From: Myxococcota bacterium
Lineage (GTDB): Bacteria > Myxococcota_A > Bradymonadia > UBA7976 > UBA1532
NCBI GenBank assembly: GCA_963169045.1
Contig: CAUJDF010000108.1
Location: 62,001 to 126,000 of the forward strand
Length of the DNA stretch: 64,000 bases
Direction of reading: 5' to 3'
The notes beneath the pieces were generated by a model, which was given only the letters and a program-made list of their open reading frames with translations, was not told the DNA's origin and did not search any database. The translations under genes were made by a program, and so were the position numbers. Position 1 is the first letter of the stretch; the number at the start of each line of letters is the position of its first letter. Positions 1 to 64,000 of the stretch are shown here, piece by piece.

Positions 1-289
1 GCCATCGAGGGCCGGGACGCCGCCGAGCCCAAAGGCGGGGACGGGCGCCGTCACGCCCCCTCGACGGCGGGACCGCGCCGCCTCGTCCGTCGACGCTGTC
101 CGAGGGCGTCCCCATCAAACGTCGTCGCGAGCGGACCGATGGCCGAGCGAGCCCGGGGCGCCGACGGGAGGACGGCCGGAGGCGTGCCCGAGGCACGTCG
201 AGGACGAGCCGACCGAGGCGATGCGGGCGCAGCCGGTCAGCGGTTCGTGCAGCAGGCGCCTCGTCGACGCCGAAATGGCGAAACTCGAG
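1..289. other. Left-edge stretch with no supported gene
   Basis: Nothing convincing is encoded here. Open frames crossing this stretch are rich in Arg, Ala and Pro, as expected from non-coding frames in very GC-rich DNA. A minus-strand ATG sits at the extreme left (bases 3-5) and could begin a gene that leaves the window, but there is no ribosome binding site to support it. The stretch lies downstream of the minus-strand TerB-SPFH gene. Confidence 0.4.
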
Positions 290-1525
290 TCAGACCGCCT
301 TGCCGCAATCGGGGCAGAACTTGGCGCGCTCCGGCAGCTCCCCGCCGCACGCGCAGGCCCGCCGGCGGGCGGTGCCGCACTTCGGGCAGAACTTCGCGGT
401 CACCGGCACCGGCGTCAGGCACTCGTCGCAGGGCGTCAGCCGCACCACCTCGAGCGAGCGCGTCTGCCGCATCGTCCCGGTGACGCGCGGCACGTCGAAC
501 GGCGTGGTGACGTTCTCGACGTGGAAGCGCCGCAGGTCGAGGCCCGCCTCGCGCAGCCCCGGCGCGATCCGCGCCGACGCCGCTTCGCTCAGGGCCTGCA
601 AGTCCGCGAGGAGCCGGGAGAAGTCGGGGCCCGTCTCCGCGGCGAGCGCCGCGAGCGCCGCGCCGAAGCGCCCCGACAACATGCGGCCGGCGCGCTGCCG
701 GAAGTCGTCGGGGGACGGCGCGCCGGCGCGCGCGAAGCGGGCGAACGCCGAGCCCGCGTCGACGATGCGCAGCGCGAAGCGGCCGAACGCGCGCACCGGC
801 GCAGGGGCGCCGTCGCCGAAGGCGATGGGGATGGCGTCGGTGGTGCCCCAGCGCCACGGCGGCTGCGGACCGGTGGCGACGAACGTCAATCGCGTGCGGA
901 CGGTGCCGTCGCGCCACTCGCCGCACGCCGCGAGCCCGGGCAGGGTGTCGCGCGTGAGCCGGTGCTCGCCCGGCCCGAGCACGTCGGTCACCGCGCCGTC
1001 GCGGTGCACGACGAGCGCCTGCGCCGGCTCGACGCGGAGCGAGCCGCCGTCGGCGAGTGGGTGCGTGGGGTGGGGGAAGTCCCAGAAGACGGCGGGGCGT
1101 GCGTCCTCGTCCCAGGCGACGAGGTCGACGGCGAGGCCGGCGATCCACTCGACCAGCTCCTCGGGCGACACGCCGTCGGCCGGCAGCGGCGCGAGGGCCA
1201 CCGCCTCGCCGAGGCCGAGCGCGGCCGCCATCGACCGCAGCAGGTCGCGCTCGGTCGGGGTGACCTGCCCGTCGACCTGGACGAGGCGCCGACACGCCTC
1301 GACGAAGACGCGGCGCAGCCACGGGGAGTCGAGGGCCGCCGCCGCCTCGGCGAAGTCGAACGGCTCGGCGCCGAGCGCCTCGAGGGCGACGTCCAGGCGG
1401 GCGCGGGCGCAGAAGGCGCGGACCGCCGCCGTCTCCCGCGGGTGCAGGCCGTCGCAGACGGCGACGTGATACAGCCCGCGCGCGAACACCAGCGCGCGCC
1501 GGGGCGTCCAGGTCGTCGGGTCCAT
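290..1525 (-). CDS. TerB-like / SPFH-like / double zinc-ribbon protein
   Basis: A 411-residue protein with three parts. Residues about 10-110 look like a TerB (tellurite-resistance type) helical domain, with the acidic turns VAVCDGLHPRE and VQVDGQVTPTE that resemble its metal-binding repeats. Residues about 165-360 resemble an SPFH/band-7 domain of the virion-core-protein type (VVHRDGAVTDVLGPGEHRL). Residues 366-411 hold two zinc ribbons (CDEC...CPKCG, then CACGG...CPDCG). No signal peptide is seen, so it is probably cytoplasmic or membrane-peripheral. The ATG at 1525 was chosen because the frame upstream is low-complexity and runs antisense into the next gene. SPFH proteins oligomerise at membranes and TerB domains often occur in stress or metal-sensing proteins; a role here is inference only. 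It diverges from the lysyl-oxidase-like gene, leaving 78 bases for two promoters. Confidence 0.8.
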   Translation of the reverse strand: MDPTTWTPRRALVFARGLYHVAVCDGLHPRETAAVRAFCARARLDVALEALGAEPFDFAEAAAALDSPWLRRVFVEACRRLVQVDGQVTPTERDLLRSMAAALGLGEAVALAPLPADGVSPEELVEWIAGLAVDLVAWDEDARPAVFWDFPHPTHPLADGGSLRVEPAQALVVHRDGAVTDVLGPGEHRLTRDTLPGLAACGEWRDGTVRTRLTFVATGPQPPWRWGTTDAIPIAFGDGAPAPVRAFGRFALRIVDAGSAFARFARAGAPSPDDFRQRAGRMLSGRFGAALAALAAETGPDFSRLLADLQALSEAASARIAPGLREAGLDLRRFHVENVTTPFDVPRVTGTMRQTRSLEVVRLTPCDECLTPVPVTAKFCPKCGTARRRACACGGELPERAKFCPDCGKAV

Positions 1526-1603
1526 CGTCTTCTCCTCGCACGGATCGGGGCGCCGCCTCAGGTGAACGAATTTGCACCCTGTCCGATCCATCCGGACCGC
1601 GTC

Positions 1604-3301
1604 ATGATGCCCGCCGTGCGAAGTCCTGCGCTCCGAAGGCCGTGGTTCGCCGCGGCGCTGCTCCTCGTTGCCTGCGACGATGCCGGTGCGGACGCCGCGC
1701 ACGCGTCCGCCGACGGGGGGATGGCGGTCGACGCGCAGTCTGCTGGGGATTCGGCGCGGGGGCGCGACGCGGCGGCCCTCGACGCCCGCGTCGTCTTCGA
1801 CGCCCGGCCCGCGGACGCGCGGGTCGCCGCCGACGCGACGGCCCTCGACGCGCGCGTGGTCTTCGACGCCCGGCCCGCCGATGCGTCGCCGCCCGACGCG
1901 CGCCCCGTCGGCGACGCAGCGCCGGCGCGCGACGCGGGGGCTGCCGACGGCGCGCCCGACGCCGCCGCGCCCGCCGACGCCGGCGCGCCCGCCGATGCCG
2001 CCGTCATCCTCGGCCCGGGCCCTGACCTCGAGCTCCTGCGCGGTCGCCTGAACGACGACGTCTGGATCGACGAGCGCGACTTCACGGCCGACAGCTGCGC
2101 CGTCATCGAAGGCTGCGTCGCCGGCCCCGGCCGCCGGCGCCTGCTCCGCTTCGACGTCAGCACCGCCAACGTGGGCAACGCCGACCTGCGCATGGGCCGC
2201 CCCGAGGAGAACCCGGCGCTGTTCGAGTACAGCGCGTGCCACGACCACTACCACTTCGCCGAGTACGCCCGGTACGAGCTGCAGGATGCCGACGGCGCGC
2301 CGCTGGCCCCCGGCCGCAAGCAGGCGTTCTGCCTGCTCGACACCGCCCGCTACGGCGACGACCCCGACGCGCCGCGCCGGCCGCAATACTCCTGTGAATT
2401 CCAGGGGATCAGCCGCGGCTGGTACGACGCCTACCACTCGGGTCTCGACTGCCAGTGGATCGACGTGACCGACGTCCCGCCCGGGGACTATCGGCTGCAG
2501 GTGCGCATCAACCCCGCCCGCGTCCTGCGCGAGAAGCGCTACGACAACAACGACGCGGTGGTCGACGTGACGCTGCCGCCGGTGGACCTCGACGGGCCGT
2601 GCCCCGAGCGGTCGCCCGACGGCACGCGGCGCAGCTGCGGCTGGACGCAGGACCAGGTCCTGCGCTGCCAGCCGGGCAACGTGGTCCGGGTCGGCTGCAA
2701 CGGCCGCGGCGCGTGCGCGCCCGGCGACGGATGCCAGGGCGATCCCATGCTGCGCGTCTGCGCCGGCGAGGGGACCGACTGTCTGCCGGGCACCGCCCTC
2801 GCCCAGTCCGACGACGCCTGCGACTCGCGCTGTCCCCACGCGGAGCTCTTCTGCCCCGACGCCGGCGTCGTGACCGTCTGGCGCGCGCCGGCGCGCCATG
2901 GCGCCGGCTACGAGTGCGCCCTGCGCGTCGAAGAGGCGCCGCCGCCCGATCCCACCGTGCCGTGCGACGTCGGCGCCGACGGCCTCGGCCGGCTCTGCGG
3001 CTGGACGGTGGCCGCCGACGACGCGGAGTGCCTGCCCGGCTTCGAGTACCGCGTCGGCTGCAACCCCGAGGGCTGCGGCATCGGCGAGGCGTGCGGCGGC
3101 GATCCCATGGTGCGCGTCTGCGAAGGCGGCACGCCGTGCCTGCCGCACCAGGCGCTCGGCGCCAACGACGACGCGTGCGGCAGCCAGTGCCCGGTGGCGC
3201 GCTTCACATGCCCCGAGAGCGGCCGCTACACCGTGCTCACCGCCCCGTACGGCGACGGCGACGGCTACCGCTGCGACGTCGGCCTCGTGCGCGATCTGTA
3301 G
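1604..3301 (+). CDS. Lysyl-oxidase-like lipoprotein with duplicated Cys-rich C-terminal module
   Basis: About 565 residues. An export signal ends in the lipobox LLLVAC, followed by a roughly 100-residue Asp/Ala/Pro tether that contains two copies of ALDARVVFDARPADA. The central domain (about residues 140-330) resembles lysyl oxidase: C212-H213-D-H215-Y-H217 matches the copper-binding His cluster of that family, and DVPPGDYRLQV and NPARVLREKRYDNN are typical of the fold. Lysyl oxidases oxidise peptidyl lysine to a cross-linking aldehyde; the substrate here is unknown. The last 220 residues are two copies of a Cys-rich module (CGWT..., RVGC, GDPMxRVC, CLP, DDAC, CP). Two ATGs lie side by side at 1604 and 1607; either could be the start. 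Its own promoter is likely between it and the divergent TerB gene. Confidence 0.8.
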   Translation: MMPAVRSPALRRPWFAAALLLVACDDAGADAAHASADGGMAVDAQSAGDSARGRDAAALDARVVFDARPADARVAADATALDARVVFDARPADASPPDARPVGDAAPARDAGAADGAPDAAAPADAGAPADAAVILGPGPDLELLRGRLNDDVWIDERDFTADSCAVIEGCVAGPGRRRLLRFDVSTANVGNADLRMGRPEENPALFEYSACHDHYHFAEYARYELQDADGAPLAPGRKQAFCLLDTARYGDDPDAPRRPQYSCEFQGISRGWYDAYHSGLDCQWIDVTDVPPGDYRLQVRINPARVLREKRYDNNDAVVDVTLPPVDLDGPCPERSPDGTRRSCGWTQDQVLRCQPGNVVRVGCNGRGACAPGDGCQGDPMLRVCAGEGTDCLPGTALAQSDDACDSRCPHAELFCPDAGVVTVWRAPARHGAGYECALRVEEAPPPDPTVPCDVGADGLGRLCGWTVAADDAECLPGFEYRVGCNPEGCGIGEACGGDPMVRVCEGGTPCLPHQALGANDDACGSQCPVARFTCPESGRYTVLTAPYGDGDGYRCDVGLVRDL

Positions 3302-3392
3302 ACGGCGTCTCGAACGGCGGCGCGCCGTCCCCGTGTCCCGACGAGGACCGCCGCGCTGCCCGGTGTCCGCGGCGTTCGCTCGAGCTCGACGC

Positions 3393-3436
3393 CCCGAAAA
3401 CGAAGAGACCCGACAGACGTTCGCCTGTCGGGTCTC
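3393..3436 (-). terminator. Intrinsic terminator of the tRNA-Leu gene
   Basis: A perfect 12-base-pair stem (3405-3416 with 3425-3436) encloses an 8-base loop. Read on the minus strand the stem is followed by a T-rich run (ttcgtttt) and starts 5 bases after the tRNA 3' end. This is the layout of a Rho-independent terminator for the minus-strand tRNA. Confidence 0.8.
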
Positions 3437-3441
3437 GCGGG

Positions 3442-3525
3442 TGCCGGAGGTCGGGGTCGAACCGACACGCCCTTTCGGACACCAGATTTTGAGTCTGGCG
3501 CGTCTGCCGATTTCGCCACTCCGGC
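3442..3525 (-). tRNA. tRNA-Leu, anticodon CAA
   Basis: An 84-base class II tRNA. The acceptor arms GCCGGAG (complement of 3519-3525) and CTCCGGC (complement of 3443-3449) pair fully. The T arm reads GGTTCGACC, and the anticodon stem CCAGA/TCTGG encloses the loop CTCAAAA, giving anticodon CAA for UUG leucine codons. A long variable arm is present, as expected for leucine. The CCA end is not encoded: the bases after the pairing arm read ACCC. Confidence 0.96.
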
Positions 3526-3535
3526 GGCGACGCGA

Positions 3536-3564
3536 ACCCTAGTCTCTCTGGGGGTCGCGCGCAA
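3536..3564 (-). promoter_or_regulatory. Candidate sigma-70-type promoter for tRNA-Leu
   Basis: On the minus strand TTGCGC (3564-3559) and TAGGGT (3541-3536) are separated by exactly 17 bases. The predicted transcription start would fall about 3-6 bases before the mature tRNA 5' end at 3525. The hexamers match the consensus only partly; spacing and position are the main support. Confidence 0.45.
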
Positions 3565-3646
3565 GCCCCGTGGCGGCGGGCGGCGGCGCCCCGCTTCGCG
3601 GTCATCGGCGCCGAGCGGCGCGGGTGCGCGCGCGCAGCCTGTGGGA

Positions 3647-3665
3647 CGTATTCGCGCTGAATACG
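3647..3665. promoter_or_regulatory. Candidate operator: 7-base-pair dyad upstream of the TIGR02147 gene
   Basis: A perfect inverted repeat, CGTATTC-GCGCT-GAATACG, stands out as an AT-richer island in GC-rich sequence. It lies 54 bases upstream of the GTG start of the TIGR02147-family gene, where an autoregulatory site might be expected. No second copy was noticed elsewhere in the window. Confidence 0.3.
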
Positions 3666-3718
3666 GAACACACCCTCGTGGACTGGATTCCGAGCGACTC
3701 GGTTCGTAGCCTGGGGGC

Positions 3719-4576
3719 GTGGATGACGTCGTCCAGAATACGACGGCCCGACCGGAGCCGGCGCGCTTCACCGATTACCGCGAGTACCTGCGCGCGCTGA
3801 TCGCCCACCTGAAGGCGACCCGGCGGCAGTTCTCGTACCGCTGGTTCTCGATGCGCGCGGGGTTCTCGTCGCCGAACTTCCTGAAGCTGGTCGCCGAGGG
3901 CGAGCGCAACCTGTCGCTGGCGTCGGTCGAGAAGTTCGCGCGCGGCCTCGGCCTCGACGACGACGAGCGCGAGGTGTTCGAGCTGCTCGTGCGGCTCGAC
4001 CAGGCCGAGAGCGACGAGGAGCGCAACCGGGTGTTCGCGCGGCTGCGTCGCTTTCAGGCGCACGTGCGGACGCTCGAGGCGGACCAGTACGATCTGTACT
4101 CGGACTGGTTCGCGGTCGTGCTGCGCGAGGTGGTGGGGCTCGGGCGGTTCTCGGACGAGGACGCGGCGGCGCTGGCGAAGCGGCTGCGCCCACCGGTGGC
4201 GGCGACCCCGGTGAAGAAGGCGCTGGCGCTGCTCGAGCGGCTCGGGATGCTCGCGCGCGACGCCGAGGGGCGGCTGCGGCAGTCGGAGCGCAAGGTGAGC
4301 ACGGGCTCCGAGGTGGTGTCGCTCGCGGTGCGCAACTTCCACCGCAGCATGCTCGGGCTCGCCGCGCGGGCCCTCGACGCCGTGCCGCGGGAGGAGCGCC
4401 ACATCTCGGCGCTCACCGTCCCGCTCACGCGGGCCCAGTACGAGGTGGTGCAGGCGCGCATCGCCGCCTTCCGGCGCGAGCTGCTCGAGCTGCTCGACGA
4501 GGAGGCCAGCGGTCCCCGGGCCGTCCACCAGATCCAGTTCGTCGTGTTCCCCGTGTCCGAGGAGATCACCGAATGA
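3719..4576 (+). CDS. TIGR02147-family (HTH-type) regulator
   Basis: A 285-residue soluble protein. The N-terminal 90 residues carry the features of the TIGR02147 family: a YREYLRALIAHLK segment, then FSYRWFSMRAGFSSPNFLKL and GERNLSL, and a helical stretch ending in FELLVRLDQA. The first part resembles a helix-turn-helix region, and the rest is the alpha-helical domain typical of the family. The GTG at 3719 directly follows a purine-rich Shine-Dalgarno-like run (tggggg) and no better start exists. Its stop overlaps the ATG of the next gene (ATGA), so the two are translationally coupled. It is probably a transcriptional regulator of the downstream lipoprotein or of itself; neither target is shown by the sequence. 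A 7-base dyad upstream is a candidate operator. Confidence 0.8.
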   Translation: MDDVVQNTTARPEPARFTDYREYLRALIAHLKATRRQFSYRWFSMRAGFSSPNFLKLVAEGERNLSLASVEKFARGLGLDDDEREVFELLVRLDQAESDEERNRVFARLRRFQAHVRTLEADQYDLYSDWFAVVLREVVGLGRFSDEDAAALAKRLRPPVAATPVKKALALLERLGMLARDAEGRLRQSERKVSTGSEVVSLAVRNFHRSMLGLAARALDAVPREERHISALTVPLTRAQYEVVQARIAAFRRELLELLDEEASGPRAVHQIQFVVFPVSEEITE

Positions 4577-5346
4577 AGCGTTCGTGGGCGCTCGCCGGCG
4601 CGCTCGTCGCGTGCGACGGGTCGGGCGGGCCGCAGGCCGGGACCGAGACCGGCAACGCCGCCATCCCCGTCGAGGTCCGGCTGTCGCTGCTGACCGCGAC
4701 GCCGGATGCGCCGCCGCAGGGGGCGGACGCGCGCGGCGTGCCGTTCACCCTGGACGCGGTGCGCGCGTTCGTGCGCCGCGTCGACTTCGAGCTGCCGCGG
4801 GGCGTCAGGTGCGCCGACGTGACCGGCGCGCTCGCGGGGGGCACCTGCGACACCGATCGCATCCGGTTCGAGGGGCCGTGGGTCGTCGACCTGCGGACCG
4901 GCGCCGCGGTGCCGCCGATGGACGCGCTCTCGCTCCCGGCGGGTCTGTACCGGCGCGTCGAGGTGCGGCTCGAGGTCGCCGAGTCGCGCGACGTCGAGGC
5001 GGGCGATCCGCTCGCGGGGCACAGCGTCGAGGGCGAGGGGACGTTCGGCGGCGGGCGCCGGTTCGTGTTGCGCCTCGCCATCGACCGCGACGCGCGCTTC
5101 GAGGCGCCCGGCGGTGTCGACGTGGGCGTCGACGGCGTCCGCACGTTCGTGCTGAAGCTCGATCCCGCTTCGTGGTTCGCGGACCTGCCCGTCGCGGCGT
5201 GCGCAGACAACGGCGAGCTCACCGTCGAAGACGGCAAGGTCGTCGTCGGCGGCGATCCGGACGACGGCCTGTGCGAGGACCTCGAGGATGTCATCGAGGA
5301 TCGCATCAAGGACTCGGGGCGCATCGACGACGACGGGCACGACTGA
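4573..5346 (+). CDS. GTETGN-motif lipoprotein, partner of the TIGR02147 regulator
   Basis: A 257-residue predicted lipoprotein. The signal peptide is short, with lipobox LVAC (Cys14), and is soon followed by the sequence GTETGN (residues 23-28). I recall this motif just after the lipobox of proteins paired with TIGR02147 regulators, but could not check it. The body looks like a beta-rich domain (VEVRLSLLTATPD, RVDFELPRG, LYRRVEVRLEV), possibly Ig-like, with an acidic C-terminal tail. It overlaps the regulator gene by 4 bases, so both are made together. No enzymatic motif is visible. Function unknown. Confidence 0.72.
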   Translation: MKRSWALAGALVACDGSGGPQAGTETGNAAIPVEVRLSLLTATPDAPPQGADARGVPFTLDAVRAFVRRVDFELPRGVRCADVTGALAGGTCDTDRIRFEGPWVVDLRTGAAVPPMDALSLPAGLYRRVEVRLEVAESRDVEAGDPLAGHSVEGEGTFGGGRRFVLRLAIDRDARFEAPGGVDVGVDGVRTFVLKLDPASWFADLPVAACADNGELTVEDGKVVVGGDPDDGLCEDLEDVIEDRIKDSGRIDDDGHD

Positions 5347-5383
5347 CATCCGGCCCGTGTCCCGACCGGCGCCGCGGCGCGTG

Positions 5384-7180
5384 TCAGAAGTCGACGGGCG
5401 AGACGGTCATCTCGACGAGACTGATGGGATACTCGAGGCCGAAGCCGACGACGACCTCGGGGTGCACCTCGCCAATCACACCCTGCACCGCGGTGCCGGT
5501 GGTGAAGCGCGCGACGCGCCCGGTCGTGAACGTCGGGTGCTCGATGGCCTCGTACTTCGCGACCAGGCCCAGCTCGCGCAGCATGGCGTCGAGCGTCGCG
5601 CGCGCCACGGCGTAGCCGGCGTCGGGGCCGACGTCGGCGAAACACAGGTTGCGGTCCTCGGCGATCCCGTTGCGGCCGCCGTCCGCGAGCCGGATCACGT
5701 TGTCCATCTCGAACAGACGGATCGGCATGGGACGCCGCCGGTTCTCGTGCAGCGCCTGCAGCACGCCCGTCATGAGGTGCGAGCGCACGACGGTCAGCGC
5801 CTTCAGCTTCGGGTTGGCGACGCGCGGGTAGCGCGCCGGCACCGGCAGCCGCAGCTTTTCGAAGTGGTCCGCCTCGGTGGTCAACGGCAGGCTCATGATC
5901 TCGGTGTAGCCGAGGCCCAACAGACCGGCGCGCACCATCTCGCTGCGCGCCTCCTCGGGGCGCGCCACGCTGACGGTCATCGACGGGATCTGCGCGGGGA
6001 CGATGTTGGCGTAGCCGAAGCCGATCGCCAGGTCCTCGAACAGATCCACCATGTGCCGGATGTCGCCGCGGAAGCGCGGATACGTCACCTCGAACGACGT
6101 GCGCCCGGCGTCGAGCGGCCGCACGTCGACGCGCATGCGCTCGAGCGCGTCCGTCAGCGAGTCGGCGTCGAGCGGCAGCCCGAGCCACTGCTTGGCGCGC
6201 GCCAACTCGATCACCGTCGACTTCGGCGTCAGATCGGGCGTGACGAGCGTCTCGCCGGCGATCTGGCGCACTTCGACCGCGAAGGCGTGGCCGCCCAGCT
6301 CGATCAGCGACGAGACGAGCATGTGCAGGCTGTGCGCGGCAGCCGCGTCGCTGATGCCCGTCACGTCGATGAACAGATTGCGGCTGCCGACCTGAACGCG
6401 CGACGCGTCGCCGTTGATGATCGGCGGCATCGAGAGCACCTGGCCGTCGGCGTCGATCAGCGCCGGGTAGCGCGGCAGCTCCGCCAGCAGGTGCGCGTAG
6501 GCCACGCCCTTCGGGTGCTCCGTGAGGATCTGGCGCCCCGTCATGGGCCTGCCGGGCATGCCGAGCGGCTCGAAGGGATGCGTGTCGGGCTCGAGCGTCG
6601 TGTAGCGGACGGGCCCCTTCACGCGGTCGAGGTCGTAGACGCCGATCGACGCCAGCTTGCGGTCGCGGCCGACGCCCCAGTGCAGGTTCTCCTGCATCTT
6701 CATCAGCGTCGCGAGCGTGGCGTCGTCGAGCGGCGGCACGCGCACCACGGCGCAGCGGATGTACGGTCGCACGTCGGCGGTCGAGCCCTCGACCTCGACG
6801 ACGAGCGCCGCCGGGCCGACCTCGTAGCGGGGCAGGCCGCGCGTCTCGCCCAGGTAGCCCTTGAGCGCGCGCGCGAGGCCGCCGATGTCGAACAGATCGG
6901 GCCGCGCCGCCAGCAGATCGAGCCGGATCACCGTCACGGCGTCGACCTTCGCGAACGACTCTTCCTGCGTGTGGCCGCAGACGGAGCACACCTTGACCGT
7001 CTCGGCGCCCAGGCTGGCCTCGACGAGCGCGGCGCAGTTGGGGCAGCGGTAGCGGTCGATGGCGACCACGTCCTCGACGTCGCAGCCGATCTGCTCGAGC
7101 GCGTCGGACAGCGTCTCGGTGGGATGGGTCTTGCCGAGCAGCGTGTTCAGCCGGTCGGCGTCGATGCTCACTATCGGCAC
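5384..7180 (-). CDS. pheT: Phenylalanine-tRNA ligase beta subunit, archaeal/eukaryotic type, with zinc-ribbon insert
   Basis: A 598-residue PheRS beta subunit, which pairs with PheS to charge tRNA-Phe. It lacks the N-terminal tRNA-binding (OB-fold) domain and the C-terminal anticodon-binding domain of the usual bacterial PheT (about 800 residues), so it belongs to the shorter archaeal/eukaryotic form. Recognisable parts are the B1-like start, ARPDLFDIGGLARALKGYLG, the B3/B4-like middle (PRYPALIDADGQVLSMPPIING) and the class-II-like core near the C-terminus. Between residues 44 and 75 there is an insert with two CxxC pairs (C46/C49 and C65/C68), resembling a rubredoxin-like zinc ribbon. The GTG start at 7180 lies inside the end of pheS: a 10-base overlap shows coupling. 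No paralogue is visible here. Confidence 0.93.
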   Translation of the reverse strand: MPIVSIDADRLNTLLGKTHPTETLSDALEQIGCDVEDVVAIDRYRCPNCAALVEASLGAETVKVCSVCGHTQEESFAKVDAVTVIRLDLLAARPDLFDIGGLARALKGYLGETRGLPRYEVGPAALVVEVEGSTADVRPYIRCAVVRVPPLDDATLATLMKMQENLHWGVGRDRKLASIGVYDLDRVKGPVRYTTLEPDTHPFEPLGMPGRPMTGRQILTEHPKGVAYAHLLAELPRYPALIDADGQVLSMPPIINGDASRVQVGSRNLFIDVTGISDAAAAHSLHMLVSSLIELGGHAFAVEVRQIAGETLVTPDLTPKSTVIELARAKQWLGLPLDADSLTDALERMRVDVRPLDAGRTSFEVTYPRFRGDIRHMVDLFEDLAIGFGYANIVPAQIPSMTVSVARPEEARSEMVRAGLLGLGYTEIMSLPLTTEADHFEKLRLPVPARYPRVANPKLKALTVVRSHLMTGVLQALHENRRRPMPIRLFEMDNVIRLADGGRNGIAEDRNLCFADVGPDAGYAVARATLDAMLRELGLVAKYEAIEHPTFTTGRVARFTTGTAVQGVIGEVHPEVVVGFGLEYPISLVEMTVSPVDF

Positions 7181-8673
7181 AGGGGCACCCCCTCGACGAT
7201 CTCGAGTCCGCCCTGATAGAGCTCGCGGATGTCATTGAAGCCGAGCCGCATCATCGCCAGGCGCTCGATGCCGAGGCCCCACGCCAGCACCGGGTGCTTG
7301 CAGCCGAGCGGCTCGGTCACCTCGGGCCGGAAGATGCCGCTGCCGCCCATCTCGATCCAGCGCTTGCGGCTCTCCATGTAGACCATCACGTCGACGCTGG
7401 GCTCGGTGTACGGATAGAACGCCGGTTTGAACTTGACCTTCTCGAAGCCCATCTTGCGGTAGAAGGCCTCGAGCACCCCCAGCAGGGTCGCCAGGTTCGC
7501 GTGCTCGTCGATGACGATGCCGTCGACCTGGTGGAACACGGGCAGGTGCTTGTAGCTGAGCGTCTCGTTCCGGTAGGTCCAGCCGACGCAGAAGGCCTTG
7601 TAGGGCGGCTGCGGGTGCCGCGCGAGCGCCTGGATGGTCGCCGCCGTCGTGTGTGTACGCAGCACGACCGGGCGGGCGCGCTCCTCGTGCCAGGTGTAGC
7701 CCCAGCCGGTGCTGCCCGTGTCGCCGCCGTCCTCGTGGGCGCGCTTGACGGCCCGCACCACGTCGGCCGCCGGCAGCGCCGCCCGCGCCGGGTCGGCCAT
7801 GTAGAACGTGTCCTGCATGTCGCGGGCGGGGTGGTCCTGCGGCTGGAACAGCGCGTCGAAGTTCCAGAACGCCACCTCGGCCGTCGGCGACACGACCTCT
7901 TCGAAGCCGAGCTCGAGGAAGGCGCGGCGCGTCTGCTCGATGATCTTGCGCACCGGGTGCAGCTTCGCCGGGGACACGTCGGCGGCGGCGAGCGTGACGT
8001 CGTACGGCCGCAGCGTCGTGTGCCGCCACGCGCCGCTGCGGAAGTCCTCGGACGTGAGCTGGTTGCGCTCGCGCCGGACCTCGACGCCCGCCGCGAGGGC
8101 GGCGCGCGCGGCGTCGGTCAGGCGCAGGATGCGTTGCGTGCGCTTGCGCAGCTTCGCCAGGTCGTCGCGGCTGGCGAGCAGCTTGCGAACCGGCTCGGGA
8201 TCGCCGCCCTGCTCGTCGAGAAAACGCTGTCCCGCCAAGGACTTGCGGACCGCAGCCTCGTCGGGCTGCTCCGCCTCGAAGTCCTGGGCGAGCAGGGTGA
8301 CGCCGGACTTGTCGCGCTTGATCCACCCGCGGGCGCCGCCCCACTTGAAGACCTCGTTGATCGCCAGACCGGCGGCCTGGGCCGCGGCGACGAACTCGGC
8401 CATGGCCATCGCGCCGCCGGCCTTCGACAGCAGCCGGGCGGCGCGCCGCTCGGGCAGCGCGTCGCCGATGGGCGCCGCGGCGTCGGCGTCGACCTCGTCG
8501 CGGGGCCGCGTCTCGACCTCGATGAAGCCGCCGGCCTCGCCGTCGTTGGCGACCACCGTGATCTGGCTCTGGTCGAGGCCGGTCCGCGCGACCAGCTCGG
8601 CGACGTCGGCGGGGCCCCCCTCGAGGGCGCGCCAGACGGTCAGCGCCGCCTCGGTCAGGATGGGTCCGGGCAT
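7171..8673 (-). CDS. pheS: Phenylalanine-tRNA ligase alpha subunit, archaeal/eukaryotic type
   Basis: A 500-residue catalytic subunit that activates phenylalanine and charges tRNA-Phe. At about 500 residues it matches the archaeal/eukaryotic form; bacterial PheS is near 340. Residues 1-170 look like the winged-helix domains at the N-terminus of that form (VWRALEGGPADVAELVARTG). The class II catalytic core follows, with motif 2-like GWTYRNETLSYKHLPVFHQV and motif 3 GLGIERLAM near residues 466-474. ARDMQDTFYM and RTHTTAATIQAL are also typical of the family. The ATG at 8673 begins a sensible winged-helix domain. It is the first gene of a two-gene operon; the stop overlaps the GTG of pheT. Confidence 0.95.
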   Translation of the reverse strand: MPGPILTEAALTVWRALEGGPADVAELVARTGLDQSQITVVANDGEAGGFIEVETRPRDEVDADAAAPIGDALPERRAARLLSKAGGAMAMAEFVAAAQAAGLAINEVFKWGGARGWIKRDKSGVTLLAQDFEAEQPDEAAVRKSLAGQRFLDEQGGDPEPVRKLLASRDDLAKLRKRTQRILRLTDAARAALAAGVEVRRERNQLTSEDFRSGAWRHTTLRPYDVTLAAADVSPAKLHPVRKIIEQTRRAFLELGFEEVVSPTAEVAFWNFDALFQPQDHPARDMQDTFYMADPARAALPAADVVRAVKRAHEDGGDTGSTGWGYTWHEERARPVVLRTHTTAATIQALARHPQPPYKAFCVGWTYRNETLSYKHLPVFHQVDGIVIDEHANLATLLGVLEAFYRKMGFEKVKFKPAFYPYTEPSVDVMVYMESRKRWIEMGGSGIFRPEVTEPLGCKHPVLAWGLGIERLAMMRLGFNDIRELYQGGLEIVEGVPLCR

Positions 8674-8736
8674 CGTGCACTCCGAACAAAGGTGGGGCGT
8701 GACTACCAGCGCGCGGGCGCCGGATCAAGGCGTGTG

Positions 8737-9771
8737 TCAGGCGCCGAGCAGCGCGTCGGCCTTCGCGGAGAGCTCGGCCACCTGCGTCACGAACGTCCGC
8801 TGGCGGGCCGGGGCGAGGCCGAGGGCGGCGAAGCTGGCGGCGACCTCCTCGGCCAGGTCGGCGCGGTGGAAGGGGTTGGTGCGCAGCTCGTCGACGCCCG
8901 ACGATGCGCGCACCACGTGCACGAGTGGCGCGTCCGCCTCGGGCGGGAGCGTCTCGTCGTGATGGCACGCCGCCACCACCGCGAGCCACTCGGGCAGGCC
9001 CCAGCGGTGGATGGCGCTCGGCCCGGTGCGCGTGTGGACGCCCTCCATGAGGACGGCGAGGCGGCGCTCGTCGGCGGCCTCGTGTCGTCCCGGATCGATG
9101 ACGCTCAGGGCCCGCAGCACCACCGTCTTGCCGACGTCGTGCAGCAGGCCGCCGAGGAACGCCCGCTCCGAGGGCACCTTGCCCGTCTCCATCGCGAGCC
9201 AGCCCGCGCCGAAGGCGGAGACGACGGCGTGGCGGCGGAGGCCCATCCAGGCGCGGCGGAAGCGCTCCCCGGCGGCCTGGGACTCGGCGTCGGTGAGCGC
9301 GAGCAGCGAGGCGGTGGCGACGATCTGCGTCACCTCGCGCAGGCCGAGGCGCGTCACGGCGTCGCGCAGGCTCTCCACCACGGCGCTGCCGCCGTACAGA
9401 GGCGAGTTGGCGAAGCGCAGCACCTGCGCGGCGATCGGCGGCTCCTGCTGGATGAGGCGGACGAGCGCGGCGAGCTCGACGGCCGGGTCGCGCGCCCGCT
9501 CGAGGATGCGCGCCGCCATCGCCGGGAACGCCGGAACGAGGTCCGCGTGGGACTTCGACGCCCACAGGACCTCGCGGCGGAGATCGGTCTCGTCGTGGGG
9601 GTCGACCGGGTCGTGGTCCGCGGCCCCGTACTCGCCGAGCGCCGTCAGATCGGGCGGCGCGGCGGCCTCGGGCGCGCTCCGGACCTCGGGACGCTTCGGC
9701 ACGATCTCGCCGCGTTTCGCTGGGGCGCGGCGACGCCTCCGGAACAACCATGCCCACATGCGCCGATTCAT
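8737..9771 (-). CDS. HDOD-domain signalling protein
   Basis: A 344-residue cytoplasmic protein. After a basic, Pro-rich N-terminus (about 75 residues, with an Arg cluster at 11-20) comes an HDOD domain at about residues 78-285: LVPAFPAMAARIL, then IQQEPPIAAQVLRFANSPLYGG and LRDAVTRLGLREV. The HD-like motif LLHDVGKT is kept (H211-D212). HDOD proteins act in signalling, motility and cell-cycle control; most are not proven enzymes. The upstream ATG was chosen, but the ATG four codons later (MWAW, 9759) is also possible. It diverges from a PAS histidine kinase across 117 bases, so the two may share regulation. Confidence 0.85.
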   Translation of the reverse strand: MNRRMWAWLFRRRRRAPAKRGEIVPKRPEVRSAPEAAAPPDLTALGEYGAADHDPVDPHDETDLRREVLWASKSHADLVPAFPAMAARILERARDPAVELAALVRLIQQEPPIAAQVLRFANSPLYGGSAVVESLRDAVTRLGLREVTQIVATASLLALTDAESQAAGERFRRAWMGLRRHAVVSAFGAGWLAMETGKVPSERAFLGGLLHDVGKTVVLRALSVIDPGRHEAADERRLAVLMEGVHTRTGPSAIHRWGLPEWLAVVAACHHDETLPPEADAPLVHVVRASSGVDELRTNPFHRADLAEEVAASFAALGLAPARQRTFVTQVAELSAKADALLGA

Positions 9772-9888
9772 ACGCTTGTCCGGGCCGGCGCGAAACAATC
9801 CCTCGCCGGCCTCGCCCCTTGCCCCCGCCGGCCCCGAGGCCCCATCATCGGGGAAAGCCCCAGTTGCACCGCCCGAGGGGGTTCGCCG

Positions 9889-11013
9889 TTGGACGACTGG
9901 CAGGAGGGGTTGCAGCGCCTCGCGCAACTGCGCCGGGCGGTCGCCGACCTCGAAGAGCGGCTGGGCCTCGAGCGGCCGCCGCCCTCCCGCTGGCTCACCG
10001 CCGTGGAGCAGGCGACCGTCGAAGAGCTGGCGACGACCTACGCCGCCGACGCGATCACCGTCCACGCGGCGAACGGCGACTATCTGTTCGCCTCGCCGAG
10101 CGCCGCGGAGATCACCGGCTGGCCCGGCGATGCGCTGATCGGGCGCGGCTGCTACGAGCTCTTCCACGAAGAGGACGTGGCGCGCATCGCCGTCGACCAC
10201 GCCGGGCACCGCCAGCCCGACTTCCGCGGCCGCGTGCGCTACCGCATCCGGGGGCGCGACGGATCGTGGCGCTGGGTGGAGACGCGCAGCGCCGCGCGGC
10301 ACGGCCCCGACGGGGTGGACCTGATCGTGGCGGTGACCCGCCCCGTCGACGGGCCGGGCGAGGCGCCGGTCGCCGCCGGGCGGGCCGACTTCGCCCGCCG
10401 CGTGGCGCGCGTCCTGTCGCACGAGCTCAACAACCCGCTGGCGGTGGTGCTCGGCAGCCTGGACCTCGTCCGCGACCGCCTGGGCGGCGACCCCGAGCTC
10501 GTGAGCGTCTGCGACCAGATCGAGGCCGCGCTGGGGCGCGCGCAGTCCGTCGTCCGCCAGCTGGCGCGCGCCGGCGCGGACGTGTCGGCGCCCCGGCCCG
10601 TGGACCTGGCCCAGGTGCTGCGCCAGACGATCGCCGGCCTGCGGCGCGACCACCGCATCCCCGTCGACCTGGAGACGGAGCCCTGCCCGCTGCGGGTCGA
10701 CACGGTCCGACTTCATCAATTGCTTCATGAAGTGATCGAGGCGCACCTGCTGGCGCCACCCGACGAACGGGCGACGCCGGTCGCCATCCGGTGCCTCGCG
10801 CGCGACGGGCACGCCCTCGTCGAGGTGCGCGGGGGCGCGTCGCCGGAGCGCCGCATCCGCGCCGATCTGACGGGCCTGTTGCGGGGGGAGCCGCTGCCCG
10901 ACGACGACCTGCCGGCCTTCGTCGGTCGCCTGGCCGCCGAGCTGGGCGGCACCTGCGCCTTCGAGCCGGGCGAGCCGCCGGTCACCGTCCTGCGGCTGCC
11001 GCTCGCGACCTGA
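9889..11013 (+). CDS. PAS-domain histidine kinase with degenerate ATPase domain
   Basis: A 374-residue soluble protein. A short coiled coil (residues 4-30) is followed by a PAS domain (about 48-155: DAITVHAANGDYLFASPSAAE, with a PAC-like GRDGSWRWVETR). The dimerisation domain has an intact H box, LSHELNNPLAVVLGSLDLV, with phosphoacceptor H178. The following HATPase region is hard to recognise: the N-box position reads LHQLLHEVIEAHLLAP without the usual Asn residues, and no DxGxG or GxGLG glycine box is seen. It may accept phosphate from another kinase or act as a pseudokinase. The TTG start is supported by a GAGGGGG ribosome binding site 7 bases upstream. It diverges from the HDOD gene. Confidence 0.8.
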   Translation: MDDWQEGLQRLAQLRRAVADLEERLGLERPPPSRWLTAVEQATVEELATTYAADAITVHAANGDYLFASPSAAEITGWPGDALIGRGCYELFHEEDVARIAVDHAGHRQPDFRGRVRYRIRGRDGSWRWVETRSAARHGPDGVDLIVAVTRPVDGPGEAPVAAGRADFARRVARVLSHELNNPLAVVLGSLDLVRDRLGGDPELVSVCDQIEAALGRAQSVVRQLARAGADVSAPRPVDLAQVLRQTIAGLRRDHRIPVDLETEPCPLRVDTVRLHQLLHEVIEAHLLAPPDERATPVAIRCLARDGHALVEVRGGASPERRIRADLTGLLRGEPLPDDDLPAFVGRLAAELGGTCAFEPGEPPVTVLRLPLAT

Positions 11014-11040
11014 CGTCTCGCGGCGGGCGCCGGCGCCTGG

Positions 11041-13722
11041 TCAGCGGCGGCGGCGGGGGCGGAGGGCGGCGAGGACGAGCAGCGCGAGCGCCGCGGCGCC
11101 GGGCGGGGCGTCGCCGACGGCGCAGTCGCAGCCGTCGTCGCCGGTCGGGTCCAGGTTGCAGTCGGCGCAGAGGTCGGCGTCGGGCGCCGCCGCGTCGGCC
11201 GGCGCGACGGCGTCGGGCGAGGGCGCGGCGGCGTCGGGGGGCCCGGCGTCGGGGGGCCCGGCGTCGGGAGCGGGGGCCTCGAGAGTGGGCAACTCCGTGT
11301 CGTACCTGAGGATTCGCTCCGGCGCCTCCAGCGCCATCGCCGTCAGATAGAAGAGGATGCCCTCCCACAGGTGCGGCGTGGACACGCGCTGGTCGGCGCG
11401 GCCGTCGCGCACCAGCGTCACCTCGCCGAAGTGGCCCGTCGGCGTCGCGTGGGACGCGACCTGCTCGAGGAGCGCCTCGATGCGCGGCCGCCACGCCGGG
11501 TCGTGGCCGCGGGCCAGCGCCGTCGCCGCCAGGTTCTTGAGGAAGTAGGCGCCGCCTTCGCCGCGCAGCTCGATGGCCGGCGTGACCGCGTCGAGGTCGG
11601 CGCGGAGCTGCGCCTCGACCCGCGGGTCGTCCCACGGCAGCACGTGCATCGGCCACACGAGCCACGCGGTGGGCCCGGTGGGCGCGCTGCCGGGGTTGAG
11701 CGGGACGTCGGGCGTCCCGCCGAAGACGCCGGCCTCGGCGTCGTAGAAGCGGGTGACGATCGCCTCGCGGACCTCGGCGGCGCGCGCCGCCCAGCGCCCG
11801 GCGTCGGCCTCCTCGCCGGCGAGGCGCGCCGCGCGGGCCGCCAGCGCCAGCGACCCGGCCACGGTGACCGCGCCATGCAGCGTCTGCGTATAGGCCGGGT
11901 TGTCGTCCTCCTGCGCCGGCGCGTGCAGGCCCGTCTCGGGGTCGCGCCATCGCGTCAGCAGGTCCGCCGCGGCGCGGATGCCCCCCCAGCGCGCCCGCAG
12001 GTAGGGCGCGCGCTCGGCCTCGGGGAGCCAGGCGGCGTGGGCGCAGAGCGTCCACAGCGCGAACGCGGTGTTGTCGATCTCGAAGCGCCACGTCCCGCCG
12101 GGGGCGCCGTCGGCGTAATAGTTCATCTCCCAGGCCCCGGCGGGGTAGACGGCGGGCCCGCCGGACGGGTCGGGCGGCGGCGGCGGGTCGACCAGCGGCG
12201 TGGCCCGGGCGTCCGTCTGCCGCTGCCAGGTCAGGTACAGGTCGGCGCGCCGCGTCACGAGGTCGTGCAGGCCGGCCGCGTCGAGCGCGGTGTTGAAGAA
12301 GGCGCCGTCGCGCGGCCAGTCGAGCCCGTAGGGCGCCTGGCGGGCGATCGAGGCGACGATGGCCCCGTTCTCGGCGACGGTGCCGACGCGCAGGTTGATC
12401 ATCGACCGGCGCGCGACGCGGCGGACGGCCTCCGACGCGCCCTGCGGGAGGGCGACGCCGGCCAGCCACGCGTCGAGGGCGGCCTGAGCCTCGGCGGGCA
12501 CGGCGCCCGCGTCGACGGCGAGCGCGGCGCGGGCGGTGGCGGCGTCCGGACCCGCGCCGAGGACCACGAAAGCGAGCGCCTCGTCGTCCTCGAACCGCAG
12601 CGGGGTGCGCAGCGCGCCGTTCACCTCGCCGGCGGCCACGCCGTCGCCCGCGAGCTCGCCGTCCTGCGCATCGGCCAGCGCGTCGGCGGGCACGGCCGGC
12701 CAGCCCTCCCGCTCGCCTTGGGACCGGCGGTCCTCGGGGCAGCGCAGCGTGTCGAGCACCTGGCGCTGGACCGGCAGTGAGATGTCGGGGAAGCGTTCCG
12801 GCAGCGCGAACAGGTTGTCGACGAGGGCGTCGGTGGCGCCGCACCAGTCGGTGGCGTCGACGCCGACCTGGTGCTGGTCGGGTGGCGGCTGCGTCGTCAG
12901 CGCGAGGTACGCGCCCGGCGCGTAGTCGGCGTCGAGCGACGCGGCGAGCGCGGCGGCGTCGGCCGCCCCGGCCCGCAGCGCCGCCCCGATCGGCCCGTAG
13001 TCGACGGCGGGCGCGCCCAGCAGCTCGAGCACCTCGTCGCGCACCAGCTGGTCGCTGGGGTGGAAGTGCATGATCGCATTGATGTTTTCGTCCCAGACCG
13101 CCGCAAAGTCGTTGCGGCCGTCGTAGGCCCAGTCGGTCACCGGCAGCTCGGGGACGCGCGCGTTCGGCGGATTGGGGGAGAGGTTGGCGTACGTCAGGAG
13201 CGACGCGCCGCTCACCGGATCGTCGGGATCGGGCGACGTCCGGACGACGCGCACCTCGCGGACGTAGGTGTCGCCCGCGCCCTCGCCGGGCCGCACGGCG
13301 TCGACGACGGTCACCCGCAGCCCGAAGCGAGCGCTCTCGTAAGTGGTGGCGACGTTGGCGTCGGCCCCCTGCTCGATCGTCCAGACGGCGGCGTCGCGGA
13401 GCCACGTCACGACGGGTCCGGCGCCGGTCTCGAGGCGCAGGCCGAGGAAGAGGCCGCCGCCCTCCGGCGCGCCGAACCGCGGCCGGTCGCGCGCGTCGAA
13501 CGCGTTCGAGGTGATGTAGGCGAGCTGGTCGACCTGGCTCGGGTTGGGCCAGGTCAGCACCGTCACGTCGCCCTCGGCCGACAGCCCCACCGTCAGCCGG
13601 CCGTGGCCGGTGATGGCGTGGATGTTGGTGGCCCCGAAGATGTGCTCGACCGCGTCGAGCCGGGAGTGCGCGCCGGCCGCCAGGGGCGCGGCGGCGACGA
13701 GCGCCACGATCCGCTTCCGCAT
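11041..13722 (-). CDS. Secreted glycoside hydrolase (GH15 glucoamylase-like) with MYXO-CTERM-like anchor
   Basis: An 893-residue exported protein. It has a Sec-type signal (MRKRIVALVAAAPLAAGA), then an N-terminal beta-rich domain of the glucoamylase type (HGRLTVGLSAEGDVTVLTWP). An (alpha/alpha)6-like catalytic domain follows, containing GLDWPRDGAFFN near residue 465, as in GH15 enzymes. GH15 enzymes release glucose from the ends of alpha-glucans. A PDAGPPDAGPPDAAAP tether leads to a C-terminal sorting signal: DGCDCAVGD, a hydrophobic stretch, then RPRRRR. This fits MYXO-CTERM, which holds proteins on the myxobacterial cell surface. I could not fix the catalytic acids by eye, and a related family such as dextran glucosidase is possible. 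It diverges from the receiver gene. Confidence 0.85.
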   Translation of the reverse strand: MRKRIVALVAAAPLAAGAHSRLDAVEHIFGATNIHAITGHGRLTVGLSAEGDVTVLTWPNPSQVDQLAYITSNAFDARDRPRFGAPEGGGLFLGLRLETGAGPVVTWLRDAAVWTIEQGADANVATTYESARFGLRVTVVDAVRPGEGAGDTYVREVRVVRTSPDPDDPVSGASLLTYANLSPNPPNARVPELPVTDWAYDGRNDFAAVWDENINAIMHFHPSDQLVRDEVLELLGAPAVDYGPIGAALRAGAADAAALAASLDADYAPGAYLALTTQPPPDQHQVGVDATDWCGATDALVDNLFALPERFPDISLPVQRQVLDTLRCPEDRRSQGEREGWPAVPADALADAQDGELAGDGVAAGEVNGALRTPLRFEDDEALAFVVLGAGPDAATARAALAVDAGAVPAEAQAALDAWLAGVALPQGASEAVRRVARRSMINLRVGTVAENGAIVASIARQAPYGLDWPRDGAFFNTALDAAGLHDLVTRRADLYLTWQRQTDARATPLVDPPPPPDPSGGPAVYPAGAWEMNYYADGAPGGTWRFEIDNTAFALWTLCAHAAWLPEAERAPYLRARWGGIRAAADLLTRWRDPETGLHAPAQEDDNPAYTQTLHGAVTVAGSLALAARAARLAGEEADAGRWAARAAEVREAIVTRFYDAEAGVFGGTPDVPLNPGSAPTGPTAWLVWPMHVLPWDDPRVEAQLRADLDAVTPAIELRGEGGAYFLKNLAATALARGHDPAWRPRIEALLEQVASHATPTGHFGEVTLVRDGRADQRVSTPHLWEGILFYLTAMALEAPERILRYDTELPTLEAPAPDAGPPDAGPPDAAAPSPDAVAPADAAAPDADLCADCNLDPTGDDGCDCAVGDAPPGAAALALLVLAALRPRRRR

Positions 13723-13783
13723 GGGGGGAGCATAGCCCCGTGTCGGGACTTCCCGGAGCCGATTTCCGGCGACGCCGCGCGAT

Positions 13784-13797
13784 ACCCGCGCGCGGGT
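13784..13797. promoter_or_regulatory. Perfect 14-base palindrome upstream of the receiver gene
   Basis: ACCCGCGCGCGGGT is a perfect palindrome 30 bases before the start of the receiver gene and in the divergent spacer shared with the glucoamylase gene. It could be an operator, but GC-only palindromes arise readily at this base composition. Confidence 0.2.
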
Positions 13798-13827
13798 GCT
13801 CGCATCGGAAGGGCGGAGCGGAGATCG

Positions 13828-14238
13828 ATGCCCAACGACAGACGTACCGTGCTCCTCGTCGACGACGATCCGGGCGACGTGCTTGCCTTCCGCGACGCGG
13901 TGGACGTCGCTCGACTGCCCATCTCGCTGCACGTCGTCGGCGACGGCGACGCCGCGCTCGAGTTCCTTCGGCGCCGCCCGTCCTTCGTCGGCGCGCCGCG
14001 GCCCGACGTCGTCCTCCTCGAGCCGCGCCTGCCGCGGCGTGACGGCGCGTCGGTGCTGGCCGCCCTCGAGGCCGACCGCCACCTGCGCGGCCTGCCGGTG
14101 ATCCTCTTCACAGCCGGCGACGACGACGCCGGCCGCGGGCGCTGCGCGGTGCGCAAGCCCTCGGATCTCGACGGTTTCTTGCGCGTGCTGCGCGCGGTGG
14201 ACGCCCTGTTCGGCGCCGCCGGAAGGAGGCTGGCCTGA
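13828..14238 (+). CDS. Stand-alone receiver protein with Asp-to-Glu phosphoacceptor
   Basis: A 136-residue CheY-fold protein of the Rcp1-like type (VLLVDDDPGDVLAFRDAVD, then PRRDG and a conserved Lys in VRKPSD). The acidic pocket (D12-D14) and the Lys are present. At the end of beta strand 3, where the phosphorylated Asp is expected (usually VLLDxxLP), the sequence reads VVLLEPRLP, so residue 65 is Glu. Glu at this position often mimics the phosphorylated state. There is no output domain. Its TGA overlaps the ATG of the next gene by one base (TGATG), and a GGAAGGAGG site within its end serves that gene. It is likely a constitutively active-like partner of the adjacent degenerate kinase (inference). 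Confidence 0.85.
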   Translation: MPNDRRTVLLVDDDPGDVLAFRDAVDVARLPISLHVVGDGDAALEFLRRRPSFVGAPRPDVVLLEPRLPRRDGASVLAALEADRHLRGLPVILFTAGDDDAGRGRCAVRKPSDLDGFLRVLRAVDALFGAAGRRLA

Positions 14239-15302
14239 TGTCCGACGCCGCGCTGCGGATCCTGCTCGTCGCGCCCGACGGTGAACGCTGGCGGGCGCTG
14301 CTCGCCGCCGTCGAGGGCGCCCGCTTCGACCTCGCGTGCGCGCCGACGCTGCGGGCGGCCGTCGAGCGCCTCGGCCGCCAGCGCGTCGACGTGCTCGTGC
14401 TCGACCCGGACCTGCCGGACGCCCGCGGCCCCCAGGCGCTCGCCCGCCTCCGCCGACGGGCGCGGCACGTGCCGGTCGTCGTGCTCGGCGGCGGCGACGA
14501 CGAGGGACCGAAGGACGGCCTGCCGCGCGCGGAGCGCCTGTGGCGCATGATCGTGTCGGCGGCGTCGCACGGGGGCGGCGCGGCCTGGTCGCCCGAGATC
14601 GACCTGCGCGACGGGGCGCGCACGCCGCCCGTCCGCGACGACAGCGGCCTGGCGGCGGTGATCGCGCGGGCGTCGAACGACCTGCGCGGCCCCGTCTGCA
14701 CCATCGGGGGCCTCACGTCGCTGCTGCTCGAGGAGCACGGCGGCGGGCTCGACGCCGAGGGGCGGGCGCTCGTCGAGCGGACGCGCCGGGCGGCGCTGCG
14801 GCTGGACGACATGCTCGCCGGGCTCGGCCGCCTCGCCCTCATCGCCGGCGCGCCGGTCGAGCGCGTGCGCCTCGACGCCGGCGAGGTGGCGGCCCGCGTG
14901 CTGGCGGAGCTCGCCCGCGGGGAGCCGGGCGCCGGCGTCGCCGTCCGCGTCGGGACCGGCCTCTTCGTCTCCGCCGATCCCACGCTGCTCGAGCTGGCGC
15001 TCGAGGACCTGCTGGCGCACGTCTGGCGCTGCGGTCCGTCCCGGGTCGAGGTCGACGCGGCCGTCCCCGGCACCCTGGCCGTGCGCCACGACGGCACCCT
15101 GGCCGGCGCCGGCGCCTTCGCCCCGTTTCCGTGCCCGGGTCCCCCGGGCCTCGCCGCGGTGCGCTGCGTCGCCGAGCGCCACGGCGGCCGCGCCTGGATC
15201 GATCCCCACCCGGACGGCGGCGCCACGATCTTCGTCGCGCTCGAGCCCGCCGTCCTGACCGCCGCCGCCGACGGTGGCACCCCGACGGTCCGACAAGCCT
15301 GA
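14238..15302 (+). CDS. Receiver-histidine-kinase-like protein lacking the phosphoacceptor histidine
   Basis: A 354-residue cytoplasmic protein. Residues 6-115 form a receiver-like domain that keeps D56 (VLVLDPDLPD) but has only one acid in the pocket (LLVAPDGE). Residues about 138-200 form a HisKA-like dimerisation helix pair; the H box reads ARASNDLRGPVCTIGGLTSL, with Asn147 where His is required (normally SHDLRxP). The ATPase-like domain keeps a G2-like GLAAVRCVAERHGGRAW, but the N box (LELALEDLLAHVWRCG) lacks its Asn. It should therefore not autophosphorylate and probably acts as a scaffold or pseudokinase. It is coupled to the receiver gene by TGATG with a strong ribosome binding site (14221-14229). 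Confidence 0.82.
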   Translation: MSDAALRILLVAPDGERWRALLAAVEGARFDLACAPTLRAAVERLGRQRVDVLVLDPDLPDARGPQALARLRRRARHVPVVVLGGGDDEGPKDGLPRAERLWRMIVSAASHGGGAAWSPEIDLRDGARTPPVRDDSGLAAVIARASNDLRGPVCTIGGLTSLLLEEHGGGLDAEGRALVERTRRAALRLDDMLAGLGRLALIAGAPVERVRLDAGEVAARVLAELARGEPGAGVAVRVGTGLFVSADPTLLELALEDLLAHVWRCGPSRVEVDAAVPGTLAVRHDGTLAGAGAFAPFPCPGPPGLAAVRCVAERHGGRAWIDPHPDGGATIFVALEPAVLTAAADGGTPTVRQA

Positions 15303-15368
15303 CAATCGTCGCGCGGCCGGCCGTACCTGCGGTACAAAGACTGGAATTTTCCGGCCGCGGAGTACGCG

Positions 15369-18300
15369 ATGGACCGTCGGGGGTGGGAGAGTCGGGCCGC
15401 GGCCCTGTTGGCGCTGTGGGCGTTCGGGTGCGCCGAGCCCGTGGGCGACGTCGACCGCACGCAGGGCAACCTGCTGGCGAAGGCGGACCTGGCCGGGGAG
15501 TGGTACCTCCTCGAGACCATCGTCGACGTGCCGCCGACGGCCGGGTTCACCTTCATCGGCGAGACGGGGAAGATGGAGCGCGTCCGCTGGGAGATCCAGA
15601 AGGACGTCCTCGTCGCCTACCGCAGCTACCCGCTCGTGCCCGGCGCCGACGCGCCCGCGACGGGCAAGCCCCGGGACGCCAAGGACAACCCGGTCGCGGC
15701 CTACCCGATCCTCGAGCACGTCGACGTGCAGCGCGAGTACGACCCCACGACCGGCGAGCAGAGCAACGTCATCAGCGAGAACGCGTCGGACCGCCTCTGG
15801 TGGGAGCGCGACTTCGTCCGCGTCGACTGGTCGCGCAGCCTCGTCGCCAACTTCGACTTCATCGCGCCGACGCAGGACGTGACGAGCGTCGCCTACTTCG
15901 TCGAGCAGGAGCAGGGCGGCCCCGAGGCGCTCTACCGCGAGGACGCCGCCGACGGCTCGATGCGCTACTTCGACGTGCTCGGCAAGCTCTTCGTCCAGCC
16001 CGACGAGGAGGCCTGCTACCTGACGTGGTGGGGTCTCGGGGCCTACGACTGCACCTCGGCCGAGATCGTCGTGCGCACCTCGTTCTCGAAGGTGCCCGAG
16101 CGGACGACCTACGAGCCGTTCCACTACGACGACCAGCTGCTGAGCCGCTTCGGGTACTTCCGCAGCGAGCGCTTCACCTACGACCCGCAGCGCGGCGTCG
16201 TCGACTCCGCCCGCCGCTACATGATCCAGCGCCATCACATCTGGCAGGAGAGCGTGAAGGCCGATGGCACCGTCATCCCCGTGCCCCAGCGCGAGGTGCG
16301 CACGGTGCCGTACTACCTCAGCGAGACCTTCCCCGACGACGACCTGCTGCGCGAAGCCGCGAAGACGACGATGGCCCAGTGGGACCGGGCGGCGCGGCGC
16401 GGCGTCGAGGCGGCCACCGGCAAGACGCTGCCCGAGAGCACCCATGTGTTCGTGCTGTGCGGCAACCCGGTGGCCGAGGGCGACGACCCCGCGTGCGGCG
16501 AGCGTGGCTTCGCGCCGCGCATGGGCGACCTGCGCTACTCGACGCTGCACTGGGTCGATCCCAACACCGTCGAGGGCCTGCTCGGCTACGGTCCCTCGGC
16601 GGCGGATCCCATCACCGGCGAGATCCTCGCCGGCAAGGCCTATGTGTACGGCGCCGCCGTCGACCAGTGGGCGACGGACGCGGTCGACGTGATCCGCTAC
16701 TTCAACGACGACCTCGACGAAGATCTGCTGATCCACGGCAAGCACTTTCAGGACGCGGTGCGCGAGCGCGCCGCCGCGGCGGCCTCGCCCAGGGCGAAGC
16801 CGGACCGCGCCCTCGAGCGCGCGCCGCTGCACCGCCCGCTGCGGCCCCGCGAGCGCGCCGTCCGCCCGGCGGTGCGCGCGCGCGACCTGCGCCCCTACGA
16901 CCCCGGCCGCATCGAGAACCGCCTCGAGGCGGCGCGCCGGGCCGGCGCCAGCCCGATGCTGCTCAACACCGAGGTCAAGCGTGCGCTCTCCACGCGGGCC
17001 GGCCAGCCTTGGGAGTCGCTCGATCCCGAGACCCGCGACCGCTTCGACCCGACGCGGATGCTCAGCCCGACGGCGATGAAGCGCATCGACGCGCTGCGCA
17101 GGAGGGCGCGCGCCCGCACCGCCGACGGCCGCGACATGATCGAGCCGTCGATCGAGGGCGTGGTGCGCAAATACGCCGGCCGCACCGACTACGACCAGCT
17201 GTGGCGCGAGATCCGCGCCGAGATCTTCGCCAGCACCGCCGAGCACGAGGTCGGGCACACGCTCGGCCTGCGCCACAACTTCGCCGGCAGCTACGACAGC
17301 CTCAACTTCCCCGACGAGTACTGGCATCTGCGCGAAGAGAACCTGCACGCCGAGGACGGCGAGATCGATGCCATCGCCGAGGTGTACGCGCTGTCGGAGC
17401 TGACCGACGCCCAGCGCGAAGGTGGCATGCGGCAGAAGCAGTACAGCTCGATCATGGACTACGGCTACAACTGGTTCAACGACCTGAACGGCCTCGGGAA
17501 GTACGACGAGGCGGCGTTGATCTTCGGTTACACGGCCGGCAGCTACGAGGCGCGGGGCGAGCGCTGCGAGCGGTATCCCTCGGCAGCGGCGGGCGATGGC
17601 TGCCTCGCCGAGCTGCCCGGTCTCGTCGAAGTGTTCGAGAAGGGGAAGGGCGAACTGGGGCGCGCCGGCGACCTCCTGACGCGCGAGGAGGACGGCTTCA
17701 CCTACGACGACTCGGGCCTGCCCTCGATCAACATCCTCGAGCGGTTCCACTACACGAGCGTCGCGCGGGCGTTCCCGGCGCTCGAGGATCTGACGAGCGG
17801 CCGCAGGCTCGTGGGCTACGCCGACTACCTCGACGGGCGCGCCGCCGAGGACCGCGCCGTCCGCGTGCCGTACATGTTCTGTTCGGACGAGTGGGAGGGC
17901 GGCCTGCTCAGCTGCAATGCCTTCGACCAGGGCGCCGATCCCTTCGAGATGACGCGCACCAAGATCGACAACTACCGCGCCTACTACTGGTTCGAGAACT
18001 TCAAGCGCGACCGCGTCGACTTCGACGTGTGGTACCCGCTGTTCGACTACACCTACCGGGTGTTCCTGCCGCTCTCCGATTACTTCCAGTTCTGGTACCT
18101 GGCCCCGTACGGCCACGACGATCTGTTCGATCGTACCTACGAGATGTCGATCAACGCCGGCTTCAATCTGTTCTCGGAGGTCCTGTCGACGCCGGGTTAT
18201 GGCACGTACTGCCAGGGCGTCGACGGCAAGTTGGTGCACCTGTCGGACGACGTGCTGACCCAGGGTCAGGTGGCCGACGACGAGTCGCGCTGCGAGGAGG

Positions 18301-19787
18301 GAACGGAGCGCGTCGAGGTGGCGCCGGGCGACGGTCGCCGGCAGTTCTCGTTCTACGACGCGGGCGCCGGCTACTACTTCGAGTTCAAGCCCCTCGAGGC
18401 CGGCCACTACTGGACGACGCTCGCGGCCATCTGGGCGCTGTTCGACCCCGAGGCGCGCATCGTCGGCCTCGAGGGCGACGCCGGTGTCTTCTCGATCAGC
18501 TACTACGACTGGTTCGCCGACGAGATCGACCAGCTCATGACCAGTCTGTTGACGAAGGACTACGGCACGTTCGCGCCGCGGGCCTTCCTGTCGCCGGGCC
18601 AGGGCACGCGCAAGGCGTCGCTGTTCTACACGCCGGTGGCCCCGCTCTATACCGAGGAGGGCACGTTCGACCCGGAGACGGGCGCCTCGGCCTCCACCGC
18701 GGCCTGGACGGGCGGCTCGGTCGGCCTTTGCGAGCCGTGCGAGAAGAGCGAGGAGTGCACCGGCTACACCGGTCGGTTCGGCGGCACCTACTGCCAGCCG
18801 GTCGGCGATGCCACGGTGTGTCTGCTCGACTGCTCGAACGGCCCCGACGCCTGCCCCGAAGGCACGGAATGCGACGACAACTACAACTGCGCGCCGATCG
18901 AAGAGGACGGCTGCGGCGCGATCGCCGGCCAGTGCAGCGCCGCGAAGCCCTACGGCAGCTGCCCCGAGGGTCGCACGTGCACCGAGGGCAAGTGCCTCGA
19001 GCCGCCGGCGCTCGTCGAGGCCGAGCCCACGTTCATGCTGGCCACCGACATCCTGTGGTACGGCATGCTGTTCACGACCTCGTCGTACAGCACGCGCTTC
19101 AACGACCAGATGAACGTCTTCCGCGTGGGCAACGACAACCAGGTCGAGGTCGACGATCGCTTCAGCGAGCGGCACCAGTTCACCGACCCGTTGCGGGGCA
19201 CGACGTACGCCGCCGTGCAGCCGCGGTGCGACGGCGAGGCGGCGCTCGGCGGCTCGACGGGCCTCTGCGGCGAGTGCGAGGCGCACGCCGACTGCGCCGG
19301 TGTGACCGGCCTGCTCGGCGGCGTCTTCTGCGTGCAGCTCGAGGAGGACGGCCCCGGCTACTGCCTGCAGGACTGCACCGAGGACCGCCGCCTGTGCGCC
19401 GACGGCGAGACCTGCGTCGAGGGCAACTGCGTCCCCGCCGGCGGCGCGTGCGGCGAGCCGGCGGCCTGCGACGACAAGAACCCGCACGGCGGCTGCCCCG
19501 ACGGCGAGACGTGCGCCGACGGCCAGTGCGTGCCCCAGGCCTCGGCGCGCTGCCGCCTGCTCGGCGACCGCGACTCCGCCGCCGTGCGCCTCGTCGACCG
19601 CGGGGCGCAGCTCGCGCGCGAGTACGAGGACGCCTTCACCGCCTACTACGAGTACGACGGCCCCGACGAGGCCCTGAACGACACGCTGGCGCGCGCCTAC
19701 TACCGCGCCCAGTTCGAGCTGACGAACCACCTCGACCTGCTCGAGACCGTCATCGCCACGTACGGACTCTTCGGCCGGGTCTACTGA
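15369..19787 (+). CDS. Large zinc-dependent metalloprotease-like lipoprotein with Cys-rich inserts
   Basis: A 1472-residue predicted lipoprotein (lipobox AFGC21). The zincin motif HEVGHTLGLRH (H626, E627, H630, H636) matches HExxHxxGxxH, and YSSIMDYG about 55 residues later resembles the Met-turn, so it belongs to a metzincin-like group. Zinc-bound proteases of this group cut peptides outside the cell. Two Cys-rich cassettes of about 90 residues each (near 1120-1213 and 1297-1393, both with CPxGxTCxxGxCxxP-like ends) interrupt the C-terminal part. The sequence between and after them (FMLATDILWYGMLF, AREYEDAFTAYYEY) looks like continuing fold. An Arg/Pro-rich segment (about 475-530) may be a linker or processing site. 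The ATG at 15369 has GGAG upstream. It is a single gene and the next ORF is 146 bases away. Confidence 0.85.
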   Translation: MDRRGWESRAAALLALWAFGCAEPVGDVDRTQGNLLAKADLAGEWYLLETIVDVPPTAGFTFIGETGKMERVRWEIQKDVLVAYRSYPLVPGADAPATGKPRDAKDNPVAAYPILEHVDVQREYDPTTGEQSNVISENASDRLWWERDFVRVDWSRSLVANFDFIAPTQDVTSVAYFVEQEQGGPEALYREDAADGSMRYFDVLGKLFVQPDEEACYLTWWGLGAYDCTSAEIVVRTSFSKVPERTTYEPFHYDDQLLSRFGYFRSERFTYDPQRGVVDSARRYMIQRHHIWQESVKADGTVIPVPQREVRTVPYYLSETFPDDDLLREAAKTTMAQWDRAARRGVEAATGKTLPESTHVFVLCGNPVAEGDDPACGERGFAPRMGDLRYSTLHWVDPNTVEGLLGYGPSAADPITGEILAGKAYVYGAAVDQWATDAVDVIRYFNDDLDEDLLIHGKHFQDAVRERAAAAASPRAKPDRALERAPLHRPLRPRERAVRPAVRARDLRPYDPGRIENRLEAARRAGASPMLLNTEVKRALSTRAGQPWESLDPETRDRFDPTRMLSPTAMKRIDALRRRARARTADGRDMIEPSIEGVVRKYAGRTDYDQLWREIRAEIFASTAEHEVGHTLGLRHNFAGSYDSLNFPDEYWHLREENLHAEDGEIDAIAEVYALSELTDAQREGGMRQKQYSSIMDYGYNWFNDLNGLGKYDEAALIFGYTAGSYEARGERCERYPSAAAGDGCLAELPGLVEVFEKGKGELGRAGDLLTREEDGFTYDDSGLPSINILERFHYTSVARAFPALEDLTSGRRLVGYADYLDGRAAEDRAVRVPYMFCSDEWEGGLLSCNAFDQGADPFEMTRTKIDNYRAYYWFENFKRDRVDFDVWYPLFDYTYRVFLPLSDYFQFWYLAPYGHDDLFDRTYEMSINAGFNLFSEVLSTPGYGTYCQGVDGKLVHLSDDVLTQGQVADDESRCEEGTERVEVAPGDGRRQFSFYDAGAGYYFEFKPLEAGHYWTTLAAIWALFDPEARIVGLEGDAGVFSISYYDWFADEIDQLMTSLLTKDYGTFAPRAFLSPGQGTRKASLFYTPVAPLYTEEGTFDPETGASASTAAWTGGSVGLCEPCEKSEECTGYTGRFGGTYCQPVGDATVCLLDCSNGPDACPEGTECDDNYNCAPIEEDGCGAIAGQCSAAKPYGSCPEGRTCTEGKCLEPPALVEAEPTFMLATDILWYGMLFTTSSYSTRFNDQMNVFRVGNDNQVEVDDRFSERHQFTDPLRGTTYAAVQPRCDGEAALGGSTGLCGECEAHADCAGVTGLLGGVFCVQLEEDGPGYCLQDCTEDRRLCADGETCVEGNCVPAGGACGEPAACDDKNPHGGCPDGETCADGQCVPQASARCRLLGDRDSAAVRLVDRGAQLAREYEDAFTAYYEYDGPDEALNDTLARAYYRAQFELTNHLDLLETVIATYGLFGRVY

Positions 19788-19933
19788 GGGGCGCCGGATG
19801 CATCGGGCAACGCTCGGACGGCGCCGCGCGGCCGAGGCGATCGGAACGGCCTTCCTGGCCGTCGTCGTCGGGTCGGGGGGGGATGGGCGAGGCGCTCGCC
19901 GGCGGAGGACGCCGTGAACGAGAGGAGCCACGG

Positions 19934-20335
19934 ATGAGCGCGCTCGTGGTGTTCGCCTGCGTCCACAACGCGGGGCGGTCGCAGATGGCCGCCGCCTGGT
20001 TCAATCGACTCGCCGCGCCCGCGAAGGCCCGGGCGGTCTCGGCGGGCACGGCGCCGGGCGAGCGTGTCCACCCCGAGGTGGTCGAGGCGATGCGGGAGGC
20101 GGGCTTCGACCTCGCGGCGGCCCGCCCTCGGCTCCTCGACGCCGAGCTGGCGGCCGGCGCGGCCTGGCTCGTGACGATGGGGTGCGGCGACGCCTGTCCG
20201 CACGTGCCGGGAGCCCGCCGGGCCGATTGGCCGCTCGCCGACCCCAAGGGGCGCCCGCTCGACGAGGTGCGCGCGATCCGCGACGAGGTGCGCGCCCGCG
20301 TCAAGGCGTTCGTCGCCAGCGAAGGATACGCATAG
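19934..20335 (+). CDS. arsC: Arsenate reductase / low-molecular-weight phosphatase-type protein
   Basis: A 133-residue cytoplasmic enzyme with the PTP-like loop at C9-V-H-N-A-G-R15-S, then SAGTAPGERVHPEVVEAM, a second Cys pair (C84 and C88 in TMGCGDACP) and the acid in DWPLADP. That arrangement of one nucleophilic Cys and two resolving Cys fits thioredoxin-linked arsenate reductase, which converts arsenate to arsenite. No ars regulator or efflux pump lies nearby, so it may work alone or act on another substrate. The ATG at 19934 follows an AGAGGAG site. A phosphatase role is the alternative. The gene is short but complete. Confidence 0.85.
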   Translation: MSALVVFACVHNAGRSQMAAAWFNRLAAPAKARAVSAGTAPGERVHPEVVEAMREAGFDLAAARPRLLDAELAAGAAWLVTMGCGDACPHVPGARRADWPLADPKGRPLDEVRAIRDEVRARVKAFVASEGYA

Positions 20336-20357
20336 ACGCCCGCCCCCGGTGGGGCTG

Positions 20358-20380
20358 GCCGGGGGATTGCAGCCCCCGGC
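20358..20380. other. Hairpin between arsC and the DUF748 gene
   Basis: GCCGGGGG (20358-20365) pairs perfectly with CCCCCGGC (20373-20380) around a 7-base loop. There is no T-run on either side, so it is not a typical terminator. It ends 4 bases before the ATG at 20385 and could hinder ribosome entry on the downstream gene. Confidence 0.3.
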
Positions 20381-20384
20381 CGTC

Positions 20385-21551
20385 ATGGCACGCGCGACCC
20401 ACCGCCGCCGGCGGCACCGCAAGCTCTGGATTCCCTTGACGATTCTCCTCGTGCTCGTGGCGATCCGCGCCGCGCTGCCCTTCGCCGTGGAGAAATACGT
20501 CAACGACCGGCTCGACGCGATGGAGGACTACGACGGCCACGTCGGCGACGTCGACCTGCACCTCTGGCGCGGCGCCTACTCGATCGAGGACGTCGAGGTC
20601 GTCAAGACCGAAGGCCGCGTGTCGGTGCCGTTCTTCGCCGCCGAGCGCGTGCACCTCTCGGTGAAGTGGTCGGCGCTCTTCGACGGGGCGCTCGTCGGCC
20701 AGATCGAGCTGCAGCGCCCGGAGATCAACTTCGTGAAGGGCCCGTCGAAGGCCGACAGCCAGACGAGGCCGGCCGACGACTGGCGCGACGCGGTGAAGGA
20801 CCTGTTCCCGCTGCGCATCGACAAGCTCGAGATCGCGAACGGGGAGATCCACTACCGGGAGCCGGGCGCCGATCCGCCGTTCGACCTGTTCCTCGACGGC
20901 GTCCACGCGACGTTGACCAACCTCACGAACAGCGAGGACCTCTCGGAGACGCTCGTCGCCCGGGCGAAGGCGGAGGGCCGGCTGATGAAGTCGGGGCGCC
21001 TCGAGCTCGACCTGAGCGTCGATCCGTTCGCGGAGAAGCCGACGTTCGACCTGAACCTCGCCGTGCGCGGCGTGGACCTGCGCGCGTTCAACGACTTCCT
21101 GCGGGCCTACGCCAACCTCGACGTGGAGCGCGGCCGCGCCTCGATCTACAGCGAGGTCCAGGCCCGGCGCGGCGCCTTCCGCGGCTATGTGAAGCCGCTC
21201 TTCGAGGACCTCGACGTGCTGCGCTGGCAGGAGGAGGACGAGTCCATCCCCGAGAAGGCGTGGCAGGCCGTCGCCGGGACGGCGGCCGAGCTGCTCGAGA
21301 ACCAGGAGAAGGACCGCCTCGCCACCAAGGTGCCGCTCGAAGGCACCTTCGAGAACCCGAACCCGGAGCTGTGGGCGACGGTCGGCGGCGTGCTGCGCAA
21401 CGCGTTCGTCGAGGCGTTCCTGCACGGCGTGGAGGGCGAGATCGGCCTCGGCCGCTTTCGCGACAAGATGGGCCTGCCGAGCAAGGAAGACGCAGACAAG
21501 GCTCGCGAAAAGCGCGAGAAGAAGAAGGACGACGACGAGGCAGACAAATGA
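20385..21551 (+). CDS. DUF748 / AsmA-like membrane-anchored protein
   Basis: A 388-residue protein. A basic N-terminus ([13 protein letters not shown]) precedes one membrane helix (about residues 15-35: [20 protein letters not shown]). The long beta-rich periplasmic part follows: [26 protein letters not shown], then the DUF748-type phrases [11 protein letters not shown] and [13 protein letters not shown]. The C-terminus is very Lys/Glu/Asp-rich. AsmA/DUF748 proteins bridge the periplasm and are linked to lipid movement to the outer membrane; the role here is inferred. The ATG at 20385 fits a positively charged membrane anchor better than the GTG 36 bases upstream. The stop overlaps the msrB start (ATGA). 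Confidence 0.85.
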
Positions 21552-22018
21552 GCGACGCCCCGCGCTTCTCGGCCGCCGGCCACGACATCACGCCCCTGCC
21601 GCCCGAGCGCGTGCGCGCGCTCGCCGCGCGGCTGGATCCCGAGACGTACCGCATCACGCAGAAGGCGGGCACCGAGCCGCCGTTCTGCGGCACGCTGCTC
21701 GACAACCACCGACAGGGCACCTACGTGTGCGTCGTGTGCGGGCTGCCGCTGTTCGACAGCGAGCACAAGTTCCGCTCGGGCACGGGATGGCCGAGCTTCT
21801 GGCGCGAGGTCGACGCGTCGCACGTGCGGCGTCTCGTCGACCGCAGCCACGGCATGGTGCGCACCGAGATCGAGTGCGCGCGCTGCGGCGCCCACCTCGG
21901 CCACGTCTTCCCGGACGGTCCGCCGCCCACCGGCGAGCGCCACTGCCTCAACTCGGCCTCGCTGCGCTTCTTCGAGCGCGACGAAGCGCTGCCCCCCGAG
22001 AGCCGCCCCGCGCGCTGA
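21548..22018 (+). CDS. msrB: Peptide-methionine (R)-S-oxide reductase
   Basis: A 156-residue repair enzyme that reduces the R form of methionine sulfoxide in proteins. The catalytic Cys is C133 in RHCLNSASL, and zinc is held by two CxxC pairs (C61/C64 in CVVCG, C110/C113 in CARCG). [11 protein letters not shown] and [20 protein letters not shown] are diagnostic of MsrB. No signal peptide is visible, so it works in the cytoplasm. The ATG shares the ATGA overlap with the DUF748 gene, so the two are coupled. The usual resolving Cys is not clear by eye; C47 is a candidate. Confidence 0.96.
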
Positions 22019-22038
22019 TCTGTGTTACGAGATCGGGC

Positions 22039-22728
22039 ATGGCGGACGATCTGGAGCTGCGCGTGCCTTCGGCGGCGGCCTGGGCGGGCATCGTCGCGCA
22101 GGCGCGCGACCACGGCGGCGTGATGTTCGGCCACCGCGGCCACCGGGCGTTCCGACCCTTCGAGGACGTCCCCATCCGCTTCATCGGCCCGGACGGCGAG
22201 CTGTGCCGCGTGCTCGGCCGCGTGGTGCGTCTGACCGCGGACCAGGTGGCGTTCACGTTCGACGCGGCGGCCGTCGCCACCATCGGCGAGGCGTGGCCCG
22301 CGCCGGCGCCCGAGCCGGCGGCCGACGAGGCGGCCCAGGGCTACGACCGGTTGTCGAAAGCGGAGCGGATCAAGCTGGCGCGCCTCGGCAACGCCGACGC
22401 GCGCCGCCGCGTCCTGCGCGACCGCGATCGCACGCTGCACGTGCACGTGCTCTCCAACCCCGGCCTCGGCGGCCCGGAGCTGGCGGCGCTCATCCGCGGC
22501 GGCAACGTGAGCGGCGAGTTCCAGCACGAGGTGGCCCGGCGCGAAGACCTCATGCGGCACGCGGAGGTCGTCGAGGCGCTCGTGCGCAGCCCGCGCACCC
22601 CCATCCACCTGGCCGTCGCGCTCGTCGCGCGGGTGCCGATCGAGGTGGCGCGCCAGATCGCGAAGACGGGCAGCCTGCGGGAGCCGGTGGTGGCCGCGGC
22701 GCGACACCGCGTCATCGGGACGCGCTGA
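22039..22728 (+). CDS. Conserved hypothetical protein with HEAT-like C-terminal half
   Basis: A 229-residue soluble protein. Residues 1-90 form a beta-rich part (VMFGHRGHRAFRPFEDVPIRF, LCRVLGRVVRLTADQVAFTFD) that could be a PilZ-like or small barrel domain. Residues 100-229 are helical, with phrases resembling HEAT or leucine-rich repeats (LSKAERIKLARLGNADARRRVL, HVLSNPGLGGPELAALIRGG, PRTPIHLAVALVARVP). I recall this helical region in proteins of other deltaproteobacteria but not its function. It starts 21 bases after the msrB stop, so may be co-transcribed. The ATG at 22039 has only a weak ribosome binding site. Confidence 0.75.
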   Translation: MADDLELRVPSAAAWAGIVAQARDHGGVMFGHRGHRAFRPFEDVPIRFIGPDGELCRVLGRVVRLTADQVAFTFDAAAVATIGEAWPAPAPEPAADEAAQGYDRLSKAERIKLARLGNADARRRVLRDRDRTLHVHVLSNPGLGGPELAALIRGGNVSGEFQHEVARREDLMRHAEVVEALVRSPRTPIHLAVALVARVPIEVARQIAKTGSLREPVVAAARHRVIGTR

Positions 22729-22831
22729 GCTCCGGCGCCGGCGGCGGGTGGGTCGCCCGGGCGGCCAGCGCGCCGGCGAGGAATCCGAGGGCCAGGGTGA
22801 GCAGGGCGCGCGACAGCAGGCGTGTGTTCAT
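22712..22831 (-). CDS. Possible small membrane protein, 39 residues
   Basis: A short open frame (ATG at 22831, TGA at 22712) encodes a basic start, MNTRLLSRALL, one hydrophobic segment (TLALGFLAGALAA) and a Pro-rich tail. Its length and layout suit a single-span small protein, or a signal-like peptide. It overlaps the last 17 bases of the plus-strand HEAT-like gene. No clear ribosome binding site is seen, so it may be a chance frame. It is listed because hydrophobic 12-13 residue runs are uncommon in the Arg-rich non-coding frames of this DNA. Confidence 0.3.
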   Translation of the reverse strand: MNTRLLSRALLTLALGFLAGALAARATHPPPAPELSASR

Positions 22832-22861
22832 GGACGGAGCCAACGGCGCGGGCGGGTGGGT

Positions 22862-22891
22862 CGCGGACCCGTGAGTCCGCGGGGACTCACG
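22862..22891. promoter_or_regulatory. Two mutually exclusive hairpins upstream of a two-component operon
   Basis: Hairpin A pairs CGCGGAC (22862-22868) with GTCCGCG (22875-22881). Hairpin B pairs CGTGAGTCC (22870-22878) with GGACTCACG (22883-22891) around a 4-base loop. Both use bases 22875-22878, so only one can form. They lie 126-155 bases before the ATG of the kinase gene at 23017. This could be an attenuator or simply an operator-like dyad; no T-run follows. Confidence 0.35.
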
Positions 22892-23016
22892 TCAGCGCCG
22901 CGGAGAGGTCGCTCGTACTCGACGGTCAGCGCGCCGTCGTCCTCCGCCATCTCGATCGTGGATGGCCCGATGGGCGGGGCGGTTCCATTTTCTGCGGGGC
23001 GCGTCAGGATGGCGCC

Positions 23017-24528
23017 ATGACCAGCGAGAGCGAGGCGCCGACGCGGGTGGCCCTGCCCATCACGACGCGCATGACCCTGACCCTGGCCACCACGGCGCTC
23101 GTCGTGTTCGGCGCGTACGGCGCGTATCTCGTGCGCGCCGAGCGGACGCGGATGCGGGCCACGGTGCAGCACGAGCTGCGGCTCCTCGGGCGCACGCTGC
23201 AGCTCTCGATCGAGGACGCGCTCCGCGACCGGCAGGTGAGCGACGTGCGCAACACGCTCGCCCACCTCGAGCAGGTGGATCCCGCCGTCGACATCCTCGT
23301 GTTCGGCGCCTCGGGGCGCCTCGAAGCCGCGTCGACCGCCACGCACGCCTCGGGCCGCAGCTACGACGCGCTGGCGAGCGAGATCCTGCAGACGCGGCGC
23401 GTCCGCCTGGTGGCCGGCGACGAGCTCGATCCGCCGCGCGACCTGCTCGGCCTGCCGCTGGTGTCGGATGCCGGCGCGCTGCTCGGGGCCATCGTCGTCG
23501 CGCGGCCGCTGGCGGACCTCGAGGCCGCCTACGCCAGCACGGCGCGCAGCGTGGCGCTCGGCGTGGCGCTGTGCGTCCTCGCCACGGCGCTGATGGGCGT
23601 CCTGCTCGGGCGCGCCTACATCAAGCGGCCACTGCGCCTGCTCGCCGGCGCCATGCGCAACGTGCGCGGCGGCGACCTCGAGACCGCCATCCCCGTCGAG
23701 CGGCAGGACGAGATGGGCCACGTCGCCGCCGAGTTCAACGCGATGCTCGAGGAGCTGCGCTCCGCGCGACGGCGTCTCGTCGAGGAGCAGGAGCGGCGGC
23801 GCCAGCTGCGGCGCGACCTGCAGGACGTCGAGAAGCTGGCCACCATCGGTCAGCTCGCCGCCGGCCTGGCGCACGAGATCGGCTCGCCGCTGCAGGTGAT
23901 CCAGGGGCGCGCGCACGGCCTGCAGGGCGCCGCCGAACGGCCGGAAGAGGTGCGCCGCATCGCGGGCATCCTCGTGACGCAGACGGACCGCATCACGCGC
24001 ATCATCGAGCGCCTGCTCGGGGTGGCGCGCCGCCGTCCGCGCAAGGTGGCGCCGCTCCTCCTGGCCGAGCCGGTCGGGCTCGTCGTCGACCTGCTCGAGT
24101 TCGAGGCCCGCCGCCGCGACGTGACGCTCACGCTCGCGGTCGCGCCAGGGCTGCGCCCCGTGCCCGCCGACGGCGACGCCATCCAGCAGGTGGTGCTCAA
24201 CCTCGTGCGCAACGCCCTCCAGGCGACGCCCGCCGGCGGCCGCGTCGAAGTGACCATCGACACGGCCACGATGCGCGCCCCCGGCGGCACCGACGAGGTG
24301 CCCGCCGTGCGCCTCGCGGTCGCCGACACCGGCGCCGGCGTGTCCGAGGACCTCCACCCGCACGTCTTCGAGCCATTCTTCACCACCCGGGCCGACGACG
24401 GCGGCACGGGCCTGGGCCTTGCAGTCGTCCGCGCGATCGTCGAGGCCCACCAGGGCACGATCGCCATCCGCTCTGCGCCCGGCGAGGGCGCCACGTTCGA
24501 GGTCGTGTTGCCGGAGAGGACGCCATGA
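23017..24528 (+). CDS. Membrane-bound sensor histidine kinase (NtrB-like pair with NtrC-family regulator)
   Basis: A 503-residue inner-membrane kinase. The first membrane helix is near residues 20-38 and the second near 178-201, with a periplasmic sensor between them. A HAMP domain follows (about 200-255: IKRPLRLLAGAMRNVRGGDLE), then a coiled coil. The HisKA domain has the intact box LAAGLAHEIGSPLQVIQGRA (H286). The ATPase domain has the N box (QQVVLNLVRNALQATP), DTGAGV and GGTGLGLAVV. It is therefore a complete kinase. The ATG at 23017 gives a basic start followed by the helix. Its TGA overlaps the ATG of the NtrC-family regulator (ATGA), the likely phosphorylation partner. Confidence 0.92.
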   Translation: MTSESEAPTRVALPITTRMTLTLATTALVVFGAYGAYLVRAERTRMRATVQHELRLLGRTLQLSIEDALRDRQVSDVRNTLAHLEQVDPAVDILVFGASGRLEAASTATHASGRSYDALASEILQTRRVRLVAGDELDPPRDLLGLPLVSDAGALLGAIVVARPLADLEAAYASTARSVALGVALCVLATALMGVLLGRAYIKRPLRLLAGAMRNVRGGDLETAIPVERQDEMGHVAAEFNAMLEELRSARRRLVEEQERRRQLRRDLQDVEKLATIGQLAAGLAHEIGSPLQVIQGRAHGLQGAAERPEEVRRIAGILVTQTDRITRIIERLLGVARRRPRKVAPLLLAEPVGLVVDLLEFEARRRDVTLTLAVAPGLRPVPADGDAIQQVVLNLVRNALQATPAGGRVEVTIDTATMRAPGGTDEVPAVRLAVADTGAGVSEDLHPHVFEPFFTTRADDGGTGLGLAVVRAIVEAHQGTIAIRSAPGEGATFEVVLPERTP

Positions 24529-25871
24529 AGCAGCGCCTGCTCATCGTCGACGACGACGCCGAGATCGTGTCGTGGCTCACCGAGTCGCTGACCGACGCCG
24601 GCTACGCCGTCGAGGGCCTGACGAAGCCGCTCGAGGCGCTGACGCGGGTCGAGGCGCAGGCGTTCGACCTCGTCGTCACCGACGTCTACATGCCCGAGCT
24701 GCGCGGGACGGAGCTGATGCGCGAGATCCACCGGCGCCGCCCGGGGCAGCTCGTGCTGCTCGTCACCGCCTTCGGCTCCATCGACATGGCCGTCGAGGCG
24801 GTGCGCGCCGGCGCCACCGATCTCGTGACGAAGCCCTTCACGCTGGACCGGTTGAAGCTCGCGATCGATCGCGCGCTCGACGAGCGGCGAATGCGCCGTG
24901 AGATCGTGCACTTGCGGCGCGCCGTCCCCTCGCTGGGCGACGAGAACCTCGTCGCGCGCAGCCCGGCGATGCAGAAGGTCGTCGAGCTGGCGCGGCGCGT
25001 CGCGCGCGCCGATCTGACGGTGCTGGTGACCGGCGAGAGCGGGGTGGGGAAGGGGGCGATGGCCCGCTTCATCCACGAGAGCGGCCCGCGCGCGCGCGGC
25101 CCGTTCGTGCAGGTCAACTGCGCGGCGCTGCCGGCGCAGCTGGTCGAGAGCGAGCTGTTCGGGGTGCGCCGCGGCGCGTTCACCGACGCGCGCGAGGACC
25201 GCGCCGGCCTCTTCGCGCGGGCCGGCGGCGGCACGCTCTTCCTCGACGAGATCGCCGAGATGCCGCTCGAGACGCAGCCGAAGCTGCTGCATGCCCTCGA
25301 GACCGGGCGCGTGCGTCCGGTGGGCTCGCCCGACGAGATCGGCGTCGACGCGCGCATCGTGGCGGCCACCAACCGGCCGCTCGAGGACGCCATGCGCGAC
25401 AAGGCGTTCCGGCAGGACCTGTACTTCCGGCTCAACATCGTGCGCATCGAGGTGCCGCCGCTGCGCGATCGGCGCGAGGACGTCGAGGCGCTCGTCGACG
25501 TCTTCCTGGCGCGGGCCTGCGCGCGGCAGGGCCGGCCGCTGATGGGCATCGCCGCCGACGCGCGCCGCTGGCTCCTGCGCCACGACTGGCCGGGCAACGT
25601 GCGGGAGCTGGCCAACGTCGTCGAGCGCGCCGTGGCGCTCGGCGAGCACGACACGATCGTCCTCGGCGACCTGCACCTCGCCGAGGGCAGCGCGCGCTCC
25701 GGCGACTTCCTCGGCGAGGCCGTCGCCCGGGGCATGACGCTGGCCGACGTCGAGCGCGCCTACATCGACCGCGTCCTGCACGCCACCGGCGGCAACAAGG
25801 TGCAGGCGGCGGAGCTCCTCGGCATCGACCGGCGCACCCTCTACCGCCGCCTGAGCGGCGACGACGAGTAG
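24525..25871 (+). CDS. NtrC-family sigma-54-type response regulator, GAFTDA variant
   Basis: A 448-residue regulator. Its receiver domain has the phosphoacceptor D53 (VVTDVYMPE) and Lys in VTKPF. The AAA+ domain has Walker A GESGVGKG (near 170-177), [13 protein letters not shown] and Walker [13 protein letters not shown], with the arginine-rich sensor II stretch and WPGNVREL. The C-terminal Fis-type helix-turn-helix reads [21 protein letters not shown]. In most sigma-54 activators the loop that contacts sigma-54 reads GAFTGA; here residue 221 is Asp (GAFTDA). Whether it still activates sigma-54 is open. The upstream kinase gene overlaps its start, so the pair is one operon. Confidence 0.93.
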
Positions 25872-26303
25872 CGCCGGCTCGCAAAAACGCCACACCGCCA
25901 AACCATTCCGCCACAGGGTCGGGCCGCCGGGGACGCGCCGGGGCGAGCCCGCGCCATGGCACGCTCCGTGCTCTTGCCCCGTGCCGTTGCCCGCAGTTGC
26001 GCGGGCGGCCGGTAGCACGTCTCCCCGCTGCCGGCCGCCCCTCCCCGACCTCGCGTTGGCCCGGAATCCGCCGGGCCGGGCGTCGCCGGGGGGACGACCG
26101 ACGCCTCGCCGCGGCGGTCACTCATCGCGGCCCCGGCCGGCTCCATGCCGCGCGAGCCCGGCCGGGGCCGCGATCCTTTCCCGCGCCGGCGCGGCGCAAG
26201 CGGCAGACGCCGCGAACCCACAGCGACTGGAGGCGGCGCGGGTGCATCCATCCGTCGGCCCACGCACGCCGTCGCCTCCGACGTCCGGCCGGGAGACTCG
26301 AGG
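25872..26303. other. 432-base intergenic stretch
   Basis: No gene is supported. The stretch lies between the NtrC-family regulator and the second histidine kinase. It includes a sigma-54-like promoter at 25955-25972. A plus-strand frame that runs from here into the kinase is an Arg/Pro-rich extension that I judged non-coding; the kinase begins at the GTG at 26304. Confidence 0.5.
25955..25972 (+). promoter_or_regulatory. Candidate sigma-54 promoter (-24/-12)
   Basis: The sequence CATGGCACGCTCCGTGCT matches the -24/-12 pattern YTGGCACG-N4-TTGCW except at one base in the -12 box (GTGC rather than TTGC), with the GG-GC distance of 12 bases preserved. It lies 332 bases before the kinase gene at 26304, right after an NtrC-family regulator gene, so local control is plausible. 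The same bases form a small palindrome (GCACG-CTC-CGTGC), so a repressor site is an alternative. Confidence 0.4.
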
Positions 26304-28121
26304 GTGATCCGTCACGCCTGGCCCCTCCACCGCGCGCTCGTGTTCGCCTTCCTGGCGCTCGGCCTCCTGGTTGCGCTGCCCGTCGCCCTCTTCAACGCCC
26401 TCGAGACGCGCGGCATCCTGCGGACGCTCACCGAGGAGCGGCTGCGCCGGCGCGCGGAGCTCGGCGCCGCGCGCATCGACGACCACCTGCGCGGGCTCGA
26501 ACGCTGGGCCCACGAGTTCGAGCGACGCCAGGACACGCGCCGCCTGCTCGCCGCGTCCTCGCCCGACTGGCCGGGTCGCGTCTCCTGGGAGGACGAGACG
26601 CTCGGCTTCGTGCAGGAGGCCGAGGACCTCTCCGGCATCCTCATCGCGCGGAAGGACGGCGTCGTCCTCGCGCGGACCGGCGCGACCGACGTGCCCGCCG
26701 ATCTGGGCGACTGGGCGCCGTTCCGCGAGGCCGCCGCCGGGGCGGTGGTGGTCACGCCCCGCGGCACCGGGGTCGCCTCGGCGCAGCACGTCGTGCTCGT
26801 GCCCCTGCAGACCGCCGGCGTGCCCCCGGCGGTGATGGGGCTGGCGGACGACATCGAGGTCCTGCGCCACATCGTGGAGGCCGACGCGCGGAACTTCGGC
26901 GCCGGCGCCTTCGGCGTGCTCACCGACGAACACGGCATCCGTCTCGTCGACGGCAGCGACCCGAGTCTCACCGGCGTCCCGACGGTGGCCCTCGACGCGG
27001 CGCGGGCGGCGGCGCTGGAGCGGTCGCGGCGCCTGCGGCCCGGCGCCCCGCCCGTCCCGATGCCGCTGACGGGGGAGCGCTTCGGCGGCGCCGCGGCGCG
27101 GCTGACGATGGCGCCGTGGACCTACGTGGTCAACGTGCCCACCGCGTGGTTCGAGGCGCCGGCGCGGGGCCAGCTGGTGCGGGCCGCCCTTGCCTCGCTC
27201 GTGGCGCTCGTCCTGGTGTCGACGGGCGCGCTGCTGCTGGCGCGGCGCCTGTCGCAGCCCTTCACGGAGCTCGAGGCGGTCTTGTCCCGATGGCGCGACG
27301 GCGAGCGGGGCGCGCGCGCCGCCGTCGGTCCGACCCGGGAGGCGGCGCGCCTCGGCGTGGCGTTCAACGCGATGGCGGACGAGATCGCGAGCTACGAGCG
27401 CACGCTGCAGGACAAGGTCGCCGAGCGGACGGCACAGCTCGAGGCCGCCAACCGCGAGCTCGAGCTCTTCACCTACTCGGCGTCCCACGACCTGCGCTCG
27501 CCGCTGCGCGCGATCGACGGCTTCACGTCGGCGGTCCTCGAGGACGAGACGTTGACGCCCGAGGGCCGGGAGATGCTCGAGCGCACGCTCGCCACCGTCG
27601 AGCGGCTCGCCCGCCTCATCGACAAGCTGCTGGCGTTCGGGCGCGTCTCCCGACACGCGCTGGCCCGGGAGCGCGTCGACCTCTCGGCGCTGGCCCGGGA
27701 GGTCGTCGCGGAGCTCCGCCGCGCCGAGCCGGAGCGGCCGGTGCGGATCGACATCGCCGACGGCCTCGCCGCCGACGCCGATCCGGCCCTGCTGCGCGTC
27801 GTGCTCGACAACCTGATCGGCAACGCCTGGAAGTACACCGCGGGCAACGACGAGGCCCGCATCGAGGTGGGGCGCACGCGCGACGCCGTCCCGACGTTCT
27901 TCGTGCGCGACAACGGCGTGGGCTTCGACATGACCCGTGCCGAGCAGCTGTTCACGCCCTTCCGGCGTCTGCACTCCGCCAGCCGCTTTCCGGGGACCGG
28001 CGTGGGGCTGGCGACCGTGCAGCGGATCCTCGAGCGCCATGGCGGCCGCATCTGGGCCTGGAGCGAGCCGGGACGCGGCGCGACCTTCTACTTCACCGTG
28101 GACGAGGGCGAGACATCCTGA
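26304..28121 (+). CDS. Membrane-bound sensor histidine kinase
   Basis: A 605-residue kinase. The first membrane helix is at about 8-28 (LVFAFLALGLLVALPVALF). A 260-residue extracytoplasmic sensor follows that looks Cache-like (double-domain type, including VLTDEHGIRLVDGSDPSLTG). A second helix near 291-316 leads to a HAMP domain and a coiled coil (AERTAQLEAANREL). The H box YSASHDLRSPLRAIDGF has H395, as in phytochrome-like kinases. The ATPase is complete: VVLDNLIGNAWKYT, DNGVGFD and GTGVGLATV. The GTG at 26304 follows a GGGAG site and fits the membrane helix. The nhaA start overlaps its stop by one base (TGATG), so the kinase may serve ion or pH sensing. No response regulator is adjacent. 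Confidence 0.9.
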   Translation: MIRHAWPLHRALVFAFLALGLLVALPVALFNALETRGILRTLTEERLRRRAELGAARIDDHLRGLERWAHEFERRQDTRRLLAASSPDWPGRVSWEDETLGFVQEAEDLSGILIARKDGVVLARTGATDVPADLGDWAPFREAAAGAVVVTPRGTGVASAQHVVLVPLQTAGVPPAVMGLADDIEVLRHIVEADARNFGAGAFGVLTDEHGIRLVDGSDPSLTGVPTVALDAARAAALERSRRLRPGAPPVPMPLTGERFGGAAARLTMAPWTYVVNVPTAWFEAPARGQLVRAALASLVALVLVSTGALLLARRLSQPFTELEAVLSRWRDGERGARAAVGPTREAARLGVAFNAMADEIASYERTLQDKVAERTAQLEAANRELELFTYSASHDLRSPLRAIDGFTSAVLEDETLTPEGREMLERTLATVERLARLIDKLLAFGRVSRHALARERVDLSALAREVVAELRRAEPERPVRIDIADGLAADADPALLRVVLDNLIGNAWKYTAGNDEARIEVGRTRDAVPTFFVRDNGVGFDMTRAEQLFTPFRRLHSASRFPGTGVGLATVQRILERHGGRIWAWSEPGRGATFYFTVDEGETS

Positions 28122-29317
28122 TGCGAAGCATGCGCGGCGCGGTCCGCTTCCTGATCGAGAACTCGGTGTTCTTCCTCGCCGGCGCGCTCGGCGGGCTCGT
28201 CTGGGCGAACCTCGATCCCGCCTCGCACGCGCACTTGCTGCACGCGAACCTGCTCGAGAACCCGTGGTTCGGCGAGCCGCACGGGACGTCGCGCGCGCTG
28301 ACGGTGCACTACTTCGTCAACGACATCCTCATGGCGTTCTTCTTCGCCATCGCGGGCAAGGAGGTGCGCGAGGCGATGCTGCCGGGCGGCCCGCTCGCGA
28401 ACCCGCGGCAGGCGGCGACGCCGCTGATCGCGTCGGTCGGCGGCATGGTCGGGCCGGCGCTGCTGTACCTGGTGGCCGCCGCGGCGCTGGGGCAGCTCGA
28501 CACGCTGGGCAACGGCTGGGCGGTGCCGACGGCGACGGACATCGCGTTCAGCTACGTCGTGGCGCGCCTCGTGTTCGGCGGCGACCACCCCGCCGTACCG
28601 TTCCTCCTGCTGCTGGCCATCGCCGACGACGCGATGGGCCTCATCATCCTGGCCGTCTTCTACCCGCAGGACGCCGTGCAGCCGATCTGGCTGCTGCTCG
28701 TGGTCGCCGCCGTCGCGGGCGGCGCGCTCCTGCGGCGCGCGCGCGTGGCCAGCTTCTGGCCGTATCTGCTCGGCCCCGGCGTCGTCTCGTGGGTCGGCTT
28801 CGCGCTGTCGGGCCTGCACCCGGCGCTCGGCCTGCTCCCCGTCATCGCCGTGATGCCGCACGCGGGGGTCGACAGCGGCCTCTTCGACTGGCGCGAGCTG
28901 GACCGCGACGACACGCTGAACGCCTTCGAGCACTGGTGGAGCAATCCGGTCGAGGGCATCCTCTGCGCCTTCGGCCTGCTGAACGCCGGCGTCGTCCTGA
29001 GCGCCGCGGGGACGCCGACGTGGATCGTGCTCGGCGCGCTCCTCGTCGGGAAGCCCCTGGGCATCTTCGCCGCCGGCATGTTCTCGGCGCGCGTGCTCGG
29101 CTTCGGCCTGCCCGGCGGACTCACCGCCCGGGACCTCTTCGTCGTCGGCTGCGCGGCCGGCATCGGCTTCACCGTGGCGCTGTTCGTGGCCACCGTCGCC
29201 TTCGCGCCGGGCCCGGTGCAGGACGCCGCGAAGATGGGCGCGCTGGCCTCGTTCGCCGCCGCCCCCGTGACGTGGCTCGCGGCGAAGGCGCTCGGCGTCC
29301 GCAAACGCTCGACCTAG
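28121..29317 (+). CDS. nhaA: Na+/H+ antiporter NhaA
   Basis: A 398-residue multi-pass inner-membrane antiporter; the usual length is about 390. It exports sodium in exchange for protons and helps with pH and salt. The essential Asp pair is present in LAIADDAMGLI, and other family signatures include IAGKEVREAMLPGGPL, NGWAVPTATDIAFSYVV and FGLLNAGVVLS. The ATG shares one base with the TGA of the histidine kinase, so it is probably translated with it; a kinase-antiporter operon is unusual. The stop is 1 base from that of the convergent pqiC gene, so transcripts could collide. Confidence 0.95.
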   Translation: MRSMRGAVRFLIENSVFFLAGALGGLVWANLDPASHAHLLHANLLENPWFGEPHGTSRALTVHYFVNDILMAFFFAIAGKEVREAMLPGGPLANPRQAATPLIASVGGMVGPALLYLVAAAALGQLDTLGNGWAVPTATDIAFSYVVARLVFGGDHPAVPFLLLLAIADDAMGLIILAVFYPQDAVQPIWLLLVVAAVAGGALLRRARVASFWPYLLGPGVVSWVGFALSGLHPALGLLPVIAVMPHAGVDSGLFDWRELDRDDTLNAFEHWWSNPVEGILCAFGLLNAGVVLSAAGTPTWIVLGALLVGKPLGIFAAGMFSARVLGFGLPGGLTARDLFVVGCAAGIGFTVALFVATVAFAPGPVQDAAKMGALASFAAAPVTWLAAKALGVRKRST

Positions 29318-29318
29318 A

Positions 29319-29882
29319 CTAGCCGCCCGAGGGCAGCGCGCGGATGCGCGACGCGACGTTGCGGCTGAGCGCCTCGATGACGCGGCCGTACGCGGCGACG
29401 ATCGCCTCCGGGTCGTCGGAGGGCAGGGGCGCGCTGGCCGTCGTGGCGTCGACGGCGACGACGTCGCCGCCGCGGCGCACGATCCAGCGACAGCGGAGGC
29501 TCGTCTCGCCGCGCGGCACGGCGTCGAGCCGCTCGATGTCGAGCGTCAGGCGCAGCGCGTCGCGCCCGGGGTCCTCGGCGGGGTGCACGACGACGCGGTC
29601 GGACGGCAAGAGGCGCGCGAGGTTCTCGGCGACGGCGCGGGCGATCTCCGCCTCGAGCGTCGCGCCCCAGCGGTGCAGGTCGTCGACCTCGAGGCGACTG
29701 GCCCCCGCGCGATGCACGAGCTGCGCGCGGTCGAGCAGGCGCGGCACGCGGACGGGGCCGACGATCACCGGCGGCCCGGCGCCGTCCGGCGCGCGATCGG
29801 CGACCGTCGGCAGCGCGTAGTAGGTCACCGCGGGGCTGCGGCCGCAGCCGGCCAGCAGCAGCACCAGCAAGCAGCGCTTCAC
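29319..29882 (-). CDS. pqiC: PqiC-type (ABC-type transport auxiliary) lipoprotein
   Basis: A 187-residue predicted outer-membrane lipoprotein (lipobox LLAGC13). In the Pqi system this subunit forms the outer-membrane end of the lipid bridge. YYALPTVAD at the start, PPVIVGPVRVPRLLDRAQLVHRAG, and the C-terminal FxVxxR-like RGGDVVAV pattern fit that family. It is the last gene of a four-gene operon; its GTG overlaps the TGA of pqiB (GTGA). The nhaA stop is adjacent and convergent. The remote family match lowers certainty a little. Confidence 0.85.
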   Translation of the reverse strand: MKRCLLVLLLAGCGRSPAVTYYALPTVADRAPDGAGPPVIVGPVRVPRLLDRAQLVHRAGASRLEVDDLHRWGATLEAEIARAVAENLARLLPSDRVVVHPAEDPGRDALRLTLDIERLDAVPRGETSLRCRWIVRRGGDVVAVDATTASAPLPSDDPEAIVAAYGRVIEALSRNVASRIRALPSGG

Positions 29883-31489
29883 TTCTCGCTCCCTCCGCGG
29901 ATGAGGTCCTCGGGGTGCCGGTCGAGGTGGTCGGCGAGGCCGCGCAGCGCGCGCGCCGCCGACGCCAGCTCCGCCAGCGTGCGCGCGAGCTCCACGTTCA
30001 CCGGCGACTCGGCCCCGAACATGCGCTCCACGCTGCGCAGCGTGCTCTCCGCCGCGGCGAGGGTGGCCTGCGTCTGGCCGATCGTCCCGTCGACGCGCGG
30101 CACGAGGCCCTCGTTGACCTTCTCGGTGAAGCGGCGCGTCTGCTCGAGCGTGCCGTGCAGCTCGCGGATGGCGCCGTTCGCCTCCGCGGTGAGCTCGTCG
30201 AGCGGCAGCCTCTCGACCTTCTCGAGGATGCGCGTCACCGAGCCGGCCAGCTCGTCGAGCGGGGTGGGGATGGTCGGGATCTCCGGGTACGTCCCGCCAC
30301 GCTTCACCGACGCGGGCGGCAGCTTCGGGTGCAGGTCGAGGTCGACGAGCAGCTGGCCCGTCAGCAGGTTGCCCGACTTGAGCTGCGCGCGCAGGCCGCG
30401 CTCGACGAGGCGCGCGAGGCGGTCGGCGGCCTGGACCGGGTCGCCGCCCGACATGCCGATGCGCTCGGGCTCGATCTCGATCACCACCGGGATGCTCAGG
30501 TCCTCGGCGGCGCCGTCGTACTGCAGGCGCACGTCGGCCACCTGCCCGACGCGGATGCCGCGGAACTCGACGGGCGAGCCCACCTCGAGGCCCCGCACCG
30601 ACCCCTTGAAGTGCACGAGGTAGCGCTGCTTGAGCGCGAACTGCTCGACGTCGACGTCGCGCTTGCTCGGGTGCAGCGAGAAGACGGCGCCCTCGTCGGC
30701 CGGCGGCGCCGTGTCGCCGGTGGGCGCGTCGAAGCCGACCCCGCCGATCATCATCGCCACCACCGACTCGCTGTCGACGCGCACGCCGCGGGCGTCGAGC
30801 GTCGCGTCGAAGCCGCTCGAGTTCCAGAAGCGGCTGTCGCGGCGCACGCGCTGGTGGTGGGGGGCGCGCACGAAGACGTCGACGGTGACGAACGCGCCGC
30901 TCGGGTCGAGCGCGGTGCGCACCACCTCGCCGACCTGCACCTGGCGGAAGTAGACGGGCACGCCGACCTCGAGGGAGCCCTTCGTCTCGGCGCGCAGCAC
31001 GAAGCCGCGCCCCTCCTCCTGGGAGGTGACGAGCGGCGGATCCTCGAGGGCCTCGAACTGCGTCTGGGGGTCGCCCTCGTCGGACGGGTCGACGGCGATG
31101 TAGGCGCCCGAGAGCAGCGTCCCCAGGCCGGTGACGCGCCCGGCGGTCACCTGCGCGCGCACGACCCAGAACTGCGTGTCGTCGGTCAGGTAGCGCGCGA
31201 AGCGCTTCTGCATGCGGGCGCCGACGACGACGTGCGACAGGTCCTCGGCGATCTCGATGGTCTCGACCAGGCCGACCATCACCTCGCGGTAGCGGATCGC
31301 CGTCTTGCCCGCCTCGAGCCCCTCGGCGTCGTGCAGGACGATCGTGATCTCCGGGCCGCGCTCCGAGATCGTCTTGTAGGCGAGCCAGGCGCCGACGAGC
31401 GCGGCGACGATCGGGATGATCCAGATCGCGGAGATGCGCCGGCGCTTCGTGACGATGTTCGACTCCGGGATGTCGTCCACCTCACTCAC
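29879..31489 (-). CDS. pqiB: PqiB-type MCE-domain lipid transport protein
   Basis: A 536-residue membrane-anchored protein with an N-terminal helix (about 20-39: SAIWIIPIVAALVGAWLAYK) and three MCE-type domains. Each begins like ITIVLHDAEGLEAGKTAIRYREVMVGLVE, and the others are near KGSLEVGVPVYFRQVQVGEV and VHFKGSVRGLEVGSPVEFRGI. A long C-terminal helical stretch follows. PqiB forms a hollow tube across the periplasm that is thought to move phospholipids. The GTG at 31489 lies 8 bases inside the end of the upstream pqiA half, and the stop overlaps pqiC. Confidence 0.93.
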   Translation of the reverse strand: MSEVDDIPESNIVTKRRRISAIWIIPIVAALVGAWLAYKTISERGPEITIVLHDAEGLEAGKTAIRYREVMVGLVETIEIAEDLSHVVVGARMQKRFARYLTDDTQFWVVRAQVTAGRVTGLGTLLSGAYIAVDPSDEGDPQTQFEALEDPPLVTSQEEGRGFVLRAETKGSLEVGVPVYFRQVQVGEVVRTALDPSGAFVTVDVFVRAPHHQRVRRDSRFWNSSGFDATLDARGVRVDSESVVAMMIGGVGFDAPTGDTAPPADEGAVFSLHPSKRDVDVEQFALKQRYLVHFKGSVRGLEVGSPVEFRGIRVGQVADVRLQYDGAAEDLSIPVVIEIEPERIGMSGGDPVQAADRLARLVERGLRAQLKSGNLLTGQLLVDLDLHPKLPPASVKRGGTYPEIPTIPTPLDELAGSVTRILEKVERLPLDELTAEANGAIRELHGTLEQTRRFTEKVNEGLVPRVDGTIGQTQATLAAAESTLRSVERMFGAESPVNVELARTLAELASAARALRGLADHLDRHPEDLIRGGSEK

Positions 31490-32105
31490 GGCGTGCCCCG
31501 CAACGGTCCCAGATCAGGCGCGGATCGAACGTCTCGGCCGCGATCATCGTGAGCACCACCACCCCACCGAAGAAGAAAGCGCCGGACCGCGCCTCGACCG
31601 CGGCCACGGACCCGGTCTGCACCAGCGCCGCCAGCACCGTCACCACGTAGATGTCGACCATGGACCAGCGCCCGACGAGCTCGGTGATGCGGTACAGGCG
31701 CGTCCGCTCGGCCGGGCGCCAGGCGCTGCCACGTTGGACCGAGATCACGAGGAAGGCCAGCGCGACGAGCTTGAGCACGGGGACGACGACGCTGGCGAAG
31801 AAGACGATCGCCGCGAGCGGCCACTGCCCGTGCAGCAGCAAGTGTGCGACACCGCTGAGGATCGTGTCCGATTGCTGGCGGCCCATGGAGGTGAACGTCA
31901 TCACCGGCAGCACGTTGGCCGGCACGTAGAGGATGGCGGAGGCGACGAGCAGCGCGGCGGTGCGCTGCAGGCTCGCGGCCTTGCGGACGTGCACCGCGCC
32001 GCCGCACCGGGGGCAGGCGGCGTGCGCGTGCCCCGGGGGCGCCACCACGAGCTGGTGGCAGTCGTGGCACGTCCAGAGGCCGGCGCCGGCGGCGGAGCCG
32101 TTCAC
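31482..32105 (-). CDS. pqiA: PqiA C-terminal half (separate gene)
   Basis: A 207-residue membrane protein with a zinc ribbon near the start (CHDCHQ...CPRCGGAV) and about four hydrophobic helices (for example AALLVASAILYVPANVLPVM). It matches one of the two repeats of PqiA (PF04403-like), which in Escherichia coli are fused in one chain of about 417 residues. Typical PqiA signs are NVLPVMTF and ELVGRWSMVDIYVV. The GTG at 32105 overlaps the stop of the upstream half (GTGA), and the end overlaps pqiB by 8 bases. The split is a real gene break, not a frameshift: both frames carry their own start. Confidence 0.9.
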   Translation of the reverse strand: MNGSAAGAGLWTCHDCHQLVVAPPGHAHAACPRCGGAVHVRKAASLQRTAALLVASAILYVPANVLPVMTFTSMGRQQSDTILSGVAHLLLHGQWPLAAIVFFASVVVPVLKLVALAFLVISVQRGSAWRPAERTRLYRITELVGRWSMVDIYVVTVLAALVQTGSVAAVEARSGAFFFGGVVVLTMIAAETFDPRLIWDRCGARRE

Positions 32106-32716
32106 TCGCGCGCCTCCGCCAGCCGCTCCCAGATGCCGTGCTCGTCGAGCGTCGCGAAGGTGGCGGTGAGCGTGAGGATCATGAGCGAGAAGGCCACGAG
32201 CGCGATGCCGGGCACGATGTCGGCCATGTCCGCCAGCTTCACGAGCGAGACGAGCACGCCGAGCATGAACACCTCGGTCATGCTCCACGGGCGCAGGCGG
32301 CCCATGAGGCGGAAGACGGCGGGCGCGCCGTGGGCGCGGCGGCCGAACTCCAGTGGGACGACGACGTAGAGCAGCATGAGCAGCTGCACGAGCGGCGCGG
32401 CGATCGTCGTCGCGCACACGATGGCGGCGAGGCCGGGCAGGTCCTGCTGCCAGAGCGTGGCGACGCTGGACGGGATCGTCGTGTCGACGAAGCGGCCCGA
32501 CACCTCGAGGCGCAGGAACGGGAAGAGGTTCGCGCACACGAGGAAGATCAGCGACGCGAGCGCGAGCGCGATGGCGCGCTCGACGGCGTGGCGCGTGCCG
32601 CGGGCGAGGACGCAGTCGCAACGAGGACAGCGCGCGGTGCCGCCCGGCGGCACCGAGGGCAGGCGCTGCAGCAGGTCGCAGTCCGGGCAGGCGGTGACGT
32701 GCGGCGCGTTGGGCAT
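32102..32716 (-). CDS. pqiA: PqiA N-terminal half (separate gene)
   Basis: A 204-residue membrane protein that begins with a zinc ribbon (CPDCDLLQRL...CPRCDCVL) followed by helices such as IALALASLIFLVCANLFPFL. Conserved PqiA phrases include CANLFPFLRLEVSG and RPWSMTEVFMLGVLVSLVKL. With the next gene it makes the two repeats of PqiA, the inner-membrane partner of PqiB. It is the first gene of the operon; transcription likely starts in the 101-base gap before it. The ATG at 32716 is the only start that leaves the zinc ribbon intact. Confidence 0.9.
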   Translation of the reverse strand: MPNAPHVTACPDCDLLQRLPSVPPGGTARCPRCDCVLARGTRHAVERAIALALASLIFLVCANLFPFLRLEVSGRFVDTTIPSSVATLWQQDLPGLAAIVCATTIAAPLVQLLMLLYVVVPLEFGRRAHGAPAVFRLMGRLRPWSMTEVFMLGVLVSLVKLADMADIVPGIALVAFSLMILTLTATFATLDEHGIWERLAEARE

Positions 32717-32817
32717 GCGCGGCGAGTGTAACCCGAACCGGCGCGGTGTCTTCCTCGGGCGCGCCGGCGACGCGCCGTCCACCGGACAGGCGGGCGCGCG
32801 TGTCGCGATCGCGTCCG

Positions 32818-34176
32818 TCAGGGACGCGGGGCGCAGTTCGGGAAGACGTCGACGTCGGGGGACGCGACGCAGGCGCGCAGCGAGCCGATGAGGCCCTGCA
32901 CGAAGGCGTCGGCGGGGGCGAGGACGGCGGGCGGGTTGCCCGTCTCGTACACGTGGCTCGTGGGCGCGCCGCCGCGATCGAGCTCGACGGTGCTCGCGCC
33001 GCCGTCGGCGCAGTCGGGGCAGCCGTAGCGGTCCTGCAGCTCGACGCCGACGAGGCCCACAGCGAGGGCGCGCGCGCGCCGGTGGCCGGCGTCGGTCAGG
33101 ATGCCGCGGTGCTCGGTGCAGGCGGGGTCGGGCCCGTTGTCGCACACCGTCAGCGTCACCTCGTCGCAGGGCGGGGCGCGGTTGAGCGATGTCGCCGAGA
33201 TGACCAGCGTCGACCGGCAGCCCTGGAGGCACTCGCCGAAGCTCAGCGAGCCACCGAGCACGATCACGTCGCGCGAGAGGTCCGCGCAGGCGGGGCCGCC
33301 GCACGCGCGCTCGCAGTCGTCGCGCGTCGCGAAGTTGTTCTCGTTGCCGTCGCAGCCGCCGTACACGAACTCGACGCAGCGCGTGCCATCGAACGCCCAG
33401 CGCGGGATGGCGGCGTCGCACGGGCCGACCTCGATGGGCTGCGCGCAGACGTCGCCGGCGCAGGGGCCCTCGTGGTCGACGTCGACGCCGGCGGCCTGCG
33501 CCTCGCAGCCGTTCCCGTAGGTGCGGCCGTCGCAGCCGCAGGCGGGGTCGAAGACGGCGTCGCAGGCCATCGGGCGCGGACGGCAGGTGCCCTGCGCGTC
33601 GGCGAAGTCGCAGCCCGGACCGGCGAAGTCGCAGAACTCGGCGCCGCCACAGGTCGGGCCGGCGCGGCCGCCGCAGGCGACGCCGCCGGACGGGCAGGCG
33701 GCGGCGCACTCGGCCTCGGTCTCGAAGTTGTTCGCGTTGCCCTGGCAGCCGCCGTAGATGAACTCGACGCAACGACCCTGCGCGGCATCGAAGGCCCAGC
33801 GCGGGATGGCCGCCTCGCAGGGGCCCTGGACGATGGGCAGCGCGCAGGGGTCGGCGCCGGCGTCCGGGCCGCCGGTGTCGGGCGCTGCGGCGTCCGGGCC
33901 GCCGGTGTCCGTCGCCGCGGCGTCGGGGCCGCCCGTGTCCGGTGCTGCGGCGTCGGGGCCGCCGGTGTCCGGTGCCGCGGCGTCGAGATCGCCGGCGTCG
34001 AGGTCGCCGGCGTCGGGGACGCCCGTGTCCGTGGGGCCGCCGTCTGCGCGCCCGGCGTCGCCCACCGCGCCGTCCGGCGGCGCGGCGTCGCCGCCGCCCG
34101 TCCCGTCCCCGTCGTCGTCACAACCCGTCGCCAGCGCGAGGGCGACCATCAACGCGATCGTGCGCATCCGTGCCAT
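32818..34176 (-). CDS. Kunitz-Kazal-Kunitz lipoprotein with Pro-Asp-Ala tether
   Basis: A 452-residue predicted lipoprotein (lipobox ALATGC19). A 90-residue tether contains four near-identical 10-residue units ([10 protein letters not shown]). Two Kunitz/BPTI domains follow (C111-C161 and C244-C292), each with six Cys in the standard spacing and the [13 protein letters not shown] or [13 protein letters not shown] signature. Between them is a Kazal-like domain ([17 protein letters not shown]). Kunitz domains usually inhibit serine proteases by inserting the P1 residue after Cys14 of BPTI. Here P1 is Glu121 (GPCEAA) and Asp254 (GPCDAA), so trypsin-like targets are unlikely. The last 160 residues are of unknown fold ([13 protein letters not shown]). 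It may be a surface-exposed inhibitor (inference). Confidence 0.88.
33861..33980 (-). repeat. 30-base minisatellite in the lipoprotein tether
   Basis: Four tandem 30-base units encode the [10 protein letters not shown] unit in the Kunitz-Kazal-Kunitz gene. The units differ by a few third-position and first-position changes. Copy number could vary between strains and change the distance of the domains from the membrane. It lacks unique spacers, so it is not a CRISPR array. Confidence 0.85.
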
Positions 34177-34603
34177 GACATGCTCCTTCGACGCGATTCA
34201 GAGCAACGGTCATACCACGCGGCCGCAGCGTGTCACGACGGGCGCGCCCGGCGCGTCCGGTGACGCCCGCGCCGCGACGCGTCACGACGGTGCGACATGC
34301 CTGCGGGGGACGCCAGCGGCCGTCGGGGTGGCGTCGGAAGGCATGCAGCGCACGCCATGGCCGCGCGGGGCGGCGTCGTCAGCCTTTGCGGCGTGCACCC
34401 GAAGCGTGCGGGGCGAGCGCGTCATGCCTGCACGGAGCGCCCCGCGCCGCCGGGGTCGGCGCCGCAAGCCTTGCGCGGCGGAACATGAGGTCGCGTGGTG
34501 CGTCCTGCAGGCCTGCGCGCACCTCCCGACGACCCCGCGGCGCGTCCCGCGGCCCCGCCGGCGCAGCGAAGCGCACCGCGCGGCGCCCGCGGGACCGCCG
34601 CTG
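34177..34603. other. 427-base intergenic stretch
   Basis: No gene is supported. Short open frames exist on both strands but read as Arg/Ala/Pro-rich noise. A 10-base direct repeat, GTCACGACGG, occurs at 34232-34241 and 34281-34290, and CATGCCTGC occurs twice (from 34297 and from 34424). The stretch may hold promoters for the two minus-strand genes or a small RNA, but I see no clear signal. Confidence 0.45.
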
Positions 34604-36478
34604 TCAGTCGCCCAGCGCGCCCGTCACGAGGTCGCGCCGCACGCGCGCCTTCGGCACCGGAAAGTCGAACCAGCGGCGCACGTCCTCGTCGAGCCCGATG
34701 CCGTGCATGAAGTTGTAGAGCGCCTTCTTCAGGCCGGCGTGCAGCGCTTCGTGGTCCACGCCGGTCGGGTCGAAGAACGGCACCTCGTTGCGCGCGAACG
34801 TCGACTCGACGGGCAGGAGGCGCACGCCGAAGCGCTCCGGGTCCTGGCCGACGGGGCTGTGCACGGTGCAGGCGAAGCGGTGCCAGTACGCCGACTGGAT
34901 GCAGCCTTCGGCGAAGAGCTGGCGCACGCGCTCGAGCGAGTCGACGGTCTCCTGCACCGTCTGCGTCGGGAAGCCGAACATCAGGTACGCGTGCACCATC
35001 ACGCCCGCCGCGGTGAAGGCGTGGGTGACGCGCGCCACCTGCTCGACGGTGACGCCCTTGGACATCAGCGCGAGCAGGCGGTCCGACGCCGCCTCGAGGC
35101 CGCCGCTCACCGCGATGCAGCCGGACTCGGCCAGCAGGCGGCACAGCGCGGGCGTGAAGGTCTTCTCGAAGCGGATGTTGCCCCACCACGTCACGGTCAG
35201 GCCGCGGCGCAGGATCTCCTCGGCCATCGCGCCGAGCACCTTGGGCGGCGCCGCCTCGTCGACGAAGTGGAAGCCGGTCGTGCCCGTCTCCGCGATGAGC
35301 TTCTCCATGCGGTCGACGATGCGCGTCGCCGTCGCCGCCTCGTAGCGGCCGATGTAGTCGAGCGTGACGTCGCAGAAGGTGCACTTCCGCCAGTAGCAGC
35401 CGTGGGCCAGCGTCAGCTTGTTCCAGCGGCCGTCGGACCACAGGCGGTGCATGGGGTTCAGGAGCTCGCAGATCGACAGGTAGCGGTCGATCGGCAGGCC
35501 GTCGTAGGTGGGCGTGCCCGTGTCGCGGAACGGCACGTCGTGCAGCGCGGGATCGCTCCGCAGGACGACGCGCCCACCGTCGCGCACGTACGTGCGCAGC
35601 AGGCGGTCGCTGCGGCCGGCGACGTGCTCGATGAGCGCCAGGAGCGGCGCCTCGCCGTCGTCGAGGGTGACGAAGTCGACGAAGTCGAAGACGCGCGGCG
35701 CCGCGAGCTCGCGCAGCTCGGTGTTCACGTAGCCGCCGCCCATCGCGACGCGCACGCCGGGCGCGACGCGCCGGATCTCCCGCGCCATGCGGAAGCCGCC
35801 GTAGACGTTGCCGGGGAAGGGCAGGGTGATGCCCACGAGGTCGGGGCGGTGCCGCGCGAGCAGGTCGCGCGTGATCTCGTCGAGGAGGCGGTCGACGAGC
35901 GTCGGCTCGCCGTCCAGCGCCGCGAGGATGGGGTCGAAGCTCGACGCGCTCGCCGCGAGCTTCTCGGCGTAGCGCGACATCTCGAAGCGCGGATCGACGC
36001 CCTCGCGGATGACGTCGGCCAGGTCGTCGACGTACAGGCTGGCGAGGTGCTGCGCGCGGTCGCGCAGGCCGAGCGAGCCGAAGGCCCAGCCGAGCGGGTC
36101 CTCGCCGTCCTCGTCTTCGAGCGCGTACTGCGCGAGCACGTCGAAGCGCGGGCCGCGCGGCAGGTAGTCGTCGCTGCAGAGGCGCCAGGCGAGCGATGCG
36201 TCCTTGCCCTGCAGGAAGCGCACGACCGGGCCGACCGTGGCCAGGTAGCGCGGCAGGTGCTCGACGAAGAACTGCAGCGAACGCGACCACGGGTCGGTGA
36301 TGGCGGCGGCGACCTGCGCGAGGCCCTCGCGGCTGAGGAGGCGCAGCACGAGCTCGATGGCGGGGTCCGCCTGGGCGACGTCGTGGCCGCGCTCGCGCAG
36401 GAAGCCGGTCAGGTACGCCGTGGCGGGATACGGCGTGTTGAGCTGCGTCATCGGCGGGGTGACGAGGAGGATCTTCAT
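34604..36478 (-). CDS. B12-binding-like radical SAM protein
   Basis: A 624-residue soluble protein. The N-terminal half has a cobalamin-binding-like fold (MKILLVTPP, and PDLVGITLPFPGNVYGGFRMA further on with MGGGYVNTE). The radical SAM half has the iron-sulphur loop GCYWRKCTFCD, with four residues between the first two Cys where three are usual, followed by FHFVDEAAPPKVL and GGLEAASDRLL. Such enzymes cut S-adenosylmethionine to make a radical and act in many modifications and natural-product pathways; the substrate is unknown. The start ATG overlaps the stop of the glutaredoxin-like gene upstream (ATGA), so they are co-expressed. Confidence 0.85.
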   Translation of the reverse strand: MKILLVTPPMTQLNTPYPATAYLTGFLRERGHDVAQADPAIELVLRLLSREGLAQVAAAITDPWSRSLQFFVEHLPRYLATVGPVVRFLQGKDASLAWRLCSDDYLPRGPRFDVLAQYALEDEDGEDPLGWAFGSLGLRDRAQHLASLYVDDLADVIREGVDPRFEMSRYAEKLAASASSFDPILAALDGEPTLVDRLLDEITRDLLARHRPDLVGITLPFPGNVYGGFRMAREIRRVAPGVRVAMGGGYVNTELRELAAPRVFDFVDFVTLDDGEAPLLALIEHVAGRSDRLLRTYVRDGGRVVLRSDPALHDVPFRDTGTPTYDGLPIDRYLSICELLNPMHRLWSDGRWNKLTLAHGCYWRKCTFCDVTLDYIGRYEAATATRIVDRMEKLIAETGTTGFHFVDEAAPPKVLGAMAEEILRRGLTVTWWGNIRFEKTFTPALCRLLAESGCIAVSGGLEAASDRLLALMSKGVTVEQVARVTHAFTAAGVMVHAYLMFGFPTQTVQETVDSLERVRQLFAEGCIQSAYWHRFACTVHSPVGQDPERFGVRLLPVESTFARNEVPFFDPTGVDHEALHAGLKKALYNFMHGIGLDEDVRRWFDFPVPKARVRRDLVTGALGD

Positions 36479-37167
36479 CCGTAGGTGCGCTCGAGGTACG
36501 CGACGATGTCGTCGGACTCGTACATCGCCGTGCCGGTGTTCGGGTCGACCAGATAGGGGACCTGCATCTTGCCGCCGCGGGCCACGAGGTCCTTCCGCTT
36601 CACGCTCCGCTTCGCGACGTTGTGCACACGGAAGTCGAGGTTCAGCTCGTGCAGCGCCTCGCGGACCTTGCGGCAGTACGGCGAGGCCTCGAAGTTCCAG
36701 AGCTCGAGCCGCTGCGCCGGCTGCTCGCGGCCCGGCGCCCGGGCCACCCGCCCGCGCGGCCGCACCGCCGAGGCGAGCCCGGACTCCAGCGTATTCAAAG
36801 GGGAAACCGCGCGCGCCCACCCCGCTCGTCCCGAGCCGTAGCGCGCGTAGAGGTGGTCGATGATCGCCTCGGACTCGTAGAGCGTCACGCCGGCGTCGGC
36901 GTCGACCAGGAGCGGGAACTGCGCCTTGCCCCCGATGGCGACCGCCTGCTCGCGGTTGTTCGAGCCGCGGGCGCAGGGGTGGGAGACGAAGTCGAGGTCG
37001 AGCTCGCTGAGCACCTCGCGGACCTTGCGGCAATAGGGGCAGGCCTCGAACTCCCAGAGCTCGAGCACCTGCGCCGGCTGCTTCGCCGCGCCGCGCGACA
37101 CGTACATGCCGCGCCCGCCGCGCAGCACCGAGACGGCGTACGAGTGGATGTTGCCCAGGCGTCCCAT
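36475..37167 (-). CDS. Tandem glutaredoxin / GST-N-terminal-like protein
   Basis: A 230-residue cytoplasmic protein made of two thioredoxin-fold domains that look like duplicates. Domain 1 (about 35-110) has the active-site motif CPYC (C43/C46); domain 2 (about 153-230) has SPYC (S162/C165), so only one Cys is left. Both end in a cis-Pro and Tyr-Glu-Ser phrase (FPLLVDADAG...LYESE; VPYLVDPNTG...MYESD). This matches the glutathione S-transferase N-terminal / glutaredoxin family and suggests thiol-disulfide exchange. The ATG at 37167 has GGGAGA upstream; the stop overlaps the radical SAM start. It may supply electrons or glutathione handling to that enzyme (inference). Confidence 0.87.
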   Translation of the reverse strand: MGRLGNIHSYAVSVLRGGRGMYVSRGAAKQPAQVLELWEFEACPYCRKVREVLSELDLDFVSHPCARGSNNREQAVAIGGKAQFPLLVDADAGVTLYESEAIIDHLYARYGSGRAGWARAVSPLNTLESGLASAVRPRGRVARAPGREQPAQRLELWNFEASPYCRKVREALHELNLDFRVHNVAKRSVKRKDLVARGGKMQVPYLVDPNTGTAMYESDDIVAYLERTYG

Positions 37168-37268
37168 GCCGGTCTCCCGCGTGGTTCGCGGCGAGGGTAC
37201 GCCCGGCGCCCGGGGCGTCAACCCCGAAGCCGCGCTACCCTGGCCGCTCGCACCGGCCCGGAGATCCC

Positions 37269-37511
37269 ATGAGCACCGACGACGACGGCCCGATCCTCGT
37301 CGACCCGCAGGCCCTCGCCCCCGACACGCTGCGCCGCCTCGTCGAGGAGTTCGTCACGCGCGACGGCACCGACTACGGCGACGTGGAGATGCCGCTCGAC
37401 CGGCGCGTCGCCGCCGTGCTCGCGCAGCTGAAGAGCGGCGTGGCGGTGATCGCGTTCGACCCGCGCGCCGAGTCGGCCACCATCGTGCTGAAGCGCGACC
37501 TGCCGCGCTGA
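37269..37511 (+). CDS. YheU-family protein
   Basis: An 80-residue protein resembling YheU (UPF0270): the phrase TLRRLVEEFVTRDGTDYGD and the following VAAVLAQLKSGVAVIAFD align with the E. coli protein of 72 residues. The E. coli family has no clear function, though it is widespread among proteobacteria. The ATG at 37269 follows a GGAG site. It diverges from the glutaredoxin-like gene with a 101-base spacer. Confidence 0.85.
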   Translation: MSTDDDGPILVDPQALAPDTLRRLVEEFVTRDGTDYGDVEMPLDRRVAAVLAQLKSGVAVIAFDPRAESATIVLKRDLPR

Positions 37512-37615
37512 TCAGGGCGGATCCGGCGGCCGCGCCACGGTTCGATCCGCGGCGACGGTCGTCGGGGCGTCGGCGACCGCGGCCGCCGCGCACCCCGCCG
37601 CGGCGAGCCACACCC

Positions 37616-38491
37616 TCACGCGCCGCGCGCCGGCACCTTCTCCGCGCGCTCACGGAGGCGCTTGAAGCCCATGCGGGCGCAGAACGCGGGCCAGGCCGCC
37701 GAGGGGCCGCGCCAGCGCAGGTCCTCGGCGCCCTCGGGGACGGGCGCGTCGGTGGAGAGCGTCGCGAGGCGGCGATAGAGCAGCGCGGCGTCGCGGTGCG
37801 CGTTCAGGTTCTCGGCGAGGCGCGCGGCGCCGCGAACCGCGACCCTCCAGTCTCCCGGGTCCCTCGGGACATCGGCGACGTGTCCGTGGGCGGCGAGCAC
37901 GGCCGCCGCCGACTTCGGCCCCCAGCCGGGCACTCCGGGCAGGCCGTCGGCGGCGTCGCCCACGAGCGCCAGCCAGTCGGGGATCGAGGCCGGCGGCACG
38001 CCCCACTTCGCGCGCACGGCATCCTCGTCGGTCTCCACGCCCTTCTTGCGGTCGAGCATCACGACGCGCCGGCCGTCGACGAGCTGGGCGAAGTCCTTGT
38101 CGGTGGCGCAGACGAACACGCGCTCGAACGCGCCGCCGAGGCGGTGCACGGCGGTGCCGATCGCGTCGTCGGCCTCGAATTCGACCATCGGCCACAGGGT
38201 GACGCCGAGCGCGGCGAGGCCGTCCTCGAGCGGCGCGAACTGCGCGAGCAGCGCCGGCTCGACGTCGTCGCCGGTCTTGTAGCCGGCGAACTCACGGTTG
38301 CGCCACGAGGTGATGACGCGGTCGGTGGCGCAGCCGACGTGGGTCACGCCGGGCTCGCCGAGCAGCGAGACGACGCTCGACAGCGCGCCGAGCACCGCGC
38401 CGGCCTCGGCGCCGTCCGGCGTCTTGATGGAGGGCATGGCGAAGTACGCCTTGAAGAGCTCCCACGTCGCGTCGACGAGATGCAGGTGCAC
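37616..38491 (-). CDS. 5'-3' exonuclease, FEN/Xni-like
   Basis: A 291-residue protein with the 5'-3' exonuclease fold found in the N-terminal part of DNA polymerase I and in Xni. Metal-binding acids occur in HLVDATWELFKAYFA, FEADDAIGTA and ATDKDFAQLV. A helix-hairpin-helix type DNA-binding turn, VGDAADGLPGVPGWGPKSAA, is conserved. Such enzymes trim DNA flaps in repair and replication. It is a stand-alone exonuclease domain without a polymerase. The GTG at 38491 has a GGAG site; upstream sequence in frame is not like the family. Confidence 0.9.
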   Translation of the reverse strand: MHLHLVDATWELFKAYFAMPSIKTPDGAEAGAVLGALSSVVSLLGEPGVTHVGCATDRVITSWRNREFAGYKTGDDVEPALLAQFAPLEDGLAALGVTLWPMVEFEADDAIGTAVHRLGGAFERVFVCATDKDFAQLVDGRRVVMLDRKKGVETDEDAVRAKWGVPPASIPDWLALVGDAADGLPGVPGWGPKSAAAVLAAHGHVADVPRDPGDWRVAVRGAARLAENLNAHRDAALLYRRLATLSTDAPVPEGAEDLRWRGPSAAWPAFCARMGFKRLRERAEKVPARGA

Positions 38492-38591
38492 GCGCGCTCC
38501 GGTGACGTTTCCGGGCAAGATAACGCATTCGGCGTCGCAACCCGCGCGCGGCGGTCGGGTTGTCTCCCGTGACGAAACGAAGGAGGCGGTG

Positions 38592-40391
38592 ATGCGGTGG
38601 ACGGCGGCGCTGGTGGCGCTCTGGCTCTGGGGATGCGGCGAGGCGGCCGAGGACGCGCCCGACGGCGGCGCGGCGGCGCCCGACGCGGCTGCGCCCGACG
38701 CGGCGGCGGCGCCCGACGCCGGCGGGTCGTGCGTCCCCGAGCGCGCGGCGTTCGCGGACGATGTGGCGGCGCGGCTCGAGACGTGGTGCGGGGCGTGCCA
38801 CGGCGAGTCGACCCTGTTCGGCGCGCCGTTCACGCTGCTCGACTACGACGCGCTCGTGGCCGGCGAGCCGGGGGCCCGCCGCGTCGACCGCGTCGTGGCG
38901 CGGCTGCGCGAGGGCACCATGCCGCCCGCCGGCCAGCCCCAGCCGGACAGCGAGGCGCGCATGGCCCTGCTCGACTGGGCGACGTGCGGCGCGAACCGCG
39001 GCGAGCCGCCCGAGGGCCCGCCCCCCGGCGGCTTCGAGGTGGACCGGCCCATCCTGCCCGATCCGGGCGAGCCGCCCGCGGGCACCGACTTCTTCGAGCT
39101 GCGCGCCGGCCGTTTCGCGGTGCCCGCCGACCGCAGCGACCACTACGAGTGCTTCTCGTTCGCCGCGCCGGTCGACGGCGAGCGCTTCATCCGCCGCATC
39201 GAGACGATCGTCGACGACGCGCGCGTCGTGCACCACATCGTCGTCATCCCCGGCGCCGAGGGGCTCGAGGCCGGCGCCCACGGCCGCTGCCGCAACGAGA
39301 ACGCCCTGCAGCTGATCTACGGATGGGCGCCGGGGCAGGGGGCGCTGCAGTTCGCCGAGGGCGGGCTGCGCGTGCGCCCGGGCGAGCGCCTGACGCTGCA
39401 GATCCACTACAACAACTCGGCGGGCCACACCGACGTGGCCGACTCGAGCGGCATCCGCGTCTACCACGGCCCCGCCGAGGGCCCCGAGGTCGGGATGCTC
39501 ATCTTCGGCCCGCTCGGCTTCGCGGTGCCCGGCCGCAGCGAGGGCGACGCGCTCGGGGCGTGCACGCTGCCGCAGGACATGCGCCTGCTGGCCAGCTTCC
39601 CGCACATGCACGAGTTCGGGCACGCGTTCGAGCAGACGGTGGAGCGCGCCGCCGGCGGCGTCGAGCCGCTCATCACGCTGCGCGGCTGGGACTTCGCCAG
39701 CCAGTTCGTCTACGAGACGCCGATGGACCTGCGGGCCGGCGACGTCGTCCGCACGCGCTGCGTCTTTCGCAACCCGAACGAAGGGCCGATCGGCTTCGGG
39801 CCGCGGACGGGCGACGAGATGTGCTTCAACTTCGCGTACGTGACGCCGCCGCCGCCCAACGGCTACTGCAACGAGGAGATGGAGGCGCCGCTCGTCTACG
39901 CGCCCGGCGCGTGCGCCCCCGAGGGCGCGGCCACGCTCGCGCCGCCCACGGTGAAGGGCGAGATCGTCGTCGCGCCGCCGCCGACGCTCGCCGGCGGCGC
40001 CCTGCCCGAGGGCCGGTTCGTCGTCGACGGCGCCGCGGTGATGCTCGGCCGGGCGCAGGTCGGCTCCTCGGAGGTCGACGTCGAGAAGAGCAACGTGCGC
40101 ATGGCCGGCGTCGCCGACTTCGCGGACGGCGCGCTGCGCCTCGACGTGAACGCGTCGCTGCACTTCGTCGCCGGCGCGCTGGCGCTCGACCGCGCCATCC
40201 CGCTGTCGGTGGCGGGCGCGGTCACCGCGGGCGAAGGCGGTGGCCTGACGCTCGACGCCGCGTGCGGCAGCATCCCCGGCGGCGGCACGCTCTCGTTCGA
40301 GCGCATGGGCGAGCGCCTGCGCCTCGGCGTGAACTTCAGCGGCGCCGCCATCCCGCTCTTCGTGCAGGTGGACCTGCGCCCCGCCGACTGA
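38592..40391 (+). CDS. Cytochrome c / PHM-type copper monooxygenase-like lipoprotein
   Basis: A 599-residue predicted lipoprotein (lipobox LWLWGC) with a PDAAAP tether. A single haem motif, C66GAC69H70, lies in a small cytochrome-like domain that ends in the axial-Met-like region GTMPPAGQPQPDSEAR. A domain resembling peptidylglycine and dopamine monooxygenases follows: H214-H215 in VVHHIVVIPG, a HxH-like IHYNN (near 271) and PHMHEFGH (H338/H340). Such copper enzymes hydroxylate substrates with electrons delivered one at a time; the haem domain could feed them. A beta-rich C-terminus of about 150 residues is unassigned. The ATG at 38592 has a full AGGAGG site. It converges with the beta-helix gene. 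Confidence 0.87.
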   Translation: MRWTAALVALWLWGCGEAAEDAPDGGAAAPDAAAPDAAAAPDAGGSCVPERAAFADDVAARLETWCGACHGESTLFGAPFTLLDYDALVAGEPGARRVDRVVARLREGTMPPAGQPQPDSEARMALLDWATCGANRGEPPEGPPPGGFEVDRPILPDPGEPPAGTDFFELRAGRFAVPADRSDHYECFSFAAPVDGERFIRRIETIVDDARVVHHIVVIPGAEGLEAGAHGRCRNENALQLIYGWAPGQGALQFAEGGLRVRPGERLTLQIHYNNSAGHTDVADSSGIRVYHGPAEGPEVGMLIFGPLGFAVPGRSEGDALGACTLPQDMRLLASFPHMHEFGHAFEQTVERAAGGVEPLITLRGWDFASQFVYETPMDLRAGDVVRTRCVFRNPNEGPIGFGPRTGDEMCFNFAYVTPPPPNGYCNEEMEAPLVYAPGACAPEGAATLAPPTVKGEIVVAPPPTLAGGALPEGRFVVDGAAVMLGRAQVGSSEVDVEKSNVRMAGVADFADGALRLDVNASLHFVAGALALDRAIPLSVAGAVTAGEGGGLTLDAACGSIPGGGTLSFERMGERLRLGVNFSGAAIPLFVQVDLRPAD

Positions 40392-40403
40392 CGCGGCCGG
40401 AGA

Positions 40404-41540
40404 TCAGGGCGTCGGCGGCGCCGGCGAGAGGTCGCCCGTCGTCGTCGCCCTGCAGGCGCAGACCTTGTCGGCGCACGGCAGGCAGCGGTTCCCGCCGTCG
40501 TCGGACAGCGAGACGTCGGCGGCGCTCGGCGGGACGCAATCCGCGGCCCCCACGCCGATGGCGAGGCCGTTGCCGGCGAAGGTGTTGTCGCTCAGCGCCG
40601 CCGCGGCGGGCGCGCCGTCGGCGTCGCAGCCGGCGACGAGCAGGCCGGCGCCGCCGTTCTCGACGATGCGGTTCGCGTCGACGCCCACCGCCGAGCGGTA
40701 GACGCGCAGGCCGTTCCCGAAGGTGCCGTCCGGGCCGAAGCCGTTGAAGGCCATGTCCGTCCCGCTCACCGCGCCGCGCGCGTTGTCGAAGGTGACGCCC
40801 GCGACGCCGTTGCCGCCGACGAACGAGCGCGTGATCTCGACGGGCACCGCGTCGCCGACGACGTGGATGCCGCCCGCCGCGTGGTCGGTGACCGTGGCGC
40901 GGTCGATGCGCAGCCCGCCCGGCGCCTGCGAGGCGGCGTAGATCAGCAACCCGATGCCGCCGGAGTCGCGAACGAACGTGCGACGGATCCGCAGGCGGTC
41001 GACGCCCCGCAGCACGACGCCGTGGCCGACGGTGCCCTCGATCTCGACGCGCTCGAGGTCCAGCGCGCCGAAGCGGCCGGCGATGCCGCGCTCGCCGCCC
41101 TCGATGCGGACGCGCTCGGCGCCGACGGCGGGCAGCGCGTCGTCGTCGGTCGCGATGCCGGCGGCGCCGCCGACCAGCGTCAGCCGCGAGAGCGTGCCGC
41201 CGCCGCCCGGCCCGTACGTCAGCACGGCCCGGTCGCCTCCGGGCGCCACGATCTCGGCGCCCCGCCCGCCACCCTCGACGCGGACCGTCTTGCCCGTGAT
41301 CGTCAGCGCCTCGACGTAGCGCCCGGCCCGGATGCGCACGGTGCCGCCGTCGGCGACCGCGTCGAGGCCGGCCTGCAGCGTCGGCAGCCGCCGCGAGGGC
41401 ACCGTCACCTCGGCCGGCGCCGGGCACTGGCCCTCGGCGCACGGCACGCCGTCGGCGTCGGGGCAGCGCGCCTGCGCGATGGACGGGGCGACGAGGGCCC
41501 CGAGGACGAGGAGAGGACGTCGCAGCATCGGGTGAGGCAT
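40404..41540 (-). CDS. Secreted right-handed beta-helix protein
   Basis: A 378-residue exported protein. A signal peptide (LRRPLLVLGALVAPSIAQA) is followed by a Cys-rich bit (CPDADGVPCAEGQCPAP). The main part is a series of beta-helix turns rich in Gly and Asn: TLQAGLDAVADGGTVRIRAG, TITGKTVRVEGGG and VRDSGGIGLLIYAA, resembling DUF1565 or pectate-lyase-like NosD turns. It ends in a Cys cluster (CLPCADKVCACRATT). No catalytic residue is evident. The first ATG (41540) was chosen; the one at 41528 is also possible. Function unknown, possibly carbohydrate binding. Confidence 0.82.
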   Translation of the reverse strand: MPHPMLRRPLLVLGALVAPSIAQARCPDADGVPCAEGQCPAPAEVTVPSRRLPTLQAGLDAVADGGTVRIRAGRYVEALTITGKTVRVEGGGRGAEIVAPGGDRAVLTYGPGGGGTLSRLTLVGGAAGIATDDDALPAVGAERVRIEGGERGIAGRFGALDLERVEIEGTVGHGVVLRGVDRLRIRRTFVRDSGGIGLLIYAASQAPGGLRIDRATVTDHAAGGIHVVGDAVPVEITRSFVGGNGVAGVTFDNARGAVSGTDMAFNGFGPDGTFGNGLRVYRSAVGVDANRIVENGGAGLLVAGCDADGAPAAAALSDNTFAGNGLAIGVGAADCVPPSAADVSLSDDGGNRCLPCADKVCACRATTTGDLSPAPPTP

Positions 41541-41629
41541 GGCGCGGAATGGAACACGGACGGCGCGCGGCGACAAGGAGTTCCCGCGGACCCCCCCGAA
41601 CCGGCGGCGCCCGCGGCGCGGGGCCCGGG

Positions 41630-44600
41630 TCATTCGCGCGGGAGCAGGTTGGTCTCGTCGAGGCCGAAGCGGTACACGCCGTAGCGGCCGGCGGCGAAGT
41701 ACAGGTCGCGGCCGGCGACGAGCACGCGCTGCGGCCAGCCGCGCGTGGCGAACCAGGCCTGCGCGCGGGGCCGCGCGGCGTCGTCCAGGTTCATCACCAG
41801 CAGGCCGCCGGGCACCGCGAACAGCGCGCGGCCGGCCACCGCCTCGCGCAGCTCCGCCCAGGTGTCGACCGCCACGCTCGCCAGCGTCGCGAGGTCGGGC
41901 GCAGTGGCGTCGAGCACGGTCAGCGACTGGAACGGCGGCGCCTCCGCCGGCGCGACGACCGCGTCGCCGCCACCCGGCGCGACGCTGCCGCCGCCCGTGC
42001 CCACGCCGACGTCGACCGGATCGCTCGTCCAGCTCGGACGGTGGCTCACGAGCAGGTGGCCGGCGCCGTCGAGGCGGAGCGTGTGCACGTCGTCGCCGTC
42101 GAAGCGCCGCGTGCCCTCGAGCGTCGCCCGGTCGCCCTCGATGCGCAGGCGGCAGATCGCGGTGCGCGCGAGCTGGCCGTCCCAGAAGGCGTCGCGCGTG
42201 AACACGACGTCGTCCTCCACCGCCGCGAGCTCGCCGGGCACATTGACCGGCGCGCCCACGCGCACGTCGTCCGGGTCGCGCACGTCGGCGCGCACGAAGT
42301 GCCACGACACGTACGGCCGCGGATCGCCGGCCAGCGCCGTCGGGCGCGCGAAGGCCACGTACACCGCCTCGCCGGCGCCGAGCACCGCCGTCGTCTCCTG
42401 CTCGTCGGGCAGCGCCACCGTCGCCGCGAGGCGGGGCGCCGCCGACACGTCGAGCACGTGCAGGCGCACCGACTGCCAGTAGCGGTAGCGGTCCCACTCG
42501 TAACAGCTCCGCTCCGTCTCGACGCCCGCCGCGTCCACCGCCTCGCAGTCGAGCGTCTCGCCGTCGTAGAGGCATCGCTCGAGCGAGCCCGAGCAGATCT
42601 CGGGGCGGCCGTCGGTGGCGCGGCACTCGATGGCGCCGCCGTAGAAGGTGCAGGCGCGCTCGCCGTCCCACGCGCAGCCGCGCGGGCCCTCGACCGCCTG
42701 CGTGTAGCAGACGCGCTCGTGGCCGACGACGCGCTGCTGCGGCACGCGCTCGACGAAGACGAGCGACCCGCCGGCGGCGATCGCCTCGTGCCGCGGGTTC
42801 CACCCCCAGCCGCAGTCGAAGCAGGCGTCCGCGGGCATCGGGCGTCCCCATCCGCCGTTCCACGCCGCGGGCAACTCGCGGGTGACGAGCTCGCCCGCGT
42901 GCCGCGGGTGGGCGGGATCGGCGAAGTCCCACGCGACGACCGTCGACTCGACGGGCCACGGGTCCTTCGGATCGGCCGGCTCGACGGCGCGCGCCGACAC
43001 GACGACCAGCGTCGAGCCGACGGCGTGCACCGCCGCGCCGGCCGGCACCTCGACGCTCGCCACCGGGACCGCGTGGTCCGGATCGTCGGCCAACCGGACG
43101 ACCTCGAGGCGCGACGGCGGCAGCGCTTCGCCGTTGGCGGCGCCCCACCAGTCGTAGGCGCCGCGCGTGTCGTGGAGGCGCACGCCGTGGTCGCCGACCA
43201 CGAAGAAGTCCGCATGGTCGGGGGCGAGGTCGAGGCCGCCCAGCCGGGCCGGACGGTCCGGGTCGGACGCGTCGAAGAAGCTCAGCGCCTCGTCGGACAG
43301 GTTCGCCGGCATGTCGTCGGCGGCGCGGAAGGTGCGCCGCACCGGCGTGCCGTGGTCCATCACGCCGCGACGCGTCAGCGTCTCCTTCGAGAAGGTGAAG
43401 ATCTGCACGCCGGACACGTGTCGTCGCGCGTCGGCGTCCCACGCGGTGAACGGCAACAGCACGAGGCCGGTCTCGAGCGCGCCGCCGGGTCCCGACACGC
43501 GCACCGCGTCCTCGACGACGCCGAACGCCTTGTCGTCCCACTGCGCCGTCGACCAGCTCTCGGCGAACGCCACCTCGGCGCGCGCCACGAGGGGCTCGGG
43601 GTTCCCGAGGTCGGTCGTGTCGTAGAGGCTGACCGCCATCGTGCGGCCGACCTCGTCGTTCACGCCGATGCCGATCAGGCGCTCGCCGGCGAACGTGGCG
43701 CGGAAGAAGTCGTTCCAGCCGGAGACGATGAACTCCGCGCGCTCGGTGATCCGGCCCTCGCCGTCGACCTCGAACGCGTGGAAGGGGTCGCGCCGGAAGT
43801 ATGTGACGAAGAACGCCTTTTCGCCGAGGAAGAGCGTGGCGAACAGCTCCTGCCCGTCGCCGAAGGTCTTGTGGTCGAGCGGCGCGGGCCGGTCCACGTC
43901 CGAGGCGTCGAAGGTCTCGACGTGGTTCGTCCCGTCGCCCGACGAGACGACCTGCAGGACGTCGCCGTACAGGTCCATGTCGAACTTGTTGCGCACGCGG
44001 CCCGCCGCCTGGACGTCGCCGCCGGGGCGCATCGTGCCGTCGGGGCTGGCGATGTCGACGAGCGCGACGCGGCTCCGGCCGCCCTCGCGGGTCCAGTCGT
44101 TCCGGGCGATCATGAGGACCTCGGGGGTCGCCTGGACGTCCGCCACGTCGCCGCCGAGCCCCACCTCCCCGCGCGGGGCGAGCGTCCCGTCGGCGCCGAG
44201 CGTGAAGCTGCGCGCCGTGGTGACCGACTCCGAGACGGCGACGCCCTCTTCGTTCTCGACGGTCTCCCAGGTCTGGCTGACGACGTAGAGCGCGCTGCGC
44301 CCGCCGCCCTCGACCATGCGGCTCGTGCGGATGAAGCCCGGCACGCGCTGCCGCGCCCGCTCCACGGGCCGCTCGGGGTCGGCGACGTCGACCACGACGA
44401 CGAGGCCGCCCTCCCAAGCCTCGGGCAGCACGTCGTCGCGGGCGCCGTAGTAGCCGCGCCAGCCGTTCAGCAGCAGCACGGCATGGCGGCCCGCGACGTA
44501 CATCTCCACCGGCTCGCCCGGCACCTGCAGCTGGCCGGTGATCTGCGGCGCGGCGGGGTCGTGGAAGTCGACGACCTGCAGGCCGCGGTAGGGGTTGAGG

Positions 44601-44833
44601 TTCAGCAGCCGGCCGTCGCCGAGCAGGCGATAGATGTCGCCCTCGACGACCTCCGGCTCCTCGCCGCCGCCGGGCGCGCCGGTGTCCACGCCGCGATCGG
44701 GCTGGCGACCGTCGTCGCGGTCCGCCGACACATAGCGGTGGGGGGGCGACTCGCCGCCGGGATCGACCTCGTCGGTCTCGCAGCCCGGCAGCGCGAAGAG
44801 AGAGAGAAGGCAGAGGAGGAGTGGGGATCGCAT
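41630..44833 (-). CDS. Large beta-propeller-like lipoprotein
   Basis: A 1067-residue predicted lipoprotein (lipobox ALPGC). It is built of many short beta repeats that resemble a C-terminal beta-propeller family (PF09826-like) with phrases such as LLNLNPYRGLQVVDFHDPAAP, GGLVVVVDVADPERPVERAR, SLYDTTDLGNPEP and FFDASDPDRPARLGGLD. A Cys-rich insertion occurs near residues 660-770 (ADACFDCGWGWN through CSGSLERCLYDGETLDCEAVD). No catalytic site was seen. Propellers of this type are often protein-binding or metal-binding surface proteins. The ATG at 44833 directly precedes a clear signal peptide. It is downstream of the Cys-rich lipoprotein gene, 33 bases away, so may be co-transcribed. Confidence 0.82.
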   Translation of the reverse strand: MRSPLLLCLLSLFALPGCETDEVDPGGESPPHRYVSADRDDGRQPDRGVDTGAPGGGEEPEVVEGDIYRLLGDGRLLNLNPYRGLQVVDFHDPAAPQITGQLQVPGEPVEMYVAGRHAVLLLNGWRGYYGARDDVLPEAWEGGLVVVVDVADPERPVERARQRVPGFIRTSRMVEGGGRSALYVVSQTWETVENEEGVAVSESVTTARSFTLGADGTLAPRGEVGLGGDVADVQATPEVLMIARNDWTREGGRSRVALVDIASPDGTMRPGGDVQAAGRVRNKFDMDLYGDVLQVVSSGDGTNHVETFDASDVDRPAPLDHKTFGDGQELFATLFLGEKAFFVTYFRRDPFHAFEVDGEGRITERAEFIVSGWNDFFRATFAGERLIGIGVNDEVGRTMAVSLYDTTDLGNPEPLVARAEVAFAESWSTAQWDDKAFGVVEDAVRVSGPGGALETGLVLLPFTAWDADARRHVSGVQIFTFSKETLTRRGVMDHGTPVRRTFRAADDMPANLSDEALSFFDASDPDRPARLGGLDLAPDHADFFVVGDHGVRLHDTRGAYDWWGAANGEALPPSRLEVVRLADDPDHAVPVASVEVPAGAAVHAVGSTLVVVSARAVEPADPKDPWPVESTVVAWDFADPAHPRHAGELVTRELPAAWNGGWGRPMPADACFDCGWGWNPRHEAIAAGGSLVFVERVPQQRVVGHERVCYTQAVEGPRGCAWDGERACTFYGGAIECRATDGRPEICSGSLERCLYDGETLDCEAVDAAGVETERSCYEWDRYRYWQSVRLHVLDVSAAPRLAATVALPDEQETTAVLGAGEAVYVAFARPTALAGDPRPYVSWHFVRADVRDPDDVRVGAPVNVPGELAAVEDDVVFTRDAFWDGQLARTAICRLRIEGDRATLEGTRRFDGDDVHTLRLDGAGHLLVSHRPSWTSDPVDVGVGTGGGSVAPGGGDAVVAPAEAPPFQSLTVLDATAPDLATLASVAVDTWAELREAVAGRALFAVPGGLLVMNLDDAARPRAQAWFATRGWPQRVLVAGRDLYFAAGRYGVYRFGLDETNLLPRE

Positions 44834-44866
44834 GGCGGGCCTCCGATGCAGAGGCGGGCGGCGGCC

Positions 44867-45454
44867 TCAGCCGCGCGGCCCGCACTCCGTGGTGACGCGG
44901 ACGTGGCACATCGTGCAGGCCGCGCCGCCGCCGGTGAGCGCGCAGTCGGCGTCGCAGGCCTCCCAGAGCAGCTCGCAGACCACGGCCGGGTCCTCGACGG
45001 GGCGCGCGTCCTCGAGCCGGTTGCAGACGCCGCACTCGACGCAGACCACGCGCGCGTCCTCGCACGCGGGCTTGCCGGCGCGGACGCACCCGCCGCAGGA
45101 CGCGTCGACGCAGGTGCCGACCGCCACCGGGTCCGGCGCGCCGTCGCGCGGCCCGAAGGCGCACGAGTCGAGACACTCGTCCGAACGGTTCTCGCACATG
45201 CGGCAGGCGTCGGCCGGCGTCGCCGCCTTGTCTTCGCACCAGCGGGCGACCGGCGTCTCGACGCCCGGGTGCGGCGCCCAGGGCAGCACGTCGCCGGGCA
45301 GCACGAACGGGTCGAACAGGACGTCGCCAGGACCACCGAGCTCGATGCCGGCGCCCAGCAGATCGTCCTCGCCGTCGACGCCGCCCGACTCCGCCGCGCA
45401 GCCGGCGAGCGCCAGCGCGCACAGACCCGACAGCAGCCACTTCGCGGTTCTCAT
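44867..45454 (-). CDS. Small Cys-rich lipoprotein
   Basis: A 195-residue predicted lipoprotein (lipobox LALAGC). The mature part contains many paired Cys: CRMCENRSDECLDSC, CVDASCGGCV, CVECGVCNRL and CEACD-like, then CTMCHVRVTTEC. They may form disulfides or bind metal. I do not recognise the family. The start ATG at 45454 begins a clean signal peptide. It lies upstream of the propeller lipoprotein gene with a 33-base gap, so the two could be an operon. The opposite side is a 244-base gap to the Rhs-type toxin gene. Confidence 0.75.
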   Translation of the reverse strand: MRTAKWLLSGLCALALAGCAAESGGVDGEDDLLGAGIELGGPGDVLFDPFVLPGDVLPWAPHPGVETPVARWCEDKAATPADACRMCENRSDECLDSCAFGPRDGAPDPVAVGTCVDASCGGCVRAGKPACEDARVVCVECGVCNRLEDARPVEDPAVVCELLWEACDADCALTGGGAACTMCHVRVTTECGPRG

Positions 45455-45698
45455 GACCCAACCTCCCCGGGTCGATCCCATGCGGCCCGTCTCGCCCCGA
45501 GACAACGCAAGCGACGGGCCATGGCGCCGGGCGAGCGCCATCGTGGCGGGGCGCACGGATCGGCAACGTCGGGGGTGGGGGAGGTTACGAAGGTGGCCCG
45601 CAGGCCTGGGGGACGGACCAGTTGCGGCGCAGGGCCAAGGCGGGCATCCTTGGGCCTCGCCAGCACCGGCATGGCCGTGGAGGACTCGGAGGCGTGCG

Positions 45699-48600
45699 TT
45701 GAACCCCAGGCGTTTCACCGGCGCGGCGGTCGGTCTCGTCACGAACCTCGCCGATCCCGAGAAGCAGGGGCGCATCAAGGTCCGCTTCCCGTGGCTCGAC
45801 GACGAGGCCGAGAGCCACTGGTGCCGCATCTCGGCCAGTCAGGCGGGCAACAGCCGCGGCAACTTCGTGCGCCCCGAGGTGGGCGACGAAGTGCTCGTCA
45901 TGTTCGAGCGCGGCGATGTGCATCAACCCTGGGTGGTTGGTGTGCTGTGGAATGGCAAGGACGCGCCGCCCGGGCCGGGCAACGGCGACGGCAAGAACGA
46001 CCACAAGTTCTTCCAGAGCCGCGCCGGCCACCAGATGATCTTCAACGACGGCGCCGACGGCGGCTCGATCACCTTCCACGACGGCAAGCAGCGCCTCCAC
46101 ACCAAGATCGACGTCCCCGGCCAGCACATCCACAGCACGGCCGACTCCGGCTACATCAAGATCGAAGCGCCCGCGGGCCTCGTCCGCATGGAGTGCAAGG
46201 ACTTCAACCTGCACTCGACGGAGAAGACCGAGATCCAGGTGACGAACAGCCACCAGATCACGGTGGGTGGCACGCGCAAGGTCGCGATCTCACAAGAGAA
46301 CTACGACCAGATCGCCAGCAACAGCCTGTCGATCACCACGCCGAAGTTCTCGCTCGACGGCGTGACGCTGATGACCTCGACGGGGTCGACGTCGGTCACC
46401 GTCGGCAACATCGAGGCGGAGATCCAGCCCAAGCTCGAGATGGAGCTGTCGGGCCCGGTGACCCGCACCATCGGCAAGGCGAAGTTCAACGTCCAGCAGT
46501 TCCGCACCACGAACGGCGCCGAGCCGTCCGGTCCGCTCACGTGGACGACGGGGATGCTGAAGATCCAGGGCGAGGGGGCGACCGGCTTCGTCAGCGGCGC
46601 CGCGGCCACGATCATGGCCGGCCTCGTCAACGCCACCGGCGGCCAGGTCACCTACGGCAAGGACGCGGGCGGCGCCATCGGCGCGGCGAGCCTGGTGAGC
46701 TTCCTCGGCGGCCTGATGCTGCTGAACCCGGCGGCCGTCACCATGCCCGCCACCAAGATGCTCGACCCGATCATGGGCTTCGACGCCCACACGACCGGGC
46801 CCGCGCCGATCCCCGCGCCGCCGATCCCGTTCCACCCGTTCGCGAACATCAACCCCATCCTGCTCGACGTCCGGCTCAACACGCTCGTGAACTTCCGGCC
46901 GGCGGCGGGCTCGGGCGCGACCTCGGTGGGCGTGCACATGCCGCCCATCCCGGTGCCGCCGTGGCCGCCGATCCCGCTCACGTTCCGGCCGATGCTGGTG
47001 AGCGCGCTGACGGCGCTGTTCCTCGCGCCGTTCTCGGCGGCGGTCGAGATGGTGCGCGGCATGGTGAGCGCGAACCAGGCGACCGAGAGCCCGCAGGCGG
47101 TGCAGACCGTCGAGGACGGCAGCAAGCCGCACTGGTTCTTCCGCACCTTCCCGATGTTCGCCTCCCCCGGGAACTTCATCATGTTCCTGGTGGGCCTCCT
47201 GCCGTTCCCGGTGGCCAACGGCTCCATTTCGATCGCCTCGCCGTCGGTGCAGTGGAACGACACGCCGGCGGGCCTGGCGATCATGCCGTTCTGCAACACG
47301 TGCTCCGACATCCCCGTCGTGCCCAACGCGATGGTGATGACGTTCAGCAACGTGATGGTCGGCATCGACCTCGCGGCCATCCTCGACCAGCTCTTCTGGA
47401 ACGCGGTGCACGGGGCGGTCGGCTACGGCGTCGGGCGCGGCCTCGCGGCGGGCGGCAAGCGCATCGCCGCGAAGATCAAGGCCGGCGACAACCCGCGCCT
47501 GCAGAACGTCACCCAGAAGGTCTCCGACTTCCTCGGCTTCGACGCCTGCATCGCCAAGGGCCACCCGGTCGACGTCGTCAGCGGCACGCTCTTCGACGTG
47601 CAGGACGACGTCTCGCTGTGCGGCACGCACCCGCTCGTGCTGCGGCGCTTCCTCAACGCGAAGGCGGTGTCGGTCGAGCAGGGCGGCGTGCTCGGCATCG
47701 GCTGGCGGCTCACGCTCGACCAGCACCTGACGCGGCACGTCGAGGGCGATCGCAAGACGCGGTTCTGGGCGTGGCACACGCCCGACATGCGCGTGGTGCG
47801 CCTGCCCGACCTGACCGACGACGGTGAGTTCGCCTGGCTCCCGAAGGTCGCCGTCGAGTTCTGCCGCGCCGGCGAGCGGCTGTGGGACGTCACCGGCGCC
47901 GACGGCGTCGCCTGGCGCTTCGAGGAGACGACCGACGGCGAGGCGCGGCTCGCCTCGTGGAGCGACCGCAACGGCAACACCCACCGCGTCGAGTACGACT
48001 CGAGCGGCGCGGCGACGGGCCTCGTCGACGCGAGCGGGCGGCGCCTGCGCTTCGAGTACGCCGAGGGCAACCTCGCCGAGATCTGGCTCGACGGTCAGGC
48101 CGGCCGCTGGGCGCCGCAGCGTCTGCGCACCTACCGCTACGACGCCGAGGGCCGGCTCGTGGCGACGGCGGGCGGCGACGGGCAGGAGACGACGTACCGC
48201 TATGACGAGCGCGACCGGCTGACGCACGAGCGCCTGCCGACCGGCTATACGTGGCACTTCCACTACGACGGCCGCGACTGCGTCACCACCACCTACGGCG
48301 ACGACCTGCGGTACCACTTCACCTTCGACTACGCGCCCGAGGCCGGCGTCAGCAGCGTGCAGGACGGCCTCGGCCGCCGCACGCGCTACCAGTACGACGA
48401 GCAGAAGCGCGTGACCGCCATCGTCGATCCCGAGGGCGGCGTCACCCAGCGGCAGTTCGACGAGCACGGCCAGCTCCTCGTCGAGACCGATCCCGCCGGC
48501 GGGGCGACGGCCTACGAGTACGACGAGCGCGGCCGCGTGGTGGCGAAGTCGCTGCCGGGCGGCGGGCGGTACGCGTACGTCTACGACGTCCGCGGCCACC

Positions 48601-51047
48601 TCGTCGAAGAGACCGATCCGTGCGGGGCGGTGACGCGATACGTGCGCGACGGCCGCGGCAACGTGGTGCGCGAGCGGCGGCCGGACGGCGGCGAGATCAT
48701 GCGCCGCTTCGACGAGCGTGGGCGGTTGCTGGCGGAGCTCGACGCGCGCGGCGTCGAGCACCTGTACGTCTACGACGACGTCGGCAACCTCGTGTCCGAG
48801 AGCCACGACGGCAGCCGCACGCGGCACCGCTACGACGCCGCGGGGCGCCGCGTCGAGAGCGTCGACGCCGCCGGCGGCACGACGACGTTCGTGTACGACC
48901 CGGCGGGCCGCCTCACGCGCATCCGCGAGGCGGACGGCGCCGAGACGCGGCTCGCGTACGACGCGCTCGGGAACCTGAGCGAGCGCACGACGCCCGACGG
49001 CCGCACGTGGCGCTTCGAGCACGACGGCATGGGCCGCCTCGTCGGCAGCACGTCGCCCGCGGGGCGCCGCCGCCTGAGCGAGCGCGGGCTCAACGACCGC
49101 TTCGTGGCGCACCGGCGGCGCGGCCCCGAGGGCGACGCCGGCGCCGAGTACCGCTACGCGCACGACGCCTGCGACCGCCTCATCCGGCACGAGACCGCCG
49201 ACGGCGTCGTCGAGCGCTACGAGTACGACCCGGCCGGGCGCCTCGTGCGCACGGTGCTCGGCGACGGCGCCGATCGACGCTACCTGCCCGGGCCCGACGG
49301 CCGCCCGCTGCGGACGCAGACGCGCGACGGCTTCGTCCAGCAGTTCAAGCGCGACGCGCTCGGCCGCGCCGTCGAGGCGTTCGAGGCCGATCCCGGCGTG
49401 CCGCCGCGCTCGATGAAGGCGCCGCCCGGCGCGCCGCCGCCCGCGCCGCGGCCGGGCGAGCGCCGCGTCGCCCTGGTGCGGCGGCCCGACGGCGCCGTCG
49501 TGCAGGAGGTCGGCCCCCACGGCCGCGTGCAGAGCAGGTACGGCGCCGCGCACCGCCTGCTGTCCCAGGACGTCGACGGCGCGCGTCTGACGATCGAGCG
49601 CGACCAGAAGGGCCGCCCGGTGCGGGTCCGCACCCCCGACGGCGGCGCGTACGCGCTGCGCCACGAGGCGGGGGGCGGCACCATCGTCGTCACCCCGGGG
49701 GGCGCGACGATCCGGCAGAGCAGCGACCGGGTGGTCGTGCGCGACGCCGACGACCGCATCCCGTTCCTATACCGGGCGCGCTACGACGGCGACGGCCGGC
49801 GCGTCGCCGACGTCGTGCGCACGCGCCACGGCGCGGAGCAGGAGCGCAGGTACACCTTCGACGGCGACGGCCTGCTGGACGAGCCCCGGGACGCCGCGGG
49901 CAACCGCCTGCTGCCCGGCCTCCGCTACGCGGCGGGGCACCGCCTCGTCGAAGACGCGCACGGCCCGGTCGACTACGACGACTGCGGCCGCGTCCGCGCG
50001 CGCTCGACGGCCGACGGCCGCTGGCGGTACCGGTGGGACGACCTCGACCGCCTCTTCGAGGCCGAGGGCCCCGACGGCACGGTGGTCCGCTACCGCTACG
50101 ACGCGTTCCACCGCCTGGTGGAGCGCATCGAGGACCCCGTGCGCGGGCCCGTGCAGCGCCGCACCTTCCTCTGGAACGGCGACCGCCTCGCGGGCGAGCA
50201 CCTCCCCGACGGCGCGCGGCTGCGGTACCTCGTGCTCGAGACTGACGCCCACACGCCGTGGGCCTGCTTCGTCGAGGCGCCGGACGGCACGAAGGCGCTG
50301 CACCTGCTGCACGCCGACGCGCGCGGCGCCGTCATCGCCGCCACCGACCCGACCGGCCATCCCACGTGGTCGGGCGTCTACGACGCGTACGGCCGCTGCG
50401 AGGCGCGCGTCGCCGGCCTCGATCTGCGCGTCCGCCTGCCGGGCCAGTGGGAGGACCCGGTCACCGGGCTGCACTACAACCGCTTCCGCTGGTACCAGCC
50501 GGACTGGGGCCGCTACCTGAGCCCCGACCCGCTCGGCGTCGAGGGGGACTTCAACCGCTACGCGTACGCCGCCGGCGATCCGGTGCACCGCGTCGACCCG
50601 CTCGGCTTGATGTGCGATGACGCCGACACGCCCGCGGGGTCGAAGAAGAAGCCCCCGGGCGACACGAGCGAGTCGACGGCGCCGAAGACGACCGCTCCCC
50701 GGACGCCGTCGGCGGAGGGCGGAGATCCGCCGCCGTCCGGCCTCGATCGCGCCCGCGCAGCGCGAGATGCGAAGCTGGCCGAGATCGACGCGCTGCCGAG
50801 CAAGCAGCGCAACGAGGTCGCGACGGTCGTCGGCGTGCACGACCCGGCGACGGGAGAGGTCGCCGTCGGTGTGAAGCGCTCCGGCGTCGATCACGGCAAG
50901 TGCGCCGAGGATCTGGCCGCGGCGCAGCTGCCCGGCAACCCGGATCCCAAGTCGCTCGAGTTCACCGAAGTCATCCGCCCGCGCAACGACAAGGTCATCC
51001 CGCGTTGCGATCGTTGTACGGAGACGTTCGGCCCGGAGAAGCTCTGA
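45699..51047 (+). CDS. Spike-PAAR-Rhs polymorphic toxin with deaminase-like tip
   Basis: A 1782-residue effector. Domains in order: a VgrG/gp5-type OB fold (residues 7-90: GLVTNLADPEKQGRIKVRFP, VGVLWNGKD); a needle-like stretch; a PAAR-like DUF4150 region (about 505-556); a DUF6531-type start (GHPVDVVSGTLFDVQDDVSL); YD/Rhs repeats (about 735-1470); the Rhs core ending in DPLGL (about 1562-1638); and a 145-residue toxin. The toxin has H1732, C1735-A-E1737 and the C1770xxC1773 pair, resembling YwqJ-like deaminases that edit nucleosides or bases. The gp27-like N-terminal half of normal VgrG is missing. The TTG start has a GGAGG site six bases upstream. The candidate immunity gene overlaps its stop by one base. 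Confidence 0.88.
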   Translation: MNPRRFTGAAVGLVTNLADPEKQGRIKVRFPWLDDEAESHWCRISASQAGNSRGNFVRPEVGDEVLVMFERGDVHQPWVVGVLWNGKDAPPGPGNGDGKNDHKFFQSRAGHQMIFNDGADGGSITFHDGKQRLHTKIDVPGQHIHSTADSGYIKIEAPAGLVRMECKDFNLHSTEKTEIQVTNSHQITVGGTRKVAISQENYDQIASNSLSITTPKFSLDGVTLMTSTGSTSVTVGNIEAEIQPKLEMELSGPVTRTIGKAKFNVQQFRTTNGAEPSGPLTWTTGMLKIQGEGATGFVSGAAATIMAGLVNATGGQVTYGKDAGGAIGAASLVSFLGGLMLLNPAAVTMPATKMLDPIMGFDAHTTGPAPIPAPPIPFHPFANINPILLDVRLNTLVNFRPAAGSGATSVGVHMPPIPVPPWPPIPLTFRPMLVSALTALFLAPFSAAVEMVRGMVSANQATESPQAVQTVEDGSKPHWFFRTFPMFASPGNFIMFLVGLLPFPVANGSISIASPSVQWNDTPAGLAIMPFCNTCSDIPVVPNAMVMTFSNVMVGIDLAAILDQLFWNAVHGAVGYGVGRGLAAGGKRIAAKIKAGDNPRLQNVTQKVSDFLGFDACIAKGHPVDVVSGTLFDVQDDVSLCGTHPLVLRRFLNAKAVSVEQGGVLGIGWRLTLDQHLTRHVEGDRKTRFWAWHTPDMRVVRLPDLTDDGEFAWLPKVAVEFCRAGERLWDVTGADGVAWRFEETTDGEARLASWSDRNGNTHRVEYDSSGAATGLVDASGRRLRFEYAEGNLAEIWLDGQAGRWAPQRLRTYRYDAEGRLVATAGGDGQETTYRYDERDRLTHERLPTGYTWHFHYDGRDCVTTTYGDDLRYHFTFDYAPEAGVSSVQDGLGRRTRYQYDEQKRVTAIVDPEGGVTQRQFDEHGQLLVETDPAGGATAYEYDERGRVVAKSLPGGGRYAYVYDVRGHLVEETDPCGAVTRYVRDGRGNVVRERRPDGGEIMRRFDERGRLLAELDARGVEHLYVYDDVGNLVSESHDGSRTRHRYDAAGRRVESVDAAGGTTTFVYDPAGRLTRIREADGAETRLAYDALGNLSERTTPDGRTWRFEHDGMGRLVGSTSPAGRRRLSERGLNDRFVAHRRRGPEGDAGAEYRYAHDACDRLIRHETADGVVERYEYDPAGRLVRTVLGDGADRRYLPGPDGRPLRTQTRDGFVQQFKRDALGRAVEAFEADPGVPPRSMKAPPGAPPPAPRPGERRVALVRRPDGAVVQEVGPHGRVQSRYGAAHRLLSQDVDGARLTIERDQKGRPVRVRTPDGGAYALRHEAGGGTIVVTPGGATIRQSSDRVVVRDADDRIPFLYRARYDGDGRRVADVVRTRHGAEQERRYTFDGDGLLDEPRDAAGNRLLPGLRYAAGHRLVEDAHGPVDYDDCGRVRARSTADGRWRYRWDDLDRLFEAEGPDGTVVRYRYDAFHRLVERIEDPVRGPVQRRTFLWNGDRLAGEHLPDGARLRYLVLETDAHTPWACFVEAPDGTKALHLLHADARGAVIAATDPTGHPTWSGVYDAYGRCEARVAGLDLRVRLPGQWEDPVTGLHYNRFRWYQPDWGRYLSPDPLGVEGDFNRYAYAAGDPVHRVDPLGLMCDDADTPAGSKKKPPGDTSESTAPKTTAPRTPSAEGGDPPPSGLDRARAARDAKLAEIDALPSKQRNEVATVVGVHDPATGEVAVGVKRSGVDHGKCAEDLAAAQLPGNPDPKSLEFTEVIRPRNDKVIPRCDRCTETFGPEKL

Positions 51048-51589
51048 TGTCGTCGGTCATTCATGGAACGGATTGGGGCAAGCTTCGGCACGCGCACGGT
51101 ACGTGTGGGCACATGCCGGAGGTGTTTCGCAAGCTGGCCTCCGACGACGCGAAAGTCCGCCAGGAGGCCTACTGGGCGATCGACAACAACGTGGTCCTGC
51201 AGGGTGATCTGTATGAAGCTGCACCCACGGTGACCCTCGCGCTGATCGAGCTGGTCGGCGACGAGCGCCGAAGCGCCGGTCGGCCCGAGATCTACGAGCT
51301 GCTCGTCGAGCTGGCATACGGGAACGCGCCACCGTCGATGACCGTCGACTTCATGGGTGAGGCCTGCACCCTGAAGGCGGCGACGGTTCGCGCGCTCGCG
51401 AGCGGTGTGCCCTGGTATCTCCGCGATCTGGCCGACGGCGCGGGCGATGACGTGCGCGATCGGATCCTCGAGTTGCTCTCCCTGCTGAAGGACGAGGACG
51501 CGCTGGACGTGGCCCTGGTCCGCTCTCGGATGGAGAGCACGACGAACCCCGAGCTCAAGCAGTCGCTTCGGGCGCTCGTGGAGGGTTGA
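51047..51589 (+). CDS. Candidate immunity protein, HEAT-like
   Basis: A 180-residue soluble, helical protein (KLASDDAKVRQEAYWAIDNNV, LIELVGDER, ALVRSRMESTTN) resembling HEAT repeats. It is immediately downstream of the toxin, starting at the ATG inside the TGATG overlap, which is the usual position for a protein that neutralises a polymorphic toxin. Hand count of 51061-51240 gives about 63 % G+C, against about 77 % in 49981-50160 within the Rhs core, a sign of separate origin. Its function is inferred from position. Other possibilities are an unrelated HEAT protein. Confidence 0.72.
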   Translation: MSSVIHGTDWGKLRHAHGTCGHMPEVFRKLASDDAKVRQEAYWAIDNNVVLQGDLYEAAPTVTLALIELVGDERRSAGRPEIYELLVELAYGNAPPSMTVDFMGEACTLKAATVRALASGVPWYLRDLADGAGDDVRDRILELLSLLKDEDALDVALVRSRMESTTNPELKQSLRALVEG

Positions 51590-51732
51590 TCGGAGGCCGC
51601 GCCCCCGCGTCGGGCGGGCGCCGATGCGCGCTCGTCGGGCACCTCCGGACACATGCCTCTCCGCTGGAGACGAGTCGGTCACGGGACCCAGGTCCGGCCG
51701 GGCGTGGCACGCGCAGCCGGCGCCCGATGGCT

Positions 51733-52755
51733 TCACGGGGGCTGCCGCTTCCGCTCGGCCTCGAGGCGCGCGAGCATCGCCTCCTGCTCGGCGAGGAGCT
51801 CGCGCGCCGCCGCCAGCTCCGTCCTGAGCTGGCGGCGGCTCGCCTCGGCGGCGTCGTACGCGAGCTGCAGGTTCTCGGCGTCGTCGCGCGCGGCCCGCAG
51901 GTTGTACTCGGCGACGTCGAGCTCGGCCTGGGCCGCCTCGCGGGCGCGGTCGTGCTGGCGGACCTCGCGCTGCAGGTCGCGCAGCTTCGCCTCGACCTCG
52001 GCGCGCGCCTCGGCGGCGGCCGCCAGCGCCGCCCGCAGGCGCTCCGCCTCGACGAGGGCGGTGGTCAGGTCGCGCTCGGTGACGCCGCGGGCCCGCTCGG
52101 CCTCCTCGGCGCGCGTGGCGAGCTCGCGGGCGCGCTCCCGCGTCACGAGGGCCTGGTCGCTGAGGCTGACCACCTGCGCGCGGTCGCGCTCGCGGTCGCG
52201 CTCGAGCTGGGCCGCGCGGCGGGTGGCCTCGTCGATCTCGCGGCGCGCCTCGGCGAGCGCCGCCTCGGCCTGCAGCCGCGCCTGGCGCTCCGCCTCGAGC
52301 GTGTCGACGGGGAGCGCCGCGAGGCGCGCCTCGAGCCGCTCCGCCCGCGCCCGCCACTCGTCGCGCTCGGCCGTCAGCTGCGCGATCTCCGCGGCGGGCC
52401 CGTCCACCGTGGGCTGGGTGGGGGCCGGCACGTCCTCGACCTTCGTCTGCTGGCGGACATCCTCGAGCAGGATCCAGATCGCGAAGAGGCCGAAGCGCAC
52501 GTGGTCGCCGTGGGCCAGCGTCGTCCGCGTCACCGGGACGTCGTTGACGAACGTGCCGTTCACGCTGTCGAAGTCCTGCAGGTGGAGGCGGCCCTCCTGC
52601 AGCCAGAGGCGCGCGTGCATCCGGGACACCGACGTCTCGTCGGTGCGGATGGCGCAGCTCCACTGCCGCCCGACCTGCAGCTCCTCGCCCTCGGCGAGGG
52701 CCCATTCGCGCGGCGTCCCGCCGCCCTCGTGCACGAGCTTCGCGCGTCGTCTCAT
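51733..52755 (-). CDS. FHA-domain protein with long coiled coil
   Basis: A 340-residue soluble protein. Residues about 5-105 are a forkhead-associated domain, which binds phosphothreonine: GR29-30, SRMH 44-47 and NGT 66-68 are in the conserved places. A linker is followed by a coiled coil of about 220 residues, rich in Ala, Glu and Arg. FHA proteins are common partners of Ser/Thr kinases and of contractile secretion systems. Here it lies 25 bases upstream on the minus strand of a peptidoglycan-targeting gene, whose stop precedes it in the same direction. The ATG at 52755 begins the fold directly. Confidence 0.87.
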   Translation of the reverse strand: MRRRAKLVHEGGGTPREWALAEGEELQVGRQWSCAIRTDETSVSRMHARLWLQEGRLHLQDFDSVNGTFVNDVPVTRTTLAHGDHVRFGLFAIWILLEDVRQQTKVEDVPAPTQPTVDGPAAEIAQLTAERDEWRARAERLEARLAALPVDTLEAERQARLQAEAALAEARREIDEATRRAAQLERDRERDRAQVVSLSDQALVTRERARELATRAEEAERARGVTERDLTTALVEAERLRAALAAAAEARAEVEAKLRDLQREVRQHDRAREAAQAELDVAEYNLRAARDDAENLQLAYDAAEASRRQLRTELAAARELLAEQEAMLARLEAERKRQPP

Positions 52756-52779
52756 CGCCGTCCGTCGAGGTGTTGCGGG

Positions 52780-54168
52780 TCAGCGGTAGGTGTAGAACGT
52801 CGCCCAGTCGCCGACGGTCGACGTGTTCGGTCCGGTGACCTCGCTCTGGGTGCCGGAGTTGCCGTCCACCGTGCGCACCTGCAGCGAGCGGTGGCCCGTC
52901 GGGCCGAGCGTCGCAGGGTCGTGGGGCTGCACCCACACCACGACCGCGTGGTGCTGCATGCTGTTACGGTAGGCCACGTCGCCCACCTGCGGGATCTTCG
53001 TGTTCTGCAGGCTCGACGAGACGCCGGTGCCCACCGCCCAGTTGCCGATCGGCAGGCCGGCGGTCTTGGCGGCCCACGTCGCGAAGATGCCGCACCAGTG
53101 GGGCAGGACGTCGGTCTTGTACTCGTAGACCCAGTTGCCCTGCTCGTCCTTCTTCTGGGGGACGTTGCCGTCGACGGGGTGGCGCAGGAGCGGCTGGTTG
53201 GCGTACTCGCCGCCGAACGCGGTGTCGAAGTACTTCTTCAGATCGCGCCAGCCGGGCCGCGCCGGCTTGCCCTGCTCGTCCTGGTCGGTGAGCGGGGCCT
53301 TCGCCTTCACCTTGCCGACCTCGCCGAGCGCGAGGCCCGCCATCGCCGCCCGGCCCGACGCGTAGGCGTCGGCGGGGCCGCTCTGCACGGGCATGCCGGC
53401 GTCCTTGCCGGCGAGGCTGCCGTAGAACGCGCGCATGTTCTCGATGCGTCCGAGGTAGGCCGTGATCTTGGGCGGCGGGCCGCCGCTGAACGCCTGGGAC
53501 ACCCAGCGATGCAGCGCGTCGAGACAGTCGTGCTGCACCGGGGCGGGCGGCGGCGCCGTCGGCGTCGCCTCGAGCGCCGGCGGCAGGCCCACCGCGATGA
53601 CGGTGAGGACGTCGGCCATGGCCTGGTCCTCGGGGTCCTTGCCGAGGGCGAGCAGCGTCGCGGTCTGTTGCACGGCCGGCGCGAGCGCCGTCGCCGCCGC
53701 GGGGTGGGCCTGGGCCACCTCGCCGATGAAGCCCGAGTAGCCTTCGGCCAGCGACTTGCGCTCCACCAGCGTGAGCGCGCCCTCGGTCTGTCCGCCGGGC
53801 TGCGGCGGGTCGTCCTTCTTCGGCTTGCGACCCGGCGCGTCGAGCGCGCCCCACGTGATCGGCCCGACGATGCCATCGGGGGAGAGCGTCCGCGCCTGCT
53901 GGAAGCGGACCACGGCGGCGCGCGTCATCGGCCCGAAGATGCCATCGGCGTCGAGCGACTCGCCCTGGCCGTTCAGCGCCTGCTGGAGCGACTGCACCCA
54001 CGGACCGCGGCTGCCGAGCCGCACCACCGGACGGTCGCCCATCTGTTGCTGGACGTAGCCCGTGAAGGCCGCCGCCGCGCCGCCGCCCGCCGGGGCGCTG
54101 CCCGCCGCCTCGCCGGCGCCGCGCGTCTGTGACGCGACCGCGCTGCTCTGCGCCTTCTCGTGCTCCAT
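52780..54168 (-). CDS. Peptidoglycan-binding, CHAP/amidase-like protein without signal peptide
   Basis: A 462-residue protein. The first 35 residues are a low-complexity tail, with no signal peptide. Residues about 48-110 resemble a peptidoglycan-binding domain (VRLGSRGPWVQSLQQAL, GIFGPMTRAAVVRFQ). The C-terminal half resembles a Cys/His amidase-like fold of the CHAP type: C359 in LPHWCGIFATWAA, GDVAYRNSMQHHAVVVW and RTVDGNSG. Enzymes of this sort cut bacterial cell walls. A signal-less cell-wall enzyme near a spike-type toxin could be a contractile-system effector (inference). It lies upstream of the FHA gene. An alternative is a phage-like lysin. Confidence 0.82.
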   Translation of the reverse strand: MEHEKAQSSAVASQTRGAGEAAGSAPAGGGAAAAFTGYVQQQMGDRPVVRLGSRGPWVQSLQQALNGQGESLDADGIFGPMTRAAVVRFQQARTLSPDGIVGPITWGALDAPGRKPKKDDPPQPGGQTEGALTLVERKSLAEGYSGFIGEVAQAHPAAATALAPAVQQTATLLALGKDPEDQAMADVLTVIAVGLPPALEATPTAPPPAPVQHDCLDALHRWVSQAFSGGPPPKITAYLGRIENMRAFYGSLAGKDAGMPVQSGPADAYASGRAAMAGLALGEVGKVKAKAPLTDQDEQGKPARPGWRDLKKYFDTAFGGEYANQPLLRHPVDGNVPQKKDEQGNWVYEYKTDVLPHWCGIFATWAAKTAGLPIGNWAVGTGVSSSLQNTKIPQVGDVAYRNSMQHHAVVVWVQPHDPATLGPTGHRSLQVRTVDGNSGTQSEVTGPNTSTVGDWATFYTYR

Positions 54169-54262
54169 TGCTCGGCCCCCCGAACGGTCCCCCCGCGACG
54201 CGCCACGTTACACGACGTCCCGTGCGACGGCCATGGGGTCGCGGCGAGACATCCGAGGGGCC

Positions 54263-55642
54263 TCACGCGCGCCGCAGGTGCCATCCCTTGGGGCGCAGGA
54301 AGGCATCGAAGCCCTCGTCGCCGCCGAACGCGCCGAGGCCGGAGCGGCCACGGCCGGCCCACGGCAGCGCGGCGCCGATCGGGTCGGGGTCGTTCCAGCA
54401 CGCGACGCCGACGTCGAGCCGCGAGAGCAGGGCGGCGGCGCGCAGTCGGTCGGGCGTGAACACCGTCGCCGCCTGGCCGTATGCGTTGTCGGCCATGAGG
54501 CGGCAGGCGTGGTCGTCGTCGTCGGCGGCGGCGAGCCCCACGACGGGGCCGAAGGCCGGCTCGCGCATCACGCGCATCTCGGGCGTGCAGTCGGCGAGCA
54601 CCGTCGGGGCGTAGAAGCTGCCGGGGCGCGCCATCCGTTCGCCGCCGCAGAGCAGCCGCGCGCCGCGATCGACGGCATCGCGCACCAGCTCGTCGAGCAG
54701 GTCGATGCGGTCGGTGCGCCCGAGCGGGCCGACGAACGTCGTGCGCTCGGCGGGATCGCCGACGGGGAAGGCGCGGACGAGGTCGGTGAACGCGGTGACG
54801 AACACGTCGTAGAGCGCGCGGTGCGCGTAGACGCGCGCGATGGCGCGGCACGACTGGCCGGCGTTGCGGAAGGCGGCATCGGCGACGGTGGCGGCGACGG
54901 CGAGGTCCGCGTCGTCGCAGACGTAGGCGGCGTCCTTGCCGCCGAGGTCGAGGTGCACGCGCGCGAGGTGCCGGACGGCGGCCTGGGCGACGCGGACGCC
55001 GGTGCGGTGGCAGCCACTGAAGAACACCCCGTCGAAGGGGTGCTCGAGCAGCCCGGCGCCGGCCTCGGGGCCGCCGAGGACGCGCTGGAAGACGTCCTCG
55101 GGGACGCCCGCCTCGTGCAGCAGGTCGGCGGCGGCGAGGCCCGACAACGTCGCGTGCTCCGAGGGCTTGTAGACGATGGCGCAGCCCGCGAGCAGCGCCG
55201 GCGCCCACACGGAGCCGCCGAGCAGCCAGGGCGCCGTCCACGCCGAGAGGTGGCATACGACGCCGAGCGGCTCGTAGGTGACGACCTCCTCCGCGTCGGC
55301 CATGCCCGGGAGCGCCTGGCCCTCGAGCACGCGCGGGGCGAGGCGCGCCGGAGCGCGCCGGAGCGCGTCGTGGATGCGCCGCCGCGCCGCGTCCAGCTCG
55401 CAGCGGGCCTGCGTGACCGGCTTGCCCGTCTCGCGGACGAGGATGTCCGCGAGCGCGCCGGCTCGCGCGCCGACCAGGTCCGCGAAGCGGGCGACCGCCG
55501 CCGCCCGATCCGCGAAGGGGACCGCCGCCCAGCGGGGCGACGCGCGCCGGGCGCGCGTGAACTTGTGCGCGATCTCGCTCGGTGTGTCGGTCTCGATGTC
55601 GCCGATGACGCGGTCGGTGGCGGGGTTGATGATCGTCAGCAT
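54263..55642 (-). CDS. Aldehyde dehydrogenase family protein with altered active site
   Basis: A 459-residue soluble enzyme of the NAD(P)-dependent ALDH superfamily. The catalytic Cys is C265 (NAGQSCRAIARVYAH), and KPSEHATLSG and EPAFGPVVGL are conserved. Two usual residues are changed: the oxyanion-hole Asn position reads Thr136 (SAWTAPWLLGG), and the general base Glu of LELGGK is Asp232 (HLDLGGK). The enzyme may have an altered or weak activity or a special substrate. The ATG at 55642 is well placed. It is followed on the same strand by a HAD phosphatase gene 64 bases away upstream. Confidence 0.88.
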   Translation of the reverse strand: MLTIINPATDRVIGDIETDTPSEIAHKFTRARRASPRWAAVPFADRAAAVARFADLVGARAGALADILVRETGKPVTQARCELDAARRRIHDALRRAPARLAPRVLEGQALPGMADAEEVVTYEPLGVVCHLSAWTAPWLLGGSVWAPALLAGCAIVYKPSEHATLSGLAAADLLHEAGVPEDVFQRVLGGPEAGAGLLEHPFDGVFFSGCHRTGVRVAQAAVRHLARVHLDLGGKDAAYVCDDADLAVAATVADAAFRNAGQSCRAIARVYAHRALYDVFVTAFTDLVRAFPVGDPAERTTFVGPLGRTDRIDLLDELVRDAVDRGARLLCGGERMARPGSFYAPTVLADCTPEMRVMREPAFGPVVGLAAADDDDHACRLMADNAYGQAATVFTPDRLRAAALLSRLDVGVACWNDPDPIGAALPWAGRGRSGLGAFGGDEGFDAFLRPKGWHLRRA

Positions 55643-55706
55643 GCAGGCATGAGCACCCGACGAATCCCGGGGTCGCGCGTGGACCGCGCCCCAGCCCGAC
55701 CCGGCG

Positions 55707-57307
<1,601 letters not shown>

Positions 57308-57348
57308 TCATGGCGGTCGAAGCCGGATGCGCCGCCGGGAGAGGCATC

Positions 57349-57882
57349 GTGTGGGACGAAGACGACGGCTGGGGTTCCGGAGCGCATGGCGCGGGCGAGC
57401 GTGCGCACGCGCGGACGGCATCGTCAAGCCCGAGGGCGCTCGGGCCGGGGGCGCGCCGGCCGAGGGCCCTCTGGGAGGAGCGGCCGCCGAAGGACCAGGG
57501 CGGCGAGCGCGCCGGCGCCGAGCAGCCCGACGAGGACGTGGACGTCATCGACGACCCGGCGCCCAAGCGCTCGGAGCGCCTGCTGTGTCGGCAGTGCGGG
57601 CAGGTGTTGACGAGTCGCCAGTCGGTCATCGAGATTGACGGCGCCAGCGACCACGTCTTCGAGAACCCGCACGGCATGGTCTACCACGTGCGCTGCTTCG
57701 ACGAGGCGCCCGGGGCGGTCACCCTGGGCGCGCCGACCGACGAGTTCACGTGGTTCCGCGGGTACACGTGGCAGATCGCGCTGTGCGGCGGCTGCCGCAG
57801 CCACGTGGGCTGGGCGTTCATCGCCGACAAGCACCGCTTCTGGGGGTTGATTCCGGGCCGGCTGGTGGCGGAGGCGGAGTAG
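57349..57882 (+). CDS. Cereblon-type (CULT) domain protein
   Basis: A 177-residue soluble protein. After a disordered, acidic N-terminus of about 75 residues it has the CULT fold: a zinc site of two CxxC pairs (C80/C83 in CRQCG, C146/C149 in CGGC), HVFENPHGMVYHVRCF, and the pocket Trp residues in TWFRGYTWQIA and HVGWAF. In eukaryotes this domain binds degrons and thalidomide-like drugs; bacterial proteins of this sort exist with unknown function. The GTG at 57349 follows a GGGAGAGG site; the ATG at 57310 lacks one. It is convergent with the PKD gene, 4 bases away. Confidence 0.83.
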   Translation: MWDEDDGWGSGAHGAGERAHARTASSSPRALGPGARRPRALWEERPPKDQGGERAGAEQPDEDVDVIDDPAPKRSERLLCRQCGQVLTSRQSVIEIDGASDHVFENPHGMVYHVRCFDEAPGAVTLGAPTDEFTWFRGYTWQIALCGGCRSHVGWAFIADKHRFWGLIPGRLVAEAE

Positions 57883-57886
57883 GCGG

Positions 57887-60800
57887 CTACTTCGAGACGG
57901 TGACGACCACGTCGTCCCAGTCGCTCCACGCCTCCCCGTCGTGGGCGCGGACGCGGAAGGTGAGCGTCGCCTCCGCGTCGGGCGCGACGAACGTCGTCCG
58001 GCCGGCGCGGCGGTCGGAGAGCGCCACCCGCGGGCCGTCGATCTGCTCCCACTCGTAGGCCAGCGCGTCGCCGTCGCCGTCGGTCGAGGCGCCGGCGTCG
58101 AGCGTCACGAGGCTGCCCGCGGCCGCCTCGAGGTCTGCGCCGGCGTCGACCACCGGCAGCTGGTTGGCGATCTCCACCCGCACCACGTCGAAGGCGCTGC
58201 GGGCGAAGCCGTCGTCGACGATCAGGGCGAAGGCCAGCGACCCGCGGGTGGCCGGCGCGGTGAACGACGGGGCGGCGGTGTCGGCGTCGTCCAGGTTCAC
58301 CGGGATGCCCTCGAACTGCACCCACTGGTAGCTCAGGGCGTCGCCGTCGGTGTCGAAGGAGGCGCTGCCGTCGAGCTCGACGCGACTGCCGCCCTCGACC
58401 GTCACGTCGCCGCCGGCGTCGGCCTCGGGCTCGGCGTTGGCGACGTCGATGACGACGCGGGCCGGCTCGCTCCATACGGCGCCGTCGAACACCTTCAGCT
58501 CGAACTCGAGGCGGCCGCGCAGGTCGGGGACGACGAAGGTCGGCTGCGCCGAGTCGGCGCCCATCAGCGGCACGAGCGGACCGCCGACCTGCGTCCACAG
58601 GTAGCTCAGCGCGTCGCCGTCCTCGTCGCTCGAGCCGGTGCCGTCGAGCGTCACGAGGTCGCCGGGCTGCACGAGGCCGCCCTCGCCGGCGTCGGCGAAG
58701 GGCCGCCGCGTCTCGACGGTCATGGTCACGAGGTCGGTCGCGGTGCCACCGAAGCCGTCGTCGACGGTCAGCTCGAACGTCGCGCCGCCGCGCTCGACCG
58801 GCGCGCGGAAGTGCGGGTTGCACGTGTCCGCGTCCTCGAGCTCGATCGGCTCGCCGGTCAGCTGCCGCCACGCGCAGGTCAACGGGTCGCCGTCCGGATC
58901 GGTGGAGTCGCTGCCGCGCAGGCCGGCGATGGCGCCCGGCCAGGCGACGAAGTCCGCGCTGGCGTCGGCCGTGGGCAAGGCGTTCTCGGTCAGCAGGGTC
59001 ACGCGGTCCGCCGCGCTCTCGAGGCCGTCGGCGACGACGAGCTCGAACACCATCGCGTGGCGGCCGGCGGGGGCGGTGAAGTACGGGCGCTCGGTGTCGG
59101 CGCCGTCCAGCACCACCTCGGGGCCCTCCACCTGGCGCCAGCGGAAGGTGAGGGCGTCGCCGTCGCCGTCGAGGGAGGCGCTGCCGTCCAGGGTGACGCG
59201 CTCGCGGGCGGCGATGCCGTCGCGGTCCTCGCCGGCGTCGGCGACGGGCCGCTCGTTGCCGACGACCACGATGACGCGGTCGGTGGCGCCGGCGATCCCG
59301 TCGTTGACCGTCAGCGCGAACTCGTACAGGCCGCGGCCCTCCGCCGGCAGGAACGACGGGGTGGCCTTGCGGGGGTCGTCGAGCGCGACGGCCGGACCGC
59401 CGATCTGCGTCCAGTGGTAGGCCAGCTCGTCCCCGTCGAGGTCCGCCGAGCGCCGGCCGTCCAGCGTGACGATCTCGCCCGCCGGCGCGTCGACGTCGTC
59501 TCCGGCGTGGGCCACCGGCGCGTGGTTCGCCACGGCGATGGTCACCACGTCGTTGTCCTGCAGCTCGCCGTCGGAGACGTTGAGCTTGAAGGTCAGCGCG
59601 CCGCGGCGGCCGGGGGCGTTGAAGGAGGGCAGCGGGCCGTCCGCGTCGTTGAGGGCGACCGGCGCGCCGGCGATCTGCGTCCACTGGTACGAGAGGCCGT
59701 CGCCGTCCAGGTCGCGCGTCCCGGTGCCGTCGAGCACCACGAAGGCGCCGCCGCGCACCTCGCGATCCGCACCGGCGTCGGCGAGCGGCGCGTTGTTGGC
59801 GACGTCGATGCGCACCGAGGAGAGAGCCGAGACCGCGCCCGACGAATCGGCGACCTTCAGCGCAAAGCCGAGCGTGCCGCGCGCCGTCGGCGCCGTGAAC
59901 GACGGCGTGGCCGACGTCGCGTCGTCGAGGTGCACGGCGGGGCCCTCCGTCTGGGTCCACTCGTAGGTGAGCGCGTCGCCGTCAGCGTCGCGGGACGACG
60001 TGCCGTCGAGCACCACCCGCGCGCCGCCCTCGACGATGCGGTCGCGGCCGGCCAGCGCTTGCGGGGCGTGGTTGCCGACGTGGATGGCCACCTCGTCGCT
60101 CGACGCGTGCCCGGCGGCGTCGCTGACCGTCAGGAGGAAGCGGTAGTCGCCGCGGGCGCCGGGGATGCTGACCGTCGGGCGCGCCAGGGTCGGGTCGTCG
60201 ATGTCGACGGGATCGCCGCCGGTCTGCGTCCACACGAAGGCGAGCGTGTCCCCGTCCGGATCGCGGGAGGCCGTGCCGTCGAGCATCAGCTCGCCGCCCT
60301 CGGTCTCGAGGTCCAAGCCGGCGTCCGCCAGCGGGCTGTGGTTGCGCACGCGGACCACGACCTCGTCGCTCGTCAGCGCGACGCCGTCGGTCACGTCGAG
60401 GCGGAACCGGTAGGTCGCCCGCGGCTGCGGGACGCGGAAGGTGGGGGCCACCGCCGTCGGGTTCGACAGCTCCACCTGCGGGCCCTCGATCTGCGTCCAG
60501 CGGTACTGGACGGCGTCGGCGTCGCGGTCGCCGGAGCGCCGCCCGTCGAGCATCACGAGCTCGCCGCCGTCGACCTCGATGTCCGGGCCGGCGTCGGCCA
60601 CGGGCGACGAGTTGGCGGTGTCGACCACCACCACGTCCGGCTCGCTCTCGACGAGGCCGTCCGTCACGACGAGCTGGAAGACCATCAGCCGCTTCGCGTC
60701 GGGCGCGAGGAAGGCCGTGCGCGCCGCCGTCTCGTCCGTCAGCGCCACCGGCGGGCCGTCGAGCTGTGTCCAGAGGTACTGGAGCTGGTCGCCGTCGGGA

Positions 60801-63484
60801 TCGGCGGAGCCACGCCCGTCGAGGGTGACCACCGCGCCCTGGGCCACGCGCGGCTGGTCGCGGCCGGCATCGGCGATCGGGGCGGCGTTCTCCACCTGCA
60901 CCGCCACCGTCGAGGGCTCGCTCTCGGCGAGGCCGTCCGACACGACGAGGGCGAAGCGCAGGTTCGCGCGCTCCGCCGGCGGATCGAACGACGGGTTGGA
61001 CGTCTCGGCGCCGGCCAGCTGCACCGCCGGGCCCTCGATCTGGGTCCAGCGGTAGCGCAGCGCGTCGCCGTCGGGATCGTTCGAGGCGCGGCCGTCGAGG
61101 TGCACGCGCATGCCGCGCCGCGCCAAGCGCGCCTCGCCGGCGTCCGCCATCGGCGGCCGGTTGCCGAGGTGCACGAGGGCCTCGGCGGGCGCGGAGTCGG
61201 TCAGGCCGTCGTTCACGACGAGCGCGAACGAGAGGCGCTCGCGGCCCTCGGGCGCGATGAACGAGGCCTTGGCGCCGTCGGGCGCGAGCTCGACCGGGGT
61301 GCCGCCGGTCTGCGTCCAGCGGTAGGCGAGGGGATCGCCGTCGCCGTCGGAGGACGCCCCGCCGTCGAGCGTGATGCGCTCGCCGGGCATCGCGGTCTGC
61401 GGATCGCCGGCGATGGCGCGCGGCGCGCGGTTGGCGACCGCCACCTGGGCGCGCGCCGCGGCGGCCCGCGTGATGCCGTCGCTCACGTCGACCTCGAAGA
61501 CGAGCGTGGCGCGCTCGGTCGGGGCGAGGAACGTCGGCTGGGCGGCGTGGACGTCCGACAGCTCGACCCGCGGGCCGGCGACCTGGCGCCACGTGTAGGT
61601 GAGCGCGTCGCCGTCCGGATCGCGGGAGCCGCTGGCGTCGAGGGTGACGAGCTCGCCGGGCCGTACCGACGGGTCGCGGCCGACCGTCGCCATCGGCGGG
61701 CGGTTGCCGACGTGGATGCGCACCGTGTCGGGCGCGCCCTCGCCGAGGCCGTCGGTGCCGATGAGCTCGAACTCCAGGGCCTGGCGCCCCTCCGGCGCCT
61801 GGAACCAGGGGCGCAGCGTGCCGGCGTCCCGCAGCGCGACGCGCTCGCCGCCGATCTGGCGCCAGTGCGGGGTGACCGCGTCGCCGTCGGCGTCGCGCGA
61901 GGCGGTGCCGTCGAGCATCACGATCCGGCCGGCCTCGGTGATCTGGTCGGCGCCGGCGTCGGCGATCGGCGGGCTGTTGTCGACGAAGACGCGGGTCCGC
62001 GCGGGCTCGGAGCGGGCGATGCCGTCGTGGACGACGAGGTCGAACGCCAGCGTCGCGCTCTCCGACGGGGCGTCGAACGAGGGCGTCGGCGAGGTCGGGT
62101 CGTCCATGACCACGGCGGGGCCGGCCACCTGCCGCCAGGCGAAAGTGAGCTCGTGGCCGTCGGCGTCCGAGGAGGCGCGGCCGTCGAGCGTCACGCGGCC
62201 GCTGCGGCGGACGGACAGGTCGCGGCCGGCGTGGGCCACCGGCGGGCGGTCGCCGACGACGATGCGCGTGCGGGCCGCCGCCGACTGGTTCAGGCCATCG
62301 TCGACCACCAGCGCGAACACCATCTCGCCGGGGATCGCCGGCGCGGTGAACTTCGGGTCGGGCGCGAACGGGTTGTCGAGCTCGGCGGCGGGCCCGAACT
62401 CCTGGACCCAGTGGTACTGGACGGCGTCGCCGTCGGGGTCGTACGAGGCCGCGCCATCGAGGGCGACCGTGGCGCCGCCGTCGACGGCCTGCATGCCGCC
62501 GGCCACCGCGATCGGCGCACGGTTGCTGAGCGCGATGGCGACGTCGGCCTCGTCCTCGTCCTGACCGTCGGAGACGGTGACGCGGAAGACCAGCGTCGAG
62601 CGGCCGGCGGGCGCGACGAACGCCGGCGTGGCCGAGGTCTCGTCGTCCAGCGCCACCGGCGCGCCGCCGATCTGCGCCCAGCGGTACGTCAGCGCGTCGC
62701 CGTCGAAGTCGGTGGACGCGGTCGCGTCGAGCACGACCGTCTCGCCGCCGGCGGTGCGCTCGGGGCCGGTCGCCATCGCCACCGGCGCGTGGTTGCGGAC
62801 GCGGATGCGCACGTGGGCCGGCTCGCTCTCGTACTCGCCGTCGCTGACGGTCAAGGAGAAACGGAGCTCGTCGTGCACGTCGGGCGCGAAGAACGACGGC
62901 GTCGGGCCGCCGGCGTCCTCGAGGTCCACGAGCGGGCCGCCGGTCTGGCGCCAGTGGTAGGTCAGCGGCTCGCCCTCGGGGTCGCTCGAGGCCGTCCCGT
63001 CGAGCCGCACGCGGGCGCCGCCCTCGACCGCGGCCGAGGCCGTGGCGCGGGCCACCGGGGCGCTGTTGCTGATGTGCACCGCGGCGACCGCCGAGGCGCT
63101 CGTCTCGCCGTCGGACACCGTGCAGCGGAACGTCAGCCGGCCGGAGCGCTTGGGCGCGTCGAACGTCAACACGGGGCCGTCCGTGGAGAGGTCGGTCACC
63201 GCCGGCCCGCCGATCTGCGTCCAGGTGTAGGTCAGCGCGTCGCCGTCCTCGTCGGCGGAGCCGCCCGCGTCGAGCCGCACCCGCGCGCCGACCGGCGCCG
63301 ACGCCGGCGCGACGATCTTCGCGAGCGGCCCGCGGTTCGGGCGGACGAACGGTTCGCCCGGGCTGTTGTCGGGCAGCGACGAGGCCGGCGTCCCCGGAGG
63401 GTTGTCCGGCGAGCAGCCCGCGGCAGCCAGCGCGACGGCGAGCACCCAGCGGGCGTTGGCGGTGGTGTTTCGGCGGCTTCCCAT
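57887..63484 (-). CDS. Large lipoprotein with 20 PKD/Ig-like repeats
   Basis: A 1865-residue predicted lipoprotein (lipobox AAAGC24). It consists of 20 tandem beta-sandwich modules of roughly 90 residues, most starting like NxxPVADAGxD and containing DGDALTYxWTQxxGP, a hydrophobic strand (FxAPxxRGxLxFxLxVxDG) and a following strand. They resemble PKD/cadherin-like folds of bacterial surface adhesins. Asp residues in the DPDGDAL loop suggest calcium binding. There is no catalytic domain: the modules run to the C-terminus (VVTVSK). It probably reaches out from the outer membrane and binds a surface or another cell. The start ATG at 63484 begins a clear signal peptide. Confidence 0.9.
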   Translation of the reverse strand: MGSRRNTTANARWVLAVALAAAGCSPDNPPGTPASSLPDNSPGEPFVRPNRGPLAKIVAPASAPVGARVRLDAGGSADEDGDALTYTWTQIGGPAVTDLSTDGPVLTFDAPKRSGRLTFRCTVSDGETSASAVAAVHISNSAPVARATASAAVEGGARVRLDGTASSDPEGEPLTYHWRQTGGPLVDLEDAGGPTPSFFAPDVHDELRFSLTVSDGEYESEPAHVRIRVRNHAPVAMATGPERTAGGETVVLDATASTDFDGDALTYRWAQIGGAPVALDDETSATPAFVAPAGRSTLVFRVTVSDGQDEDEADVAIALSNRAPIAVAGGMQAVDGGATVALDGAASYDPDGDAVQYHWVQEFGPAAELDNPFAPDPKFTAPAIPGEMVFALVVDDGLNQSAAARTRIVVGDRPPVAHAGRDLSVRRSGRVTLDGRASSDADGHELTFAWRQVAGPAVVMDDPTSPTPSFDAPSESATLAFDLVVHDGIARSEPARTRVFVDNSPPIADAGADQITEAGRIVMLDGTASRDADGDAVTPHWRQIGGERVALRDAGTLRPWFQAPEGRQALEFELIGTDGLGEGAPDTVRIHVGNRPPMATVGRDPSVRPGELVTLDASGSRDPDGDALTYTWRQVAGPRVELSDVHAAQPTFLAPTERATLVFEVDVSDGITRAAAARAQVAVANRAPRAIAGDPQTAMPGERITLDGGASSDGDGDPLAYRWTQTGGTPVELAPDGAKASFIAPEGRERLSFALVVNDGLTDSAPAEALVHLGNRPPMADAGEARLARRGMRVHLDGRASNDPDGDALRYRWTQIEGPAVQLAGAETSNPSFDPPAERANLRFALVVSDGLAESEPSTVAVQVENAAPIADAGRDQPRVAQGAVVTLDGRGSADPDGDQLQYLWTQLDGPPVALTDETAARTAFLAPDAKRLMVFQLVVTDGLVESEPDVVVVDTANSSPVADAGPDIEVDGGELVMLDGRRSGDRDADAVQYRWTQIEGPQVELSNPTAVAPTFRVPQPRATYRFRLDVTDGVALTSDEVVVRVRNHSPLADAGLDLETEGGELMLDGTASRDPDGDTLAFVWTQTGGDPVDIDDPTLARPTVSIPGARGDYRFLLTVSDAAGHASSDEVAIHVGNHAPQALAGRDRIVEGGARVVLDGTSSRDADGDALTYEWTQTEGPAVHLDDATSATPSFTAPTARGTLGFALKVADSSGAVSALSSVRIDVANNAPLADAGADREVRGGAFVVLDGTGTRDLDGDGLSYQWTQIAGAPVALNDADGPLPSFNAPGRRGALTFKLNVSDGELQDNDVVTIAVANHAPVAHAGDDVDAPAGEIVTLDGRRSADLDGDELAYHWTQIGGPAVALDDPRKATPSFLPAEGRGLYEFALTVNDGIAGATDRVIVVVGNERPVADAGEDRDGIAARERVTLDGSASLDGDGDALTFRWRQVEGPEVVLDGADTERPYFTAPAGRHAMVFELVVADGLESAADRVTLLTENALPTADASADFVAWPGAIAGLRGSDSTDPDGDPLTCAWRQLTGEPIELEDADTCNPHFRAPVERGGATFELTVDDGFGGTATDLVTMTVETRRPFADAGEGGLVQPGDLVTLDGTGSSDEDGDALSYLWTQVGGPLVPLMGADSAQPTFVVPDLRGRLEFELKVFDGAVWSEPARVVIDVANAEPEADAGGDVTVEGGSRVELDGSASFDTDGDALSYQWVQFEGIPVNLDDADTAAPSFTAPATRGSLAFALIVDDGFARSAFDVVRVEIANQLPVVDAGADLEAAAGSLVTLDAGASTDGDGDALAYEWEQIDGPRVALSDRRAGRTTFVAPDAEATLTFRVRAHDGEAWSDWDDVVVTVSK
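57900..63330 (-). repeat. 20 tandem PKD-like modules of about 270 bases
   Basis: The repeats are detectable as recurring phrases such as NxxPVADAG, DGDALTYxWTQ and VSDG. Individual modules are diverged except at these core positions. Unequal recombination could change copy number. This span is coding, not a CRISPR or transposon. Confidence 0.85.
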
Positions 63485-63662
63485 CTCTGCCTGTCCTCCT
63501 CGTTCGCGGCGGCCCGCGCTTGCGCGCCCCCCGGGGGTCTCGTCGGTCGCCGGTCGGCGTGTCGCCCGGCGCTTCGCTTTCGAGAGACGGCATCGGCGGG
63601 ACGGGCGGAGGGGGTGGATGGGTGGGTAAGTCCCGGGGGGTGCAGGGCGACCCGGAGGGCGG

Positions 63663-64000
63663 TCAGGCGGGCTCGAACCGCTGCGGCTCGACGGCGATGC
63701 GCCGGGCGTCCTGCGGCAGGATGCGCCCCGACGCGACGAGCGCCGCCAGCGCGTCGTCCATCGTCTGCATCCCGAGCCCGCGCCCCGCGAGCATCACCGC
63801 GCGCGCTCCCGCCGTGCGCCCGTCGCGCAGGAGCGGAAGCAGCGAGGGGGTCCGCAGCAACAGCTCCACGGCCACGACGCGCCCGCGCCCCTCCGCCGTC
63901 GGCACGAGCCGCTGCGCCAGGACGCCCTGCAGCGTGTCGGCCAGCAGCGCGCGCGCGTGCGGCTGCCGGTCGACGGGGAAGACGTCGATCACGCGGTCGA
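63663..64000 (-). CDS. PilT/PilU-type twitching ATPase, C-terminal end (partial)
   Basis: The visible 112 residues are the C-terminus of a type IV pilus retraction ATPase: RVIDVFPVDRQPHAR, LADTLQGVLAQRLVPTAEGRGRVVAVELL and GMQTMDDALAALVASGRI are conserved in PilT and PilU. These ATPases pull back pili for twitching. The gene continues beyond the right edge, so PilT cannot be told from PilU. The stop is at 63663. The 178-base gap to the PKD gene holds no obvious feature. Confidence 0.93.
   Translation of the reverse strand, partial: DRVIDVFPVDRQPHARALLADTLQGVLAQRLVPTAEGRGRVVAVELLLRTPSLLPLLRDGRTAGARAVMLAGRGLGMQTMDDALAALVASGRILPQDARRIAVEPQRFEPA

Follow-up and report, generated by a model that had tools for sequence, protein, structure and literature searches.

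Receivers that lack the phospho-acceptor aspartate are exemplified by FrzS, CmrT, WhiI and the plant PRRs, with glutamate being a common natural replacement, and the field has yet to settle what switches such pseudo-receivers (PMC12632262). Published rates are 2.0% for receivers without Asp and 0.9% for HisKA domains without His, and of 20 atypical regulators reviewed CmrT and FrzS only are non-orphans (PMC12632262). On the kinase side, DivL of Caulobacter combines DHp and ATPase-like domains but lacks the His, and it acts by binding a receiver, DivK~P (PMC4211667), and a ChrS version of C. glutamicum represents another pseudo-histidine kinase (PMC9491836). Osp, a receiver without the acid pair, inhibits the kinase CckA by binding its transmitter domain, and belongs with FixT to the small unphosphorylated receiver-like proteins that bind a kinase (PMC9430884). 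A literature search, thin on subscription journals, recovered papers that treat each kind singly and none on a pair with both losses. Known examples are thus of a pseudo-receiver or a pseudo-kinase by itself; here we describe both in one operon, in a single lineage.

The operon is located in a window of 64,000 nucleotides, the whole stretch of DNA that was analysed (Table 1). By sequence as well as by fold, its first gene belongs to the Rcp1-type family, the same single-domain receivers as the regulators of (bacterio)phytochrome operons (1i3c, 1k68, 6xvu and 5te9), and the best solved relatives include 5te9 (41% identical in the fold alignment), RcpA, Rcp1 and the Deinococcus bacteriophytochrome regulator. 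Unlike these regulators, the window receiver carries Glu in place of Asp65, lacks helix alpha4 and has no adjoining sensor kinase. The replacement by Glu65 is congruent with the initial annotation, coordinates and frame being exact: the residue aligns with the phospho-acceptor Asp of the family, which occupies this column in all Rcp1-like relatives of the class and in 48 of 48 matches from the loci of other genomes (a few of which represent the same locus twice). With a Response_reg match of 35.0 bits against a Pfam cut-off of 30.2, and the Asp missing, the protein is a pseudo-receiver in the sense of a Pfam receiver match with loss of at least one of five active-site residues; the remaining four of the five are left, as Asp12-14, Thr95 and Lys110 are retained. 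Further losses concern D+1 and D+2 (Leu66Pro and Asn67Arg) and the T+2 Ser. In the AlphaFold2 model (mean pLDDT 84.9), strands 91-95 and 106-109 follow each other without a helix between them, leaving the (beta-alpha)5 fold incomplete in this predicted, rather than solved, structure. The missing helix, overlooked in the initial annotation, is the middle of the switch/output face, and the receiver is without an output domain.

Table 1. Coordinates of the receiver-kinase pair, its parts and its neighbours in the window.
Feature	Positions	Strand	Basis or remark
PAS-HisKA kinase, His retained (SHELNNP)	9889-11013	+	about 3 kb upstream of the pair, same strand
Glycosidase-like protein, 893 aa	11041-13722	-	weak Bac_rhamnosid6H match
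Single-domain Rcp1-type pseudo-receiver, 136 aa	13828-14238	+	Pfam Response_reg; best-matching solved structures are phytochrome response regulators
Glu65 in place of phospho-Asp, codon GAG	14020-14022	+	alignment with relatives
beta4-beta5 stretch, about 7 residues and helix alpha4 missing	14119-14142	+	alignment, AlphaFold2 model
Ribosome-binding site AAGGAGG for the kinase, within the last part of the receiver gene	14223-14229	+	sequence
TGATG stop/start overlap (TGA 14236-14238, ATG 14238-14240)	14236-14240	+	sequence
REC-HisKA-HATPase pseudo-histidine kinase, 354 aa	14238-15302	+	Pfam, alignment
N-terminal receiver domain of the kinase, with deletions	14238-14573	+	Pfam, alignment
Linker of the kinase; conserved signalling helix in relatives	14574-14657	+	19% identical, Gly/Pro-rich here
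DHp (HisKA) helix pair	14658-14852	+	alignment; modelled helices 136-170 and 173-204
Asn147 in place of His, codon AAC	14676-14678	+	aligns with the His of HisKA
Degenerate ATP-binding domain of the kinase	14853-15251	+	N-box Asn, G1 Asp, lid and G2 glycines lost
Met-zincin (DUF4953), 1472 aa	15369-19787	+	conserved in 12 of 13 family genomes, neighbours differ

The second gene has a HisKA/ATPase architecture with functions lost, and is thereby a candidate pseudo-histidine kinase, a class whose members still take part in a signalling network. Its HisKA domain scores 20.2 bits, under the Pfam cut-off of 26.9, and its HATPase_c match is a 32-residue scrap of 16.4 bits (17.6 bits in the genome-wide search, where it is the lowest of the matches listed); a regular-expression motif count was too loose to classify this protein, and the Pfam HATPase_c search was used instead. 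The column of Asn147 holds His in every full-length kinase relative, and the N-box column N261 is occupied by His, hence both kinase replacements of the initial annotation were recovered, while that reading had overlooked the kinase's own receiver domain, found by Pfam as Response_reg just as in the first protein, with its lost acid pair and Lys, as well as the loss of the linker helix, the ATP lid and the G2 box. In this second receiver domain Asp56 (14403-14405) is retained, and the acid pair (A12 and P13) and Lys97 (replaced by Arg) are gone. The phospho-acceptor His and the N, G1 and G2 boxes of an active HisKA histidine kinase are thus absent, the protein is very probably unable to use ATP, and the sequence leaves no canonical His-to-Asp route by which phosphate could pass between receiver and kinase. 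A kinase core is still predicted for the DHp-ATPase part, with confidence for most of it, whereas the N-terminal receiver is not modelled confidently, due to the few usable relatives in the alignment. We also assessed whether the losses are aimed at catalytic residues, an idea that was rejected, as 3 of 12 catalytic columns and 43 of 81 other conserved columns are kept (Fisher p = 0.12, not significant). The composition of the kinase has drifted towards Gly, Pro and Ala.

The coupling of the two genes by the TGATG overlap is as originally proposed, and ribosome-binding sites are present for both. There is no stop or frameshift across the 490 codons of the pair, and the GC content by codon position (0.83/0.50/0.91 for the receiver and 0.86/0.57/0.96 for the kinase) is close to that of the other genes of the window (mean 0.76/0.51/0.96) and unlike the intergenic GC of 0.755. 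Considering the open frames, the third-position GC and the ribosome-binding sites together, both genes are probably still translated. A scan for promoters and terminators of the pair found nothing. When neutral drift to the divergence of the kinase was simulated, both frames stayed free of stops in 1-2% of the runs, with a third-position GC of about 0.85; the simulation is simple and without indels, and thereby generous to drift. This contrast points to translation of both genes under constraint for most of their divergence, although the pair may have lost its function recently.

Both losses are uncommon in this genome. Of its 134 receivers, 126 have the Asp and 8 do not, 3 of the latter with Glu, and the His is present in 118 of 121 HisKA domains, with Asn in two and Arg in one of the remaining three. 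Both receiver domains of the pair are among the weakest Pfam matches of the genome (38.1 and 34.5 bits). No other neighbouring gene pair with both losses was detected among the two-component genes of this genome, as judged by position. If independent, the double loss would affect about 0.15% of pairs at the rates of this genome and about 0.02% at the published rates, rare per pair, yet many cases are expected across tens of thousands of genomes. Separately, the genome encodes a further HisKA with Asn for His (L199, G000:C75:110044-110244; motif MANDFRTPLN), whose frame of 1530 aa still has a weaker HATPase_c match (47.6 bits), and two further natural-Glu receivers (L152, G000:C44:63553-63855, and L188, G000:C74:44067-44417), the Lys being retained in both.

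Relatives illuminate where the pair derives from. The usual arrangement in the family is a sensor kinase followed by an Rcp1-type receiver and a receiver-linked protein, mostly a receiver-kinase; intact triads are found in the same family (G002:C416 and G009:C561) and in this genome itself (G000:C49 and G000:C29), with similar arrangements in other groups (L138 and L140). The tree joins the window receiver to those of the G002 and G009 triads (support 99/95), and the genes of these closest neighbours have a sensor kinase on one side and a receiver-kinase on the other. Its end branch is 1.95 substitutions per site against a median of 0.21 (0.17 and 0.33 for the G002 and G009 receivers), and that of the kinase, placed near the receiver-kinases of the family, about 2.05 against medians of 0.26-0.29. 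Origin of both proteins from one triad is supported for the receiver, but grouping of the kinase with the triad kinases is weakly rejected (AU p = 0.039), with long branches in play. Searches of 57 genomes of the class, 379 genomes of the phylum and a GTDB scan returned no orthologue closer than about 47% for the receiver or about 38% for the kinase, and none carrying both the Glu and the Asn. Relatives with normal Asp and His do exist, however at 27-47% identity only, and hence they are no proof of a single-strain change. The pair, a strongly diverged version of a common light-sensor-type module that is confined to one lineage, is odd but not a new kind of system. As a side observation, in G009 and G002 (L082:554-5192 and L095:1395-6090) an intact receiver-kinase relative comes directly after a large protein (about 1160 aa) whose N-terminus is kinase-like (FGRYELNGLLGDGATA), which suggests coupling between a serine/threonine kinase and a histidine kinase.

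The surroundings of the pair were compared as well. It sits between the divergent glycosidase-like gene upstream and the Met-zincin gene downstream. The latter is 45-64% identical within the family, and no receiver-kinase pair precedes it in the relatives whose upstream DNA is covered, using gene calls from a simple script that gave none for two of the ten stretches. At E 1e-30, the glycosidase-like gene was unmatched in the 12 further genomes of the family. With this gene unique in the family and the Met-zincin elsewhere being without the pair, the placement is particular to this lineage. The PAS-HisKA gene further upstream has no HATPase_c match and is devoid of the N, G1 and G2 boxes, and it is a second degenerate kinase. 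A split triad, with this gene as the absent sensor kinase, was considered but is unsupported, as its His box is NtrB-like and it matches other kinases better than the triad sensor kinases.

Aggregated, we favour, at about an even chance, descent of the pair from a common module of receiver and receiver-kinase, with phosphotransfer since lost and any remaining action exerted through binding. The ancestor would have been the widespread module of sensor kinase, Rcp1-type single-domain receiver and receiver-linked kinase, of which the sensor kinase would no longer adjoin the pair. Every phosphotransfer step would have been lost, namely the binding of ATP, the phospho-acceptor His and Asp, and the metal site in the receiver domain of the kinase, with both genes presumably still translated as coupled proteins. 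What appears to survive is a part suited for binding, consisting of a receiver-like fold in which beta1-alpha1 positions are conserved, together with the DHp helix pair, and since this part survives, phosphate-independent binding is the likeliest mode of action. Provided that both proteins fold and bind each other, the Glu-receiver may dock on the Asn-DHp, or else on the DHp of intact paralogous kinases, and could there serve as a decoy or inhibitor, comparable to Osp and FixT on the receiver side, or to DivL on the kinase side. The long branches and the drift of the kinase towards Gly, Pro and Ala speak against this account, as relaxed selection fits them too. So do the kinase losses outside the catalytic columns and the doubtful origin of the kinase from the triad of the receiver.

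A decaying relic is the main rival, if a less probable one: the sensor kinase and then the function would have been lost, with the genes drifting and the frames being open mainly through the GC-rich DNA. Congruent with this are the very long branches and the GC-driven composition of the kinase, losses in every domain that extend beyond the catalytic sites, a lineage-specific place ahead of a Met-zincin gene that lacks the pair in relatives with covered upstream DNA, and the absence of an orthologue of the pair from the class, phylum and GTDB searches. On the other hand, 490 codons free of stops and frameshifts, third-position GC values of 0.91 and 0.96, the retained ribosome-binding sites and TGATG overlap, and the preservation of four of five active-site residues in the first receiver are not what decay predicts, and neutral simulation leaves the frames open in only 1-2% of the runs. 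That the pair is a selected, fully phosphate-independent pseudo two-component system in one operon, whose dead receiver and dead kinase signal purely by binding, for example as a dominant decoy of the cell's intact Rcp1-type modules, we consider unlikely.

The initial annotation had further suggested a signalling unit that works without phosphate transfer, the receiver perhaps locked in an active-like state. The first part holds insofar as the canonical His-to-Asp route is lost, the second is poorly supported. An arrangement where Glu65 mimics phospho-Asp, with the receiver permanently active and the kinase as scaffold, could draw on Glu being a common natural Asp replacement in pseudo-receivers (PMC12632262) and on the acid residues, Thr95 and Lys110 being kept; alpha4 is however missing and D+1, D+2 and T+2 are changed, meaning that the face that reports activation is not intact, and the receiver has no output domain to activate, rendering this scenario improbable. 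Still less probable is that phosphate flows via other residues, with Asp56 of the kinase's receiver as a sink or through another acceptor, for while Asp56 is present, the acid pair and Lys of that domain are lost, and an ATP site is missing from the kinase. Least probable, a sequencing or assembly error in this draft assembly would explain key changes that are each one base from the normal codon (GAC to GAG and CAC to AAC), but the changes, all in frame, affect dozens of conserved positions and include several indels, and with losses spread across so many motifs it is very unlikely.

Returning to the phosphotransfer-dead descendant acting through binding, the described systems share part of its features each. 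The window receiver resembles the aspartate-less pseudo-receivers FrzS, CmrT, WhiI and plant PRRs, where Glu is likewise common (PMC12632262), but unlike in these, the next gene encodes a dead kinase. The window kinase has, unlike DivL, also lost the N-box, G1, lid and G2, and carries a damaged receiver at the front where DivL has PAS domains. The likeness to Osp and FixT (PMC9430884) is one of proposed mode: Osp keeps Asp51 without the acid pair, and the window receiver is the reverse. Considering that the pair is known from one lineage, and there on long branches, drift has to be excluded before anything else; a neighbouring dead pair such as this would offer a simple system for asking whether receiver-kinase binding carries signal without phosphate.

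What the first reader, a model, noticed from the sequence alone, without database searches (positions are those of the whole stretch)
45699..51047. One polypeptide joins a VgrG-type spike, a PAAR-like region, an Rhs cage and a deaminase-like toxin
Usually the VgrG, PAAR and Rhs parts are separate proteins or pairwise fusions. Here the OB fold of VgrG starts the chain (its gp27-like half is missing) and the toxin ends it. Such a complete cargo could load onto a contractile system whose baseplate genes are elsewhere. The toxin has C1735-A-E and CxxC as in YwqJ-like deaminases.
Basis: partly seen in the sequence, partly recalled or inferred. Interest (0 to 1): 0.7.

Follow-up and report, generated by a model that had tools for sequence, protein, structure and literature searches.

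The report
Toxin-carrying spike for contractile injection particle
A single giant bacterial protein joins a phage-type puncturing spike, a membrane-active tip region, an Rhs cage and a deaminase-fold toxin, and comparison of genomes suggests it is fired by an eCIS-type (phage-tail-like) injection machine encoded elsewhere in the same genome rather than by the usual type VI secretion system.

Summary
The gp27 half of VgrG is absent. A 180-aa ORF overlapping the stop (TGATG) is the likely immunity gene. The genome has a second paralogue, and related Myxococcota carry it in an operon: coiled coil, two gp5-only OB proteins, DUF2169 chaperone, OB-Rhs, presumed immunity gene. Toxin tips differ between loci. 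Within the order, OB-Rhs co-occurs with an eCIS-type cluster whose hub is gp27-only and which lacks a spike gene nearby. Three genomes have OB-Rhs with that hub but no detected TssC or full VgrG; one has a T6SS but neither. OB-Rhs OB domains nest among the lone OBs, far from T6SS VgrGs. Best reading: an exchangeable, toxin-loaded spike for a split-hub eCIS. Mounting, firing, toxicity and substrate are inferred. A VgrG-Rhs single chain is already in the PDB (8QJA), so this is a new variant, not a new kind.

The parts
45688..45692 (+). GGAGG Shine-Dalgarno, 6 nt before the TTG start
   Evidence: read directly
45699..51047 (+). OB-beta-helix-PAAR-like-Rhs-toxin fusion gene, 1782 aa
45729..45950 (+). 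gp5/VgrG-type OB fold, residues 11-84
   Evidence: PF04717 E 2.1e-25; Foldseek best hits eCIS/T6SS spikes
45996..46733 (+). beta-helical stalk, residues about 100-345
   Evidence: AlphaFold2 strands, pLDDT about 60-80 to residue 320; partial beta-helix matches
46746..47384 (+). PAAR-like module with hydrophobic segments, residues 350-562, PIPF motif 375-378
   Evidence: 33% id to stand-alone protein between DUF2169 and Rhs genes; hydrophobic peaks and PIPF; fold not resolved
47559..47792 (+). DUF6531, start of the Rhs shell, residues 621-698
   Evidence: PF20148 E 1.1e-11
47793..50609 (+). Rhs/YD repeat shell and Rhs-associated core ending in DPLGL (residues 1633-1637)
   Evidence: PF05593 E 3e-79; TIGR03696 E 5.7e-23; DPLGL
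50610..51044 (+). toxin tip, cytidine-deaminase fold, residues 1638-1782
   Evidence: model pLDDT 80.6; BSD Z 9.6; one homologue at the end of another Rhs protein, 37% id
50901..50909 (+). CAE motif 1735-1737 (predicted Zn ligand and catalytic Glu)
   Evidence: conserved in L139
51006..51017 (+). CxxC motif 1770-1773 (predicted Zn ligands)
   Evidence: conserved in L139
51047..51589 (+). presumed immunity gene, 180 aa, HEAT-like, overlaps the toxin stop (TGATG)
   Evidence: read directly; HEAT_EZ E 0.006, below cut-off

Best explanation
The gene encodes a toxin-loaded spike for a split-hub eCIS-type contractile injection machine. The OB fold and beta-helix would form the gp5-like spike that docks on the gp27-only hub encoded on contig C14. 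The PAAR-like/hydrophobic module would cap the spike and help it enter membranes, kept competent by a DUF2169 chaperone encoded elsewhere in the genome. The Rhs shell would enclose the tip and release it after autocleavage near DPLGL. The deaminase-fold tip would then deaminate a nucleotide or nucleic acid in the target, most likely a competing bacterium, and the overlapping 180-aa protein would protect the producer. Shown: the sequence architecture, spike and deaminase structural matches, the conserved operon with DUF2169, tip diversity, the gp27-only hub without a nearby spike gene, co-occurrence, and the OB tree. Inferred: docking, firing, cage closure, autocleavage, catalysis, target and immunity.
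For: Anatomy. Structural matches. The eCIS-type cluster on C14 has Pvc16_N, two sheath proteins, two gp19-type tubes, an Afp7-like ORF, gp27-only hub, gp25, baseplate J and Tail_P2_I. The own genome has only two Phage_GPD proteins: a full VgrG on C73 and this hub. No OB gene was found in the stretches read around the hub in nine family clusters. In family f31 the same type of hub is followed by two OB genes inside the cluster. OB-Rhs in 8 of 16 genomes of the order, all with the hub; G001, G002 and G009 have OB-Rhs and hub but no detected TssC or full VgrG, and G010 has TssC and VgrG but neither. Fisher p 0.0014 with hub, 0.31 with T6SS. Phylum: 106 of 113 genomes with strong OB hits have the hub. 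T6SS VgrG OBs are set apart (100/99) and OB-Rhs nest among the lone OBs. DUF2169 directly precedes OB-Rhs in eight loci read. Tips differ between loci apart from sister pairs.
Against: No OB-Rhs gene was found inside an eCIS-type cluster in family f1, so the link rests on co-occurrence and phylogeny, not linkage. The genomes are related, so the Fisher values are not independent tests. DUF2169 and DUF4150 are described as T6SS components (PMC11883445), and this genome also has a T6SS. G007 (75% complete) has the hub but no full OB-Rhs. The draft genomes are incomplete, so absences are soft. Three Rhs cages on a homotrimeric spike may be sterically hard. The PAAR-like fold is unresolved (pLDDT under 50). 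The window copy is an orphan: no other OB gene on its contig and no DUF2169 gene in the stretches read around it.
Confidence: 0.6

Rival explanations
1. T6SS-delivered Rhs effector: the OB-PAAR-like part stacks on a full VgrG of the host T6SS, and the eCIS link is incidental.
For: The host has TssC and a full VgrG. DUF2169 chaperones T6SS VgrG-DUF4150 spikes (PMC11883445). In Methylocalor the same modules are separate genes beside a full VgrG.
Against: G001, G002 and G009 have OB-Rhs but no detected TssC or full VgrG; G010 has both but no OB-Rhs. The OB domains lie far from T6SS VgrGs.
Confidence: 0.2
2. The lone OBs, DUF2169 and OB-Rhs form a spike set used by more than one contractile machine, with the hub borrowed from whichever is present.
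For: Five of eight OB-Rhs genomes have both systems. PAAR proteins are reported to be shared between eCIS and T6SS lineages (PMC8651086).
Against: G010, with only a T6SS, has none of the set.
Confidence: 0.12
3. The window copy is a silent orphan cassette, a reservoir for recombination of toxin tips, and is not itself mounted.
For: It stands alone, without lone OB or DUF2169 genes nearby; orphan Rhs cassettes are known from Rhs biology (general knowledge).
Against: Frame intact over 1782 codons, Shine-Dalgarno and overlapping downstream ORF kept. A similar orphan occurs in G009 (L065), and a set without OB-Rhs exists in both genomes (L008, L066).
Confidence: 0.08

Closest known systems
VgrG-Rhs single chain (PDB 8QJA, 1879 aa, annotated T6SS)
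   Same: VgrG and Rhs in one polypeptide; its VgrG part is matched by the A1 profile, E 2.6e-12
   Different: The A1 profile aligns from residue 388 of that chain, as with full VgrGs, so it appears to keep the gp27 half; the window protein lacks it and has a PAAR-like module
eCIS spikes Afp8/Pvc8, AlgoCIS, Anabaena and Streptomyces CIS
   Same: OB fold; AlgoCIS 7aef is the best Foldseek hit (E 5.2e-9)
   Different: There hub and spike are one chain (matches start about residue 350-375); here hub and spike are separate genes and the spike carries Rhs and toxin
T6SS Rhs effectors RhsA (P. protegens) and Rhs1/Tre23 (P. laumondii)
   Same: PAAR and transmembrane region, Rhs shell, autocleavage, C-terminal toxin (PMC8765631, PMC8636562)
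   Different: They bind a separate VgrG and use EagR; here the OB spike is in the chain and DUF2169 is the neighbour chaperone
DUF2169-DUF4150 (PIPY) T6SS spike sets (PMC11883445)
   Same: DUF2169 next to the PAAR-like module; PIPF motif
   Different: No Pfam DUF4150 match; found in genomes without detected TssC
Cytidine-deaminase superfamily toxins (YwqJ and others)
   Same: Fold, CAE and CxxC, position at the end of a polymorphic toxin
   Different: No Pfam deaminase match; one homologue found

Membership tests
T6SS VgrG (TssI) | gp5-type OB fold | tested here: met
T6SS VgrG (TssI) | gp27-like N-terminal half in the same chain | tested here: not met
   Chain starts at the OB fold; no Phage_GPD match
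T6SS VgrG (TssI) | occurs with T6SS core genes | tested here: not met
   Three OB-Rhs genomes have no detected TssC or full VgrG; draft genomes
eCIS spike protein | OB fold closest to eCIS spikes | tested here: inconclusive
   Best Foldseek hits are eCIS, but T6SS VgrGs follow closely; by sequence profile a T6SS VgrG scores best
eCIS spike protein | encoded in an eCIS gene cluster | tested here: not met
   Not near the C14 cluster; lone OBs are in-cluster in family f31
eCIS spike protein | co-occurs with a gp27-only eCIS hub | tested here: met
   8 of 8 OB-Rhs genomes in the order
eCIS spike protein | physically mounted on the particle | not testable with these tools
   needs particle purification
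Rhs polymorphic toxin | DUF6531, YD repeats, Rhs core with DPxGL, variable tip, downstream gene | tested here: met
PAAR / PIPY (DUF4150) tip | PAAR or DUF4150 profile match | tested here: inconclusive
   PAAR_motif E 0.051 in one of eight orthologues, no DUF4150; PIPF present in the window protein
PAAR / PIPY (DUF4150) tip | conical beta-prism fold | tested here: inconclusive
   model pLDDT under 50 there
Cytidine-deaminase superfamily | deaminase fold | tested here: met
   Z 9.6, rmsd 3.0, 96 residues to 2z3g
Cytidine-deaminase superfamily | [CH]AE and CxxC motifs | tested here: met
YwqJ-type deaminase | match to a Pfam deaminase toxin profile | tested here: inconclusive
   none listed at E up to 10, with HMMER filters on
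Cytidine-deaminase superfamily | deaminase activity | not testable with these tools
   needs assay

The most novel reading that the evidence does not exclude
An eCIS-type machine whose spike is not fixed in its gene cluster but is drawn from dispersed sets of gp5-only paralogues, one of which carries an Rhs-caged toxin. The spike may be a heterotrimer of OB1, OB2 and OB-Rhs, so that one cage rides on each particle.
Probability: 0.3. Interest if true: 0.78.

Novelty: new variant of a known kind. Interest (0 to 1): 0.6.

Why it matters
eCIS cargo is usually described as loaded into the hollow tube with the help of signal peptides (for PVC, PMC11495950). A spike-fused Rhs effector on an eCIS would be a different loading route, with toxin choice changed by swapping spikes. 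Three eCIS papers searched contain no mention of Rhs. It also separates DUF2169 from its reported strict link to T6SS spike complexes.

Tried and rejected
A relative of the tip in Sanguibacter (L137) is an aldehyde dehydrogenase sharing VHDPATGE, a chance match; the Rhodococcus plasmid hit is of the same kind. Phages and viral contigs gave no tip relative. The G174 hit to the tip (E 8e-4, one stop) was not confirmed. PF06761 for TssM was uninformative, as it found nothing above cut-off even in the host with a T6SS. The window's immunity protein has no relative beside the tip homologue in L139. The weak sheath match on C1 is in a prophage-like region and was set aside. The upstream extension of the frame to 44832 was rejected: it overlaps opposite-strand ORFs, and the TTG at 45699 has a good Shine-Dalgarno. 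AlphaFold2 did not resolve the PAAR-like region.

Full report
The observation. The frame 45699-51047(+) is open for 1782 codons. The TTG start has GGAGG 6 nt upstream. Pfam and NCBIfam find, in order, Phage_base_V (11-84), DUF6531 (621-698), RHS repeats and the Rhs-associated core (1561-1637). There is no gp27 (Phage_GPD) match, so the chain begins at the OB fold. The next ORF, 51047-51589, overlaps the stop as TGATG and is HEAT-like below the Pfam cut-off; it is the presumed immunity gene by position only.

Spike part. The AlphaFold2 model of residues 1-684 is fair to about residue 320 and poor after 340. Foldseek ranks AlgoCIS, Anabaena and Streptomyces CIS spikes first, then T6SS VgrGs, and also the R2 pyocin spike and P2 gpV. 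VIA-align gives Z 10-12 to several of these, though unrelated beta-helix proteins score as high over the stalk. A profile search of PDB sequences finds eCIS and T6SS VgrGs down to E 4.7e-32, and 8QJA, a VgrG-Rhs single chain.

PAAR-like part. Residues 350-562 match a stand-alone 264-aa protein on a Methylocalor plasmid (pairwise E 3e-23). Its operon is VgrG, DUF2169, DUF2169, PAAR-like, Rhs. Here the spike, PAAR-like and Rhs modules, less gp27, are one chain. The region has several hydrophobic segments and a PIPF motif. DUF2169 proteins are reported chaperones of DUF4150 PIPY tips with the motif P(I/V)P(Y/F) (PMC11883445). Pfam support for PAAR is weak, and the fold is unresolved.

Toxin part. 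A model of the last 119 residues, built with one homologue, has mean pLDDT 80.6. The best Foldseek rows are deaminases, led by blasticidin S deaminase (E 5.5e-3, probability 0.99), with VIA-align Z 9.6 over 96 residues. The single homologue is the end of another Rhs protein in G051; it shares CAE, IRPR and CxxC. Substrate is unknown.

Genome context. The genome has seven Phage_base_V matches: a full T6SS VgrG on C73, two sets of paired gp5-only proteins on C28 and C48, a second OB-Rhs on C48, and the window gene. DUF2169 lies between OB2 and OB-Rhs on C48 and after OB2 on C28. A T6SS lies on C61. An eCIS-type cluster on C14 holds Pvc16_N, sheaths, tubes, gp25, baseplate J, Tail_P2_I and a 362-aa hub that is gp27 only. 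No Walker-A ATPase was seen within it. Only two Phage_GPD proteins exist in the genome as held.

Relatives. Of 16 genomes in the order, 8 have OB-Rhs over the whole N-terminal region and 9 have the hub. G001, G002 and G009 have OB-Rhs and hub but no TssC or full VgrG was found; G010 has TssC and VgrG but neither of the others. Across 377 sampled Myxococcota genomes the full fusion was seen only in this family, with the limit that three candidates per genome were scored. Strong gp5-only OB hits and the hub go together: 106 of 113 (thresholds chosen by hand from the listings). In family f31 two OB genes follow the hub directly within the cluster, one with a long Gly/Ala/Ser-rich tail. In nine family f1 clusters no OB gene was found in the stretches read, up to about 10 kb either side of the hub. 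A tree of OB domains puts T6SS VgrGs on one long, fully supported branch and OB-Rhs among the lone OBs of family f1; two short 'lone' rows in it are OB-Rhs cut by contig ends. Few columns limit the tree. DUF2169 stands directly upstream of OB-Rhs in eight loci, and the window gene and the G009 gene are orphans whose genomes keep a set without OB-Rhs.

Reading. The simplest account is an exchangeable toxin-bearing spike for the split-hub eCIS-type machine. The link rests on co-occurrence, phylogeny and in-cluster relatives, not on direct linkage or experiment, and the genomes are related drafts. T6SS delivery remains the main rival.

Noticed in passing
L105:11266-14088, also L107 and L110: In family f31 the second OB gene after the eCIS hub carries a Gly/Ala/Ser-rich repeat tail of roughly 700 residues (L105).
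   Followed up: partly
L008:8064-8960, L009:17242-17904, L059:6755-7390, L066:5169-5840: A coiled-coil-like protein of about 200-300 aa without Pfam match precedes OB1 in most sets.
   Followed up: partly
L058, L059, L066: DUF2169 genes occur in G001, G002 and G009, where no TssC was found, although the family is described as strictly linked to T6SS spike complexes.
   Followed up: partly
51733-52755 and 52780-54168 (-): An FHA-domain protein and a peptidoglycan-binding-domain protein are encoded convergently next to the toxin operon.
   Followed up: partly
41630-44833 (-): A large beta-propeller lipoprotein-like ORF lies upstream on the other strand.
   Followed up: partly
L023 (G000:C1): A prophage-like region with a divergent sheath match.
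   Followed up: no
L062 and L063 (G006), L060 and L061 (G005): These genomes hold two or more spike sets each, with different OB-Rhs lineages.
   Followed up: no
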